Positions 1 to 64,000 of a stretch of 64,000 nucleotides of DNA are shown here, one piece after another. The first letter of the stretch is position 1. Every line of letters starts with the position of its first letter. The position numbers and the translations under genes were made by a program. The notes beneath the pieces are model-generated. The model was not told the origin of the DNA, made no database searches, and saw nothing but the letters and a program-made list of their open reading frames with translations. Location of the stretch: positions 1 to 64,000 of the forward strand of contig CAIYIS010000048.1 of the NCBI GenBank assembly GCA_903926385.1, read 5' to 3'. The stretch comes from an uncultured Bacteroidota bacterium. GTDB lineage: Bacteria; Bacteroidota; Bacteroidia; 2-12-FULL-35-15.

Positions 1-300
1 AAAGCCAATGGGCTTTATGTAAAAGAAATGGCTAAGATAGAACGTCAGGATCTACTTATACTTGATGATTTTGGCTTACAACCTTTAGATACTACTAACC
101 GTAATATACTTATGGAAATTATTGAAGATCGTCACGGGAAAGGTGCAACTATAATAACATCACAGCTTCCTGTAAGCAAATGGCATGAAGTTATTGGTGA
201 ACAAACAGTGGCGGATGCTATTTTAGATAGAATAGTGCACAGTGCTTATCGTATAGAAATTAAAGGTGAGTCACTCAGAAAAAAAATGAAGTTCAAATAA
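1..300 (+). CDS. IstB-like ATP-binding protein (IS21-family helper), 5' truncated by window edge
   Basis: Frame is open to base 1; [12 protein letters not shown] (Walker B-like) and [49 protein letters not shown] are typical of the IstB C-terminus. Confidence 0.93.
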
Positions 301-420
301 ATAAGGAAATAATAAATAATTAATCTAATTTTGCAATCAATTATTGTAACTAATAAAGAGCTTAACTTTTACTGCTCAATTTGCTCCGAAATGATATGCT
401 CAATTACACCGAAATATCCA
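1..420 (+). mobile_element. Right end of an IS21-like insertion sequence (outer boundary approximate)
   Basis: istB-like gene followed by a 24-bp-spaced direct repeat TGCTCAATTTGCTCCGAAAT / TGCTCAATTACACCGAAAT (373-392, 397-415), resembling multiple terminal repeats of IS21 elements. Confidence 0.65.
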
Positions 421-697
421 CCCATGATTTAAAACCGAATTTCAGGCATGTTTTAAATTGAAAATCGATATCTTTCTGAGAAAAGAGGAAATTATCCACC
501 TTTGCACAATATTCCTCCTGTGTAGGTAATAAATTTTTGTAGTCCATATGCGAATGTAAAGAGAAAATTTTTACATCAAGAAAACGGCAAAAATTTCTTA
601 CTAACAAATGAAAAAAAAGGGCCAAAAATTTATGAACAGGCTGAAATTTGTTTGACCTATGTTTGACCCAGCCAAAAAACGAGGTCTCTAAAAAAGA

Positions 698-727
698 AGA
701 GAGACAAGCCAAAAGGCTTGTCTCTCT
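698..727 (-). terminator. Rho-independent terminator of the tRNA transcript
   Basis: 13-bp perfect stem AGAGAGACAAGCC-AAAA-GGCTTGTCTCTCT; followed on minus strand by TCTTTTT. Confidence 0.85.
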
Positions 728-730
728 AAG

Positions 731-815
731 TACCCGGGATCGGACTTGAACCGATACGTTCGCAATGAACACAGGATTTTAAGTCCTGCGTGTCTACCAA
801 TTCCACCACCTGGGC
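731..815 (-). tRNA. tRNA-Leu (anticodon TAA)
   Basis: Reverse complement GCCCAGGTGGTGGAATTGGTAGACACGCAGGACTTAAAATCCTGTG...CGGTTCAAGTCCGATCCCGGGTA; type II tRNA with variable arm, anticodon loop CTTAAAA. Confidence 0.95.
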
Positions 816-870
816 ATTTCTCGGCATTCAAAAAAAATCCTTCTCTTTCTCCGAGAAGGACTCTTCTGGA

Positions 871-942
871 GCGAAAGACGGGGTTCGAACCCGCGACCTC
901 GACCTTGGCAAGGTCGCGCTCTACCAACTGAGCTACTTTCGC
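871..942 (-). tRNA. tRNA-Gly (anticodon GCC)
   Basis: Reverse complement GCGAAAGTAGCTCAGTTGGTAGAGCGCGACCTTGCCAAGGTCGAGGTCGCGGGTTCGAACCCCGTCTTTCGC; anticodon loop TTGCCAA. Confidence 0.96.
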
Positions 943-957
943 TTATTTTTCGGAGTG

Positions 958-986
958 CAAAAGTAAGTAAATTTTTAATCCGACAA
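958..986 (-). promoter_or_regulatory. Bacteroidota-type promoter of the tRNA operon
   Basis: Minus strand TTG-N18-TACTTTTG matches the -33 TTG / -7 TAnnTTTG pattern just upstream of tRNA-Gly. Confidence 0.65.
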
Positions 987-1087
987 AACTTTTTACCAAA
1001 AATCTCATTATTTTAGAAATTAATAAAAATCATACAATTGTATTGTGATTGTACGTACATTTATCCTGTCAAATAATCAGATATTAA

Positions 1088-1447
1088 ATGAAACTAAATA
1101 AAGTTATGGCAGGATACCACATGTTGGTTATACTGTCTCAGGTTGACGGAGAGTTTGACTCTTCGGAAGGAAAGGTAATAGTTAACTATCTTCAGGATGC
1201 ATTTCCCATTAAATTTAATCTGGATAATGAAATGGAAGTGCTGAGCGCATTGCCAAAAGAAGATTATTTTTTGCATTTTAATAATGCGATGAATGATTTC
1301 TATGAAGATTCAAATGAACAGGAGCGAATCGACTTTCTTAATTATGCAGTAAAAACGGTGATGGCAGATAAAAAACTAACTGTAGAAGAAAATAAATACC
1401 TAAAGGAATTGTATTTTGCCTGGGAGCCCCAGTTCGAAGGGATTTAG
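1088..1447 (+). CDS. TerB-like/tellurite resistance fold small protein
   Basis: [22 protein letters not shown] ... [18 protein letters not shown] resembles TerB-type helical domains. Confidence 0.6.
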
Positions 1448-4155
1448 CCTCCAATCATTTTTTTAATTTCATTTAATTTCATTAGAGCCTCAACAGGTGT
1501 CAGCGTATTGATGTCTGTTTTTTGTAATTCATCTTTTATATTTTCTAACACAGGGTCGTTGAGTTGAAAAAAACTTAACTGCATACTTTCACCTTCTGTT
1601 TTTACAACTGTGTTCTGATTCGTGCTGTTAGTTGAGGCTTTCCAGCCTTCTTTCTGAGCTTTTTCCTTTTTATTTCCTTTTGATTCTCCTATTTCCTGCC
1701 TTCCTCCGGTATCTTTTGATTTTTCTAGTTGTTCCAGAATTTCGTTGGCTCTGTCGAGCACTCTGCGAGGCATACCGGCCATTTTAGCAACATGAATACC
1801 GAAACTATGTTCGCTGCCACCGGCCACTAGTTTACGCATGAAAAGCACTTTATTACCTACTTCTTTTACCGAAACATTAAAGTTTTTTATTCGGGGCATG
1901 GAGTTGGTCATTTCATTCAATTCATGATAATGAGTCGCGAATAGTGTTTTAGCCTTTGTTTCGCTTTGGTGAATATACTCAGCTATGGCCCATGCTATCG
2001 AAATTCCATCATAGGTGCTTGTTCCGCGACCTATTTCATCCAACAGTATTAAACTTTTGTTTGATAAATTATTTAGAATACTGGCCGTTTCATTCATTTC
2101 TACCATAAATGTAGATTCCCCAGAAGAAATGTTATCAGATGCGCCCACGCGTGTAAATACTTTATCAATCAGTCCCAGATTAGCGTGCTTGGCCGGAACA
2201 AAACTTCCCATCTGTGCCATTAATACAATGAGAGCTGTTTGGCGCAGCAAAGCTGACTTACCCGACATATTGGGCCCTGTGATGATAATGATTTGTTGTT
2301 TGGCATTATCCAGATACACATCATTGGCTATGTACTCTTCGCCAACAGTCAATTGTTTTTCTATTACCGGGTGACGCCCGTCTTTTATATCAAGAACATC
2401 GTTTTCGAAAATATGAGGACGAACATAGTTGTTTTTCTGCGCGATTAAAGAGAAAGAGTGCAAACAATCCAAACGAGCAATTAACGATGCATTGAGTTGT
2501 ATGACCGGAATGAACTCCATAAGGGAAATGACCAAATCATTAAACAACTGTATTTCCAGAGCAAGAATTTTCTCTTCTGCTCCTAATATCTTTTCTTCAT
2601 ATTCTTTTAATTCAGGAGTAATGTAACGTTCGGCCGAGGTAAGCGTTTGTTTCCGCATCCAATCAGCAGGCACTTTATTTTTGTGAGCATTGGTTACCTC
2701 CAGATAATAACCAAACACCAAATTATAGGCTACTTTCAGAGAAGTAATACCTGTACGTTCTATCTCCCTTTGCTGTATTTTGAGCAAGAAATCTTTTCCC
2801 GACCCTGATATTTCGCGCAAAGTATCAAGATCAGTATTTACTCCGTTTGCAATTACATTTCCTTTATTTACCAAATAAGGAGGGTCGGGCATTACTTCCT
2901 TTTCTATGCGCTCTATAACCGATTTGCAAGGATTAAGCTGCTCTGCTATGATCTGTAAAGATTTGTTATTCGAATTCTGACAAGCCAACTTAATAGGCTC
3001 AATGGCTGTGAGAGCCCTTTTGAGCTGAACTACTTCTTTAGGCGAAATACGAGCAGTAGCTACTTTCGAAATAATTCGTTCAATATCTCCAATCATTGAA
3101 ATTTGTTCAGAAATAGTTTCGCTGAATTCCTGATTGGACAATATATAGTCTACACAATCCAATCGTTCTTCGATAGGCGATTTATCTTTGAGAGGCAATG
3201 CCAGCCATCGTCTCATCATTCGCCCGCCCATTGGCGAAATGGTTTGATCAATAACATCTATTAATGTTTTGGCGTTCTCATTATTCGAACCAAACAACTC
3301 CAGATTACGAATAGTAAATCTGTCGAGCCACACATATTTATCTTCTTCAATTCGCGATATAGATGAAATGTGTTTCACCTTATCGTGAGCTGTATCGGCC
3401 AGATAATGCAAAGAGGCACCTGCTGCAATTATTCCGGATAGCATATCCTGAATACCGAAACCTTTAAGCGATACTACTTCGAAATGCTTTAATAAGGTAT
3501 TGGTACCAAAATCGGCTGCAAAAGCCCAATCGTCTATACCATATATATAGAACTTCTCTCCGAAATTTTCTGCAAATTCTTTTTTCTTGCTTTTTGGAAA
3601 CAATATTTCATTGGGTCTGAAATTCTGTAGCAACTTATCAATGTATTCCAAATTGCCCTGTGCAACAAAAAACTCACCGGTGGAAACATCCAGAAACGAC
3701 ACACCCGATTGCTTACCGTTTAAATAAACAGAGGCCAGAAAATTATTGGTTTTATTATCGAATACTTTATCATTGTACGAAACTCCGGGAGTAATTAATT
3801 CGGTAACTCCTCTTTTTACAATTGTCTTGGTTAGTTTAGGGTCTTCTAACTGGTCGCAGATGGCCACTCGCTGACCGGCACGAACCAATTTGGGTAAATA
3901 AGAATCTAAAGAATGATGAGGAAATCCGGCTAACTCAATAAACGAAGCCGAACCATTTGCCCGTTTGGTAAGCACTATACCCAATATTCCGGCAGCCTTT
4001 ACAGCATCGGAGCCAAAGGTTTCATAAAAGTCGCCAACACGAAACAACAACAATGCATCCGGATATTTTCCTTTAATTGTGTTGTACTGCTTCATCAGAG
4101 GTGTTTCCACTTCTGCTGTTGCACTTTTAATCATACTTCTGTTTTTCATTGCCAT
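1444..4155 (-). CDS. mutS: DNA mismatch repair protein MutS
   Basis: N-terminal [26 protein letters not shown]; Walker [49 protein letters not shown]. Confidence 0.99.
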
Positions 4156-4289
4156 CGGGGTAAAAATACAAAAGCTATACAGATATGGGTTGTAAAGTTT
4201 TTAACAAGTTGTTGCCATAATTGTAGCTTTCTGTAATAGAGTAGGAGGGAAGAATAAGAATAAACAAAGTCGCAAAATGAATATACGAA

Positions 4290-4808
4290 CTACTTTACCA
4301 TTTTCTTCTCCATCATATAATCATTCATATAGAATCCATTTCCAATGTGCAAATCAAATGAATGTTTAATCGTAAATCCGTTTTTGAAATAGAAGTTAAC
4401 TGCTTTGTAGTTTTCTCTGTTTACAGCCAGTTCAAAAGTTTCGGCATCGGGCAGTTGTTTAATAATATGTTGGAGTAGGAGGGAACCAATGCCCTTGCGG
4501 TGTTCGTTTACATCGACATAAAACTTGTTGATATAATAATTTCGTCTGTCATGTGAGCTTACCGAAATATACCCTGACGAAATTTCGTTTACATAAACCA
4601 AAGTAAATTGATGCCCTTCTTTCATTTGCTCTTGTAAAGCCTGTTGAGAATACATTTCTTTCAGCATATAATCTATCTGAGCAATGCTGATAATGGAAGG
4701 GTAATGTTTACGCCATATTGCATCGGCCAGTTGAGCTATTACCGGTATGTCACCTATGTCTGCTTTTCTAAATTTTATTTCCATAATCATGTTTAGTGTT
4801 CCACCCAA
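4290..4808 (-). CDS. GNAT family N-acetyltransferase
   Basis: NKFYVDVNEHRKGIGSLLLQHIIKQL ... NRENYKAVNFYFKNGFTIKHSFDLHIGNGFYMNDYMMEK. Confidence 0.9.
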   Translation of the reverse strand: MGGTLNMIMEIKFRKADIGDIPVIAQLADAIWRKHYPSIISIAQIDYMLKEMYSQQALQEQMKEGHQFTLVYVNEISSGYISVSSHDRRNYYINKFYVDVNEHRKGIGSLLLQHIIKQLPDAETFELAVNRENYKAVNFYFKNGFTIKHSFDLHIGNGFYMNDYMMEKKMVK

Positions 4809-5359
4809 TTTCTGATGATATCGAGTCCAAATTCTGATAAAATACTTTCGGGGTGAAACTGAACTCCTCGAATGTCGTAGGTTTTATGATGCAAGGCCAT
4901 GCAGTTTCCCTGCTCGTCAATAGCTGTAATTTCTAAATCCGAAGGCAAGTCCTTAGGGTTAACTACCCACGAATGATATCGCCCTACTTTAAAAGTTGAT
5001 GGAACGTTTTTAAATAAATAATCTTCTTTAATAATTGTAATCGGTGTGGCCACTCCGTGAAACACTTCATTAAGATTTGACAGAGAGCCGCCAAATGCTT
5101 CGGCAATGGCCTGCTGACCGAGGCACACTCCAAATATACTTTTTGTTTTATAATATTCTTTGATGAGTTGAGGCATTATACCTGCATCGGCCGGAAGTCC
5201 GGCACCGGGCGAGAGCATTATTTTATCATACTCTTTAATTGCTTCAATCGAAATTTCATCATTACGAAAAACTTCGGGTTGATGGCCTGCCACTTGTTCA
5301 ATGTAATGAACCAAATTGTAAGTAAAACTATCGTAATTGTCTAACAACAGAATTTTCAT
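4793..5359 (-). CDS. Anthranilate/aminodeoxychorismate synthase component II (TrpG/PabA-type glutamine amidotransferase)
   Basis: MKILLLDNYDSFTYNLVHYIE; GVCLGQQAIAEAFGG nucleophile elbow; GVQFHPES. Start trimmed from ORF-track 5410 to the conserved MKILLLDNYDSFTYN. Confidence 0.93.
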   Translation of the reverse strand: MKILLLDNYDSFTYNLVHYIEQVAGHQPEVFRNDEISIEAIKEYDKIMLSPGAGLPADAGIMPQLIKEYYKTKSIFGVCLGQQAIAEAFGGSLSNLNEVFHGVATPITIIKEDYLFKNVPSTFKVGRYHSWVVNPKDLPSDLEITAIDEQGNCMALHHKTYDIRGVQFHPESILSEFGLDIIRNWVEH

Positions 5360-6528
5360 ACTCTGGTATTCTTCATCAGCTTTTCCAACTGTGCAGTGGT
5401 GCTTTGCCAATTGAAATTTTTAATCACAAATAGGTAACCATTATAAGCAATCTGTTTGGCTTTGGCTTCGTTTTCGAGCAGTTCCAAAATGGCTGCTGCA
5501 TATTGTTCAGGAGTGTCGGCTACCATTATTTGCTGATTGTGTATGGCTCCTACAGCATTATTGGCAAGCGATGAGGTGACGCAAGGTATCTGCATAGCCA
5601 TAGCTTCCAGTAGTTTATTTTGCAAGCCTATACTTATTTGCATTGGTGCTACAAGTACTTTTGAAATAGCAAAATTATAACGTATATCATCTACCCAGCC
5701 ACTTACTTCTACCCTTTCAGATTTTAATGCAAGCACCCGTTTACTGGGCGAAGCTCCTGAAATAAGCAAGCGTGCAGCAGGAAGTTTTTTCCATATCAAG
5801 GGCATCACTTTGTTCACAAGGTATTCCACACTTTCCACATTAGGAGGATAATTCATATTGCCATTAAACAACAATTCAAATTCTTTATCAAATGGTGTAG
5901 CTTTAAAATAATCTGTGTCTACACCATTCGGAATCACTACTATTTGCTGCTTATCGGGATGAGGTATCAAATCTCTGTCTTGTTCCGAAATGATGGTTTT
6001 GTTCTGAAAGTATGAAAAAATATCGTGCTCATATTTCAAAAGCCTGCGGTGTTCCATATTCAGAAAAGGCTTCATATAAAAGGAGTCAGTTTTTTTTCTC
6101 CGCTCCATTCCTTTCGAAAAAACATCCATATAATCCAGTGTTTTCGGAATGTTGGAATATTTCTTTACATACTCTGTGGTGCGTATTAGCTGACAATAGA
6201 TATGGTCGGGTTGATGTTTTTTTATCAGCTCGTCTACTTTTCGCTGAGCTTTGCTCATATAAAAATAACCTACCTGAAAAGGTTTGGCGCTGAAAAATGT
6301 TCTTACCAAATTGGTAAATGCATTGAGTCGTGAAAAAGGAATAACCGAAATAGCAACACAATATTTTTTGAGTTCATCCAGCGCCTTTGGGTCAAGTTTC
6401 GAATCGTTAAGCGCCAAAAGGATAATCTGATTTTTCTTTGAAAGTTCTTTAATCTGATTAAACGCACGCAACTTGTCCCCTTTTTCGAGGGGGTAAGGCA
6501 CACGCGATAAAATGACGAAGAGTTTCAA
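5356..6528 (-). CDS. Glycosyltransferase (GT1/GT4-like)
   Basis: VPYPLEKGDKLRAFNQIKEL ... VVIPNGVDTDYFKA ... GNMNYPPNVESVEYLVNKVMPLI ... IGLQNKLLEAMAMQIPCVTS. Confidence 0.88.
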   Translation of the reverse strand: MKLFVILSRVPYPLEKGDKLRAFNQIKELSKKNQIILLALNDSKLDPKALDELKKYCVAISVIPFSRLNAFTNLVRTFFSAKPFQVGYFYMSKAQRKVDELIKKHQPDHIYCQLIRTTEYVKKYSNIPKTLDYMDVFSKGMERRKKTDSFYMKPFLNMEHRRLLKYEHDIFSYFQNKTIISEQDRDLIPHPDKQQIVVIPNGVDTDYFKATPFDKEFELLFNGNMNYPPNVESVEYLVNKVMPLIWKKLPAARLLISGASPSKRVLALKSERVEVSGWVDDIRYNFAISKVLVAPMQISIGLQNKLLEAMAMQIPCVTSSLANNAVGAIHNQQIMVADTPEQYAAAILELLENEAKAKQIAYNGYLFVIKNFNWQSTTAQLEKLMKNTRV

Positions 6529-6533
6529 ACGAA

Positions 6534-7742
6534 TTATTTTTTGTTGATGGTTAGTTTGTGGTAAAAAGCAGTTAGTTTTTTACAAATTTCTAAATTGTCG
6601 TATTTGTTTTCGGCAAGTAAACGTGCGTTAGTTGCAACACTGTCGGAATAAGTTTTATTACTCAAACATTTTGTTAATGCGGCCACAAATTCATCGGCTG
6701 TATTGGCTATCAGCAAATCTTTTTCATTAACAAAATCTATTCCTTCGGCACCGATAGAAGAAGATACAATGGTTTTGCCCAAAGCCATTCCTTCTATTAT
6801 TTTCACCCTCATCCCACCTCCTGACGAAAGTGGTACTATCATCACCGATTTAGAATTAATAAATTTGTGAGAGTCGGCCACTTCGCCCAGTATTTCTACA
6901 TTTTGCATCTTCAGGTTTTTCAACCAGTCGGGCATGTTCCGGCCTGCAAGGTATAATTTCACTTCAGGAAATTGAGCATACAGCTGTCCCCACACTTTTT
7001 CGGTAAACCATTTTATGCCGTCAGCATTGGGCATCCAGTCCATAGCGCCAATGTGAAAAACCGAAGGAAACTCGGTATGGCTGTTATCCATTTTATATTT
7101 CCTAATATCAATGCCAAACGGAATGGTAATAACCGGTACTTTACATCCTTGTTTAATAAAAGCATTGGCATCTATTTCGGTAATGGTTGCAATTCCGTCA
7201 TACATGTTCAGCATCATCACTTCGTATGCTTTCAGTCTTCGGGCCAATAAACCGAGATACCACTTTTTAGCAGCACTGGTGCAGGCTTCCGCCAATCGTT
7301 CCCATACAGCATATTCTACATTTTGCGAACGAAGCACAATTTTTGCATCCGAATATTTTCGAATGGTATCTACATAAGGGGCCACCCAAAGGGTTTCGAG
7401 CTGGACAACATCAAACTTTTCGGCACTGAGTATGCGGATGAGTTCCTCATTAAAATTTTTACTATAAAAACGAATAATATTATACGATTCGCTCGAAAAT
7501 AAATTCAAGAAAGCATTAAGCGGTTTTACTGAGGTGTCGATAAAAACCGACCTGAAGCCAGTACGCCTGCGGTATTCGGCATCCATGTCTTCTTCTTTCA
7601 TGAAGATTTTAGGCGTGTTTATAGCCAAAACTTTTACTTCATTGCCACACGCTATCAACCCTTCCGTTAAAATATTCATAGCTATGCTTCCCCCGTCTTT
7701 AGGCGGAAAAGGCATTTTGCTGCATATTTGTAATATCTTCAT
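6534..7742 (-). CDS. Glycosyltransferase (GT4-like)
   Basis: KMPFPPKDGGSIAMNILTEGL ... IPFGIDIRKY ... HIGAMDWMPNADGIKWF ... VPLSSGGGMRVKIIEGMALGKTIVSSSIGAEGI. Confidence 0.9.
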   Translation of the reverse strand: MKILQICSKMPFPPKDGGSIAMNILTEGLIACGNEVKVLAINTPKIFMKEEDMDAEYRRRTGFRSVFIDTSVKPLNAFLNLFSSESYNIIRFYSKNFNEELIRILSAEKFDVVQLETLWVAPYVDTIRKYSDAKIVLRSQNVEYAVWERLAEACTSAAKKWYLGLLARRLKAYEVMMLNMYDGIATITEIDANAFIKQGCKVPVITIPFGIDIRKYKMDNSHTEFPSVFHIGAMDWMPNADGIKWFTEKVWGQLYAQFPEVKLYLAGRNMPDWLKNLKMQNVEILGEVADSHKFINSKSVMIVPLSSGGGMRVKIIEGMALGKTIVSSSIGAEGIDFVNEKDLLIANTADEFVAALTKCLSNKTYSDSVATNARLLAENKYDNLEICKKLTAFYHKLTINKK

Positions 7743-7946
7743 TTACTCTGTTACCCTTTCAAAAATCATTCTCCGCAAATATAGTAATTAGGCGTTACAT
7801 TGTTTTTTTTCTTCTTTTTAGGCTATTAGGATGGGGAGAGGTAAGAATATTAGAATTTTTGAAAAGATAGAAAGTGGAAATTAACAATAATCTTTGCAGA
7901 GTATTAAACAAACGGTGCAGGAAGCCTGGAGTATATAAAATAAAAA

Positions 7947-7970
7947 ATCCCGCCCATTTCGGGCGGGATT
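7947..7970 (-). terminator. Rho-independent terminator downstream of the response-regulator gene
   Basis: AATCCCGCCC-ATTTC-GGGCGGGATT; T-run on the minus strand. Confidence 0.85.
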
Positions 7971-8083
7971 AAAGTTTGATTTCGGCTTTTCAGGAAGTCG
8001 CAGAGGGGCTGTCCAAGGCTTTGCGTAAAGTAAAATAAATTTATATCAATAGCGGCCATTCAAACAAACTTATAGGTATAGAA

Positions 8084-8491
8084 TTAATTATTAAAATGAT
8101 TTTTCTCAATTTCTTCCAACATGATTTGAGAAAGTGGTTTCGATTTAAAGTCGGCAACAAAATTCCATGTTCTAGCCTTTATAATATCTGAAGGGTTTTC
8201 AGAGGTAGTCAACATTATTACCAGTAATTTACTTTGCCGAACTTTGTCAAGTAATTCATATTCTTCCAGAAACTCCCAGCCGTTCATGCCAGGCATATTA
8301 ATATCCAAAAATATCAAATTTGGCAAAAAATCTAAATCTTCAATTGTTTTAATAAACTCTAAAGCTGCTTTGGCCGATTCGAAGGTTAGAATTTTTATTT
8401 CACTATTATACTTTTTTATTATTCGCTGATGATAGAAATTATCTGCCGGGTTATCGTCCACAAGCATGATACTTCTCAATTCTTTTTTCAT
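8084..8491 (-). CDS. Single-domain response regulator (REC)
   Basis: MLVDDNPADNFYHQRII; NLIFLDINMPGMNGWEFLEE; VIMLTTSENPSD; terminal K in DFKSKPLS. Confidence 0.95.
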   Translation of the reverse strand: MKKELRSIMLVDDNPADNFYHQRIIKKYNSEIKILTFESAKAALEFIKTIEDLDFLPNLIFLDINMPGMNGWEFLEEYELLDKVRQSKLLVIMLTTSENPSDIIKARTWNFVADFKSKPLSQIMLEEIEKNHFNN

Positions 8492-8493
8492 AA

Positions 8494-10779
8494 TTAAATT
8501 TTTTGAATAGTGAAATTAAATATTGTTCCTTTACCTAATGTTGAATTAATCCAGATTTCTCCCATATGGAGTTTTACTATTTTTTTGCAATGCGCTAAGC
8601 CAATACCTGTTCCTTCATATTCCTGCACAGTGTGAAGGCGCTGGAAGATTTCAAAAACGCGTTTGAAATGCTCCTGAGCTATTCCTATTCCGTTATCGCT
8701 TACCGCGAATTTCCATCCTTCTGTTATTTTTTCTGCTGAAATTTTTATTTTTAAAGCTTCGTCTTTTCTTTTGAATTTAATCGAATTCGAAATCAGGTTC
8801 TGAAACAATTGACGAGCTTCTTGTTCATATAAATTAAGTTCAGGTAGTTCAGCAATTTCAATAGTAGCTTCGCTTGTTTTTATAGAAGACTCTAAATCGG
8901 CTAGTATTTCTTTTAACATCTCATTACAGTTAACAAGTGTTAACTTCCTGTTTGCTCCAAGTTGAGAGAATTCCAAAAGTGTTTTGATTAACTTATTCAT
9001 TCGCTTTATGGCAGCCTTCACTGTTTCCAAATATACATGAGCCTGCTCATCTAATTTTTCCGCATAATCATCCTCGAATAGGTAAATATAGTTTTCTACT
9101 GTCCTTAGCGGTTCTTTTAAATCATGCGAAGCCAGGTAGGCATATTGTTCCAATTCCTGATTGTCTTTGGCAAGTTTTTCAAGTTTCTGATTTGTTATAG
9201 TCAATTCTTCTACTTTACTTCTTATGTTTTCTTCTGCTATCAGTCTATCCTGTTCGGCTCGTTTACTTTCTGTTATGTCTCTTCCTATAGCTTGTATTTC
9301 TATAACTTCATCCTTATTATTAAAAATGGCACTTTCAACCCATTCTTGCCATATCATATTCCCATTTTTATCAGTAATGGAGTAAATATGTGTATTGTTG
9401 GGATTCTTTTTGCTGAGATTAGCCAAAGCTGTTTTCATTTCAGCATGGTAATCTGCAGAAACAAAATCTGAAACCTTTTTTCCCATCAGCTCTTTCTCGC
9501 TTAAACCAAATGCTTCGCAATAGGGTTTATTAGCAAATTTAAGTGTAGTGTCTGGCAAAAATCTGCAAATCATTTCGTGCTGGGTTTGTACCACAGAATC
9601 CAATCGTTGCTCGTTATCCCTAAGTTTATCTATCGAAATATTCCGCATTTCTTCTACAGCAATTCCTGCGGAGATTATTTTTATAATTTGTTTCTCGTTT
9701 TCTTCGGGTATATACTTTCTTTTATAGACCAATGCCAACCAACCAATGGGTTGGTTATCCAACATTACAGCGCAGCCTGTGTAGGTTTTCATCCCTTGAA
9801 AATCACATTTCGATTTATTTTTCAATACTCGTATTTCGTCTGAATTGAAATGTTGAATTTCTTTTGTATTTAATTTACTGAAAATATCGAAATAGAAATG
9901 GCATGATTTTATTTCGGTGGAAACACCGCCTTGCCCTTTATTTTTATAGGTCTGAATTAGACACTCATCCGCTTTTGAATAAACCGCTATATCAGCTTTC
10001 AGCAGATCTCCGCTAAGCTTGGTTAGCAGTTCTATATTGCTTTTAGGGGCTGAACCAAACGAAAGGAAATTATCAGTGATTTTTGATAATCGATTGCTGG
10101 AGGTTTCTATCTTTTCTACTTGATTGTGTATGGTTTGATTTTTTTTTCTGTTAATGGCTCTTGCCAATACCTGTTGCGAAAAAATACTGAAAAGCATATC
10201 GCTTTCCACTTCCGGTTTTTCATAAAACATTTCTTTCCCTTCGAGAACTCCGCCAGTCAGCAAAAGCGAAATTTCGTTTTTTGTGTCAACGATATGTATT
10301 CCGTAAGCATAATTCAGCGGCAGCCAGGTTTTAATATTTTCGAATTCTTTCGAATCCAACTGAAGCTGATTGCTCTTGGTATTTGAGTCGCAAAGATGAC
10401 TCAATGCCGATTTTATTTTTGGATATTCTGTTTCTGCAAGCACAATTCCCTCCCCACCAAAACAAAGAAAATTAGGATTGTCCAGATGGGACAAGAAAAC
10501 AAGAGCCACTTCCGCTTCCATAATATCCACCACCGCTTCGGCCACCATTTTGCAAAACACATCATCTGACATACTGTCCAATGCCTGCTTATTGAAAGCG
10601 TGCATCCGTTTGTGCCGATTAATTTCATTGTCCAGTTTATTTCTGGTATTAATCAGCTTTTGCTCGGTTGACGAAAATCGGGTTACCCGAAGTTGTAAAT
10701 CGCGGTAGTCTTGCAGCAGCTCATCAAGAGTTCCTGTAAATTCCGGACTGCTTATTTTACTATTGTCATTTTTAGACAT
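8494..10779 (-). CDS. PAS-domain sensor histidine kinase with N-terminal GAF-like regions
   Basis: PAS/PAC (YCEAFGLSEKELMGKKVSDF...AIGRDITESKRAEQD), H-box YLASHDLKEPLRTVENY, N/G boxes NLISNSIKFKRK, VSDNGIGIAQEHFKRVFEIFQRLHTVQEYEGTGIGLAHCKKIVKLHMGEIWINS. Confidence 0.95.
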   Translation of the reverse strand: MSKNDNSKISSPEFTGTLDELLQDYRDLQLRVTRFSSTEQKLINTRNKLDNEINRHKRMHAFNKQALDSMSDDVFCKMVAEAVVDIMEAEVALVFLSHLDNPNFLCFGGEGIVLAETEYPKIKSALSHLCDSNTKSNQLQLDSKEFENIKTWLPLNYAYGIHIVDTKNEISLLLTGGVLEGKEMFYEKPEVESDMLFSIFSQQVLARAINRKKNQTIHNQVEKIETSSNRLSKITDNFLSFGSAPKSNIELLTKLSGDLLKADIAVYSKADECLIQTYKNKGQGGVSTEIKSCHFYFDIFSKLNTKEIQHFNSDEIRVLKNKSKCDFQGMKTYTGCAVMLDNQPIGWLALVYKRKYIPEENEKQIIKIISAGIAVEEMRNISIDKLRDNEQRLDSVVQTQHEMICRFLPDTTLKFANKPYCEAFGLSEKELMGKKVSDFVSADYHAEMKTALANLSKKNPNNTHIYSITDKNGNMIWQEWVESAIFNNKDEVIEIQAIGRDITESKRAEQDRLIAEENIRSKVEELTITNQKLEKLAKDNQELEQYAYLASHDLKEPLRTVENYIYLFEDDYAEKLDEQAHVYLETVKAAIKRMNKLIKTLLEFSQLGANRKLTLVNCNEMLKEILADLESSIKTSEATIEIAELPELNLYEQEARQLFQNLISNSIKFKRKDEALKIKISAEKITEGWKFAVSDNGIGIAQEHFKRVFEIFQRLHTVQEYEGTGIGLAHCKKIVKLHMGEIWINSTLGKGTIFNFTIQKI

Positions 10780-11970
10780 TTACTGTTTTCGGTATAGGGC
10801 GTAGAGTGCTGTGGTGTAATTATGATAGGTGTTTTCTCCGCCCAATCTTGCTATCTCTCCAAACCCGTACATTCCAAGCCATGGAGGACAAACTCCATTT
10901 TCTGAAAACGGAAATTGCATTTTATTCACCAATTCTTCTTTCAACACACGGTTGAACAAAAACCGACCTCTGGCCAAACAGTCGGCATGAAACATAGCCA
11001 CCAGTTTGCGGCCTTTTATTCGTTCCACCATAGTGGCCACCATTCGGTCCATTTCTTTAAATATCAACTCCTCGTCACGAGTAGTAAGCCATAATTTAGT
11101 GCCTTCGGCAATGTCGGTGGCGTAATACATGGTATCGTCCACTCGTTTGGTCACCACTTTTAAGATGTGCTGGTTTCCGTATTCCTTAGCTAATTCTGGA
11201 CTCAGTTTTTCGGCCAAAGCACCCACAGGTATTGTATCGCCACAGGTGGAAGTGGCCGGCAAACCAAGGCGTTGTGTAAACTCGGTCCAAGCTGGTTTTT
11301 CGTCTAGTTCTATTATCTGATTTCCGTTGGCTTTGGTTACCGTCATGGGTTCACCTATTGCCACAAAACCGTGTGTAGCTTGAGTATCTACAGCAAGTGT
11401 AGGGTCCGAAAAACCAACCATAAACACGCCATGTTCGTACACTTTATCTTCCACCAACTGATAGCTGATTACCCCTTTCATATTATCGGCCGAAGTGGCT
11501 CCAAAAATGGTTACTTCTTTACCAAAAACCGATTCGATGGCTGCTATACAACGATCGTTGGCAATGTCTATTCCCGATGCCAGAAAATAAATCATGTTTA
11601 TTCCCTTGTCTTTTGCATACAGGTCTTTGGCCACTTCCAAACTTTTTTCGTACGAATTATGCCCATAAATACCATCGGCAGATGCCACTGCTATTTCTTT
11701 TCCACGTACAGCCATAATGGCAATGTCTTTCATAGATTCGCTCACTCCTTCGCTGCCTATAATGCCGCAACACGAAGCTCCAACCACTTTGGCTCTGGGT
11801 GCCATGGCTCTTATCTGTTCGGATATTTCCAAAAAATCATGACCTATGGAGGCATGAACAATTACCAAATCGCAATTTGCGGAGGAGTAGCCAAGAGCGG
11901 TTTCCATACATTCTATAACCCCTCTTTTGGCATTTACGGTGCGAGTGCTCGCTGAAAAAAAGTTTAACAT
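10780..11970 (-). CDS. FIST N/C-domain sensory protein
   Basis: N-term LVIVHASIGHDFLEISEQIRAMAPRAKVVGASCCGIIGSEGVSESMKDIAIMAV; C-term LVAMFHADCLARGRFLFNRVLKEELVNKMQFPFSENGVCPPWLGMYGFGEIARLGGENTYHNYTTALYAL. Confidence 0.9.
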   Translation of the reverse strand: MLNFFSASTRTVNAKRGVIECMETALGYSSANCDLVIVHASIGHDFLEISEQIRAMAPRAKVVGASCCGIIGSEGVSESMKDIAIMAVRGKEIAVASADGIYGHNSYEKSLEVAKDLYAKDKGINMIYFLASGIDIANDRCIAAIESVFGKEVTIFGATSADNMKGVISYQLVEDKVYEHGVFMVGFSDPTLAVDTQATHGFVAIGEPMTVTKANGNQIIELDEKPAWTEFTQRLGLPATSTCGDTIPVGALAEKLSPELAKEYGNQHILKVVTKRVDDTMYYATDIAEGTKLWLTTRDEELIFKEMDRMVATMVERIKGRKLVAMFHADCLARGRFLFNRVLKEELVNKMQFPFSENGVCPPWLGMYGFGEIARLGGENTYHNYTTALYALYRKQ

Positions 11971-12061
11971 GTTGCTTTGTTTTTTATGGTTCTACTTATA
12001 TTTTGAATTATTAATTTTTTCGTAACTTCTCTTGTTTGATTTTGAGTTAAATGTTATTTTG

Positions 12062-12083
12062 TAATGTGACTATTATCACATTA
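12062..12083. promoter_or_regulatory. CRP-like palindromic site upstream of FIST-kinase-regulator operon
   Basis: TAATGTGA-CTATTA-TCACATTA: perfect 8-bp arms containing TGTGA-N6-TCACA, about 90-115 bp upstream of the FIST ORF start at 11970. Confidence 0.55.
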
Positions 12084-12252
12084 ATGTCATGCGAAAGCTT
12101 TAGTGTTAGGCAATATTATACAGAACAATAATCTATCGTTTTACTTTTCGTTGAAAACAATAATTTATTCGCCCAAATTATTTAAATCACCGCCCTATCA
12201 TTTTACGGGGTTTTCTTTCTTGCTCCTACATCCATAGTAAGGTATAGCATAG

Positions 12253-12480
12253 GGCATAATCAGGAAAAGGCATATATTGGATGCCCGAGATAGCCGAAAA
12301 ATGTTACTTTTTGATGAAAGTGTTAACGAAGATGGCGATAAAACTTTACTATGGACAATAAGTGTAACCCAAGATAGCAATAAAATAAATTTTTGGCAGA
12401 AGTCGGGAATACAAATTGGCGATAAAATAAGTTTTTGGCAGATAATGGGTACCCGATATGGCCAAAAAATGAATTTTTGA
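12253..12480 (+). repeat. Degenerate 42-bp tandem array (5 full units plus partial), array 1
   Basis: Units start 12253, 12295, 12337, 12379, 12421, 12463; e.g. GATAAAATAAGTTTTTGGCAGATAATGGGTACCCGATATGGC; translates as (D/N)K-x-x-F-W-Q...G repeats in frame. Confidence 0.8.
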
Positions 12481-12929
12481 CGACTTGTCATCGCCCCTTC
12501 TTCCTCCGCCTTACTTGTGTAAAACTACTTGTATTTTATGGTTATATTTAATCGCAACCTGCAACCCGCAATTTGAAATCTGAAATTTTGTCCCCTCGGA
12601 TATTTGAATTCACTCAGCCGACAAAAGTTATATCTGAACGAAATTATTATGTTTTGTCATTTGCTTACAATACATTTGTAGCAGAAACCTTATACAAGTA
12701 GTAAAACTAACCGACTGGGCGAAAGCCAAAAATGGAAGCACAACAAAACTCCGATGTTGCCATTATTGGTAAATAAAAAAAGTCTAATCAGCATTTAATG
12801 ATGTTACGCTAGCCCGCTTTTTAAACCGATGATAGCAAAACGAACTTACCCTGCTCCACCAACGGGTTTGCATTTATTTAATAAAATATAATAATCTTTA
12901 TCTGTTGAAATTGGTAAGTAAACTATCGA

Positions 12930-14036
12930 ATGAACACGCAGAAGAATAAATACAAGAAGGAGTCGGAAGTAATAAACCAACTTGGGCTGAAAGTGGCAGA
13001 TAATGTGGATTCTTTGTTGGCCTATTGGGACAAAGACCAGATTTGCAGGTTTGCAAATTATGCCTTTTTCAAGAAATTTGGTAAAACACGAGAAGAGTTA
13101 ATAGGCAAATACAATCTTCGCGAACTCTTGGGAGAGGAGGCTTATAAGGAAGCCCATAAATATGTGCAGGGAGTTTTAAAAGGCAATACTCAGGAGTTTG
13201 AAAATTCGATAGTATTTAAAGAAAACGAAAGACGTCAACTATTGGTTACCTATATTCCGGATAAAGAGGGTGAAGAGGTAAAAGGTTTTTTTGTTAAAGT
13301 AAGTGATATTACCGAAATCAAGCAAGCTCATGAGCGAGAAACGAAGTGTGCCATTTTGAAAGGAAAAAACCAGGAAATGGATTCGTTTGCAAAAATAATA
13401 TCTCACGACATTCGCGAACCTATGCTTAACATAAAGCAATACCTGATGTTGTTGGTTAACGAGTGTCGACCACATTTGGATGTGGAGGCAGTGAGTTATG
13501 TTACCGGTATGTTCCGGGCCCTCGAACGAATGGACACACTTACTCAAGGCTTGCTCAATTATTCTATATTAAGTCAAACCAAAATACTCGAACAGGTAGA
13601 TAGTAATGAGGTAATAAAACGGGTATTAAAAAAATTGGACTTGACCATACAGGAAACAAAAGCAGTTATTAAGTTAGAAAACCTGCCTGTGCTCAATGCT
13701 TTTCTTTTTGAATTGGGCATTTTGTTCGAAAATTTGATTGCAAATGCTATTAAATTCAGGCGAGGAAGTGTAATTCCCGAAATAACCATTGCGGCCACTC
13801 CATTACACAAAGGCTGGCAATTTGAAGTAAAAGATAACGGAATAGGGATAGACGAAAATCAACGCGAGAAAATTTTTAATTTGTTTCAACGCTTGCACAG
13901 CCGCAAAGAATACGAAGGAACGGGTATTGGACTTGGTTATTGCAAAAAAATAGTAGAACTTCATAATGGCAGCATTTGGGTAGAATCTGTTCCGGGCGAA
14001 TGGAGCACTTTTTATTTTACTGTTTTTACCGTATAA
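12930..14036 (+). CDS. PAS-domain sensor histidine kinase (paralogue A)
   Basis: PAS region CRFANYAFFKKFGKTREELIGKY; ISHDIREPMLNIKQYLML; NLIANAIKFRR; VKDNGIGIDENQREKIFNLFQRLHSRKEYEGTGIGLGYCKKIVELHNGSIWVES. Confidence 0.95.
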   Translation: MNTQKNKYKKESEVINQLGLKVADNVDSLLAYWDKDQICRFANYAFFKKFGKTREELIGKYNLRELLGEEAYKEAHKYVQGVLKGNTQEFENSIVFKENERRQLLVTYIPDKEGEEVKGFFVKVSDITEIKQAHERETKCAILKGKNQEMDSFAKIISHDIREPMLNIKQYLMLLVNECRPHLDVEAVSYVTGMFRALERMDTLTQGLLNYSILSQTKILEQVDSNEVIKRVLKKLDLTIQETKAVIKLENLPVLNAFLFELGILFENLIANAIKFRRGSVIPEITIAATPLHKGWQFEVKDNGIGIDENQREKIFNLFQRLHSRKEYEGTGIGLGYCKKIVELHNGSIWVESVPGEWSTFYFTVFTV

Positions 14037-14046
14037 ATAACAAACT

Positions 14047-14478
14047 ATGATGAGAAAAATAAAATGTGTACTATTGGTGGATGACGATGAAGACTGTCAT
14101 TTTTTTCATCAACGATTGCTTACTAAAATGAATTGCACCGAAAAAATTGCACTTGCCAATGACGGAAAAGAAGCCATAAATTATATTCACGATGCCATAG
14201 CGGGAAACAATACACTTCCCGAATTAATTTTTCTGGACATCAATATGCCTGGAATGAACGGATGGGATTTTTTGGACGAATTCGAAAAGTTGGACGAAAG
14301 TGTAAAAAATAAAATTATCATAATCATATTAACCACCTCCATTCATCCTGCCGATAAAAACAAATCATTAGAATATAAAACCGTGTCAGACTTTCAGCTA
14401 AAATTCCTTTCGGTAACCACATTGGATGGTATTGTTTCCCGATATTTTGGCGAAAATACCAATTTCCCTTTACAGTAA
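14047..14478 (+). CDS. Single-domain response regulator (paralogue A)
   Basis: VLLVDDDEDCHFFHQRLL; LPELIFLDINMPGMNGWDFLDEFEKL; IIIILTTSIHPADK. Confidence 0.95.
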   Translation: MMRKIKCVLLVDDDEDCHFFHQRLLTKMNCTEKIALANDGKEAINYIHDAIAGNNTLPELIFLDINMPGMNGWDFLDEFEKLDESVKNKIIIIILTTSIHPADKNKSLEYKTVSDFQLKFLSVTTLDGIVSRYFGENTNFPLQ

Positions 14479-14687
14479 TTGTGCTTCGGTAGCGTTCCAA
14501 TTAGAGAATTCATAATCCTTTTTTCAACAAAAGCGGTTAAATATAAATTACCAACACGGCACCGGTGGTGTCTTTTATCTAAAGTTTTAAATCAAAAAAG
14601 TACTAGGTTAGCAAATAATATTATTTTTACGCATTTTTTAAAAAGGAGAATACTAATAGGCTTGAAATTGTTTTAGTAAGCAATAAA

Positions 14688-15791
14688 ATGAATACCGAAA
14701 AAAATAGATACAATAACGAGTCGCTCGAAATAAACCATCTTGGCTTGATAGTGGCCGATAACGCGAAGTCGTTGTTAGCATATTGGGATAAAGATCAAAT
14801 TTGTCGATTTGCGAATAATACATATTACACCCGTTTTGGTAAAACACGAGAAGATTTAATTGGCAAATACAAACTTCGGGAGCTAGTGGGTGAAGAAAGT
14901 TATGCCAGAATACACCCTTATGTGCAAGAGGTATTGAAAGGCAAAGATCAGCAGTTTGAACATACTATTGTAAATCTGGAAGGAGAAACACGTCAAACAA
15001 AAGTTACCTATACTCCCGATATAGAAGATGGAGAGGTAAAAGGCTTTTTTGTTAAGTCGATAGACATTACAGAACTCAAACAGGCCCATGAGCATGAAAA
15101 AAATATAGCCATTCTTCAGGAGAAAAATAAGGAAATGGATGCTTTTGCAAAAATTATATCTCACGATCTCCGAGAGCCTTTGCTTAACATAAAACAATAC
15201 CTTATGCTTATAGATAACGAGTACAAACATCATTTGGAAGAGTCGGCTATAGGTTATATTAATGGTATCCATAGGTCGCTCGAACGAATGGAAATGCTTA
15301 CCGAGGGTTTGCTCAATTATTCAATATTAAGCCAAGCTAAAGAGCTAGAACAGGTGGATAGTAATGAAGTATTAAATCGGGTACTGGAAAAACTAGAATT
15401 AACCATTCAGGAAACAAACGCTTTTATTAAGGCAGAAAACCTGCCAATACTTAATGCTTATAAATTCGAATTTGGTATTTTGCTCGAAAATTTGATTACA
15501 AATGCCATAAAATACAGGAGGGAGAATACAATTCCCGAAATAGCTATTTCGGCAGTTCCGTTGCATAAGGGGTGGCAAATTGAAGTAAAAGATAACGGAA
15601 TAGGAATAGAAGAGAAAAATCTTGAAAAAATATTTAACATGTTTCAGCGATTGCATAACCGCAAAGAATACGAAGGAACTGGTATAGGACTTGGTTATTG
15701 CAAAAAAATAGTAGAACTTCATAAAGGCACTATTTGGGTAGAATCCATCCCGGGGTTATCGAGCACGTTTTATTTTACTATATTCGCATAA
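14688..15791 (+). CDS. PAS-domain sensor histidine kinase (paralogue B)
   Basis: Closely similar to 12930..14036 throughout; ISHDLREPLLNIKQYLMLIDNEY; VKDNGIGIEEKNLEKIFNMFQRLHNRKEYEGTGIGLGYCKK. Confidence 0.95.
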   Translation: MNTEKNRYNNESLEINHLGLIVADNAKSLLAYWDKDQICRFANNTYYTRFGKTREDLIGKYKLRELVGEESYARIHPYVQEVLKGKDQQFEHTIVNLEGETRQTKVTYTPDIEDGEVKGFFVKSIDITELKQAHEHEKNIAILQEKNKEMDAFAKIISHDLREPLLNIKQYLMLIDNEYKHHLEESAIGYINGIHRSLERMEMLTEGLLNYSILSQAKELEQVDSNEVLNRVLEKLELTIQETNAFIKAENLPILNAYKFEFGILLENLITNAIKYRRENTIPEIAISAVPLHKGWQIEVKDNGIGIEEKNLEKIFNMFQRLHNRKEYEGTGIGLGYCKKIVELHKGTIWVESIPGLSSTFYFTIFA

Positions 15792-15806
15792 TTACATTAA
15801 CTTACT

Positions 15807-16238
15807 TTGATGAAAATAATAAATTGTGTATTGTTGGTAGATGATGATGAAGATTGTCATTTTTTTCATCAACGATTGCTAAATAAAATGGATTGCATGC
15901 AAGAAATTGCTGTAACCAGAAACGGTCAGGAGGCCATCAATTATATGCATGGTGCTGTTGCCGGAAATAATACTCTGCCTGATATAATTTTTCTGGATAT
16001 AAATATGCCAGTGATGAACGGATGGGATTTTTTGGACGAATTCGAAAAGCTAGACGAAAGTATAAAAAATAAAATTATCATAATCATATTAACCACATCC
16101 ATTCATCCTGCCGATAAAGACAAGTCGTTAGAATATAAAAGTGTTTCGGAATTTCAGCTAAAATATCTATCGAAAGAAGCATTGGAAAGTATCCTTTCTC
16201 GACATTTTAAAGAAAATACTGAATTGCCAGTACATTAA
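15807..16238 (+). CDS. Single-domain response regulator (paralogue B)
   Basis: Close paralogue of 14047..14478: CVLLVDDDEDCHFFHQRLLNKMDC; IIFLDINMPVMNGWDFLDEFEKL. Confidence 0.95.
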   Translation: MMKIINCVLLVDDDEDCHFFHQRLLNKMDCMQEIAVTRNGQEAINYMHGAVAGNNTLPDIIFLDINMPVMNGWDFLDEFEKLDESIKNKIIIIILTTSIHPADKDKSLEYKSVSEFQLKYLSKEALESILSRHFKENTELPVH

Positions 16239-16300
16239 TCGCGTATTTGTAATTCAGGTATTTATATCAGAAAGTAAAATAGGTGCTGAAAACCCCTATA

Positions 16301-16327
16301 AAGCCTCGAATTTATTAGAGGCTTTTT
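16301..16327 (+). terminator. Rho-independent terminator
   Basis: AAGCCTC-gaatttatta-GAGGCTTTTTT. Confidence 0.8.
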
Positions 16328-16407
16328 TATAACTATCCAAGCTCAATCATGAAATCTATTATCTCAAATCTCATTTCTCAAATCTGTTTACTTTCCAACT
16401 TTAAGTT

Positions 16408-16415
16408 TATCTTTG
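16408..16415 (+). promoter_or_regulatory. Candidate -7 element TATCTTTG upstream of the epimerase gene
   Basis: TAnnTTTG match 17 bp before ATG at 16432; no convincing -33 checked. Confidence 0.4.
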
Positions 16416-16431
16416 TCGTCTAATTGACAAT

Positions 16432-17400
16432 ATGAGTAAAGAAAAGTTTTTAATAACCGGTTTTTCGGGTTTTGTGAGTAAACATTTTTTGGATTATATG
16501 GAAAGAAATAAAATATTTTCGGAAGTGCTGGGAGTGGATATTGCAGAATCTAGTCTGGTTCAGGACAGGTATGAGTATGTTTCGTGGGTTTTTAAGAAAA
16601 TAAACTTACTCAATAAGGAAGATGTGGAGAGGGTGATAACGGAGTTTAAGCCCCAATATGTGTTGCATCTTGCATCGAACAGCAGTGTAGCCATGAGTTG
16701 GAAAAAGCCTGTAGAAAGTTTTACAAACAATACCAATATTTTTTTGAATCTGATAGAAACCATCCGACTGTTAAATATCAATTGCCGGGTATTGTCTATT
16801 GGTTCGTCAGAGGAATATGGAAATGTAAGCACAGATGATTTGCCGCTTCGCGAAGATCATGCTTTGAATCCGGTTAGTCCGTATGCAGTGGCCAGGGTGT
16901 CGCAAGAAATGCTGTCGAAAGTATATGTGGATAGTTACGGGATGGATATAGTGCTCACCCGTTCGTTCAATCATATCGGTTCGTATCAGAAAGATATTTT
17001 TGTTATTTCTTCGTTTGCCAAACAACTGATAGCATTAAGCAAAAAGAAGGGAGAGGACAAGGATATGACCACAGGCGATACTTCTATAGTAAGAGATTTT
17101 GTGGATGTGAGAGATGTGGTGCATGCTTATTATCTTTTGTTTAAAAAAGGGGAGAAAGGGCAGCTATATAATGTGTGTACGGGCAAAGGTACTTCACTTG
17201 AACATGCAATTGAAATAATGGCAGAGGAATTGAGAATAAAAGTAACTCATCATACCGATGCAGCGTTAGTGAGGCCTAATGACAATAAAATAATTCTTGG
17301 ATCGTTTGATAAAATTAAGCGCGACACAGGCTGGCAGCCTTCGTTTACTATAAATGATAGTTTGAAAGAAGTGTTGAACTTTTACTTGAAAATGGAATAG
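16432..17400 (+). CDS. NAD-dependent epimerase/dehydratase (GDP-mannose 4,6-dehydratase/RMD-like SDR)
   Basis: FLITGFSGFVSKHFLDYM; SIGSSEEYGNV; PYAVARVSQEMLSKVYVDSYGMDIVLTRSFNHIG; IVRDFVDVRDVVHAYYLL. Confidence 0.88.
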   Translation: MSKEKFLITGFSGFVSKHFLDYMERNKIFSEVLGVDIAESSLVQDRYEYVSWVFKKINLLNKEDVERVITEFKPQYVLHLASNSSVAMSWKKPVESFTNNTNIFLNLIETIRLLNINCRVLSIGSSEEYGNVSTDDLPLREDHALNPVSPYAVARVSQEMLSKVYVDSYGMDIVLTRSFNHIGSYQKDIFVISSFAKQLIALSKKKGEDKDMTTGDTSIVRDFVDVRDVVHAYYLLFKKGEKGQLYNVCTGKGTSLEHAIEIMAEELRIKVTHHTDAALVRPNDNKIILGSFDKIKRDTGWQPSFTINDSLKEVLNFYLKME

Positions 17401-17406
17401 AGTGTT

Positions 17407-18087
17407 CTATTTCTTTACCACATTATCTCCACCCATAAGTACAAACTGAACAATGTTGGCTCCCATTTTTAAAGCCTTTTGATGAGTTTCGGGCGAATCT
17501 TTATGCACTTCGAAACTTTCCCATCCATCACCCAAATCGCATTCGTAATCGTAAAAACATACCAATCGACCTTGATAGATTAGACCGAATGCTTGTGCTG
17601 TTTTGTTATCATGTTCATGTATTTTAGGTACCCCATTCGGGAAATCGAATTTCTGATGAAAAATAGGGTGACAAGTTGGTAACTCTACAAACTCGAGTTC
17701 AGGAAACACTCTCTTCATTTGAATGCGAATAAACTTGTCTATGCCATAATTATCGGATATTTCTAAAAAGCCACCGCCAATAAGGTATTTTCTGAGGTTT
17801 TCGGTTTCCTGAGCGTTAAATACCACATTGCCATGCCCGGTAATATGTACCAGCGGATAATTAAAAAGGTCGGGGCTGCCAACATCAACAATAGCCTGCT
17901 CAGGATTGATATTGGTTTTTAAATTATCGTTGCAAAATTTAATAAGATTAGGCAACGAAGTTTCGAGGTTGGCATACCAATCGCCACCGCCACTATATTT
18001 AAGCAATGCTATCTGATAAGTAGGAGCAGGGCTAAATGCAAAACAGCAAACCAGAACTGCAAGGAATAAGATTGATTTTTTTATCAT
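17407..18087 (-). CDS. DUF4159-type protein with signal peptide
   Basis: ALLKYSGGGDWYANLETSLPNLIKFCNDNLKTNINPEQAIVDVGSPDLFNYPLVHITGHGNV ... RKYLIGGGFLEISDNYGIDKFIRIQMKRVFPE. Confidence 0.75.
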   Translation of the reverse strand: MIKKSILFLAVLVCCFAFSPAPTYQIALLKYSGGGDWYANLETSLPNLIKFCNDNLKTNINPEQAIVDVGSPDLFNYPLVHITGHGNVVFNAQETENLRKYLIGGGFLEISDNYGIDKFIRIQMKRVFPELEFVELPTCHPIFHQKFDFPNGVPKIHEHDNKTAQAFGLIYQGRLVCFYDYECDLGDGWESFEVHKDSPETHQKALKMGANIVQFVLMGGDNVVKK

Positions 18088-18117
18088 TTAAATGCGATTT
18101 GTATAATGAATATATAT

Positions 18118-18360
18118 CTAGAGATTGGTTGATTTGGCTTCTTTTAACTGCAGGTACATTTCGTTGAATCGAGTCATTATTTTTTCGATAAAGGCTTCGT
18201 CCACCATTTTTGTGATGCCTTCAATTCCGTTAACTTCAGTGTGAGCAATTTTAAAAATTTGTTCCATTAGCCCTGCTTCGAATTTTATCTGATACTTATC
18301 GTTCATAGAAAATATCGTGATAGATACTTTTGTATGAGGAATATTGGCTATAACTCGCAT
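18118..18360 (-). CDS. Hypothetical protein
   Basis: ORF; start placed at MRVIANIPH after a GGGAGGAAC Shine-Dalgarno-like sequence rather than the ORF-track start at 18447. Confidence 0.55.
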   Translation of the reverse strand: MRVIANIPHTKVSITIFSMNDKYQIKFEAGLMEQIFKIAHTEVNGIEGITKMVDEAFIEKIMTRFNEMYLQLKEAKSTNL

Positions 18361-18477
18361 GTTCCTCCCTTCTGTCTTCCGGAATAGGAAGAGGTGATTA
18401 AGTAAAATATATACAATGTTTTTTTCTTCATTTATTTTGTTTTTCACCCCTCTTTTGGGGAGGTAAGAAAGCGTTTA

Positions 18478-18897
18478 TTATTTCTGTAATTTAAAAGGGC
18501 CACTGAAAATACTGGTTCCCTCGTCACCTTCTCTTCTTATTTTTGCTTGAATCTTAAACGCTAAATCGGCATAAAGTTTCAAATTGCTTTTGTGTAAAAA
18601 GGCAACGGCATTCTCGTCTCCGTTAATTATATTTGCAACTGCAGCCCAACAAAACTCTTTTTTATCCATCAGTAGTTTGAATGCCTTTTTGTCGTCCCAC
18701 ACAGCATTAACAAATGCAGCTAATACAGTATGTTTATTAACGAGCAAATATTCGAAAGCTTTCGGGTACCTGCTCGCGGCATCTCGCAATTGCACCAGCT
18801 CTTCATAATTGTTTCTCTGCAACCATTCTTTTGCATGAGTTTCGCCTTCTACCCAGGCTATCAGATTTTCTATAGCAATGTTTGGATATATTAACAT
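18478..18897 (-). CDS. Hypothetical protein
   Basis: ORF compactly arranged after the TfoX-like gene; start placed at MLIYPNIAIENL. Confidence 0.6.
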   Translation of the reverse strand: MLIYPNIAIENLIAWVEGETHAKEWLQRNNYEELVQLRDAASRYPKAFEYLLVNKHTVLAAFVNAVWDDKKAFKLLMDKKEFCWAAVANIINGDENAVAFLHKSNLKLYADLAFKIQAKIRREGDEGTSIFSGPFKLQK

Positions 18898-18907
18898 GTT
18901 CTTTCTT

Positions 18908-19288
18908 TTACTTTTTAATCTTCTGTTTCTTTGGTTTAGGAATTCTGCCAATACGTGTGTCTCCTTTTAAAATCAACTCACAGACAAGATTTACCTTTGT
19001 TTCGAAATCGTCATCATCTTTGTGCAATACCTGCCAGCTACTCAAATTTGTTTCGAATATTTTTATAGAACGCATCTTTGGAAATTCTTTTTTTAACGAA
19101 TCATGATGTTCTACTCCAGTTGCAAGCCATACCCCACTGTCGTCATCATCTTTATCACGCAAAATTAATACTATTTTATTCTCAATATAAACTCCGTAGG
19201 CTCCAAACATAGGTTTTACCATCGGATTGGCCGAAAACAAGTTTTCGATTACAAATTCAAATGGAATGTTTTTTTTCTTCTTTAACAT
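18908..19288 (-). CDS. TfoX/Sxy N-terminal-domain protein
   Basis: NPMVKPMFGAYGVYIENKIVLILRDKDDDDSGVWLATGVEHHDSLKKEFPKM. Confidence 0.75.
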   Translation of the reverse strand: MLKKKKNIPFEFVIENLFSANPMVKPMFGAYGVYIENKIVLILRDKDDDDSGVWLATGVEHHDSLKKEFPKMRSIKIFETNLSSWQVLHKDDDDFETKVNLVCELILKGDTRIGRIPKPKKQKIKK

Positions 19289-19312
19289 TGCATAATCAGA
19301 GAAAAAGTGGAC

Positions 19313-21826
19313 TTAAAATTTAATGATTGTACGCAGATTTAATTGGCGACTAGTTAAATAATTTGGCACAGCATATTGCCGGCTTGTTACATCTTCAACC
19401 CATATATAGGAAACGGTATTGTTTGTTCCCAAAAGATTAAATACCTCAAGACTTACCCAAACCGATTTTAATACTCTTGCCGGACTTTTAGCTTTAACAG
19501 TTCTGTTTTCGCGAAGCACTTGATAAGAAAAACCTATATCTACTCTTCGGTAAGGCGGCATTCTCAATGTTTGTTGATAGCGTTGAGAATTTGGCGCACC
19601 AAAAGGAACTCCTGTGCCGAATAATAAATTCAAATGCATTTTTAAATCGGGAAGTCGCGGCATTTTATCTTGAAAGAACAATCCGAAACTTACCCTTTGA
19701 TCCGTTGGGCGAGGTATGTTTCCTGGTTCGAAACGAACACTATCAGTGGCTTTGCTATCCAAAGTGTATCCCGGAACAATGAGTTCGCCTTTACTGTTGT
19801 GATATTCATAATAGAAATCATCTTTTATGTTTTCCTCTGTTTGCATAACAGACAATGAAGCCCACGATTCTAGTCCTTTTACAAATTCTCCGTTAACTTT
19901 CATGTCAATTCCAGTTGCATATCCACGGGCATTGTTTTTGGCTGAATAGGTAATTCGAACATTGTCTACTTGATAAGGAATTAAGTTGTCGAGGTATTTA
20001 TAATATGCTTCGCAAACAAATTTGAATTGACGTTTCCATGCAATAAAATTATAATCGCTCGACAACACAAAATGAATGGAAGTTTGAGCTTTTATATTAT
20101 AATTAATATTTCCTCCTCCATCGCGCAACTCTCGATAAAACGGAGGTTGATAATAATAACCCGAAGAAAATTTGAAGAGAAAATCATCTTTCCAGTTCGG
20201 TTTATAACCCACTGTGGCTCGAGGCCCTACTAGTGCCTGTTTATTTAAATCCCAATAATTGGCTCTGATTCCTGCAATGAATGATAGTGTAGCTGTATCT
20301 TTTGTTTCTTTATTAAGTATTCCTTCTGCATAGCCGGATAAGCGGTTGGAAGAGATATTTATTTTTTGTTTAATCACATTTTGCAAAACAATGGTTTGCG
20401 GGTCGCTGAGAGGAAGTGCAAATCCGGCACTATCCACATATTTCCATTCACTAAGTTTATCATTAATTATTTCTTTGTCATATTTAACTCCCCAAAGGGC
20501 TTGTTTTTTACCAACTGTATATGTTCCTTTATGTTCTCCACTAAAAACGTATGCAGTTAGATTGGTTCGCGCGTGATTAAGATATGTGCCTACACCTCTG
20601 TTGGCTACCACACTACCAAATGTAGGCTTTCCAAAATCAGTTTCCAATTGGTCAATATAATACTGTCCCTGAATATCGAAAGCCTCGCTCTCTTTGCTTC
20701 TAAAAGCCGAACCAATAAATTTCAAGTTTAATTTATCATTGTGATCATGTCTAATTAATGAGAATGCACCCATCATGGTATTGAATTTATCAATTTCCTG
20801 GCCGTCAAAATATATTTTTAAACGCAAGGCCTCGTTTAATGTACCAAAATCTGTTTCTCTGTTTTCTGGCACAATTTGATATTTGTTACTTGCATAATTT
20901 CCGAGGAAGTCTAGTTCCCATAAATCGGTTATGTCATAGGTTAGGTATGTTTGAACATCGGCAAAAAAGGGCTTGTATGCACCTTTTGTATCTGTTTTAC
21001 TCAGTATGTATTTATTCGTTTTATATCGACTGCCAAATAACCATGTAAAACGATGGTTCTTGGTATTCCCTTCAAGGTGCAAATTGCTACCCAGTAAACT
21101 ACCTGAAACTGTTCCTGCAAAAGCTCTGGGTTTGCGGTACTGAACATCCAGCACTGATGACATTTTATCTCCGTATTTGGCTTCAAACCCACCTGCAGAG
21201 AATAGTACAGACGAAACTAAATCGCCATTTACAAAACTTAATCCTTCCTGCTGTCCGCTGCGAATAAGGAAAGGACGATAGACTTCTATTCCGTTTACAT
21301 AAACCAAGTTTTCATCAAAATTTCCTCCTCTAACAGAGTATGTAGAACTTAACTCATTTCGGCTGCTTACTCCCGGAAGTGTAAATAAAATGGCATTAAA
21401 ATCTTCACTTGAAGTAGGAATGTGGGTAATGTTAATCGGGTCGATGCGACTAACCGGATGGAAACGGTTGTTATCTGTCACTTCAACTTCAATCAATGTG
21501 TTTTTAAAAACCAACGATTTGTTAAATTCAAATTTCTGATTAGCGGAAAGTTTAAGTGTTTTCTGTTCCTGTTTATGATTGATGCTCGTGAAAACAATGG
21601 TTACATCTTTATCTGCAGTAATCTGGATTGAATAACCTCCACCGGCATCACTTATGACAGGCGCTTGAGAAGAAGATGCAATTGATACAGTAACCCCTTC
21701 AATTGGCTCATTGCTTTCATCTTTTATTTTGCCATAGACTGTAGCGGTGCTTTGTGCCCAAACATTGATTGACAAGAAAAGAAATATCCCGACAAATAAA
21801 AAAAACTTTAATTCCTTTTCTCTCAC
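19313..21826 (-). CDS. TonB-dependent receptor with carboxypeptidase-like N-terminal domain
   Basis: STATVYGKIKDESNEPIEGVTVSI; VSSRNELSSTYSVRGGNFDENLVYVNGIEVYRPF plug; beta-barrel pattern to C-terminal LRTIIKF. Confidence 0.92.
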   Translation of the reverse strand: MREKELKFFLFVGIFLFLSINVWAQSTATVYGKIKDESNEPIEGVTVSIASSSQAPVISDAGGGYSIQITADKDVTIVFTSINHKQEQKTLKLSANQKFEFNKSLVFKNTLIEVEVTDNNRFHPVSRIDPINITHIPTSSEDFNAILFTLPGVSSRNELSSTYSVRGGNFDENLVYVNGIEVYRPFLIRSGQQEGLSFVNGDLVSSVLFSAGGFEAKYGDKMSSVLDVQYRKPRAFAGTVSGSLLGSNLHLEGNTKNHRFTWLFGSRYKTNKYILSKTDTKGAYKPFFADVQTYLTYDITDLWELDFLGNYASNKYQIVPENRETDFGTLNEALRLKIYFDGQEIDKFNTMMGAFSLIRHDHNDKLNLKFIGSAFRSKESEAFDIQGQYYIDQLETDFGKPTFGSVVANRGVGTYLNHARTNLTAYVFSGEHKGTYTVGKKQALWGVKYDKEIINDKLSEWKYVDSAGFALPLSDPQTIVLQNVIKQKINISSNRLSGYAEGILNKETKDTATLSFIAGIRANYWDLNKQALVGPRATVGYKPNWKDDFLFKFSSGYYYQPPFYRELRDGGGNINYNIKAQTSIHFVLSSDYNFIAWKRQFKFVCEAYYKYLDNLIPYQVDNVRITYSAKNNARGYATGIDMKVNGEFVKGLESWASLSVMQTEENIKDDFYYEYHNSKGELIVPGYTLDSKATDSVRFEPGNIPRPTDQRVSFGLFFQDKMPRLPDLKMHLNLLFGTGVPFGAPNSQRYQQTLRMPPYRRVDIGFSYQVLRENRTVKAKSPARVLKSVWVSLEVFNLLGTNNTVSYIWVEDVTSRQYAVPNYLTSRQLNLRTIIKF

Positions 21827-22527
21827 TTTTTCTTATCCGTCTTCTTTTTAAAATCTCCGCGCTTCCATGCTTGTATAAATTTTGCCCAAGCAATTGGATT
21901 CAGCAAATTGTTTGGAGGTAATTGCCCAGCATAGTATAGCTTGCTTTGGTATTGTTGCATAGTGTATTTGTAATTTATACTTGCATCCACAGCCATTCCT
22001 GCCATCCTCTGTTTCATATCAGAGCGTTCCATGTTTTTTGTGGCTCTCACAATGTCGTCATCCGGAAGTTGTAATGCAAGAAATGCTGCTTTAAATTGTT
22101 CCTTCGATGGCCATGGGTAAACTTCGGTTAGGTTTAGATGTATAGTGTCGGTTCGGAGCACCTGAATAAGTGAATATTTGTTGTTCGATAAAGTATCAGG
22201 AATAATATAACTGGCAGAAGTAAATCCGATAGCCGAAAATTCAATGGTATCTCCTAACTGGGCAACAAAAGAGAAATATCCAAAATAGTCACTTATTGTT
22301 CCCCGATTGCTTTTCTTAACCATTACACTTGCAAAAGGTACAGGCCTCAAACTGTCTCCTTCAACCACTACTCCCGAAAACTGAATCAATTTGTCTGAAC
22401 CGTCCTGCCAGGCTACCTTGGTTTGAGCCTTAGCCTTTAACGGAATTGAGGCTACCAAAACAAGAATACTAATTTTAAAAAGGAATGATTTCATAATACT
22501 GTTTTTTATCAAAATTGCGGTAAACAA
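21823..22527 (-). CDS. Carboxypeptidase-like regulatory-domain protein (secreted)
   Basis: Signal peptide; QFSGVVVEGDSLRPVPFASVMVKKSNRGTISDYFGYFSFVAQLGDTIEFSAIGF; overlaps start of the TonB receptor by 4 bp. Confidence 0.85.
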   Translation of the reverse strand: MFTAILIKNSIMKSFLFKISILVLVASIPLKAKAQTKVAWQDGSDKLIQFSGVVVEGDSLRPVPFASVMVKKSNRGTISDYFGYFSFVAQLGDTIEFSAIGFTSASYIIPDTLSNNKYSLIQVLRTDTIHLNLTEVYPWPSKEQFKAAFLALQLPDDDIVRATKNMERSDMKQRMAGMAVDASINYKYTMQQYQSKLYYAGQLPPNNLLNPIAWAKFIQAWKRGDFKKKTDKKK

Positions 22528-22656
22528 ATTATTGTTTTCCGATTTTGAATTGTTTCTAATTTTAAAGGTTCAAAAATACGGATTTATTACGCGCAACGAT
22601 TGATAATATATAGTAAACTGAAAAAAAGAAAAATTATTGCGGGAGATGAAAAATAT

Positions 22657-22875
22657 TTATCTTTTTTTCAAAGGTTCAAGGAGGTATTCCAAACCATTCA
22701 GTTTAATTTCATAAACAGTTCTCAGTAACATGCCTAACTTTCCTTCGGGAAAGCCTTTGCGATTAAACCATTCTAAATACGATACGGGAAGATTACAAAG
22801 CAAAGTGCCTTGGTATTTGCCAAATGGCATTTTCATTTCAACAATTTGCAATAGTAATTTCGAATCGGGTTGCAT
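22657..22875 (-). CDS. DUF3820-like small protein
   Basis: MPFGKYQGTLLCNLPVSYLEWFNRKGFPEGKLGMLLRTVYEIKLNGLEYLL. Confidence 0.8.
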   Translation of the reverse strand: MQPDSKLLLQIVEMKMPFGKYQGTLLCNLPVSYLEWFNRKGFPEGKLGMLLRTVYEIKLNGLEYLLEPLKKR

Positions 22876-22906
22876 TAAATAATCGTAATAAACCGGTCTT
22901 GATGAT

Positions 22907-24496
22907 TTACTGTTTAATAAATTTATTTGTAAATAGTTTAGTTCCCTGAGCGGTTTTTAGAAAATAGATTCCGTTGGCCAATTCTGAAATGTTTATTATA
23001 TTTTTATCTTTTGTAGATAAAACGGGTTTACCTACTAAATCGTATACTGTTGTTTCAAAATGTTCTTTTGAAGTAAACTGTAATCTAATTTCGGTTGATG
23101 CCGGATTAGGATAGATTTCCAGTTTGCTGTTCTCAGTTTTTAGTTCAGAATTGCCAACGGTTATCATTGGGCATGTACCCGGAAGATTTGCATCCATCCA
23201 AGTACTTCTGGCCTGAAACCACCATTTTAAATAATCAATTTCTTCCTGATATGAATTTCCTACAAAATAATTCCAGTTTACATACTGCCCAAGAATAGGC
23301 CATTCGGTAAAATTACGTTGTTGTGATTCATTAAGGTGAAGTGCAACAGAATCTATCCAGCTGTTAATACTTGTTGTGCTAAGTATAGTTTGCCTTAGAT
23401 AATTCCATCTGCATTTTAATTCACGAGTATATAAAGTATCCTGCAATAATCTTGGCCACCAAGCTGGAGGCTCGAGAGTAAATCCAGGACAAATGGATTC
23501 AAAATTATATTGCCATCCTGTTGTATCATACGCGGCACAATAATCAGCATTTCCATACGATAAATTAAAATCCCACATCGGACCGCAACTAAGCTTACCT
23601 CCCTTGCTGTCTTTGTCCTTATACATAAAACTACTCGATCGATAACCGTCTACTGTTCGCCCTAATTCTTCCATCAGGAAAAAATCAATGAACGTTCCTG
23701 TATTAATATACCTTCGGAAACCACCTGCTGTATCCGAAAAGTTGGGACCGTAAACGGTATCTTCGAAAGCCGTTACGTAATCTTGAATGTATTGAGCTTG
23801 TATCGGATTTAATTCATTGTCTTGCGGGTCATGATAAAGATATTTTACATTAAATTGATAAGGCGAAGTCCAGCTCAGTGCACTACTTCCTGTGGGTTTG
23901 TCAATTTTTATAATATATCCTCCAGTTAAAGAATCACCTGCCAAATCGTTGGAATCTAGTTTAGCAATGTTCACTCTGTTGTGGTCAATTTTAATTCTTT
24001 CCATTAAAGAGTAAACTCCCATATATTGTCCATCAATCACCAGTTCACAATAAACAAAACGTGGGGAATACGCATCCATAAGCGAAAATAAGTGATAGGT
24101 AATTTCGTTTCGCATTAAAGATTTATCGGGATATGCTCCGTAAAGAATCCAGTCATTCTCTGCAGGCATTCCAAGTAAAGGTACATTTAATGCTAATCCT
24201 GCAGGTGTTCTTGTTTCAAAACCGTACGATTTTTTGGGATATTGCTGAGATGTGGAACCTCTTATTTCTATTCCTATAAAGCCAATAAAATTATTAAACG
24301 GGTCGGTAGTGTAGTTTCTCATTCCAATTCCATTCGAAATAATTCCCATATCACAAGTGATTTTTGCCGTATCAATAATTGTCTGTGTATTTGTATTAAT
24401 CACTACTATTGGAAGGTTGGAATCGGTAAAGTTTACCTGTGCATTCAAGGTTTGGAAAACGAGGATACAGAAAATTAGTGGTAATAGTTTTTTCAT
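22907..24496 (-). CDS. CotH-kinase-family protein with T9SS type A sorting domain
   Basis: IEIRGSTSQQYPKKSYGFET; LMERIKIDHNRVNIAKLD; CGPMWDFNLSYGNA; C-term LEIYPNPASTEIRLQF...NGIYFLKT...FIKQ. Confidence 0.92.
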   Translation of the reverse strand: MKKLLPLIFCILVFQTLNAQVNFTDSNLPIVVINTNTQTIIDTAKITCDMGIISNGIGMRNYTTDPFNNFIGFIGIEIRGSTSQQYPKKSYGFETRTPAGLALNVPLLGMPAENDWILYGAYPDKSLMRNEITYHLFSLMDAYSPRFVYCELVIDGQYMGVYSLMERIKIDHNRVNIAKLDSNDLAGDSLTGGYIIKIDKPTGSSALSWTSPYQFNVKYLYHDPQDNELNPIQAQYIQDYVTAFEDTVYGPNFSDTAGGFRRYINTGTFIDFFLMEELGRTVDGYRSSSFMYKDKDSKGGKLSCGPMWDFNLSYGNADYCAAYDTTGWQYNFESICPGFTLEPPAWWPRLLQDTLYTRELKCRWNYLRQTILSTTSINSWIDSVALHLNESQQRNFTEWPILGQYVNWNYFVGNSYQEEIDYLKWWFQARSTWMDANLPGTCPMITVGNSELKTENSKLEIYPNPASTEIRLQFTSKEHFETTVYDLVGKPVLSTKDKNIINISELANGIYFLKTAQGTKLFTNKFIKQ

Positions 24497-24601
24497 TCGC
24501 CTGCAGTATTAAAAATTATTTACTGATAATATTTTCGGTAAAGTTATTGTTAATTTTTAGGAAAACAAAGTATTCTGAAAAGGAGATGTTTTGTTGTCGA
24601 T

Positions 24602-25369
24602 TTAAAAGATAAATGGGAACACAATTTTTCTTTCCTTCGGATAGTTATCAAAGTGTCGCACATACCAGTCGTGGTGGTTTTTGGCACGGGGCACAAGATT
24701 AGCAAAAGTCCATACCATAAAAGTAAGGGCAGGTAAATTGAACGCCATTAAGGCAAAGCCTGACCATTCAATTATTTCTCCAAATAAATTAGGGGAAGAA
24801 ATGTAATCGAATAAGAAGCCTTTAGGAATTTTGTAACCAGTTTCCCCCGGCTTACGTAAATTGATAAGAATGGTATCTGCTTTCCAGTTAATCATCATTC
24901 CTCCGACAAACATTACTGCACCAATGATAAACGAATTACTCGTCAGCCACTCTGCTTTGTAATCGGCTACAGGAGCCAGTTCGGCAAGGTAATATCCATT
25001 CAGCCCTGCATTAATCAGATTAAAAAAGGCTCCGCTTGCAGCAATGGTAAGAGGCATTTTTTTGGGAGTAGCTTTTATTCGTAAAGGATAAATAAATGTT
25101 CGGTTGATATAATGAATCAGCCAAAGCGCAAATAAAATCCACACGTACGAACGAAAGGAGTTAGTGCCTTGTAACAGGAAGTAAGCCATGATAAGCAATG
25201 AAGGGGCTTCCATTAAAATCCATGCTAATTTATTGTTTATGCTTATTCCCCACTTCTCGCTTGTGTGTCGGCCAAAAGGGGCGGTTACGAAAAACATCAC
25301 AATATGAACAATAATGGCCATTCCTAACCATATATAAGCAACAACTTTTAATGTTTCGAGGCTCATCAT
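24602..25369 (-). CDS. Steroid 5-alpha-reductase-like (SRD5A/3-oxo-5-alpha-steroid 4-dehydrogenase family) membrane protein
   Basis: GYKIPKGFLFDYISSPNLFGEIIEWSGFAL and C-term ANLVPRAKNHHDWYVRHFDNYPKERKIVFPFIF match the family's C-terminal signature. Confidence 0.88.
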   Translation of the reverse strand: MMSLETLKVVAYIWLGMAIIVHIVMFFVTAPFGRHTSEKWGISINNKLAWILMEAPSLLIMAYFLLQGTNSFRSYVWILFALWLIHYINRTFIYPLRIKATPKKMPLTIAASGAFFNLINAGLNGYYLAELAPVADYKAEWLTSNSFIIGAVMFVGGMMINWKADTILINLRKPGETGYKIPKGFLFDYISSPNLFGEIIEWSGFALMAFNLPALTFMVWTFANLVPRAKNHHDWYVRHFDNYPKERKIVFPFIF

Positions 25370-26358
25370 TTTTTTAATCGTTTGTTGTTGAATAGCCAGT
25401 TGTAAAAATCTTGAATAGATTCTTCGAAAGGACGGCAGTTATGACCAAGCTGATTAATGGCTTTCGAATTGTCCATCAAAGGATGTCCGTAACGCAATGC
25501 TGTTATCGACTCTATGGTAAATAAGGGTTTGGTTTGGGTAACTTTGCTGTAAATTTTAATGAATGGTAAAAAAGATTTTAGCATCGAAAACGATAGCATA
25601 CTTTTAGGCGTTTTCACTCCGGTTACTTTTGTTATGGTAGCCGCCAGTTCCTGCATACTTTTATATTTGCCTGTTACCAGATATACTTCACCGTTTTTTC
25701 CTTTTTCAATAGCATTAATCACCGATTGAGCCACATCTCTAACATCAACAAAGTTGTAACCACCTTTAGGCATTACCGGTATTTTGCGTTGATAAAATTG
25801 AACAAGTGCTTTACCAAACTCAGATGTTTTAAAGTCGTAAGGGCCGATGATACAACTTGGCCTGATTACCACAATTTCGGGATTCATTTTTGCGGATTCT
25901 TTCAGCATGTATTGTTCTCCGGTAGATTTAGAGAAGTCGTAAGCAAACCCTTCGGAAGTTTTGTAGGGGCGAGTTTCATCAAATGAAGTTTCCATAGGTT
26001 CTTCCATCACAGCGTGAACACTGCTGATGTGGATGATTCGTTTTACTCCTTTGCTCCTCGAAACTTCCAGTACATTCTTTGGCCCTTCCGTATTGGTGCG
26101 GTGAACCAGCCCATCTGGGTCACCGTTGATACTGATGATGGCGGCACTATGTATTACTGTATCACAACCATCAATCAGTTTTTCTAAATCAGCTTTGTTC
26201 AGAACGTCCCCCTGTATTAATTCAAGAGGTAATTCGCTCAGGCTATCCTTGCGCGAATTGTACATCGCTTTCACTTTGTATCCTTTGTCAATTAGTAATC
26301 GGCAAACCACATTTCCTAAATGCCCGCTTGCTCCTGTAACTGCAATTGTTCTGCTCAT
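25366..26358 (-). CDS. NAD-dependent epimerase / 3-beta-hydroxysteroid-dehydrogenase-like SDR
   Basis: IAVTGASGHLGNVVCRLLIDKGYKVKAMYNS; DTVIHSAAIISINGDPDGLVHRTNTEGPKNVLEVSR; YDFSKSTGEQYML; FVDVRDVAQSVINAI; overlaps 24602..25369 by 4 bp. Confidence 0.88.
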   Translation of the reverse strand: MSRTIAVTGASGHLGNVVCRLLIDKGYKVKAMYNSRKDSLSELPLELIQGDVLNKADLEKLIDGCDTVIHSAAIISINGDPDGLVHRTNTEGPKNVLEVSRSKGVKRIIHISSVHAVMEEPMETSFDETRPYKTSEGFAYDFSKSTGEQYMLKESAKMNPEIVVIRPSCIIGPYDFKTSEFGKALVQFYQRKIPVMPKGGYNFVDVRDVAQSVINAIEKGKNGEVYLVTGKYKSMQELAATITKVTGVKTPKSMLSFSMLKSFLPFIKIYSKVTQTKPLFTIESITALRYGHPLMDNSKAINQLGHNCRPFEESIQDFYNWLFNNKRLKK

Positions 26359-26537
26359 AACGCTGACTTATAATTGTTATTCATTTTTCTAATCCATCCA
26401 TCTATTAAGTGCAAATATATCGAATAGTTTGTTAGTTTAGGAATAAATTAATGCGAATCTTGTTATATTGAATTTTGTAGTGGTTGATATTACAAATCAT
26501 ATATTCTGCCAACTACATTCCGAATAATCTTGTGCTA

Positions 26538-26545
26538 TTATCTTT
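26538..26545 (+). promoter_or_regulatory. Candidate -7 element TATCTTTG (followed by TCGCC)
   Basis: Same TATCTTTGTCG string as at 16408; lies upstream of a small ORF at 26613. Confidence 0.35.
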
Positions 26546-26612
26546 GTCGCCTACCCTTACTAATACTCCTTATTGAAATGAAATCAGAACTAATAAATTT
26601 AAATTATTGTAT

Positions 26613-26732
26613 ATGCACAGATATAGGTTAATGCATCAAAAAAACAATAAGTCTTTTCTAACAAAGAAAATGTTGTTTAGGCTGACTCTTGTGCTTATTG
26701 TTTTAATAGAGTTTCTTCTTATCTTTTTATAA
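26613..26732 (+). CDS. Candidate 39-aa single-TM small protein
   Basis: MHRYRLMHQKNNKSFLTKKMLFRLTLVLIVLIEFLLIFL*; basic N-terminus then a hydrophobic helix; below ORF-track cutoff; TATCTTTG element about 70 bp upstream. Confidence 0.3.
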   Translation: MHRYRLMHQKNNKSFLTKKMLFRLTLVLIVLIEFLLIFL

Positions 26733-26803
26733 AATTGGAACTAGGTTAAAAGTAATATCATATTCCTATTTACTTTGCTTAACTGTTTAACAGATGAACG
26801 GTT

Positions 26804-27523
26804 TCATTTCGACTTCCGTTTCTGTTTTCTTTCCTTTCTTCTTTCTAATTTAATTTTATGTCCCCTTGTTCCCATCAGACTTTTTAGCTTACTTATCCTT
26901 TGGTCTAATGGCACAAAATCTGGAATAAATAATTTTGAAACATCGATAGGTTTAAACGACAATGGATGTTTGTTTAAACTATCGGTAACAATTGGTAGCA
27001 TTTCTACTTTTAATTTAAATTTTCGAACGAATACTTTTACAAAACTGGCCTGAGAAGGTTGTGTTGCAAATGCTACATTAGTTAATCCTTTCTGTTCAGC
27101 AAGCTGAGAGGAGTAATAAACATTTTCTGAAGCGTGTTCTGCTTTTGGTTCCAGTAAAATATGAGCGTCGTCAATTCCGGCTTGTAGCGCCAGTAGTCGC
27201 ATTACCTCTGCCTCCACATAAGGGCTGTGAACTGCCGCTCCTGACATAATCACATTTCGGGTGTATCCGTTTTTGTATAAGTAAGCAGCCCATTTGATTC
27301 GCTCTTCAATAATGCCATTTTTTTGATTCGGAAAATAGGGATACCCCGGAATAATAACAGCATCATAAGGTTTAATTTTTTCAGCAAGTTCAAAACCTTT
27401 AGTCGGGTCAGCATAAAAATAACTGTAATAGGCTTTACACCCCGTTATAAGGAAAGCACTCAAAGTACAAACAAAAATAATTGAATAATTAATGAATGCC
27501 TTGATTGGCGATACTTTTGTCAT
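26804..27523 (-). CDS. YdcF/SanA-like DUF218 family protein
   Basis: YDAVIIPGYPYFP...RIKWAAYLYKNGYTRNVIMSGAAVHSPYVEAEVMRLLALQAGIDDAHILLEPKAEHASENVYYSSQL. Confidence 0.85.
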   Translation of the reverse strand: MTKVSPIKAFINYSIIFVCTLSAFLITGCKAYYSYFYADPTKGFELAEKIKPYDAVIIPGYPYFPNQKNGIIEERIKWAAYLYKNGYTRNVIMSGAAVHSPYVEAEVMRLLALQAGIDDAHILLEPKAEHASENVYYSSQLAEQKGLTNVAFATQPSQASFVKVFVRKFKLKVEMLPIVTDSLNKHPLSFKPIDVSKLFIPDFVPLDQRISKLKSLMGTRGHKIKLERRKERKQKRKSK

Positions 27524-27612
27524 TCGTTGGTTTTTACAAACGCAAAACTACTAAAGTTTACATCATTACTTTTATTATTTCTTTGATTTCATTTTTTTTA
27601 GAACTTTGCAAC

Positions 27613-28437
27613 ATGATTTGTTTCCCAAACGCCAAACTAAACTTAGGTTTGAACATTGTCAAAAAACTGAATGATGGTTATCACTCTATTCAATCTGTAT
27701 TTTATCCAATCGGTTTGATGGAAGCCCTTGAAGTTGTTGAAAACAAAGAAGCTTCTGCTGAACGTATTGTAATGACAACTTCCGGAATAGAAATCCCAGG
27801 AAATGTAAATCAGAATTTGTGCTACAAAGCTTATCATTTAATTTCAAAAGATTATTCATTGCCAAATGTCAAGGCGCATCTCCACAAACATATTCCTATT
27901 GGAGCTGGATTAGGGGGAGGTTCGTCTGACGGAGCTTTCTTTATTCGCCTTTTGAGCGATACATTTCAACTCAATCTGTCCTGGGGCGAAATGCATAATT
28001 ATGCTCGTCAATTGGGTAGTGATTGTTCGTTTTTTATTACTAACAAACCTGTATTTGCTGAAGGTAAAGGTGACCAGTATGAAAGAATAGAACTGAATTT
28101 AGATGGCTATCATATTGCGTTGGTTTGTCCTTCTGTTCATATTAATACCGCAAAGGCGTATAGCGGTGTTACTCCAAAACCTGCTGTTCGTTCAATTGAA
28201 AAAGACATCCTCAGTGTTCCAATTGAACAATGGAAAGATTGTATTCACAACGATTTTGAAGATTCAATATTTCCTCAGTTTCCTTTGATAAAAGACATAA
28301 AAGAAAAGTTATATAATAATGGTGCTTTGTATGCGTCTATGAGCGGAAGTGGGTCTTCTGTTTACGGAATATTTAAGTACGAAACTCGGTTGAAAGAATT
28401 GTTTACTGATTGTTTTGTTTGGGAAGGAAAGGCCTAA
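27613..28437 (+). CDS. ispE: 4-(cytidine 5'-diphospho)-2-C-methyl-D-erythritol kinase
   Basis: MICFPNAKLNLGLNIVKKLNDGYHSIQSVFYPI; HIPIGAGLGGGSSDGAFFIRLL; ASMSGSGSSVYGIF; start trimmed from 27505. Confidence 0.96.
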   Translation: MICFPNAKLNLGLNIVKKLNDGYHSIQSVFYPIGLMEALEVVENKEASAERIVMTTSGIEIPGNVNQNLCYKAYHLISKDYSLPNVKAHLHKHIPIGAGLGGGSSDGAFFIRLLSDTFQLNLSWGEMHNYARQLGSDCSFFITNKPVFAEGKGDQYERIELNLDGYHIALVCPSVHINTAKAYSGVTPKPAVRSIEKDILSVPIEQWKDCIHNDFEDSIFPQFPLIKDIKEKLYNNGALYASMSGSGSSVYGIFKYETRLKELFTDCFVWEGKA

Positions 28438-28443
28438 TAAATT

Positions 28444-30126
28444 TTACCATTTAAAAATATCTTTCATTTTTTTAGGTCTGTCACTTGCTCTCCAGCTAAA
28501 GTTTTTTAAGCGTAGTTCTTTTATATTTACTTGTTCTAACGGATATAGCGTTGCATCAGGTTTTGTAATAAATGTGATGTAATCTATTTTGTTTGATTTT
28601 AAATAAATGTTTAAATCACTGCAATCAGCACGATTTACAGCTTTTATTACATCTTTATCTTTTACAAAATATATCGTTTGCCCGTTTCCTTCTACATGCA
28701 CCAGATAAAGGCTACTGTCATTAAAATATCCTTTCATTTGCTTTCCTCTAATTTGGTTGTAACGCACGGAATCTTCCTGAGAAGCAATAAAACAGTTTCC
28801 TCTCATAACCATTGATTTTAGAGATTTTTGACCAATTAACAGTTGAATACTGTCGGCTGTTAATTGATTCTCCTCCGACCACAGTGTTGGCTTTCCGAAC
28901 AAATGCATTAGGGAATCATTCAAGTTATAAACCATCGAATCACATTTTCCTTGCATATCTTTTCTGTAAAATTTCACTTTGTGGTATGCGAACAAATGGT
29001 TGCTTAATACGTTTGGTTTTACAGCAGGTATACTCGATTCTTTATTTTTAACTTTTAAATTAGTTTTCTTATTATCCTGTTTTTGTTTATTTACATAAAC
29101 CTTTTTATTAATGGTACTGTCTTTTTCACCAATTGCTTTTAATGTATCAGCATGTACAAAAAGCGTGTCTTTTTCCTGTATTTCGGTTAACAAAGCATGG
29201 CCTGTTACGATGGAGGTATTCGTTTCTTCATAATGAATTGCAAAATCTCCTTTTATATCAATTTTATTGGTTGTGTCTATCACATTTACATTTTTGATTG
29301 CTCTGCCAATTCCTGATTTACGGTCGTAATACAGGCTATCTCCAAACATTTTTTGTTCTTTGGTTAGAATAAACGAATGTTTACTGAATCGTGATATATC
29401 GTTTTTGGTATCATACCAACCATCTTCGCAGTAGATAGAATTCTCTTTACTTTTGATAGTGGTAGGGCCTACGAAATAAGTAGTCTGCGAAGCGGTATTA
29501 TAACGCATGGTGTCGCTGTTAATCACAAATTCAGGATTGGTTTGTCCGGCAGGTTGGTTGGTGAGCACTACATTTTTCTTAAAAGTTAAGTCATCTGTTT
29601 TAGAAAAGAAATACCCAAGGTCGCTGGTCAAAACATTGTCTTTATTGGTAATTCTGGCTGGAGTGGTATAAAATCCAACACTTTTACCCATATCGTAATT
29701 GAGTACTTCTGTGGTAAGATGCATATCTCCCTTGTCGGCAACAACATTTTTCGTAATGATAGCTTGCTTTGTATTTCCATCGTATTTGAGTAATTCGCCA
29801 TATAAATGCACACTGTCGTTCTGATTTACATGAATGTGGCCAAATGCTTCGAGTGAATTGTTTTCGTAAAAATAGGCACTGTCGCAATACATATGAGTGT
29901 TCTCTTGTTTGAACTCAACATCGCCAATCAAGCGCTTGGCACCATTGCCTAATTGAGAATCGAACTTTAATGATTTTGCATGAACAATTTCTACTTTTTT
30001 GCCGCCTGTGCTTGTTGAATTTTGAGAGAAAGATAGGAGGGGTGTTAACAATAGAAAACAAAAAACAGAAAATACACTAGGTACTGCACTGATGCGACCT
30101 GAAAATGTATATTCTGTTTTAATCAT
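28444..30126 (-). CDS. OstA/LptA-like organic solvent tolerance family protein
   Basis: GAKRLIGDVEFKQENTHMYCDSAYFYENNSLEAFGHIHVNQNDSVHLYGELLKYDGNTKQAIITKNVV and further OstA-like repeats. Confidence 0.85.
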   Translation of the reverse strand: MIKTEYTFSGRISAVPSVFSVFCFLLLTPLLSFSQNSTSTGGKKVEIVHAKSLKFDSQLGNGAKRLIGDVEFKQENTHMYCDSAYFYENNSLEAFGHIHVNQNDSVHLYGELLKYDGNTKQAIITKNVVADKGDMHLTTEVLNYDMGKSVGFYTTPARITNKDNVLTSDLGYFFSKTDDLTFKKNVVLTNQPAGQTNPEFVINSDTMRYNTASQTTYFVGPTTIKSKENSIYCEDGWYDTKNDISRFSKHSFILTKEQKMFGDSLYYDRKSGIGRAIKNVNVIDTTNKIDIKGDFAIHYEETNTSIVTGHALLTEIQEKDTLFVHADTLKAIGEKDSTINKKVYVNKQKQDNKKTNLKVKNKESSIPAVKPNVLSNHLFAYHKVKFYRKDMQGKCDSMVYNLNDSLMHLFGKPTLWSEENQLTADSIQLLIGQKSLKSMVMRGNCFIASQEDSVRYNQIRGKQMKGYFNDSSLYLVHVEGNGQTIYFVKDKDVIKAVNRADCSDLNIYLKSNKIDYITFITKPDATLYPLEQVNIKELRLKNFSWRASDRPKKMKDIFKW

Positions 30127-30164
30127 ATTTATTGGTATAAAAAATTTGCCCCCAAAGGCAATTA

Positions 30165-31445
30165 CTATACCAATTCTTTTTTACGAATTAGTGTTTGAGT
30201 TCTGTCCGGACCAACGGATACAATGGATATAGGAACACCTGCTTCTTTTTCGATAAAGGCAATGTAATCGTTTAGTGCGGCAGGCATTTCTTCGGGCGAA
30301 TGCAAACCTGTAAGGTCTTGATTCCATCCTTTCAATTCTGTATACACTGGCGAAAGCAATTCGGGTGAATAATCATAGGGTAAATAATCTATTTTCGTTC
30401 CCTGATAATTGTAGTGCGTACACACTTTAATAGTTTCAAAACCACTTAAAATATCTGCTTTCATCATCATAAGCTCGGTTACACCATTAATCATTACTGC
30501 ATACTTTAATGCTGGCATATCCAGCCAGCCCGTACGTCTTGGTCTGCCTGTGGTAGAACCATATTCATTACCTGTTTTGCGTATTTGTTCTCCTGTTTCA
30601 TCTTCTAGTTCGGTAGGAAACGGGCCACTTCCCACACGTGTGCAATACGCTTTAAAAATACCAATCACATTTCCGATTTTATTCGGAGCTATTCCCAAAC
30701 CTGTGCAGGCTCCGGCACATATTGTGTTGGAAGATGTAACAAATGGGTAGGAGCCAAAATCAATGTCGAGCAAAGAGCCTTGCGCACCTTCTGCTAGTAT
30801 AGCTTTGTTTTTTATTAAAGCATCGTTAATATAATGTTCGCTTTCCACTCGTTCCAACCCTTTTAATACTTCTATGCCTTCAAACCATGCCGGTTCCAGC
30901 TCTTCCAGTTTGTATTCGAACTGATGAAAAGCCAAAAGTTGTTTATGTTTTTCAACCAAAGCATCGTACTTGGATTTGAAATTAGCAAGGTCAATATCGC
31001 CAACTCTTAATCCGTTGCGTCCTGTTTTGTCCATGTAAGTGGGGCCAATACCTTTTAGAGTAGAACCGATTTTTTCTTTTCCTTTGGAGGCTTCGCTTGC
31101 TGCATCGAGCAAACGATGAGTAGGTAAAATAAGATGAGCACGTTTAGAAATAATAAGTTTCGATTTTACATCTACTCCTAATATTAATAAAGCATCAATT
31201 TCTTTTTTGAATATTACAGGATCTATCACCACACCGTTTCCAACTATGTTGATTGCTTTGGGATGAAATATACCTGACGGAATAGTATGCAGTACATGTT
31301 TGATACCATTAAACTCCAATGTGTGCCCGGCATTCGGCCCCCCCTGGAAGCGCCCGATGATATCATATTTTGGTGTTAATACGTCTACAATTTTTCCTTT
31401 TCCTTCGTCTCCCCATTGAAGACCTAACAGAACATCTACTTTCAT
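30165..31445 (-). CDS. purA: Adenylosuccinate synthase
   Basis: MKVDVLLGLQWGDEGKGKIVDVLTPKYDIIGRFQGGPNAGHT; GIGPTYMDKTGRNGLRVGDI; GSTTGRPRRTGWLD. Confidence 0.98.
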   Translation of the reverse strand: MKVDVLLGLQWGDEGKGKIVDVLTPKYDIIGRFQGGPNAGHTLEFNGIKHVLHTIPSGIFHPKAINIVGNGVVIDPVIFKKEIDALLILGVDVKSKLIISKRAHLILPTHRLLDAASEASKGKEKIGSTLKGIGPTYMDKTGRNGLRVGDIDLANFKSKYDALVEKHKQLLAFHQFEYKLEELEPAWFEGIEVLKGLERVESEHYINDALIKNKAILAEGAQGSLLDIDFGSYPFVTSSNTICAGACTGLGIAPNKIGNVIGIFKAYCTRVGSGPFPTELEDETGEQIRKTGNEYGSTTGRPRRTGWLDMPALKYAVMINGVTELMMMKADILSGFETIKVCTHYNYQGTKIDYLPYDYSPELLSPVYTELKGWNQDLTGLHSPEEMPAALNDYIAFIEKEAGVPISIVSVGPDRTQTLIRKKELV

Positions 31446-31487
31446 TTCGTTATTTATAATCTGGTTTAATTATTCTTTTTAATACGT

Positions 31488-31835
31488 TTAATTGTTAAGC
31501 ACAGCAATGGCTTCTTCCTTTGTTTCACAAACATTAAATATGCTGTCGAGTTTGGTTATAACCAATAGCTCATTGTTTTTTTCATTCACTCCACACACGG
31601 CTACATCGCCTCCTGCTTTGCGAGCTTTGGTTAATATATTAATAAGTACATTCAGTCCGCTGCTGTTTATATATCTTAACTGGTGCAAGTCTAAGAGGAT
31701 TTTTACTACTCCTGTTTCAACGGTTGCAATAACTTCGTCCACCATAGGTTTGGGTTGTTCGCGGTCTATCAACTCCCCAAAAAGATGAAATACCTTGATG
31801 TCGTTTTCAACGTTCGATTTGTATTGAAATATCAT
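31488..31835 (-). CDS. STAS-domain protein (anti-sigma factor antagonist-like)
   Basis: VFHLFGELIDREQPKPMVDEVIATVETGVVKILLDLHQLRYINSSGLNVLINILTKARKAGGDVAVCG. Confidence 0.92.
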   Translation of the reverse strand: MIFQYKSNVENDIKVFHLFGELIDREQPKPMVDEVIATVETGVVKILLDLHQLRYINSSGLNVLINILTKARKAGGDVAVCGVNEKNNELLVITKLDSIFNVCETKEEAIAVLNN

Positions 31836-32347
31836 TATTTTGGTTGTTTTGTTTTTTTCTTTTTCACATGTTCACATTCTCCCTGACTAGCCAGTTTGTT
31901 GCATCTTCCGTAAATGTTCAACGAATGATGAGAAACTGTAAATCCTAATATTTCGGAAGTTGTACGCTGTATTTCCTGAATACGTGGATCGCAAAATTCG
32001 AATACCGTTTCGCAGTCCTGGCAAATAAAATGATCGTGCTGTTTATATTCATACGAACGTTCGTATTGAGCAAAGTTTTTTCCAAATTGATGCTTGGTTA
32101 TTAAATTGCAGTTGAGCAAAAGTTCGACTGTATTATATAAGGTAGCACGGCTCACACGATATTTCTTGTTTTTCATCTGCACATAAAGCGACTCTATATC
32201 AAAGTGGCCTTCGTGAGAATAAATTTCATTAAGTATTGCGTATCGTTCAGGTGTATTACGATGATGATTTTTTACCAGATATAGTCTGAAAATCTGTTTT
32301 ACCGTTTCCTTAACATCCTTATTCGTATCTTTATTGGTGTTCGGCAT
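31835..32347 (-). CDS. Fur-family transcriptional regulator
   Basis: [78 protein letters not shown]. Confidence 0.93.
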
Positions 32348-32351
32348 TCAA

Positions 32352-33953
32352 TTATTCTACTATCACTATTTTGTTATTCCAAACAACATTCGAATTGCCC
32401 GAAATTATTTTTACAAAGTATATTCCATTGGTCATAGCTCTTCGTTCTAAAGTTATTTGTTTACCGTTCACATTTTCTTTTTTTATTTCACGTCCAGTAA
32501 CATCTGTAATAATAAGTATTCCTGAAGTTAATTCGGTATTGAATTCAATACTGGCAACAGATGAAAACGGATTTGGATAAATTTTCGCGGTGTTATATTG
32601 AACATTACTTGCTACACCAACAATAAACGGTGCATGGTAATAGTTAAAAGTGGAGTCTGAGTTGTGCCAAGTTGAAGTACTATCCCAGTATTGATTTACT
32701 ATAATGATTTGATTGTTGTTTACATCATAACCATAAAAAGCTTGTGTCAGATTCAGCCAATTCATTCCATCCCATGTTTGCGACACCTGATTTGTTTGAT
32801 TGTTATTAGCGTCATAACTGTATGAACCTTGAGAATCGTTGTTCAGCATACTGCCACTGCCCATCTGAAACAACCATGTTAACTCATTATTATTGGCATC
32901 GTAGGTGTATGTATATGCATAGAGATAATCGTAGCTTGCACCGTTCCAGCTTTGCGATTGCTGACTAGTTTGATTGTTATTTGCATCAAATGTGTTTGTG
33001 TCTAACGAACTATTGTCCCAGCTCGAGCCATTCCATACTTGATATTGAGCCGATGTTTGATTGAAATTAGCATCTAATGTAAAAATATACTGGGCGGTGT
33101 TATCAAAACTTGCTCCGTTCCATGTTTGGTCTAATTCGGTTAGAGGGTGACTAAACGCATCGAAGGTGTATGTCATCTGAAGATTGTTGTCCCAGGATGA
33201 GCCATTCCATATTTGCGAAAGATTATTAATCAAGTTAAAGCTGGCATCATAGGTGAAGATAAAATGTGCGCTGTTGTCAAACGAAATTCCATTCCATATC
33301 TGATCCACTTCGTCTGTCATGTTGTTATTGACATTGTAGGTAAACAAAGATTGAGAATCGTTGTTCCATACCGAACCACTTCCTATTTCATGCAAATAGC
33401 TCAGTTGATTATTGTTTACATCGTAAGTGTAAGTATATCGGTACTGATTGTCCCATGAGGTTCCATTCCAGCTTTGATTGGATTGTGTTAAAATATGATT
33501 GGACGAATTATACGAAAGAGAGGTTTGGGAGAAATTAATCCATGCACTACCATTCCAATGCTGGGTTATCTGATTGGTCATATTGTTATTTGCATCGTAT
33601 GTGTAATCATTTTTGGTTTGATTTACCCACACTGAGGTGTCCCAATATTGTACTACCGACATTGTCTTATTAAAGTTGGCATCATAGGTATAAATGGTTT
33701 TAGTGGGTTGATACCACACAAACGAAGTATCGCTCCATAACCACATATAAGTACTGTCCATTAAATTGGTGGTAGCCGCTTTTGCTATATAAAATGAGTG
33801 ATGAGTTGGCTTTAGTTTTACTGCATGAGCCAAATGATTAGCTTTTCCGTACGACCCATGAATGGCTTGTCCCGGAGTAATCGGTTTTGGGTTCTTTGCC
33901 TGCATCAGCAGGGCAAACGAAATAAATACAGCCGTAAGTAATTTTGATTTCAT
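32352..33953 (-). CDS. Secreted 29-residue-repeat protein with T9SS type A sorting domain
   Basis: About a dozen copies of a YTYDANNNxTxxxxQxWNGSSWDNxxxxx motif; C-term AKIYPNPFSSVASIEF...GIYFVKI...NKIVIVE. Confidence 0.88.
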   Translation of the reverse strand: MKSKLLTAVFISFALLMQAKNPKPITPGQAIHGSYGKANHLAHAVKLKPTHHSFYIAKAATTNLMDSTYMWLWSDTSFVWYQPTKTIYTYDANFNKTMSVVQYWDTSVWVNQTKNDYTYDANNNMTNQITQHWNGSAWINFSQTSLSYNSSNHILTQSNQSWNGTSWDNQYRYTYTYDVNNNQLSYLHEIGSGSVWNNDSQSLFTYNVNNNMTDEVDQIWNGISFDNSAHFIFTYDASFNLINNLSQIWNGSSWDNNLQMTYTFDAFSHPLTELDQTWNGASFDNTAQYIFTLDANFNQTSAQYQVWNGSSWDNSSLDTNTFDANNNQTSQQSQSWNGASYDYLYAYTYTYDANNNELTWLFQMGSGSMLNNDSQGSYSYDANNNQTNQVSQTWDGMNWLNLTQAFYGYDVNNNQIIIVNQYWDSTSTWHNSDSTFNYYHAPFIVGVASNVQYNTAKIYPNPFSSVASIEFNTELTSGILIITDVTGREIKKENVNGKQITLERRAMTNGIYFVKIISGNSNVVWNNKIVIVE

Positions 33954-34026
33954 AGTTTCTTAAAATTGTTTGAAGCAAATATACTTTTAATTTCTGTAGC
34001 GTATAAAAAAGATTTATTTTTTGTAA

Positions 34027-34434
34027 TTATTTGCCCTTAGGTTTAACTGTTGTTTTCTTTTTCCTACTTGCTTTTTCTCGGTTTTCGTTTAACTTAAATC
34101 GTATCATTTCCTTAATTAATTTTTTGGGTAAAGTCTTATTCATGGGCAATTGAACTCCTCCCTTAGATGTATGGTAAGCTGTGAGTTTGTCTTGAAACTG
34201 AACAATAGGCGAAGCTGTTGGGTAAAATCCAATATGATGAGTATGGGCAGCAAAATAAGCCACCATGCCATTCTGTTTGTAAGCCGGCATATTGTAACTT
34301 ATCACCTCCTGAGCCTTGGGAGCGGCCTCTTTTATCAGTTCGCGAATTTTGGTAAGCAGTTCTTTCACTTCGGATGGAAATGAGGCTATGTAACTATCAA
34401 CATTTATATATACTGTTTTTACAGGTGTTTTCAT
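34027..34434 (-). CDS. DUF1801 family protein
   Basis: VDSYIASFPSEVKELLTKIRELIKEAAPKAQEVISYNMPAYKQNGMVAYFAAHTHHIGFYP. Confidence 0.88.
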   Translation of the reverse strand: MKTPVKTVYINVDSYIASFPSEVKELLTKIRELIKEAAPKAQEVISYNMPAYKQNGMVAYFAAHTHHIGFYPTASPIVQFQDKLTAYHTSKGGVQLPMNKTLPKKLIKEMIRFKLNENREKASRKKKTTVKPKGK

Positions 34435-34598
34435 TCGCTTTGTTGTTTAGTTCTGTATTTTAATATTCATCACAAGCTGTTTTTCTGTTGTGTGACTGAG
34501 TTCAAAATTCGGAATTAATTATTTCCTGAGCAAGAAAAAAAAGCTATAACTTTTCTTCTTCACTTTCCATCTGCTTTTTATTTACATTTGCTTCTGTA

Positions 34599-35102
34599 AT
34601 GAAATCCATTTGCCACATATCGCTTATTATTGTTTTCATTGTTTCATTGAATACAAGTGCCTTTAGCCAAAAAAGTGTACTGAGTGTTTACGATTCGTTG
34701 GGTACAATGCCTCCCTTTGTATATTACACTTTGGCTGGCGAACAGTTTACTACCCATAACCTAAGTGCAAAGCGCAAGACAGTGTTTATTTATTTCAAAA
34801 ACGATTGTCCTTATTGCCAAAAGCAAGGAACCATCATTGCCGACCATATTCCAGAGTTTACATCAACTGATTTTATATTTATTACACGGCAGGACAGCAC
34901 CCTTGCTCAGGAGTTTGCCACTTCACATCATTTACAAAATCTGACCAATGTTAAATTTGTGATGGATAAAGACAAGGCGTATTACTCTTATTGCAAGGCT
35001 CAGTACACGCCTTCAATTCATATTTATAGCAAACATAAAAAGCTTATTAAATTTGCCGAAGGTGTAATGAAACCGGAGGAACTTCGTAATTACCTCAATT
35101 AA
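34599..35102 (+). CDS. Thioredoxin-fold secreted/periplasmic protein
   Basis: Signal peptide; KTVFIYFKNDCPYCQKQGTIIADHI (CPYC); YTPSIHIYSKHKKLIKFAEG. Confidence 0.75.
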   Translation: MKSICHISLIIVFIVSLNTSAFSQKSVLSVYDSLGTMPPFVYYTLAGEQFTTHNLSAKRKTVFIYFKNDCPYCQKQGTIIADHIPEFTSTDFIFITRQDSTLAQEFATSHHLQNLTNVKFVMDKDKAYYSYCKAQYTPSIHIYSKHKKLIKFAEGVMKPEELRNYLN

Positions 35103-35149
35103 TTTCTTTTTTATTAATTGAATTATTAGATGGGGAGGAGATTTTAAAA

Positions 35150-35181
35150 AGCAGGTGGAAACAATACTGTTGCCACCTGCT
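35150..35181 (-). terminator. Rho-independent terminator for the GEVED gene
   Basis: AGCAGGTGG-N14-CCACCTGCT with T-rich run on minus strand. Confidence 0.75.
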
Positions 35182-35187
35182 GCTTAA

Positions 35188-36042
35188 TTATTCTTTTGTT
35201 TTAATAAATTTTTGTTGTCCCAGAGAGACCGTGTTGTTTAACAATTGCAAGAAATAAATTCCTTCCGAAAGCGAATTTACTCCTATTTGCTGCTCTGTGC
35301 TGTTTATGTTTCCGGTCTGAATTTCTTGTCCGGCAACATTACGTATTACATAAATTAAATGCTCAGAGATGTTTTTATTTACAGTAAGTGTGTTCGAAAC
35401 AAGCGTTGGATATATGGTAAATTGGCTCATTTCGCTTATTTCGCTTATTCCAACAGATGATGTAATATTAACTGTATAATCTTCTGTTTCGCCCCAGTCC
35501 ATAACATCGGTGATTGATGAACTTAAATTACAAGGCAGAATGGCTGCTCCGTTTGTCATGGTATAATTATCGTCTTCCACTATTCTTACTCGCATGCGTG
35601 TAGTGCCGGTTAAAGCTGTAAGTGGAATGGTTATGTTTTGACTCATTACAGTGTTTGAACTAATGTTAAGCCAAGCAGAAGCTGTAGACCCCATTACCAA
35701 TTCGTTTTGATCGAAAGTATTATTATGATTAAAATCTATCCACACCCCGAATCCGGCACCTCCCTGCACATTAAATACAACGGATAAATTATAAGTATTT
35801 CCTTTTACTAAATTTGGTGCTGCAAGATTGTTATAAAATACATAGTGAGGGGCGGCATATTGTGCATTGGTTGCATTAGTAAGTGTTCCTAATGAAACAC
35901 TATTAATGGCATCTGCTACCGGAAACCCTTGCTGATCGTCAAACGATGCATCGCAATATGGAGAAGGAGATGTGGATTGTGCCGACAAAAAGTTAAAACT
36001 CGATGCGGTAATTAAACTTAAAACAAGTAATTTTATTTTCAT
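35188..36042 (-). CDS. GEVED-domain secreted protein with T9SS-like C-terminal domain
   Basis: VVFNVQGGAGFGVWIDFNHNNTFDQNELVMG; TRMRVRIVEDDNYT; DVMDWGETEDYTVNI; C-term FTIYPTLVSNTLTVN...EGIYFLQL. Confidence 0.88.
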   Translation of the reverse strand: MKIKLLVLSLITASSFNFLSAQSTSPSPYCDASFDDQQGFPVADAINSVSLGTLTNATNAQYAAPHYVFYNNLAAPNLVKGNTYNLSVVFNVQGGAGFGVWIDFNHNNTFDQNELVMGSTASAWLNISSNTVMSQNITIPLTALTGTTRMRVRIVEDDNYTMTNGAAILPCNLSSSITDVMDWGETEDYTVNITSSVGISEISEMSQFTIYPTLVSNTLTVNKNISEHLIYVIRNVAGQEIQTGNINSTEQQIGVNSLSEGIYFLQLLNNTVSLGQQKFIKTKE

Positions 36043-36222
36043 ATATTTTGTTTTTTTATTGCCTCTTCATCGGTTTTGGCTTTACCGTTTTTAAATTAAT
36101 ATTTTTAATGGTTGCAAAGGTAGATAAAAATCAGAGAAAAGATGTGAGAATAGCAATAGCCAATCAGCAATTCCCCAAAAAAATCCCACACCTTTCGGAG
36201 CAGGATTTTTGGATATTCAATT

Positions 36223-36311
36223 AACAATAGAACAACTGAACAATAGAACAATTGAATTAAGAATGATGCAACTCACTTCAAAATTCACTATTCGTCTGTT
36301 CAATTGTTCTA
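36223..36311. repeat. 16-bp tandem repeat and 13-bp inverted repeat
   Basis: AACAATAGAACAACTG/AACAATAGAACAATTG (36223-36254); TAGAACAATTGAA (36244-36256) vs TTCAATTGTTCTA (36299-36311). Confidence 0.75.
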
Positions 36312-36581
36312 AATTCATTCCACTTATCTTTTTCGCTAATGTTGGTGTTCTGAAATAGAGAGATAAAGCAAGCCTTTACAGGTGTTTTTTCAATTGCAAA
36401 CTAAAGAAGCGGAGAAATATTTAACACCTTATCTGTTTGTTGGTAAAAATACTAAGAAAGGCTAAATAGATATTCTATTCATTTGCATCAATTATTCGAA
36501 TCTGCAGCTGTTCTTTGAGTTTTGAAAAGTAAATTTTGAAGGAAAAAGGGGGAGAATTTTGTTTTATATACCTTCAAACGT

Positions 36582-36884
36582 GTGACGGTATATAAAAATG
36601 AATTTTTACTCACATCCATACGTATGGATGTATATAAAAATGAGTTTCTGCTCACCTCATCAGATGTGGAGGTGTATAAAAATGAGTTTTTGCTCACCTT
36701 ACCAGATGTGGAGGTGTATAAAAATGAGTTTTTGCTCACCTTACCAGATGTGGAGGTGTATAAAAATGAATTTTTGCTCACCTTACCAGATGTGGAGGTA
36801 TATAAAAATGAATTTTTGCTCACCTTACCAGATGTGGAGGTGTATAAAAATGAATTTTGCTCACCTTACCAGATGTGCAGCTAA
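36582..36884 (+). CDS. Candidate repeat ORF (VYKNEFLLTLPDVE)n, coding status unproven
   Basis: Open through all repeats; substitutions in the VYKNEFLLT core are all synonymous in this frame; the antisense frame is also open. Confidence 0.3.
   Translation: MTVYKNEFLLTSIRMDVYKNEFLLTSSDVEVYKNEFLLTLPDVEVYKNEFLLTLPDVEVYKNEFLLTLPDVEVYKNEFLLTLPDVEVYKNEFCSPYQMCS
36588..36880 (+). repeat. 42-bp tandem array (7 units), array 2
   Basis: Units start 36588, 36630, 36672, 36714, 36756, 36798, 36840; consensus GTGTATAAAAATGAGTTTTTGCTCACCTTACCAGATGTGGAG; last unit has 1-bp deletion. Confidence 0.97.
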
Positions 36885-36921
36885 ACAATAATACATAAAC
36901 TAAACTAATTAACTATCACCG

Positions 36922-36948
36922 TTAGCGCGAAGTTACTCTTCGTGCTAA
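36922..36948. repeat. Imperfect inverted repeat
   Basis: TTAGCGCGAAG-TTACT-CTTCGTGCTAA, one mismatch. Confidence 0.7.
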
Positions 36949-37112
36949 TGTATTAAAGTAAGTTATACTTAAACTCTGAAGATTAACATTAATGTTAGCA
37001 AAGCTTACAAATAAAGTAAATACTAAGCTCTGCCACTAATGATTGACTAATGCTTCTCTCAAACACCTTCGCGTCTTGGTGCCTTTGTGGCTAACTTTTC
37101 CCGTCTCTCAAT

Positions 37113-37147
37113 TTGAAATCTGAAATCTGAAATCTGAAATCTGAAAT
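37113..37147. repeat. 7-bp microsatellite-like repeat (GAAATCT)n
   Basis: tttGAAATCTGAAATCTGAAATCTGAAATCTGAAATCcc. Confidence 0.85.
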
Positions 37148-37150
37148 CCC

Positions 37151-38215
37151 CTAACTAGTAAAATACTTTTTCCGAAACCAAAAAGCCACATTAACAAGAG
37201 CAATAAGAGCAGGCACTTCTACCAGAGGGCCAATAACACCTGCAAAAGCTTGTCCGCTATTGATGCCAAAGACCCCAATGGCCACAGCTATGGCAAGCTC
37301 GAAATTATTGCCGGCAGCGGTAAACGCTATAGAAGCAGTTTGGCTGTAATCGGCTCCCATACGTTTGCCCAGCAAGAAAGAAACTACAAACATGATGATA
37401 AAATAAACCACCAGAGGCAAAGCAATGCGAAGCACATCCAAGGGAATATGAACAATAAGTTGCCCTTTGAGACTAAACATAATTATAATAGTAAATAGCA
37501 AAGCAATGAGAGTAAAAGGAGAAACGATGGGAATAAATTTGTTTTGAAACCAGTCCAGCCCTTTGATGCGGATAAGCGCATAGCGACTGATGAAACCAGA
37601 TGCAAAAGGAATACCCAGATAAATGCCTACACTGCGAGCTATGTCGGCCATGGTAACATTTACTTGCAATCCTTTAATGCCAAACAAAGGAGGCAGCACA
37701 GTGATGAACACATAAGCATACACACTATACAGCAAAACCTGAAAAATACTGTTGAGGGCAACAAGTCCGGCAGCATACTCTCTGCTACCTTCGGCCAGTT
37801 CGTTCCATACAATAACCATAGCAATGCAGCGAGCCAGGCCAATAAGTATAAGACCAGCCATATACTCAGGATAGCCTTGCAAAAACACAATAGCCAGCAC
37901 AAACATAAGTGCAGGCCCTATAACCCAATTGAGCAAAAGCGAAACACCCAGCACTCGTGTATTGCGAAATACTTCGCCCATGTTTTCGTAACGCACTTTG
38001 GCAAGGGGAGGATACATCATCAGAATAAGGCCTACAGCCAAAGGAATGTTAGTAGTTCCACTCGAAAACGAATTGATAAACGAGGACGATGAAGGAATAA
38101 AATAACCTATGCCCACACCTATGGCCATGGCCAGAAATATCCAAAGAGTAAGGTAACGGTCGAGAAAACTTAATTTTTTGCGTTCGGCTGCAGGAGCACA
38201 ATTGGTAGCTGTCAT
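37151..38215 (-). CDS. ACR3-family arsenite efflux permease
   Basis: [123 protein letters not shown]. Confidence 0.96.
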
Positions 38216-38241
38216 AAAAGGTTTATAAGTTTGTTGGTTGA

Positions 38242-38670
38242 TTAGTTATTCGTATTGGGTAGATGCAAGTCAATAAATTGTTTGCAATAGAGTTTAATCA
38301 TATCGCGAGTGCTTCTAAAGCTGTTGTCGATTTCCACAGCAGTGCCGGTGGCTTTGGCCGGGTCGGGAAAATTATGATGAAACTTTACCGCCTGAGTAGG
38401 GAAGTAAGGACAACGCTCACGAGCATTATCGCAAACAGTAATTACAAAATCGAAAGGAATATGCATATACTCATCAATGTTGTTAGAAGTATGATTAGAA
38501 ATATCAATACCATCCTCTTTCATTGTCTCAATAGCTTTCGGATTTACACCATGGGTTTCTATCCCTGCGCTGTAAACATTGGCTCTGCCTTGCGCAAAAT
38601 GGCGAAGGTATCCCTCAGCCATCTGGCTCCGGCATGAATTGCCGGTACATAATACTAAAATGTTTTTCAT
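38242..38670 (-). CDS. arsC: Arsenate reductase (LMW-phosphatase type, ArsC)
   Basis: [76 protein letters not shown]. Confidence 0.94.
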
Positions 38671-38671
38671 A

Positions 38672-39514
38672 TTAACAACAACATCCGCTTTTAGGGTCAC
38701 ACGCTGTAGTGTTTGGTTTTTCGGCATAGGCGGTAATGCTGAAAATACCTACATCGCTTTTTTTATAGTCTGCTATTTGTTCAGCCGAAAGGTATTCGGA
38801 AAGAATATCGTCTGGCAATACAATACGTTTTTCGGTTTGAACTTTTAAATCAGCAAAGCCAGTTTCCTGAATAATGCTAAGGTATTCGGCTTTCTGCAAA
38901 GCACCGCTTACACAACCCACATACATCTCGCTGGCTTGAGCTATGGAAGGAGGCAAAGCACCTACCAGCACCACATCCGAAATACTGAAATGACCTCCGG
39001 GTTTCAATATTCTGAATATTTCCGAAAATGCTTTTCGTTTATCGGGCACCAGGTTGAGCACACAGTTGCTTACTATCACATCGGCTCTGTTGGCCGCCAC
39101 CGGAATGTTTTCGATGTCGCCCAAACGGAATTCAACATTATTGAATCCTAATTTTTCGGCATTATCGCGTGCTTTGCCAATCATTATTTCGGTCATATCT
39201 ATACCGATTACTTTTCCTGTTTCGCCTGTTATGGCTCTTGCCACAAAGCAGTCGTTACCTGCTCCCGAGCCAAGGTCGATTACCGTATCGCCTTTTTTGA
39301 TGTTGGCAAATTGAGTAGGAATGCCGCAGCCTAATCCTAAGTCGGCTTCGGGCATATAGCCTTCCAGTTGATTGTAGTTTTCGCTGAATACAGCATAGTC
39401 TACTGTAGAACATCCTCCCGCACCACAGCAGGAAGAATCGTTTTGTGCTTTGCTCTGATTGGCAATTTCTCCGTATTTTTCTTTAACGGTTTGTTTAATT
39501 GATGTTGAGTCCAT
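38672..39514 (-). CDS. arsM: Arsenite S-adenosylmethionine methyltransferase
   Basis: VKEKYGEIA; SCCGAGGC; YMPEADLGLGCGIPTQFANIKKGDTVIDLGSGAGNDCFVAR; ADVIVSNCVLNLVPDK; CVSGAL; located in ars operon. Confidence 0.94.
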   Translation of the reverse strand: MDSTSIKQTVKEKYGEIANQSKAQNDSSCCGAGGCSTVDYAVFSENYNQLEGYMPEADLGLGCGIPTQFANIKKGDTVIDLGSGAGNDCFVARAITGETGKVIGIDMTEIMIGKARDNAEKLGFNNVEFRLGDIENIPVAANRADVIVSNCVLNLVPDKRKAFSEIFRILKPGGHFSISDVVLVGALPPSIAQASEMYVGCVSGALQKAEYLSIIQETGFADLKVQTEKRIVLPDDILSEYLSAEQIADYKKSDVGIFSITAYAEKPNTTACDPKSGCCC

Positions 39515-39557
39515 TTTAATTTAGTTTAGGTATTGTTTAATTTATTTGAATAAGGTT

Positions 39558-39573
39558 ATCGTAATACTGCGAT
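39558..39573. promoter_or_regulatory. Candidate ArsR operator upstream of arsM
   Basis: ATCGTAATACTGCGAT (ATCG-N8-CGAT) within TTATCG-N8-CGATTAATA. Confidence 0.6.
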
Positions 39574-39590
39574 TAATATGCAAGGCCGAC

Positions 39591-39926
39591 TTAACAGCAT
39601 TTGTCTTTAAGTTTGATGGTCTGAAAAAGTTCGTTTAATGTTTCTCTGGCTATTTCCCAATTTTTGGTGTCGATGCAGTAGCACACACTGGTTCCTTCTA
39701 TTTCTCCTTTGATAAGCCCGGCAGCCTTCAATTCTTTTAGATGCTGAGATACGGTGCTTTGAGAAAGAGGTAACTCGTTAACAATATCACCGCATACGCA
39801 AGAGTTTTGTTTAATAAGAAATTTTAAAATAGCTACACGTGCCGGGTGAGAGAGCGCCTTGGCATAAGTGGCGAGCTTGTTATCTTTTACTGAAAATTCT
39901 TCTGATTTATTGGTTCCCATTGTCAT
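39591..39926 (-). CDS. arsR: ArsR-family transcriptional repressor
   Basis: ALSHPARVAILKFLIKQNSCVCGDIVNELPLSQSTVSQHLKELKAAGLIKGEIEGTSVCYCID. Confidence 0.95.
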   Translation of the reverse strand: MTMGTNKSEEFSVKDNKLATYAKALSHPARVAILKFLIKQNSCVCGDIVNELPLSQSTVSQHLKELKAAGLIKGEIEGTSVCYCIDTKNWEIARETLNELFQTIKLKDKCC

Positions 39927-39933
39927 TTCATTT

Positions 39934-39949
39934 ATCGCAAAATTACGAT
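39934..39949. promoter_or_regulatory. Candidate ArsR operator overlapping arsR promoter
   Basis: ATCGCAAAATTACGAT (ATCG-N8-CGAT) just upstream of arsR; minus strand carries TAATTTTG -7-like element inside the operator. Confidence 0.65.
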
Positions 39950-40029
39950 TAATAAGAATGCAACAATAGAAAAGTTACGAACAGTTTTAAAAAAGCAGAG
40001 AAGTACTGGTGGAAAAAGAAGGTAAAAGC

Positions 40030-41052
40030 TTACTCCTTTTCAATCTTATCCATTAGTTTTTTAATCATATCATTAATATGTTTAAAAAAGCGGTAGCGCT
40101 GTTTTTCGGCCACACCCGATATCAGATTGGATTTTCTCACCAGATTTTTTATCCATATATCTGTTTCGTTGCAAAACGAAGCATTGGTGGTAAGCATTAC
40201 ATTAAAGGAATGATAAGAAATGTAGGCACTCTTGTGACTTCCCATTTCGGTGGTCACACAGTTGGTGCCTATCATAATGTCGGAATGATAGAGTTCAAAG
40301 TTTTTCTGATTGGTGGCCGGCTTGTTGTTTGCATCTAATTTAATGCCCAGTTCGGCCTGTTTGCTGATGCGGGTAAACATTAGTATAAGTTCTTCGCATA
40401 CTTGCAATGCATCTGTTTTCGATTTAAACGCTCCGGAGTCCCAGTAAAATTCTATTTGTTTGATGGTGCTGTTCACCGTGTCGTCACTCCATATTTCAAT
40501 CGAATTGATTTTAGCATACAGGTCGTAAATATCGCGGGCTATCTGCATCAGCTCCTTGTCTATGTGAGCCGTTTCAAACTTTTTATCTTCGTATCCTTCG
40601 GCATTTAATATCGATTTGTTCCAGTAAAATATTTTAAAAGCCGAAAGCAGGGGATGAGCAAAATTCTGAAATACGGGAACATCTTCAGCAGCATATATAA
40701 TTCTGCGGTCTTCTTCCGGAAATCGCAGTATCTGCTGCATGTTTGATTTCATACCATTCAGATATTCCTTAAAACTGTTGATATGACTATTGAGCTGATG
40801 GTGAGAAAAACTTACACAACTATTATCGTTATTATTAATAAATGAATCGAACGAAAAATGAAAGTGCTTGCAAATAGTCGCAATTTCTTCAATACTTAAA
40901 TCGGTTTCTCCTCTGATGCGTCTGTAAGCACTGTCTGAACTTAGTTTTAGAACTTCCGAAAGTTCGTCTACAAAAGAAATGCTCTTGGGCAACGATTCTT
41001 TTATGCGTTGCATCATGAGGCTTTGCTGAGTTTCTTTTTGTTTTTTAGCCAT
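40030..41052 (-). CDS. HTH-domain transcriptional regulator (XRE-like N-terminus)
   Basis: SFVDELSEVLKLSSDSAYRRIRGETDLSIEEIATICKHFHFSFDSFI helix-turn-helix; long uncharacterised C-terminal region. Confidence 0.7.
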   Translation of the reverse strand: MAKKQKETQQSLMMQRIKESLPKSISFVDELSEVLKLSSDSAYRRIRGETDLSIEEIATICKHFHFSFDSFINNNDNSCVSFSHHQLNSHINSFKEYLNGMKSNMQQILRFPEEDRRIIYAAEDVPVFQNFAHPLLSAFKIFYWNKSILNAEGYEDKKFETAHIDKELMQIARDIYDLYAKINSIEIWSDDTVNSTIKQIEFYWDSGAFKSKTDALQVCEELILMFTRISKQAELGIKLDANNKPATNQKNFELYHSDIMIGTNCVTTEMGSHKSAYISYHSFNVMLTTNASFCNETDIWIKNLVRKSNLISGVAEKQRYRFFKHINDMIKKLMDKIEKE

Positions 41053-41120
41053 AATAATTTATCGAATTGTAAGAAATGATTAAGGTAATAGTTGCAAATT
41101 TCGATAAAAGTACAAATTCT

Positions 41121-41139
41121 ATTTGCAATAATTGCAAAT
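41121..41139. promoter_or_regulatory. Palindromic operator candidate between divergent genes
   Basis: ATTTGCAAT-A-ATTGCAAAT perfect 9-bp arms; extra TTGCAAATTT at 41092-41101. Confidence 0.6.
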
Positions 41140-41295
41140 TTTAACTGAGTAACTGTTTTTCGGTTTTCATTTTTGCGCACTACCTCCTCCAAGCCAAATG
41201 TGCACGCAGTAATCCATTTAACTGCCTCATTCGCCCCAACTACTTTTGTGGCGTAACAAACAAACAAAATTTATTTATAACTAAAATTAATAAAA

Positions 41296-41451
41296 ATGGA
41301 AACTCAATCCAACATCAGCATTATATCCAAATCAAAAACCATTATTCAGGTAAGTATTATTTCGGCAGTCTTAGCTTTTTCAATCACTATGATTGGAAAA
41401 ATAAACATGCATGATTTTTTGATGAATATACTCGACTGGCAAAGTATGTAA
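41296..41451 (+). CDS. Small 51-aa protein with hydrophobic segment
   Basis: METQSNISIISKSKTIIQVSIISAVLAFSITMIGKINMHDFLMNILDWQSM*; divergent from HTH regulator; below ORF-track cutoff. Confidence 0.55.
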   Translation: METQSNISIISKSKTIIQVSIISAVLAFSITMIGKINMHDFLMNILDWQSM

Positions 41452-41483
41452 TCGGAAATTTAAATTGTAAATCAAAAATAGAA

Positions 41484-42089
41484 ATGAAAAGAGGAATAAT
41501 TATAATAAGCCTATACTTATTGAGTTCGGCTTGCGATGCAAAAATAACGAATGGTTTATTCAAACCAACTTGTGGTTTTAACACCAGTAACTTTTTGTTT
41601 GACCAAAGTTGTGAGGGTAGATGGATGGTTGGATTAACGCATTATTCAGGCGAATTTCCAAATGGTGTTCTGAATATTGGTTATCAAAAAACAACTTTAG
41701 AATCGACAAGATACGATCATTCTTCCAACCATATATTGTTAAATTTAGGTTCGGATTTATTGGCAAATTCTGTGTTTGCTTATGCATCTTATAGTGCAGA
41801 AATATCCTACAATAAACAAGTACAAGTTGCACCAAAGTTCAGTATCGGAGGTAAATTGCTTATTCTCGATGCAGAGGTAAGTTTTATAGCTCACAACGAC
41901 TTTCACACTTTTAATCCGTCCATTACACCTGAAATTGGGATTTATCCTGGTGCTGTAATTCAAATTAATTACGGACACGATATTTATCTTAAAAAGGATA
42001 CTTCTGAAAATAAATATCAGAACAGAATCTCTGTAAGAGTTACTATTCCAGATGAAAAACGATGGAGAAACACAAAAAGAAATGTATAA
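41484..42089 (+). CDS. Hypothetical protein, possible lipoprotein/outer-membrane protein
   Basis: GIIIISLYLLSSACDAK lipobox-like N-terminus followed by beta-rich sequence. Confidence 0.6.
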   Translation: MKRGIIIISLYLLSSACDAKITNGLFKPTCGFNTSNFLFDQSCEGRWMVGLTHYSGEFPNGVLNIGYQKTTLESTRYDHSSNHILLNLGSDLLANSVFAYASYSAEISYNKQVQVAPKFSIGGKLLILDAEVSFIAHNDFHTFNPSITPEIGIYPGAVIQINYGHDIYLKKDTSENKYQNRISVRVTIPDEKRWRNTKRNV

Positions 42090-42118
42090 CCAGAATTCAT
42101 AAATAAATAAGAAAACAA

Positions 42119-42817
42119 ATGAAAAAGAATAAAAAAAGAATAGTAAGACCATTGTTGACCATGTGGCTCAATTCAATGTCGGTAGTGGGTTTATCTCAGG
42201 ATACCATTTATAAAAATGATGGAACCAGCATTCTGGCTAAGGTAAATGAGATTAATGTAAACGAAGTGAGTTATTACCGTTTCGGTTATCAGGATGGACC
42301 TCGTTATGTAGAGTTAAAATCCAACCTTCATAAAATTTCGTTTGCTAACGGGATGACGGAAGCATTTAAAACTACTGATGATCATTATACCGAAGTAACA
42401 TCTCCTATCAAGGTAGATTTTAATATTAGAAATTACATGGAAACAAGAGGCAACAGAATAGAAACGTTCGGGTTGCCGAATCGATACTTTTATCATAATC
42501 ATCCTGTGGGAGAGCGAGAAATGCATCGTATTATGCTCAGTGTGCATGATCCTGAAGTGACTGCAAAAGTAAAGCGGGCAAGAAGTCTTGAAGGATTGCA
42601 AAATACAGGTTTTGCGGCCTTCCCTTTAGGTGTTGCTGGCTTGGCTCTATTGTCATCATCAAGTACTCAAGAAGACAATACCGCCATTAACTCAGGTGTG
42701 CTTATATTAATGACAGCAATTTCTTGTCCCATTGCTTCCGGCATATTTAAAAGCAAACGAAGGAAGGCAAACAGCGAAGCTGCTAGGTTATACAATCAAA
42801 AGTTCTGTAGTAATTAA
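42119..42817 (+). CDS. Hypothetical secreted/membrane protein
   Basis: DTIYKNDGTSILAKVNEINVNEVSYYRFGYQDGPRYVELKSNLHKISFANGMTEAF domain shared with next gene. Confidence 0.65.
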   Translation: MKKNKKRIVRPLLTMWLNSMSVVGLSQDTIYKNDGTSILAKVNEINVNEVSYYRFGYQDGPRYVELKSNLHKISFANGMTEAFKTTDDHYTEVTSPIKVDFNIRNYMETRGNRIETFGLPNRYFYHNHPVGEREMHRIMLSVHDPEVTAKVKRARSLEGLQNTGFAAFPLGVAGLALLSSSSTQEDNTAINSGVLILMTAISCPIASGIFKSKRRKANSEAARLYNQKFCSN

Positions 42818-42836
42818 TCAAAAAAAAACAATTCAA

Positions 42837-44138
42837 ATGAAGTCAATTTTAAAAAGTGTCATATTAGTTTCGTTCAACGTTATAATATGCAGTAAAATCA
42901 ATGCTCAGGATACCATCGTTAAACTAAACGGAGAGCAAATTGTTGCTAAGATTATAGAAATATCCCCATCGGAAATTAAGTATAAGCGTATGGAAAACAT
43001 AACAGGACCCATGTATACCATGCAAAAAAAAGAAGCAGTTCTGATTAATTATAAAAACGGAATGACGGATAAATTCAGTGAACCGCGTAAATCGTTTAAC
43101 ACCATTCAGCCCGTTACTAATGCTATACCCGACACATCTGCCCGATACATTATATCATTGAATGATGGTACGCGTTTAAAAGGAAAGTTGGTGAGTCAGA
43201 ATGCAAACGAAGTGGTGTTGGTAGATAATAATATTGGTCAGAAAACAATATCTCGTAAAAAAATTAATTCAATGGAATTGCAGTATGGTAGGGGAATTAT
43301 GGTGGTTACTTTAAATGACGGAAGCATTATCTCCGGAAAAATTCTAAATCAAACGGAGTCGTTCACTGTCATCGAAACTCAGGATTTGGGCTTAATCACT
43401 TTATCGGCTTCTAAAATAAAACAAATTAAAGAGTTTGAAGATGCCACTGTTTCCAAGGCCGGTAATATCTGGTTCAAAAATCCGAATAGTACCCGTTACC
43501 TTTTTGCTCCCTCAGCATATCAGTTAAAAAAAGGAGAAGGTTATTATCAAAATATCTATGGTGCGGGTAATGCGTTTAATTATGGAGTTACCAATTATGC
43601 CACCATTGGAGGAGGTTTGGTAGGACCAATGGGAGTTTATCTGAATGCAAAAGTGGGCGGAGAAGTTGCGAAAAATGTGAATGTGGCATGTGGTGCTTTG
43701 GTTGGTAACAGTTTTTTCCAATTGGATAATCACAACTTTGGATTGGGTATTGGTTTTGGAGTGGTTACCATTGGTAATTTCGATCATAACCTTACATTTG
43801 GTGCAGGCTATGGAATTATGGATAATGCTAATGGCACGGACTGGATGACCAAGCCATTGTATACCGTCAATGGAATGGCACGTGTGGGCAGGAAGTTCGC
43901 CCTTGTTACAGAAAACTGGATAGTGAATGTAAAAGGCAATCCTTTTGGACGAGACAATATTTCGTCAAAGGACGAACATTATGAAACTTTCTTTTCGTAT
44001 GCGTTTCGGTATATGGGCCAGCGTTCCACACTGGATGCCGGTTTTGTAAACACTCCGGGATTGATTGAACAAGGCTGGTATATTGGCATTCCTTATATCG
44101 GTTTTGTGGTTCGTTTCGGAAAATATAAAGATGAATAA
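42837..44138 (+). CDS. Hypothetical protein with repeated small beta domains and barrel-like C-terminus
   Basis: MKSILKSVILVSFNVIICSKINAQDTIVKLNGEQIVAKIIEISPSEIKYKR...; start trimmed from 42732. Confidence 0.75.
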   Translation: MKSILKSVILVSFNVIICSKINAQDTIVKLNGEQIVAKIIEISPSEIKYKRMENITGPMYTMQKKEAVLINYKNGMTDKFSEPRKSFNTIQPVTNAIPDTSARYIISLNDGTRLKGKLVSQNANEVVLVDNNIGQKTISRKKINSMELQYGRGIMVVTLNDGSIISGKILNQTESFTVIETQDLGLITLSASKIKQIKEFEDATVSKAGNIWFKNPNSTRYLFAPSAYQLKKGEGYYQNIYGAGNAFNYGVTNYATIGGGLVGPMGVYLNAKVGGEVAKNVNVACGALVGNSFFQLDNHNFGLGIGFGVVTIGNFDHNLTFGAGYGIMDNANGTDWMTKPLYTVNGMARVGRKFALVTENWIVNVKGNPFGRDNISSKDEHYETFFSYAFRYMGQRSTLDAGFVNTPGLIEQGWYIGIPYIGFVVRFGKYKDE

Positions 44139-44202
44139 GCATAGTTGTGCGCTTCTTTTGGCTTAAGGGTAAAGAAGCATTAAAAAACCATACGGCTTTT
44201 TA

Positions 44203-44231
44203 GGCCCCGTCATTGCTGTGATAGGGGCTTT
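44203..44231 (+). terminator. Rho-independent terminator
   Basis: GCCCC-gtcattgctgtgata-GGGGCTTTTTTT. Confidence 0.7.
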
Positions 44232-44233
44232 TT

Positions 44234-45637
44234 TTATTCGTCAAGTCCCGCTTTTGCCTGGTCGTAATCGGGATGGTATAGTGATTTTTCCAGTTCTATT
44301 ATATCCTGATTGGATAATTCTGTTTTCAGAAAAACAATTTGATAAGCCTTTGCTGTCATACTATCCCAGTGAATTATTCCTGTTCTCCGTTGAAAGGACT
44401 GAAATAAATTTAATGAAATAAGCACTGCAAGAATCAAAAATAACGTAGCAAATGCTACTTTCGATTTGTAAAAAACTCTTTCGAATAAAGTAGCCATTGG
44501 AATAGCAAGCAATGCGTATGAATCTATCATGGGTCTGCTCCCGAAACTGCCTCCATACCACCAGGTCCACCAACTGTAACAAACAAAAATGTTCAGAATT
44601 GAAAATATAACTAACGGTAGAAAAAATCCTGAATTAACTTTCTTGGTATACAGAATACCGATAATCGAAAAGATGATAATAGGAGAATAGATTAGCCATC
44701 CATTTCTGAAACTAAAAAGTCCAAGCCAGACATGAGAATTGTTGAAATAAAAATGTTCTTCCATATAGCTGTAGAAAAACCATTCTCCGGTTAGGTATTT
44801 CCAGTAAATTAACTGAGGAAGGAAAACAAGAAATGCGGTAAAGGCCATTATTAGTATGAATTTTCTGTTAGTCCATAATAAACTAATTTTCGCTTTTGCC
44901 GTTTTCAATGAAGTAATGGCGAAAAGCATTGGGAATACAGCGATAAGAATATTCACCGGGCGAATGAGGACAATTAAACCAAACAGAAAACCAATCAATA
45001 CAGAGCGTAAAAGGGTAGGAGAGGAGTGCCATTTAATCACATTAAAAACAAAAATGGATACCACTGCAAATGAGTATGCGTGCGACATGGCAGGTTCGCT
45101 GCTAGTGTAATAATACAGGTTGGTACCAAGAACAATACTGAGAAGCGTTATTCCTGTGATAATTTCATTAAAGTATAACAATAGTGTTTTCCTTAGATAG
45201 AGCAGTCCAATAAATAAGTATACCAGACTGGAAAGTGCAATAAAAAATTCGTAGGGAATAGAAAAACCATTGGCCGTGTATCCAAAAGTATTTGCCCAAA
45301 TATGAGCAATTAGAAAAAAAGGAGCATACATCACAGCCATCCCTAACGTAAATTTAATCACTCTGCTCCCGTTGGGAGCCACTTGATACCAATATTGATG
45401 GTTTTCTTCATAACTTTTATCCTTTCCTCGCTTTGTAAAATTTAATGTTAAATCATGATGTATAAAAAGGGCAGGTAAATAGCAATAATAGGAAGTAACA
45501 TCCCATGCAATTAATTTTTGTTTTGTTTCGGCTTTGCCCCACTTTTCTATACTAATAAATGTCCACAACATTATAATGAGCAGAAACCAAACTGTTAATT
45601 TTGAAAAAGGACAGGATTTGAATAATGAGTTTTTCAT
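44234..45637 (-). CDS. Multi-pass membrane protein (glycosyltransferase-39/ArnT-like)
   Basis: Many TM segments; LIAWDVTSYYCYLPALFIHHDLTLNF ... YWWTWWYGGSFGSRPMIDSYALLAIPMATLFE. Confidence 0.6.
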   Translation of the reverse strand: MKNSLFKSCPFSKLTVWFLLIIMLWTFISIEKWGKAETKQKLIAWDVTSYYCYLPALFIHHDLTLNFTKRGKDKSYEENHQYWYQVAPNGSRVIKFTLGMAVMYAPFFLIAHIWANTFGYTANGFSIPYEFFIALSSLVYLFIGLLYLRKTLLLYFNEIITGITLLSIVLGTNLYYYTSSEPAMSHAYSFAVVSIFVFNVIKWHSSPTLLRSVLIGFLFGLIVLIRPVNILIAVFPMLFAITSLKTAKAKISLLWTNRKFILIMAFTAFLVFLPQLIYWKYLTGEWFFYSYMEEHFYFNNSHVWLGLFSFRNGWLIYSPIIIFSIIGILYTKKVNSGFFLPLVIFSILNIFVCYSWWTWWYGGSFGSRPMIDSYALLAIPMATLFERVFYKSKVAFATLFLILAVLISLNLFQSFQRRTGIIHWDSMTAKAYQIVFLKTELSNQDIIELEKSLYHPDYDQAKAGLDE

Positions 45638-45660
45638 TGTTGAGTCAACCGGAAATTTTA

Positions 45661-46917
45661 TTATTCAATACTTTTTAAATTCAGTTTTCTTAATTTGGGA
45701 GCTATCCAGGCTGTAGAAGCAACTATAAAAATAGTCATTACTCCACCAAACACAACAGAAGGTTTTAATCCCATTGCTCTGGCAGCCACACCCGATTCGA
45801 ATCCTCCAATTTCATTGGAAGAACCAATAAATATACTGTTTACAGCAGACACTCTACCTCTCATTTCGTCAGGAGTGGACAATTGAAGTACAGTATGACG
45901 AATAACTACACTTACATTATCAAACGCACCGGTAAGAAAGAGAAAGAAAAGGGAAAGGTAATAGTTGGTAGAAATACCAAAAAGTATAGTGGCAAAACCA
46001 AATGCACCAATTGCGATAAAAAGATTACGACCGGCATTATGTGCGGGTGGTTTGTATGCAATGATGATAGCCATTATTACCGCACCTATTGCTGGGGCTG
46101 CTCTCAAAAATCCAAATTCAACAGAACCCACATGTAGAATTTTGTCCGCATAAGCAGGCAGCATGGCAACAGCTCCCCCGAACAAAACCGCAAATAAATC
46201 AAGTGAAAGCGCTCCCAAGATAATTTGATTCTTAAAAACAAATTTTATTCCTGCCGATAAACTTTCTGTAAGGGTTTCCGCTTTCTCTTTTGGAGGAATG
46301 GGTTTTGAAGCAATAAAAAGAAGGGAAATAAGTGATATTGCAATAAAAATAATATTCACTTCATACGCTACCGAGACACTAATAGCAATAATAAATCCCG
46401 TGATTCCAGGTCCTAAACTGGAGGCAATATGCCACACAGTGCTGTTCCATGTGGCCGAATTGGCATATAAACTTCTGGGTACGATTTGAGACATGAATGA
46501 AGCAAACGATGCAGAGAAAAACCCTCTAATCACTCCGATGCAACCTATTATTATAAAGATAGGGGTAGTGCCGTATGTTTGAATGACAGTGGAAGTTTTA
46601 AATGAAAAGAAAAAAAGGACAGAAATCGAAACAATGAGAAAAAGTGTGGAAACAAGTATTATCTTTTTTCGACTGATGGTATCAGCCACATGTCCTGAAA
46701 ACAGTGACACAATAATAAAAGGGATAGCTTCTGCCAAACCAATTATACCTAAAGATAGTTCATCTTTTGTGATGCTGTATATCTGCCAACCAACAATAAC
46801 ACTTTGCATCTGAATGGCCATGGTCAGAAAAAAACGGGTAACCATAAAAAGTTTAAATTCCCTTACCCTTAAAGCGGCAAATGGGTCGTGTGCTATTTTT
46901 GGAATAGTATGAGACAT
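45661..46917 (-). CDS. MFS transporter (EntS-like)
   Basis: LRVREFKLFMVTRFFLTMAIQMQSVIVGWQIYSITKDELSLGIIGLAEAIPFIIVSLFSGHVADTISRKKIIL; STPDEMRGRVSAVNSIFIGSSNEIGGFESG. Confidence 0.93.
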   Translation of the reverse strand: MSHTIPKIAHDPFAALRVREFKLFMVTRFFLTMAIQMQSVIVGWQIYSITKDELSLGIIGLAEAIPFIIVSLFSGHVADTISRKKIILVSTLFLIVSISVLFFFSFKTSTVIQTYGTTPIFIIIGCIGVIRGFFSASFASFMSQIVPRSLYANSATWNSTVWHIASSLGPGITGFIIAISVSVAYEVNIIFIAISLISLLFIASKPIPPKEKAETLTESLSAGIKFVFKNQIILGALSLDLFAVLFGGAVAMLPAYADKILHVGSVEFGFLRAAPAIGAVIMAIIIAYKPPAHNAGRNLFIAIGAFGFATILFGISTNYYLSLFFLFLTGAFDNVSVVIRHTVLQLSTPDEMRGRVSAVNSIFIGSSNEIGGFESGVAARAMGLKPSVVFGGVMTIFIVASTAWIAPKLRKLNLKSIE

Positions 46918-47078
46918 AGTTTAGGCAACAAATTTATACTTTAAATTTGATAAGAGTCATTATCGATACTATTAAAATAATTTATAATTTTACCGTAATA
47001 AACAGATTGTGCATGGTTAGCTGAGAAACAGTTTTCTGTTTGTTTTGTCTGAATGACTTTTAACTCAAATTTATACAT

Positions 47079-47591
47079 ATGAAAAATCTTATTCTTGCTT
47101 TCGTTGCATTGTTACTTGCCAGTGCCGGCACTGCACAAATTGTTTCTTCTGAAAATCTACCGGTGGATGTAACATCTACTTTTAAGAACAAGTATGCCAC
47201 GGCCAAAAAGCCGGTTTGGCAAATGGACTACGATAATTATCTGGTTGAATTCACTTTTTTGGAAACTCCAATGACAGCGTTGTTTACCCCTGACGGGAAT
47301 TGGGTAGAAACTCATTATTATGTTAATCCCACTGAACTGCCAAAAGAAGTGAAAGATTCTTTATCCAAACATTTTGGAGGTGTAATGGCTGCTTATAAAA
47401 TAGAAGATGCCGCTAAAGTTGAGAATACGGAGAAAGAACCCATGTACATATTTGTAATCACCCAGAATCTTACTACCTATGATATGATATTAGCCGAAAA
47501 TGGTCATATTCTTCAGAAAGAAAAACGAACAGAAGAGGGTGATGGTAAAATTAAATTTAAGAGGATTACAAAGAAAAAGGATTCAAAGTAA
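47079..47591 (+). CDS. PepSY-like-domain secreted protein
   Basis: Signal peptide; LPVDVTSTFKNKYATAKKPVWQMDYDNYLVEFTFLETPMTALFTPDGNWVETHY. Confidence 0.75.
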   Translation: MKNLILAFVALLLASAGTAQIVSSENLPVDVTSTFKNKYATAKKPVWQMDYDNYLVEFTFLETPMTALFTPDGNWVETHYYVNPTELPKEVKDSLSKHFGGVMAAYKIEDAAKVENTEKEPMYIFVITQNLTTYDMILAENGHILQKEKRTEEGDGKIKFKRITKKKDSK

Positions 47592-47641
47592 ACTGAAATC
47601 AAAATTATTTTCATTCAGCATTTATGGTTTTTACAATAAAA

Positions 47642-47663
47642 AACTCCCGCATTAGCGGGAGTT
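47642..47663. terminator. Bidirectional Rho-independent terminator
   Basis: AACTCCCGC-ATTA-GCGGGAGTT flanked by A-run and T-run, between convergent genes. Confidence 0.9.
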
Positions 47664-47692
47664 TTTTTAATGACTTTGATTTAGAGCAGTGA

Positions 47693-50227
47693 TTATTCTT
47701 TTTTGCTCTTTTTCGGTTTACTTTCTTTTGGTTTAGTAATTAATATGGTTATTTCTTTCTTTTCCGAATCAAACCCTACTTCAATTACATCACCCTCCGA
47801 AATTTTTGATTTAATTATTTCTTCAGACAAAGGATCTTCCAAAAGCTTTTGTATAGCTCGTTTCAATGGTCTTGCACCGAGTTGGCTATCGTAACCCTTA
47901 TCCGAAATAAAGTCTTTCGCCTCATCAGAAACTTTGAGGGTATAACCCATACCATTTATTCTTCCATATAAGTTATCAAGTTCAATATCGATAATCTTAT
48001 GAATATCTGCAAGCGATAAGGAATTAAATACAATTACATCATCAATACGATTCAAAAATTCAGGAGCAAAAGATTTTTTCAAAGCATTTTCAATAATACT
48101 TTTAGAATTTTCGTCTTCTACATCTTTTTTAGCAGTTGTTGTAAATCCAACCCCTTGTCCGAATTCTTTTAACTGACGCGAACCGATATTAGATGTCATA
48201 ATAATAATGCTGTTTTTGAAATCTATCTTACGACCCAAGCTGTCTGTCATCATACCATCATCTAATGCCTGTAACAATAAATTAAATACATCCGGATGAG
48301 CTTTTTCTATTTCATCCAGAAGTATTACAGAGTAAGGACGTCTTCTAACTTTTTCAGTTAATTGACCACCTTCCTCATATCCTACATATCCTGGAGGAGC
48401 TCCTACCAGACGAGAAACAGCAAATTTCTCCATATACTCACTCATATCAATTCGTATAAGTGCGTCATCATTATCAAACAAATATTTTGATAAGATTTTA
48501 GCCAATTGAGTTTTCCCTACACCAGTTGGGCCAAGGAAAATAAAAGAACCGATTGGTTTGTTAGGATCTTTCAACCCCGCACGATTACGCTGTATCGCTT
48601 TCACTACCTTGCGCACCGCATCATCCTGACCTATCACTTTTCCTTGAAGAACTTCTGCCATTTTAACCAACTTGTCACCCTCATTCTGAGCAACACGCTG
48701 AACAGGCACACCAGTCATCATGGCAATAACTTCTGCAACATTTTCTTCAGTTACTGTTTCTCTGTGGGTCTTACTTTCTTCTTCCCATTTCTTTTTGGCA
48801 ATATCAAGTTGTTCAAGCAATGTTCTTTCTGTATCTCTTAGTCGGGCTGCTTCTTCATATTTCTGCGACCTTACCACTTTGTTTTTCTCTTCTTTGATAT
48901 CTTCAAGTTTTTTCTCAATATCTTCAATGTCTTTTGGAACGTTAATATTGATAATGTGAACACGAGATCCTGCTTCGTCTAACGCGTCAATAGCCTTATC
49001 TGGCAGATGGCGGTCTGTAATATATCGTGCGGTAAGAGCTACACAAGCCTTAATTGCACCATCTGTGTATGTCACATTATGATGATCTTCATATTTAGAT
49101 TTGATATTATTCAAAATCTGTATGGTTTCTTCGGGAGTAGAAGGTTCTACTATGACTTTCTGAAAACGTCTTTCAAGAGCACCGTCTTTTTCGATGTATT
49201 GACGATATTCATCCAAAGTGGTTGCACCTATACATTGTATTTCTCCTCTTGCCAATGCTGGTTTAAACATATTAGAAGCATCCAGAGAGCCGGAAGCCCC
49301 TCCTGCACCAATGATAGTATGAATCTCATCTATAAACAAAATCACGTCAGATGATTTTTCAAGTTCATTCATTACAGCTTTCATTCGCTCTTCAAACTGT
49401 CCTCGGTATTTTGTTCCTGCAACAAGCGATGCCAAGTCTAATGTAACTACACGTTTTCCAAATAAAACACGTGATACTTTACGTTGAACAATACGTAATG
49501 CCAAACCTTCAGCTATAGCTGACTTACCAACACCTGGCTCTCCTATTAATATAGGATTATTTTTCTTTCTCCGTGATAAAATTTGAGAAACACGCTCTAT
49601 TTCTTTTTCTCTTCCAACAATAGGGTCGAGTTTTCCTTCTTCTGCCGATTTAGTTAAATCCCGGCCAAAATTATCGAGAACGGGAGTTTTTGATTTACTA
49701 TCAACGGACTTTTTAGGACTGTTGCTTGCTGCAAAATTATCCTCATCTCCATCATCATCAGAAGGCGTTCCCGGAAATTCTGCTTTAGGATCTATTTTAG
49801 TTTGTTCTAGTTCTCTTTTAAGTGTTTCATAATCTACATTCAGTTTTTGAAGAGATTTGGTGGCAACATTATCAGCATCTTTTATCAAAGACAATAATAA
49901 ATGTTCAGTTCCAATCACCGAACTCTTAAATAGCTTTGCTTCAAGATAGGTTATTTTCAAAGCCCTTTCAGATTGTTTCATCAATGGAATATTGGCAAGA
50001 TTAGTTACCTTGTGATTCCCTGTTCCAATGGTTTGTTCAATGATTTTACGTAGTTCTTGTAAATCTACATTCAATGCTTTGAGTAGTTTAACAGCCGTTC
50101 CTTCACCTTCGCGAATGATTCCTAATAATAAGTGCTCTGTACCGATGTAGTCATGTCCAAGACGCAAGGCTTCTTCTCTGCTGAAAGTGATAACTTCTTT
50201 TACTCTTGGTGAAAATTTAGCTTCCAT
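47693..50227 (-). CDS. clpC: ATP-dependent Clp protease ATP-binding subunit ClpC
   Basis: Clp N repeats [52 protein letters not shown] region [30 protein letters not shown]. Confidence 0.98.
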
Positions 50228-50279
50228 ACTTTTTTATATTTATTTTTTATTAAAAAATGTTTTTTGATTAATGGTGGCA

Positions 50280-50310
50280 AATCGGCAACAAAACTAGCTA
50301 TTTGCCGATT
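50280..50310. promoter_or_regulatory. Inverted repeat upstream of clpC
   Basis: AATCGGCAA-N13-TTGCCGATT perfect 9-bp arms, about 53 bp upstream of clpC start. Confidence 0.5.
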
Positions 50311-50361
50311 AAAATCAAAGGTAATGCTTGATTTTGTGACGAAACAAGACTTTTTTTCTTT

Positions 50362-50394
50362 TTATCAACATAAATAGTGTTAATATGTTGATAA
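50362..50394. promoter_or_regulatory. Inverted repeat with DnaA-box-like arms upstream of gyrA
   Basis: TTATCAACATA-N11-TATGTTGATAA perfect 11-bp arms. Confidence 0.5.
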
Positions 50395-50550
50395 TTTATG
50401 CAAGAAATATGCGCTGATTGGACACAAATAAGTACTTTCACACTCCTAAAATTCTGAGGGTACATATCAACAACTGTGCTAACTAAATTTTATGACAAAT
50501 TTTCAGTAAAACCAATTTTTAAAAGAATATAAACAAACAGAAAAGAAATT

Positions 50551-53112
50551 ATGGCAGACGGAGAAAAAATTATTCAAATTAATATTGAAGAAGAAATGAA
50601 ATCAGCCTACATTGATTATTCAATGTCGGTTATTGTGTCGAGAGCATTGCCTGATGTGAGAGACGGGTTGAAACCGGTTCACAGAAGAGTATTGTACGGA
50701 ATGCTTGATTTAGGAGTATTGTCCAATCGTCCTTATAAAAAGTCAGCTCGTATTGTGGGTGAGGTTTTAGGAAAGTACCATCCCCATGGAGATACATCGG
50801 TTTATGATGCAATGGTACGTATGGCTCAGGAGTGGAGTTTACGCTACCCTTTAGTAGACGGACAAGGAAACTTTGGTTCTGTTGATGGGGATAGTCCTGC
50901 CGCAATGCGATATACAGAAGCTCGTTTGAAAAAGATGGCAGAAGAAATGTTGAACGACATCGAAAAAGATACTGTAGATTTTCGCCCCAATTTTGATGAC
51001 AGTTTGTCTGAACCAACCGTTCTACCTTCTCGTATTCCAAACCTTTTAATTAACGGAGCTAGCGGAATTGCCGTTGGTATGGCAACAAACATGCCTCCGC
51101 ATAATTTAACTGAAATAGTAAACGCAACCATAGCTTATATCGATAACAGAGATATTGATATTGCTGGTATCATGCAATTAGTAAAAGCTCCCGATTTTCC
51201 TACAGGAGGAATCATTTATGGTTACGAAGGAGTAAAAGATGCATTTGAAACAGGACGTGGAAGAATTGTAATGCGTGCCAAAACAACTATGGAAACAACT
51301 GATTCCGGACGTGAGCGCATTATTGTTAATGAAATTCCTTATCAGATTAACAAAGCTGAAATGATTCGTAAAACAGCAGATTTAATCAATGACAAGAAAA
51401 TTGAAGGTATCTCTGACATACGTGATGAGTCGGACAGAGATGGAATGCGTATTGTTTACGAAATAAAACGTGATGCAATAACCAATGTGGTTTTAAATAA
51501 TCTTTTTAAATACACCGAACTTCAAACTTCTTTCAGTGTTAACAATATTGCGTTGGTTCAGGGCCGCCCAATGATGTTGAACATAAAAGATATGATTCAC
51601 CACTTTGTTGAATTCCGTCATGAAGTGGTTATCCGCAGAACCAAATATGAATTGGCTCAAGCCGAAAAACGCGCTCATATCTTAGAAGGATTATTAATTG
51701 CTCTTGATCATTTGGATGAAGTAATTAAATTAATTCGTGCTGCTGCCACTCCGGCAGAAGCTCAAGATGGATTGATGTCAAGTTTCGGACTAAGCGAAAT
51801 ACAGGCAAAAGCAATTCTTGAAATGCGTTTACGTGTGTTAACTGGTCTGGAAAGAGACAAGATTAAGGCAGAATACGAAGAGTTGATGAAGTTAATTGAT
51901 TATTTAAAATCAATTCTTGCTGACGAAAATCTGCGTATGACCATCATCAAAGACGAACTAATAGAGATAAGAGATAAATACGGTGATGAACGTAAAACAG
52001 AGGTGGTGTACGCTTCAGGAGATTTCCGTATGGAAGATATGATAGCCGATGAAGATGTAGTTATTACTATCTCTCACATGGGTTATATTAAACGTACTCC
52101 GCTTACAGAGTATCGTACACAAGCTAGAGGTGGTAAGGGTTCTAAAGGAAGTACCACACGTGATGAAGATTTTATTGAACATTTGTTTATCGCTTCTACT
52201 CATAATTATTTATTGTTATTTACTGAACAGGGTCGTTGTTTCTGGATGCGTGCCTTCGAAGTGCCCGAAGGAACCAGGACTTCGAAAGGTCGTGCTATTC
52301 AAAACCTGATTAACATTCCACCGGATGATAAAGTGAAAGCATACATTAATGTGAAGGATTTAGAAGACGAAGAATACATTAATAATAATTTCATCATCAT
52401 GTGTACTAAGAATGGTGTGATTAAGAAAACAACTTTGAAAGCGTATTCAAATCCACGTTCGAATGGTATTAATGCAATTACAGTTCGCGAAGGGGATACT
52501 TTACTAGAAGTGTTACTGACCAATGGTACCAACGAAATTATGCTTGCTTCTAAAGCAGGAAAAGTGGTTCGTTTCAACGAATCAAATGTTCGTCCGATGG
52601 GAAGAAATGCTTCCGGTGTTAGAGGAATAAATGTTAGTGATAAAGGAAACGAAGTAATCGGAATGATTGCAATGCCTGATAAATTAAGCAATGTAATGGT
52701 GGTTTCTGAAAAAGGTTATGGTAAGCGTTCGGATATTGAAGAATATCGTGTAACGAAACGAGGAGGAAAAGGTGTAAAAACAATTAATGTAACCGATAAA
52801 ACCGGTAACCTGATTGCAATAAAAGCTGTGACCGATAAAGATGATTTGATGATTATTAATAAATCGGGAATCATTATTCGTTTGGCTGTTGCCGACCTCA
52901 GAGTGATTGGAAGAGCTACTCAAGGAGTACGATTAATCAACCTAAAAGAAACTGACGAAATAGCAGCAGTTACTAAGGTAGATGTAGAAGAAGTAGAAGA
53001 ATTAGAAGTGAATGAAGGAACAGAAAATCTAACTGGAGATTCTGCTTCGACTGACAATACTGATACTTCAGCTGATGCACCTGCTGCGGAAGGGCCAATT
53101 GACGAACAATAA
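50551..53112 (+). CDS. gyrA: DNA gyrase subunit A
   Basis: [98 protein letters not shown] GyrA-box-like. Confidence 0.99.
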
Positions 53113-53123
53113 AAATAAAAACT

Positions 53124-54380
53124 ATGAAGAAGATTGCAGTTGTATTTTTTGCTGTATTAATTAGCATTACCGGATTTGCGCAAAACTCCAAGTATGTTAA
53201 TGCCGTAAATTATTTTGCTGATTACAATTCGGCTAATGAGCAAAGCGCGCTTGATAAAGCCAAAGAGAACATTGATTCGGCTGCGGTGAACGAAAAAACC
53301 AAAGACAAACCGAAAACACATGTGCTCAGAGGTCAAGTGTACTTAGCCATTTTTCAACGTAATTTACGTGCCGAAACTGAAAGACAAACTGCCATTTCTG
53401 ATCCTAAAAAAGGAGAAGCGATGGGGTATTTCAACACTTCTGCTTCTGAATTGATGACAGCTTATGATGCTTTTGCTTTAGCAAAAACTCAGGACACAAA
53501 ATTGAATTTTACTACCGAAATTAATAAGGGAATAAACGACATTTCAATTTTGTTGACCAATAAAGCGGTGTACGATTACAGCAATAAGAACTATGCATCG
53601 GCACTTCCTAGTTTCGAGAAAGCCTATGTTATCAATGGCCCAAAGGATACCATTACATTAAACAACATTGCGCTGTGTGCTGAAAGGGCCAAGAATTACG
53701 ACAAAGCAAAGCAATATTATTTAAAAATGATTGATGCTAAGTTGGGCAGAGGTGCTACCTATTCTTCGTTGGTTAATATTTATTTTACCATTGCCGACAC
53801 AGCTGGCGGACTTGAATTGCTTAGAAAAGGTATTGAAGCCTATCCATCAAATATTGATTTGCTTATTACTCAAACCAATTATTATTTGGTGAAAGGAAAA
53901 AGTGAGGATGCATTAAAAAATTTGAACGTGGTGATTAAGGCCAATCAAACTAATCCAAGTTTGTTTTTAGCAAGAGGGAATACCTATGATAAACTGGCGA
54001 ATCCGGTGAATGAAGCGGGTAAGTTTATTGAACAACCAAAAGATTTTGAAGATAAAATTAAGTTGGCTGAAGATGATTATAAAAGTGCAATTGCGCTTAA
54101 ACCTAATTTTTTTGATGCACTTTATTGCCTTGGTGTTTTATATAACAACTATGGTGTAAGCATCAATAAAATTGCAGATAAAATTAAAGACCCTGCCAAA
54201 TATAAAGCAGAGGATGCAAGGAGCAAAGAGCAGTTTAGTAAAGCAATGGTGGTGTTCGAAAAAGCTTTGGAAGTAAATTCGAAAGACAAAAATTCGATGC
54301 TGGCCTTGAAACAAATTTACGCCCGACTCGAACTGAATGATAAGATGAATGCAATGTCCGAATTGCTAAAGAAACAATAA
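53124..54380 (+). CDS. TPR-repeat secreted protein
   Basis: Signal peptide; YASALPSFEKAYVINGPKDTITLNNIALCAERAKNYDKAKQYYLKMIDAKLG. Confidence 0.85.
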   Translation: MKKIAVVFFAVLISITGFAQNSKYVNAVNYFADYNSANEQSALDKAKENIDSAAVNEKTKDKPKTHVLRGQVYLAIFQRNLRAETERQTAISDPKKGEAMGYFNTSASELMTAYDAFALAKTQDTKLNFTTEINKGINDISILLTNKAVYDYSNKNYASALPSFEKAYVINGPKDTITLNNIALCAERAKNYDKAKQYYLKMIDAKLGRGATYSSLVNIYFTIADTAGGLELLRKGIEAYPSNIDLLITQTNYYLVKGKSEDALKNLNVVIKANQTNPSLFLARGNTYDKLANPVNEAGKFIEQPKDFEDKIKLAEDDYKSAIALKPNFFDALYCLGVLYNNYGVSINKIADKIKDPAKYKAEDARSKEQFSKAMVVFEKALEVNSKDKNSMLALKQIYARLELNDKMNAMSELLKKQ

Positions 54381-54413
54381 GTATTCTAATCAAGCAAGAG
54401 AGCACACATGTAT

Positions 54414-54448
54414 AAAAGCTCCGACCTATTTGGTTGGGGCTTTTTTTT
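54414..54448 (+). terminator. Rho-independent terminator
   Basis: AAGCTCCGACC-TATTT-GGTTGGGGCTTTTTTTT. Confidence 0.85.
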
Positions 54449-54493
54449 ACAAAACACTTCATCATGCTTAAAGAAATTTAAAATTTATTTAGC

Positions 54494-55438
54494 CTAAAAC
54501 TCCATAGTGTAAGAGGCCGAAATGGTGGTCATGTTTTTTATTTGCACCACCCGATGGGCCCAGTTACCTGCATCCGGAAATGTAATGATAGTAGGCACGT
54601 TGGCCGGCACGTTTACACCTATTGGTTTTAAAGGGTTTTTAGCACTATCTATTACCCACACTTTACAATCTTGAGTGGCTGTAACTGTAAACAAACTGCT
54701 GGTTGTGAAGTTATGTTTTAAAGCAGTTTTTATTTTCGAACCATGCACAGTGCCTGTGTAAGTGCTGCTATGAGGGTGTCGTTGCAAATTGATAACATCA
54801 ATAAAGCTTTCAATTTTGCTGGGGTTATCATAATATTTAGATATTACAATGCCATGGTCGCAAAAATGCGCACTGCACATAGCAGCAATGGCCGCACGTT
54901 GCGCCCCTGTTAGTCCCGAAATGGTAGATTTTTTGCCCAACTGTGCATTTCGTTTTGCAAGCAAAGCATTGTAACGAGTAGTAATTAGTGCCGACACAGC
55001 ATTTAAGGTGCCTTTAGCCAATGTGGCTGCTGCCAATGTTTTCATGGCTTCTATTTTCACATCAATTTTTCCTTTTAAAATGGTGTCTGTTCCGGCAGGG
55101 AAAAGCCCTTTAAAAGTGGCACTTCTGCGAGGATACACATTCGAAATCATGGTTTGCCACAAGGGCAATTCATCGGTACGAATGGTTTTAAATTGGTCTT
55201 CGAGCGAAGCTGTATCGGTTATACGGCCGCCTACAGCCACATCTTTGCTTACATCGGCAGCCACCAAGTTATTATGTAATGTTTGAAAAATAGTTTCGCG
55301 AGCAGCTATGTCGGCATCTGCATTGTTTGCAGTTAAAGCATTGAGATGAAACTCCGAAATAATTAATGCTTTTGTGTAATTATCGCCAACACCATTTGCG
55401 ATAAAATTTTTTGAAAACGGAAAAGTAGATGCGCTCAT
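54494..55438 (-). CDS. Hypothetical protein
   Basis: Long ORF with coherent composition (MSASTFPFSKNFIANGVGDNYTKALIISEFHLNALTANNADADIAARETIFQTLHNNLV...). Confidence 0.7.
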   Translation of the reverse strand: MSASTFPFSKNFIANGVGDNYTKALIISEFHLNALTANNADADIAARETIFQTLHNNLVAADVSKDVAVGGRITDTASLEDQFKTIRTDELPLWQTMISNVYPRRSATFKGLFPAGTDTILKGKIDVKIEAMKTLAAATLAKGTLNAVSALITTRYNALLAKRNAQLGKKSTISGLTGAQRAAIAAMCSAHFCDHGIVISKYYDNPSKIESFIDVINLQRHPHSSTYTGTVHGSKIKTALKHNFTTSSLFTVTATQDCKVWVIDSAKNPLKPIGVNVPANVPTIITFPDAGNWAHRVVQIKNMTTISASYTMEF

Positions 55439-55699
55439 TTTGTTTCGGTATTTGTGGTTCTTTTTTTTTATTGTTGCAAAACCATTTGCTTGTCAAAATT
55501 ATTTTCTTTTTCAAAAAAAATAAAAACATTTATTAAGAAATTTCATGAAAATTGATAACAATCATAATTCGTCCGGATTAGTAAGGTTCAAGCCATTTTA
55601 TAGATTTTAAACTTTTCTGTTTGTTCAAAATATTGATAATTAATTAAAACGAATATTTTTATTGAACAAGAACGAAAGCTATTGTCATATTATTTTAGT

Positions 55700-55905
55700 T
55701 TGGAATATCATGTATGCTTACATGCCATGCGGGGGATTTATTTATCATTTCATGTAACCTTACATGCTATACCGGGGATTTATTTACTATAACATGTAAC
55801 CTTACATGTTATATGGGGGATTTATTTGCCATCGCATGTAAGCTTACATGCAGTATCGGGGAATTATTTACTATCACATGTAAGCTTACATGCAGTATGG
55901 GGCAT
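55700..55905. repeat. 42-bp tandem array with palindromic core (about 5 units), array 3
   Basis: Unit ATCATTTCATGTAACCTTACATGCTATACCGGGGATTTATTT; cores CATGTATGCTTACATG, CATGTAACCTTACATG (x2), CATGTAAGCTTACATG (x2). Confidence 0.92.
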
Positions 55906-56015
55906 TTAATTTATAGGTTAAGTATTCAATTTGATTCGATAAAATTAAATAAGGGGCCATTACCCCTCTAAAAATTGACTCTTAACCAATCAATTTTGCT
56001 TGCTCATTTCCCAAA

Positions 56016-56050
56016 AAAAAGAGGAAACCAACTGATGGTTTCCTCTTTTT
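56016..56050 (-). terminator. Rho-independent terminator of the S41 protease gene
   Basis: AAAAAGAGGAAACC-aactgat-GGTTTCCTCTTTTT. Confidence 0.88.
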
Positions 56051-56072
56051 GAGCGAAATGATAGTCTCGCTA

Positions 56073-58157
56073 TTACTTCATATCACTCATAATATTTAAC
56101 GTTTCGTTTAGATAAATATCTTTCTTAATGGCCTTATACCATTCTTTGGCCTTGTTTGCTTTGGTAGTATCAGACACAGCAATTGCATCAGCTTTTAAAC
56201 CTACCACTTCTACTCCGCCTATTTCTTTATCCAAATCTTCCATCTTTTTCGATTCGGCTTTGAATCGTTTTTGTTCTGCACGGTATTTTTCGAAATTAAG
56301 CGAAACCACACTGCTGTCTTTTTGTTTTCTATAACGTTTGGCAGCTTCTTCCAACACAGCAAAATTTGGATTCGATTTCATTCGGCTGATAGATTTGTTT
56401 TTTAATTTCTGAACACTATAATCAGGCTTCAATTCTTTATATTTTGCAGATGCTATTTCATCCCAAGCCATTGGGTAATCCGATTCTTTTTCTCCTAAAT
56501 CGAGAAGCGAATAAGGGTCGGGCAAAATAATGTCGGGAGTAACGCCTTTTAGTTGAGTAGCTCCACCGTTAATTCTGTAAAACTTTTGCATCGTTACTTT
56601 AACTGCACCCAGCGGGCGAAGACTGGCCATTGATGGAGGTAATGATGGGTCGAGTTCGTAAACACGCTGAACAGTTCCTTTACCATAAGTAGTAGGCGAT
56701 GTACCTACAATTACTCCTCGTTTATAATCCTGTATGGCAGCTGCCATAATTTCGGATGCTGATGCCGAATTAGAATTAACCATGATACAAAACGGGCCGC
56801 TGTAAGTAATAGACGGATCCGGATCGTCTTTTATTTCTGGCGAACCTGTTCTCGATTTCACCTGAACGATTGGCCCTTTATCAATAAACAAACCGGCCAT
56901 TTCAATCACATCATTCAGCGAACCTCCACCGTTATTTCTTAAGTCCAAAATTATTCCATCCACATTTTCTGACTTAAGTTTTTCAAGTTCCTTTTTTACA
57001 TCTTTCGAACAACTGCGACCTCCGGTACCATTAAAATCGTCATAAAACTCAGGCAATTTAATATAACCTATATTATTTTTTCCTTTTAAAATGAGCGATT
57101 GAGCAAAGGTTTCTTCCATCACCACTATGTCGCGAATAATAGGAATAACCATAATACTTCCGTCAGGTTTTTTTACTGTCAATCTTACCTCTGTTCCTTT
57201 TTTTCCACGGATGAGTTGCACAACATCTTCCAAAGGCATATCAGCTACATCCACTGGTTCTTCGGCACCTTGAGCCACTTTGATAATAAAATCTCCCACC
57301 TTAAGTTGTCCCTGACGATACGAAGGAGTTCCGGCAATGATATTTGTTACTTTAATATAATCATCTTTTTCTTGAAGCTGGGCGCCTATTCCGAAAAACT
57401 GACCACTCATACTTGCATCAAACTGTGCTTTATCTTTAGGAGCAAAATATTCTGTGTGCGGGTCGTAAATGCTGGTGATAACATTAAAATACATCGCTAG
57501 TCTGTCGTTACGATTAAATTTTTTCAAGCGTTTAAAATAATCATCATATGTTTTAAGTGTTTTCTTACGCGCTTCAATTTCTAATTCATCTTTCGATTTA
57601 ATTTTTACAGTATCCGATTTTTCTTTTGCTTTATCCTGAGCATCCATCATCTCGCTTATTTTAGCAAGCACAGCATATTTCATCGACTTGCGCCAGGCAT
57701 CTTTTAAATCTTCTTTCGATTTCGAAAAACGTAATTTCTCTCCATCTGTTTCCACAGTTTCATCTTTTGTAAAATCAAAAGGCTGAGAAAGGATATCGGT
57801 ATAATATGTTTTCGCTTCTTCTATTCGGCTGTTGATTATCTCTAATGATTTATCAAAAAATGTAAATGTTCCCATATTGATATCTTCGTCTATGGAATGA
57901 TTCATTTTCTTTAATTCATCCACATCCGGCTGAATCAAAAACTTTTTTCCTCCATCCAGTCGTTTCAGATAAAGATTAAATACTTTTTCCGAAAAATCGT
58001 CATTGATGTCTTTAGGGGCATAATGAAGCACTTTTAAATTCTGCATCATGGCTTGGTCAATGGCACTTTCTTTTTCAGAAGTTACTATGTAGGTATAAGA
58101 CGCAAAGCCAATAATAGCGATGGGTAGAAGTAAAAGATATTTTTTGTTTTTAAACAT
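56073..58157 (-). CDS. Carboxy-terminal processing protease (S41, Prc/Tsp-like, PDZ)
   Basis: YFNVITSIYDPHTEYFAPKDKAQFDASMSGQFFGIGAQLQEKDDYIKVTNIIAGTPSYRQGQLKVGDFIIKVAQG; NVDGIILDLRNNGGGSLNDVIEMAGLFI; VNSNSASASEIMAAAIQDYKRGVIVG. Confidence 0.97.
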   Translation of the reverse strand: MFKNKKYLLLLPIAIIGFASYTYIVTSEKESAIDQAMMQNLKVLHYAPKDINDDFSEKVFNLYLKRLDGGKKFLIQPDVDELKKMNHSIDEDINMGTFTFFDKSLEIINSRIEEAKTYYTDILSQPFDFTKDETVETDGEKLRFSKSKEDLKDAWRKSMKYAVLAKISEMMDAQDKAKEKSDTVKIKSKDELEIEARKKTLKTYDDYFKRLKKFNRNDRLAMYFNVITSIYDPHTEYFAPKDKAQFDASMSGQFFGIGAQLQEKDDYIKVTNIIAGTPSYRQGQLKVGDFIIKVAQGAEEPVDVADMPLEDVVQLIRGKKGTEVRLTVKKPDGSIMVIPIIRDIVVMEETFAQSLILKGKNNIGYIKLPEFYDDFNGTGGRSCSKDVKKELEKLKSENVDGIILDLRNNGGGSLNDVIEMAGLFIDKGPIVQVKSRTGSPEIKDDPDPSITYSGPFCIMVNSNSASASEIMAAAIQDYKRGVIVGTSPTTYGKGTVQRVYELDPSLPPSMASLRPLGAVKVTMQKFYRINGGATQLKGVTPDIILPDPYSLLDLGEKESDYPMAWDEIASAKYKELKPDYSVQKLKNKSISRMKSNPNFAVLEEAAKRYRKQKDSSVVSLNFEKYRAEQKRFKAESKKMEDLDKEIGGVEVVGLKADAIAVSDTTKANKAKEWYKAIKKDIYLNETLNIMSDMK

Positions 58158-58280
58158 AATGTGGTGGATTATTTTTTTACGAAATTACTAATAATACCTA
58201 TAGGCAAATGTAATACCAATAATTCTTTCACAAATATTAACAAGGCCTAAACAGTTGTTTTATTTTTATACTTTTGCTGA

Positions 58281-58763
58281 ATGAAACCTGCATCGCCTAC
58301 TATCATCCAGAAAGAACTCTTAACATTAGAGAAAAAACAAGTGGTTGACTTGTGTCTGCGATTGGCAAAGTATAAAGTAGAAAATAAAGAATTGCTCTCT
58401 TATTTGCTTTTCGATTCAATAGATGAAGATAAATTTGTAGCGAATACAAAGAAGGAAATGAGCGAACTATTCTCTCTAATAAACACAAGTAACCTCTATT
58501 ATACACGCAAAGGGGTTCGGAAAGTTTTACGGTTTACCAATAAATACATCAAGTATTCCGGCATTGCTCGTACCGAACTCGAGTTGAGGATTTACTTTTG
58601 CAATATCCTCAAATCATCTGGTATTCCTATTCACAAGAGCGATGCTTTGATTAATTTATATACAGGGCAAACAGAAAAGATAAAGAAAACACTGAGCAAA
58701 CTTCACGAAGATATACAATTCGATTACCGTGAAGAAGTGGAGCAAGTGATGACTTTAAACTAA
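58281..58763 (+). CDS. Hypothetical protein
   Basis: MKPASPTIIQKELLTLEKKQVVDLCLRLAKYKVENKELLSYLLFD...; followed directly by a terminator. Confidence 0.7.
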   Translation: MKPASPTIIQKELLTLEKKQVVDLCLRLAKYKVENKELLSYLLFDSIDEDKFVANTKKEMSELFSLINTSNLYYTRKGVRKVLRFTNKYIKYSGIARTELELRIYFCNILKSSGIPIHKSDALINLYTGQTEKIKKTLSKLHEDIQFDYREEVEQVMTLN

Positions 58764-58791
58764 AAAAGGAACTCTTATGAGTTCCTTTTTT
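58763..58791. terminator. Rho-independent terminator
   Basis: AAAAAGGAACT-cttatg-AGTTCCTTTTT. Confidence 0.85.
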
Positions 58792-58817
58792 AGTTCGAAT
58801 AGTAATGGTTGTAAATA

Positions 58818-59885
58818 TTAACTGTTACCTACCTGTTTCAAATGCACCACATGCGAACGTAATGCAGCCATCACAGTTGGAAATTCGAGATAAGTTATTC
58901 CAAACTGATCGCAGGTTTCGCGAACAAATTGTGAAATTTTCGGATAATGAATATGACTGATACGCGGAAACAAATGATGTTCCACCTGAAAGTTTAATCC
59001 TCCGGTAAACCATGAAACGATTCTGCTTTTTGTAGCAAAATCAGCTGTGGTTTGTACCTGATGAACGGCCCACTCTTCGTTTATTTTATATGCTTTCATA
59101 TCAGGAGTAGAAAAACTTGCTCCTTCCACCACATGGGCTAACTGAAAAATAACAGAAATAACAAATCCGCATACAAAAGCTACGATTAAAAAACCAATTA
59201 GAGTTTCTACAACACCCACCAAGAATATGGGCAAAATAATATAAACACCAATAAAAGACAATTTGGTAACCCAAAAAATAATATGTTCTTTCACATCCAT
59301 TTTACGGAAAGGCAAATCACCTATTTTCCCTCTGAAATATTTAGTAAAATCCTGAACAAATACCCACAACACATAAGTAACTCCATACAATACTATCCAG
59401 TAAATATGCTGAAATCGGTGAAACCAGTATTTCTTTTGGTCGCTGTGAACACGAATCCAAGGTTTAATGTCGATATCATCATCCATACCTTCAATATTAG
59501 TAAACGAATGATGATTTACATTATGTTTGTATTTCCATAAATAAACACTGCCTCCCATTGCATTCAGCGAATGAGCCATCAGTTCATTTATCCATGGTTT
59601 ACTCGAAAAACTTCCATGTGCTCCATCGTGCATAACATTAAAACCTACGGCAGCAAGACTTACTCCGAATACAATGCACAAAATTATTGATAACCATACC
59701 GGAGGTGTAAAGAAAACCAAAACGGTATAAAGTGAGGCGGTGAAGAACACCAGAATTATCATCTTCAGATATAACCTGAAATTTCCGGTTTGACGAATAT
59801 TATTGGCGGTAAAGTAGTCATCTACTTTTTCTGTTAAGGCTTTAAAAAACGGACTGTTTTTGTTATTAAAACTTACTCTTTGCAT
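58818..59885 (-). CDS. Fatty acid desaturase
   Basis: VMHDGAHGSFS; HNVNHHSFTN; VEHHLFPRISHIHYPKI histidine boxes; TM segments. Confidence 0.95.
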   Translation of the reverse strand: MQRVSFNNKNSPFFKALTEKVDDYFTANNIRQTGNFRLYLKMIILVFFTASLYTVLVFFTPPVWLSIILCIVFGVSLAAVGFNVMHDGAHGSFSSKPWINELMAHSLNAMGGSVYLWKYKHNVNHHSFTNIEGMDDDIDIKPWIRVHSDQKKYWFHRFQHIYWIVLYGVTYVLWVFVQDFTKYFRGKIGDLPFRKMDVKEHIIFWVTKLSFIGVYIILPIFLVGVVETLIGFLIVAFVCGFVISVIFQLAHVVEGASFSTPDMKAYKINEEWAVHQVQTTADFATKSRIVSWFTGGLNFQVEHHLFPRISHIHYPKISQFVRETCDQFGITYLEFPTVMAALRSHVVHLKQVGNS

Positions 59886-59976
59886 TAATTATGTTGGTTA
59901 TGATATTTATGATTCGCCCAAATATAGGGATAATTTCAACATTTCATATGATTTGTTTCGGCAGGTAGCTTTATTT

Positions 59977-60462
59977 TTAGAGCACTTTTATTTTCAAAGA
60001 CCAGGTGAAATCAAACTCAGCTACTTTATCACCTGTTTCATCTGTTCCCACAGACTTTATGTCAGCCTTCACAGCTTCTCCGCTTTGTTTAGCTTTTTTA
60101 ACTAATTCCGAAATTATTTTTCCATCCGAGCAGGTAAACGTAATTTTCCCAACAGCCTTTTTAAAATACGAAGCTTTGTTTTCTACAATCAACATAGAAA
60201 TAGGAGGGGAGCTCTGGTAAATACAATTCTTAACCAGCAAACCTGTGGTAAGTTCTGCCGCCATAGCCTGACAAGCAAAATACATAGAGCGAAACGGATT
60301 CTGAGTTATCCAGCCGTAACGTATAGTAGCCACAGCCATTTCATCATTCAGTTTCTTTACGCGTATTCCGGCTATAAATGCCATCGGTAAATTTTTGAGA
60401 AGATACAACCGAAACAGAAAACTGTTGTTTACCAGTTTTTGAAATTTTGACTCACCCATCAT
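59977..60462 (-). CDS. DUF4442/hotdog thioesterase-like protein
   Basis: MAFIAGIRVKKLNDEMAVATIRYGWITQNPFRSMYFACQAMAAELTTGLLV. Confidence 0.8.
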   Translation of the reverse strand: MMGESKFQKLVNNSFLFRLYLLKNLPMAFIAGIRVKKLNDEMAVATIRYGWITQNPFRSMYFACQAMAAELTTGLLVKNCIYQSSPPISMLIVENKASYFKKAVGKITFTCSDGKIISELVKKAKQSGEAVKADIKSVGTDETGDKVAEFDFTWSLKIKVL

Positions 60463-61313
60463 TAAACCAACGGAAATGTAAGTGAGGCCATCCGCATTGC
60501 CTCGTCAAAAGCGCTGTTATCAATAGTTGTTTTAATATTATTGTTTTTAAAATAACTCAATAAATTTTCTGTTGGCATATTGCCGGTTAATTTATCGGCA
60601 GCCATCGGACAACCACCGTATCCTTTTATAGCGCTGTCAAATCTTCTGCATCCGCTTCGGTAAGCAGCATTCACTTTCTCTTCCCAGGTTTGAGGTGTGG
60701 TATGTAAGTGTGCACCTATCTCCACTTCCGGGAATTCAGGAATTAATCTTGAAAAAAGATAAGTAATATTTTCCGGATTCGATACTCCCACAGTGTCCGA
60801 TAATGCAATAATTTTCACTCCTAGTTGTGCTAGTCGTTTAGTCCATGTTACTACCACATTGCTGCTCCACTCATCTCCGTATGGATTTCCGAATGCCATA
60901 GAAATATAAACAACCAATTCTTTTCTGTTACGAACACATAAATCCTGAATTTCTTCCACTCTGGTAAGCGATTCGGCTATTGATGAATTTGTATTGCGTT
61001 GCTGAAATGTTTCGGAAATAGAAAATGGAAATCCTAAATACGATATCTCTTCAAATTCCACTGCATCCAGGGCTCCTCTTGTATTGGCTATTATGGCTAA
61101 CAGTTTGGATGAGGTCGAACTCAAATCCAGTTGTTCCAGCACTTGTGCCGTATCTCTCATCTGGGGTATAGCCTTTGGCGAAACAAAACTTCCAAAATCA
61201 ACCGTATCAAATCCGCATTTTAATATCGAATTGATATAAGCTACTTTCTTTTCTGTTTCAATAAAGTCATGCATTCCTTGCATGGCATCTCTCGGACATT
61301 CGATTAGTTTCAT
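60462..61313 (-). CDS. mvaB: Hydroxymethylglutaryl-CoA lyase
   Basis: LIECPRDAMQGMHDFIETEKKVAYINSIL; FDTVDFGSFVSPKAIPQMRDT; GAHLHTTPQTWEEKVNAAYRSGCRRFDSAIKGYGGCPMA. Confidence 0.92.
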   Translation of the reverse strand: MKLIECPRDAMQGMHDFIETEKKVAYINSILKCGFDTVDFGSFVSPKAIPQMRDTAQVLEQLDLSSTSSKLLAIIANTRGALDAVEFEEISYLGFPFSISETFQQRNTNSSIAESLTRVEEIQDLCVRNRKELVVYISMAFGNPYGDEWSSNVVVTWTKRLAQLGVKIIALSDTVGVSNPENITYLFSRLIPEFPEVEIGAHLHTTPQTWEEKVNAAYRSGCRRFDSAIKGYGGCPMAADKLTGNMPTENLLSYFKNNNIKTTIDNSAFDEAMRMASLTFPLV

Positions 61314-61354
61314 TTGTAAAATATTTTTTTTAGAAATGTGTTATCCCCATTCAA

Positions 61355-62404
61355 TTATTTGGTGTGATAATGTTTGAGCAACCCCTTGTTTATTCGTTTC
61401 ACAATTCCGGGCCCTTCGTATATAAATCCGGTGTACACCTGCACCAAACTTGCTCCTGCATTCAATTTTTCTATCGCATCTTCTGCCGTAAACACTCCGC
61501 CAACCGCTATTATCGGAAAAGTTTTTCCCGATTTCACCGACAAATAATTAATCACCTCTGTCGAACGTTTCGTTAGCGGCTTACCGCTCAATCCTCCTGC
61601 ACCCATTGCTTCCACTTCTTTTTGTTCGGTAGTCAGATTAGTTCTGCTTATAGTAGTGTTGGTGGCTATCACACCATCTATTTTTGTTTCCTTCACTATT
61701 CCAATAATATCATCCAGTTGCTCGTTGGTCAAGTCCGGTGCTATTTTTAGCAGTATTGGTTTTGGGTTCGATTTTTCTGCATTTAGTTTTTTTAATTTCA
61801 GCAAAAGCTGAGTCAAGGGTTCTTTATCCTGCAATGCCCTTAAATTTGGCGTGTTTGGCGAACTCACATTTACCGCAAAATAATCTACATAATCAAACAA
61901 TGTATGAAAACACTTTTCATAATCACTCACTGCTTCCTCGTTAGGAGTAATTTTATTTTTACCAATATTACCTCCTATAATAATGTTCGTTTTTCTTTTT
62001 CTCAGTTCTTTCACCGTTTCATCTGCCCCGTGGTTATTAAATCCCATTCGGTTTATTAATGCTTTATCTGCCGGCAATCTGAACATACGTGGCTTTTCAT
62101 TACCCGGCTGAGCTTTGGGAGTAAGCGTTCCTATTTCTATAAACCCGAAACCAAAATTTCCTAACTCATCAAATAGTTTCGCATCCTTGTCAAACCCGGC
62201 TCCTAATCCCACCGGATTCGGAAATGTTAATCCAAAAAGTTCTACTTCCAGTTTTTTATCCTTCACCACATATACACTTCTCAGCAATGCCGACATACCC
62301 GGTATTTTACAGAAAAGTTTTATGGTTTTAAAAACTACATGGTGAATAGCTTCGGGGGAAAAAAGAAAAAAAATCGGCCTTATCAAACTTTTATACATAC
62401 ACAC
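61355..62404 (-). CDS. pyrD: Dihydroorotate dehydrogenase (quinone)
   Basis: [103 protein letters not shown]. Confidence 0.98.
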
Positions 62405-62478
62405 TTATATTTTCAGGGCAAAAATACTATTTAATTATTAAATCCTGTTTTTCGCCCATCTGCTTCCTCTGTCTTAGC

Positions 62479-63453
62479 TTAGTTCACCACCATTTTTTTG
62501 TTCCATACCCGGTGCTCTTTATCCTCTGCCCTCAGGCAATACACACCTTTGGCCAGTTGGCTAACATCTATCATTTGTTCCCGGCTGTTCATCCTCCTTT
62601 TGTAAACCACTTTTCCCATCATATCCTCAAGCTTTATCTCTGTGTCTTTTTGTTCTCTCTCAAACCTTACCATCACTATCCCCGAAGCCGGATTGGGCAG
62701 CACAATAAATGCACTTCCCGCTTCCTCTTCTTTTATCCCTATCGGGAAATACACCGCATCGCATTGCGAAAACAAACTATACGAAAACCCCGAACTATCG
62801 CTGTAACATCTGAAACGTGCATACTGCCCTTCACCGAAATTACCAAATACATTATCACAACTGTCCGAAGTATTCGGAAACAAATACGAACAACTCGAAG
62901 CATTCACCAAACCTATCTTTTCAATAATCCGGGCACCGCCACCCATTCCGGCATTACTTCCAAAAAACCAACTCGAACCATTGTGAGGAATCACATCCAC
63001 ATACCTCAACAACTGCCCGCCTATCACCATACTTCCTTTAGCAGTAACGGTAACTATGCCATTCACTGCACATCCGCTGTACAATTGCATGGCAGGAATA
63101 ACCCAGGTAGAACCCACCGAAGCTCCAAAATCATACAGCGTATAATACTGTCCCAGTTCGAACACATACACCTTACTCGTGTCGGCATAGGTATAATTAT
63201 CGCCCAAACTCACCGTGTCCGTTGCACCCATGCCCAACACATTGCTATGACTAACTTCCGTACCCCTCATCCGTTTGCACACATGCCCGTTTATCAATGT
63301 ATCCCCTGCATATTTTATATGATAATAACCATTCCTCCCGTTCGCACCCGTATCCATCCCGTAGTACCACTCAGCACCGGCCGGGCACCACATCTGAGCA
63401 CTCATCGCCCCCCACAGCACCACCATCACCCCCGTCAGTATTAGTTTTCTCAT
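62479..63453 (-). CDS. Secreted protein with T9SS type A sorting domain
   Basis: Signal peptide; C-term FIVLPNPASGIVMVRFEREQKDTEIKLEDMMGKVVYKRRMNSREQMIDVSQLAKGVYCLRAEDKEHRVWNKKMVVN. Confidence 0.85.
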   Translation of the reverse strand: MRKLILTGVMVVLWGAMSAQMWCPAGAEWYYGMDTGANGRNGYYHIKYAGDTLINGHVCKRMRGTEVSHSNVLGMGATDTVSLGDNYTYADTSKVYVFELGQYYTLYDFGASVGSTWVIPAMQLYSGCAVNGIVTVTAKGSMVIGGQLLRYVDVIPHNGSSWFFGSNAGMGGGARIIEKIGLVNASSCSYLFPNTSDSCDNVFGNFGEGQYARFRCYSDSSGFSYSLFSQCDAVYFPIGIKEEEAGSAFIVLPNPASGIVMVRFEREQKDTEIKLEDMMGKVVYKRRMNSREQMIDVSQLAKGVYCLRAEDKEHRVWNKKMVVN

Positions 63454-63550
63454 TTCTAAATTATATGTTTTGTAGTTCTATTATTCCTCTTTTCAATCCA
63501 AAATTTTATTTCTGAATCTTACCAATCCCCAAGATTATATTCGTCTGAAC

Positions 63551-63703
63551 GCCTCACCCCTGAACAGGCGCACAAGCCGGCTCAAACAGCCACAGGCTGT
63601 TTGCCCTCCCCTCTCCAAAGGAGAGGGGGTTAAGCTTACTGAAACCTAAATTTAGTTTGTTCATAATCTCCCCTCTCCTTTGGAGAGGGGCCGGGGGTGA
63701 GGC
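63551..63703. repeat. Palindromic intergenic element bounded by GCCTCACCCC/GGGGTGAGGC
   Basis: Terminal 10-bp inverted arms; internal hairpins AAACAGCC-ACA-GGCTGTTT, CCCCTCTCC-AAA-GGAGAGGGG and CCCCTCTCC-TTT-GGAGAGGGG. Confidence 0.85.
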
Positions 63704-63767
63704 GATTTGCTACCATTAATTAATCATAGGGATTAGTGCCTTGTGAATACTAAGTTCTGAATTAATC

Positions 63768-63914
63768 TCAAGATTTCTTTTTCTGAAAAAAATAAGCAAA
63801 CCAAACAAACCATAAAAACCATAAAGCCTGTATCCAGTCACCTTTTGTGATGGCAGGTATTCCCAGAAACCCCAGAAACCCCAAAAAGCCCATTGTCCAT
63901 TTTAAATTTTTCAT
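63768..63914 (-). CDS. Candidate 48-aa hydrophobic small protein with (GFL)3G motif
   Basis: MKNLKWTMGFLGFLGFLGIPAITKGDWIQALWFLWFVWFAYFFQKKKS*; minus strand, complete ORF below track cutoff; AAAGGAAAGAAC upstream of ATG. Confidence 0.6.
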   Translation of the reverse strand: MKNLKWTMGFLGFLGFLGIPAITKGDWIQALWFLWFVWFAYFFQKKKS

Positions 63915-64000
63915 GTTCTTTCCTTTAATTATTTTTAAATATCCTATTTCTCACTTTTCGTAATCATCTGCAAATGTAATTTGTTTTTTGTGGTAGCATC

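Follow-up and report, generated by a model that had tools for sequence, protein, structure and literature searches.

A tandem array with a 42-bp step and an orphan gene form a two-part cassette recurring in uncultured Bacteroidota

Array 3 and its neighbouring genes

The window analysed here is a stretch of 64,000 nucleotides from the genome of an uncultured Bacteroidota bacterium. It contains a tandem array, array 3 (55705-55914, unstranded), of five 42-bp units, each made up of a 16-bp palindrome or near-palindrome and a 26-bp spacer with a conserved GGGGATTTATTT. The array sits 267 bp upstream of an orphan gene on the minus strand (54494-55438), which encodes a protein of 314 amino acids belonging to a family that we call F, and it stands at the head of this gene. 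The other neighbours at the locus are an S41 protease and a TPR protein. In genome G012, the S41 protease/TPR slot (L132:10913-11745) holds a different orphan gene of 227 amino acids, with a short 21-bp array after, not before, the gene.

The first-pass annotation of this DNA had described a five-unit ladder of palindromes at 42-bp spacing, and we confirmed this description: CATGTA(A/T)NCTTACATG is present in all five units, at steps of exactly 42 bp. The palindromes of units 4 (55835-55850) and 5 (55877-55892), both CATGTAAGCTTACATG, are perfect over 16 bp. Those of units 2 (55751-55766) and 3 (55793-55808), both CATGTAACCTTACATG, keep 7-bp arms (12 bp in unit 3 when the flanks TATAACATGTAA/TTACATGTTATA are counted), and that of unit 1 (55709-55724; CATGTATGCTTACATG) has one mismatch in the arm. 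An unbroken arm of 8 bp or more arose in 0.4% of shuffles of the array 3 unit. Comparing the copies, we found that 14 of the 16 palindrome columns are invariant, versus 11 of the remaining 26 (Fisher p=0.0045, or p=0.042 once the frayed last spacer is left out). Between the palindromes, GGGGATTTATTT forms a second conserved block (55732-55743, and at the corresponding position of every unit), which is asymmetric. The array recognised at first pass is thus real, but this block, the adjacent gene and the wider class of arrays described below were missing from that account.

Searching the 4.27-Mb genome for the array 3 motif with at most one mismatch returned copies in array 3 and a single match elsewhere (C60, one mismatch), which lies within an aminotransferase-like coding region and is attributable to chance; the motif is therefore not background scatter. 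No DNA similar to array 3 was found in 35 same-genus genomes, in phages or in plasmids. An open frame (55714-55971) runs across array 3 and has no Pfam match. We do not regard it as a credible gene, nor the arrays as coding tandem repeats: 9 of 54 sampled arrays are frameless, and steps of 41 and 62 bp break the frame. Open frames across arrays are in modest excess over shuffles (105 versus 72). These observations support the earlier view of array 3 as a DNA element rather than a coding repeat.

Family F proteins are about 315 amino acids long and have no relative in Pfam, NCBIfam, PADLOC or PDB. None of 29 F proteins matched the PADLOC anti-phage defence models, and the PHROGs matches of the window protein were weak and uninformative as to function. 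A mobile element or phage was rejected, as we found no phage, plasmid or viral-contig relatives of the array DNA or the F gene. A single-sequence AlphaFold2 model of the window protein, made without a deep alignment, had a mean pLDDT of 38, which is too poor for a fold search; the same model predicts, at low confidence, helical structure at residues 17-216 and beta structure at residues 226-313. F proteins contain no recognisable DNA-binding domain, and their isoelectric points span 4.6 to 10. Among 36 same-genus genomes, 9 contain relatives of F, and a 29-sequence profile (A1) picked up the family in 21 of the 288 Bacteroidia genomes that we sampled, spread over eight taxonomic families, with one genome sampled per species. 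Most F-bearing relatives are metagenome-assembled genomes, and F copy numbers per genome are to be read as 'at least' values, with seven candidates at most scored in each.

Arrays upstream of family F genes

We collected 47 non-redundant F loci, each with at least 300 bp of upstream sequence. At 40 of them, a tandem array with a period of 42 bp (36 loci) or 41 bp (4 loci) lies no more than 420 bp upstream of the start codon; at one locus the array is downstream instead. By comparison, any 21n-type array lies within 400 bp upstream of 56 of 916 background genes (6%; Fisher p=6e-37, with loci in one genome not fully independent). In four of the seven F loci without a detected array (L198, L213, L201 and L222), self-similarity peaks at lag 42 or 84 (0.58-0.64), and a fifth, L189, gives a marginal periodicity signal (0.48), so that periodicity is absent only in two remote members of the family. 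The association is also found outside the genus of the window (f4, f10, f17 and f70) and spans unit G+C contents of 17-64%. The array and the F gene constitute a two-part cassette that recurs in many uncultured Bacteroidota.

Across F loci, the 42-bp step and the place upstream of the orphan gene are kept, whereas the letters are not. The best pairwise unit identity between F loci has a median of 18/42, and shuffled units also reach 18/42; about 7% of F unit pairs lie above the 99th percentile of the null, and some of these pairs are close paralogues. It had been proposed from array 3 that the feature being kept is the nucleotide palindrome. Inside array 3 this stands, with the arms preferentially conserved, but the letters differ completely across F loci, and the arm sequence conservation that the proposal implied for related arrays was not found, unit identity being at the shuffled level.

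At F loci, array and start codon are separated by about 26 to 370 bp, and a few arrays touch the start. The Bacteroidetes -33/-7 promoter consensus was seen in 2 of 30 loci, and we saw no consistent promoter position relative to the arrays across F loci. Because the distance is variable, a position-tolerant nucleoprotein complex would suit the arrays better than a precisely placed operator.

Dyad symmetry is common among arrays but not universal, with 20 of 59 arrays carrying dyads at p<0.05 by arm score. For 42-bp units, a second-best dyad centre exactly 21 bp from the first ranked below 0.1 in 19 of 26 arrays, several of which are homologous and therefore not independent. Under a strict, composition-shuffled null the excess is modest: of 34 F units, p fell below 0.05 in 5 for the dyad (combined p=0.005) and in 6 for the second centre (combined p=0.0005). 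The palindrome does not extend from array 3 to a general rule; dyad symmetry is only moderately enriched, and it is step and position that are kept instead.

The palindromic nature of many units would be expected if the array were transcribed into a leader RNA of regular hairpins that governs translation or stability of the F message, and at several loci only 37-52 bp separate the end of the array from the start codon, which leaves little room for a promoter. At other loci, however, 170-370 bp lie between array and gene, and dyads are missing in many arrays. No Rfam match reached the gathering score; the best scores were far below it, and we rejected a known RNA on this basis. Compensatory covariation was not found within arrays either, the complementary share of double changes being 0.37 in dyads and 0.36-0.43 in controls. 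When homologous arrays were compared, pairing was retained in 29 of 45 cases in which both mirrored positions of a pair had changed, in comparisons that are not independent. We consider a leader RNA very unlikely and rejected a base-paired hairpin or cruciform for want of covariation within arrays. Since dyads have no complementary excess, independent half-sites for a dimer fit them better than base-paired hairpins. Judged from its sequence, a platform to which dimers would bind cooperatively is the leading reading of the palindrome array.

Array classes, gene families and sequence turnover

Using TRF and k-mer spacing, we counted 44 arrays in 843 kb of the genome to which the window belongs, or about one per 19 kb, a count that varies with TRF thresholds. 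Their periods are 21, 42, 63, 84, 105 or 126 bp, with one sequence family at 41/62/103, and their sequences are mostly unrelated to one another. Nearly all of the 21n arrays lie between genes; tandem repeats of other periods are mostly inside genes. Many arrays (for example, L052-L111) adjoin orphan genes of 200-330 amino acids and others have no such gene nearby. Several array families are dispersed, such as TTATTCGAGTCCGAATAATCA at C45, C81, C53, C2 and C57. Two related arrays (L063:627-1114 and L095:11444-11718) have a step of 20.6 bp (41/62/103), homologous flanks and no adjoining orphan gene; this step is not a multiple of three, which excludes a reading-frame effect there. A comparable set of arrays is present in the same-genus genomes G034, G032 and G023 and was not seen in G014, G001, G018, G005, G013, G017 and G030, also of the same genus. 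Short-unit tracts such as (AATCTGA)n, found in the window at 37110-37148 and 16352-16385, are seemingly a separate and common phenomenon.

A step of 42 bp corresponds to four helical turns and one of 21 bp to two, in support of the integral helical spacing that the first-pass annotation had suggested. Plain helix-face phasing was rejected, as neither 31/32 nor 52/53 bp stands out as a spacing in this genome, G034 or G032, and so was a plain reading-frame constraint, as other multiples of 3 are not prominent outside coding repeats.

The step follows the neighbouring gene family: it is 42 or 41 bp for F and 21 bp for two others. These two further orphan families lie beside arrays in the same genome (L102, 302 amino acids; L093, 210 amino acids, with an fn3 match at its C-terminus, E=7e-6), and arrays are upstream of them in most relatives. 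The minimal period is 21 in 11 of 12 arrays before genes of the L102 and L093 families and in 0 of 40 F arrays (p=2e-10). Examples of upstream 21-bp arrays in the 302-amino-acid family are found at L102:15863-17339, L090:335-1788 and L265. One member of this family, in the otherwise nearly array-free genome G014, carries a 42-bp array. Of all the observations, this dependence on gene family points most strongly to a step set by the gene product or by something linked to it.

Comparisons between related cassettes revealed duplication, loss and turnover. In the L197 (C18) and L204 (C30:22411) cassettes, homology extends for 1555 bp, starting about 150 bp ahead of the array and continuing through the gene; we saw no second conserved gene there. 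Their arrays comprise 5.5 and 6.5 units, respectively. Such differences in copy number between homologous cassettes, and the multicopy, divergent character of F, which contingency loci can share, would be consistent with a phase-variation switch in which gain or loss of 42-bp units tunes the adjacent gene. Additions of whole turns, however, would not alter operator phasing, and we hold such a switch to be highly improbable.

A second 42-bp array in the window, array 2 (36587-36877, unstranded), has 39/42 unit identity to the L204 array. Its 5' flank (36462-36586, unstranded) and that of the L204 array are homologous, and array 2 is followed by a remnant of an F leader (36878-36918, plus strand). 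The homology ends at the L204 start codon, so the F gene itself is absent there. On this alignment array 2 is an orphan array, whose cassette has lost its gene. Elsewhere in the genome, L109 pairs an array with a truncated gene related to that of L062, as identified by DNA homology.

The closest paralogue of the window F gene, at C56, encodes a protein that is 78% identical. The two have in common the gene and 141 bp of leader, which in the window is the F gene 5' leader at 55439-55580 on the minus strand; the DNA homology excludes the array. The C56 array is unrelated to array 3, with 42 bp per unit, a 16-bp dyad CAACAATGCGTTGTTG and a similar distance of 273 bp. The letters of the array thus change much more quickly than the gene does, but its step and position are retained.

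Eukaryotic satellite DNA likewise keeps its unit length while its sequence turns over rapidly. Unlike such satellites, the arrays described here are bacterial and intergenic, have 3-8 units and are tied to one gene. The complete turnover of array sequence between close paralogues, the variable copy number and the many arrays without a gene could all arise from a functionless, fast-turnover satellite, in which slippage or unequal exchange amplifies 42-bp units at mutational hot spots beside young, fast-evolving genes. Slippage alone, however, would not fix 42 or 41 bp before F in several families and 21 bp before others, nor would it favour upstream placement (40 versus 1 downstream), and conservation inside array 3 is uneven. 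We regard a functionless satellite as unlikely.

Candidate binders and known repeat systems

The recurrence of the cassette suggests an undescribed DNA-recognition or control device. The cassette runs from a flank of about 150 bp through the 42-bp-step array and a short leader to one orphan F gene, with the array as its putative cis-acting head. Proteins would assemble on the array at intervals of two or four turns, and this assembly would serve the adjacent gene. Our preferred reading, held at even odds, makes the array a multi-site DNA-binding platform: a protein would assemble on it cooperatively every four helical turns and control or mark the adjacent gene. The modest dyad excess under the strict null and the varying distance to the start codon, with no consistent promoter position, speak against this reading.

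The likeliest single binder may be the cassette's own product, with a separate regulator as the alternative, although this choice is a tentative one. The F product is the simplest candidate because the step tracks the neighbouring gene family while the letters differ by locus, and because the cassette has no second conserved gene. In its fullest form, which is tentative and on the doubtful side, each orphan protein would assemble on the array before its own gene, the family setting the step and the recognition letters diverging freely. Such self-recognition, if true, would give each copy a private address, with even paralogues that are 78% identical using unrelated arrays. Its logic would be akin to that of plasmid incompatibility, run many times per genome.

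The range of isoelectric points and the missing DNA-binding domain are real objections to F as the binder; such a range is unlike that of a family of sequence-specific DNA binders. Moreover, the closest paralogue has an unrelated array, so the specificity of the binder would need to change very fast. These features of F would be accommodated if a separate and perhaps global protein bound the array geometry, or many specific regulators bound the arrays, and silenced or activated the orphan genes. The 21-bp base step common to arrays of different families and the persistence of orphan arrays without a gene also point this way. However, the step varies by gene family within one genome, the cassette showed no conserved gene for a regulator, and a single protein would need to tolerate almost any sequence. 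We find a separate binder rather doubtful.

We compared the cassette with known repeat systems. The sopC (parS_F) site of the F plasmid consists of twelve 43-bp repeats with ten 16-bp inverted repeats and is bound by ParB_F (SopB) (PMC6238139). Array 3 is similarly tandem, at a near-equal step and with 16-bp palindromes. Unlike sopC, the arrays described here lie on bacterial genome contigs, are multicopy and vary in their letters by locus; their neighbour is an orphan gene rather than ParA/ParB, and their step is 42/41 or 21 bp by gene family. A ParABS centromere was rejected, given that the neighbours are F, the S41 protease and the TPR protein rather than ParA or ParB, and that the arrays are multicopy, with no plasmid or phage match. 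In the parC sites of ParMRC systems, repeat sequence and spacing vary by family and ParR binds only its cognate array; pSK41 parC has 20-bp repeats (PMC9426499). As in parC, direct repeats lie upstream of a gene in F cassettes. Unlike in ParMRC, the F protein is about 315 amino acids long with a predicted beta-rich C-terminal part, and there are many loci per genome. We also rejected a parC/ParR system, as actin-like ParM and ribbon-helix-helix ParR are absent, F having no Pfam or NCBIfam model and the other neighbours being S41 and TPR proteins. By this analogy the F cassette would work most like sopC or parC arrays, yet it is not a member of either group.

Plasmid iterons (direct repeats of about 22 bp) were rejected, as there is no Rep-like neighbour and the arrays are multicopy in the genome. 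A CRISPR array was also rejected, since the 26-bp segments between the palindromes are themselves repeated and are not unique spacers. Direct repeats of the heptamer TAACTGA form many intergenic arrays, often upstream of genes, in Beggiatoaceae, Cyanobacteria and some Bacteroidetes (PMC4679880). Those repeats have one fixed 7-bp sequence, whereas in F arrays the step is fixed, the sequence is free and the partner is a particular gene family. We found no description of such cassettes in the open-access PMC literature. The cassette thus appears to be undescribed, and its novelty is provisional.

Non-coding elements are usually found through conserved sequence or RNA structure. Because neither is conserved here, and only step and position are, the class would be invisible to ordinary comparative genomics. 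Should the arrays prove to lack a function, they would be a remarkable example of mutation that proceeds in quanta of whole helical turns. If the cassette is confirmed as a DNA-recognition or control device, it would open a way into several families of functionally uncharacterised proteins across the Bacteroidota, and would offer a natural set of protein–DNA arrays, many in one cell, that are related yet differently addressed.
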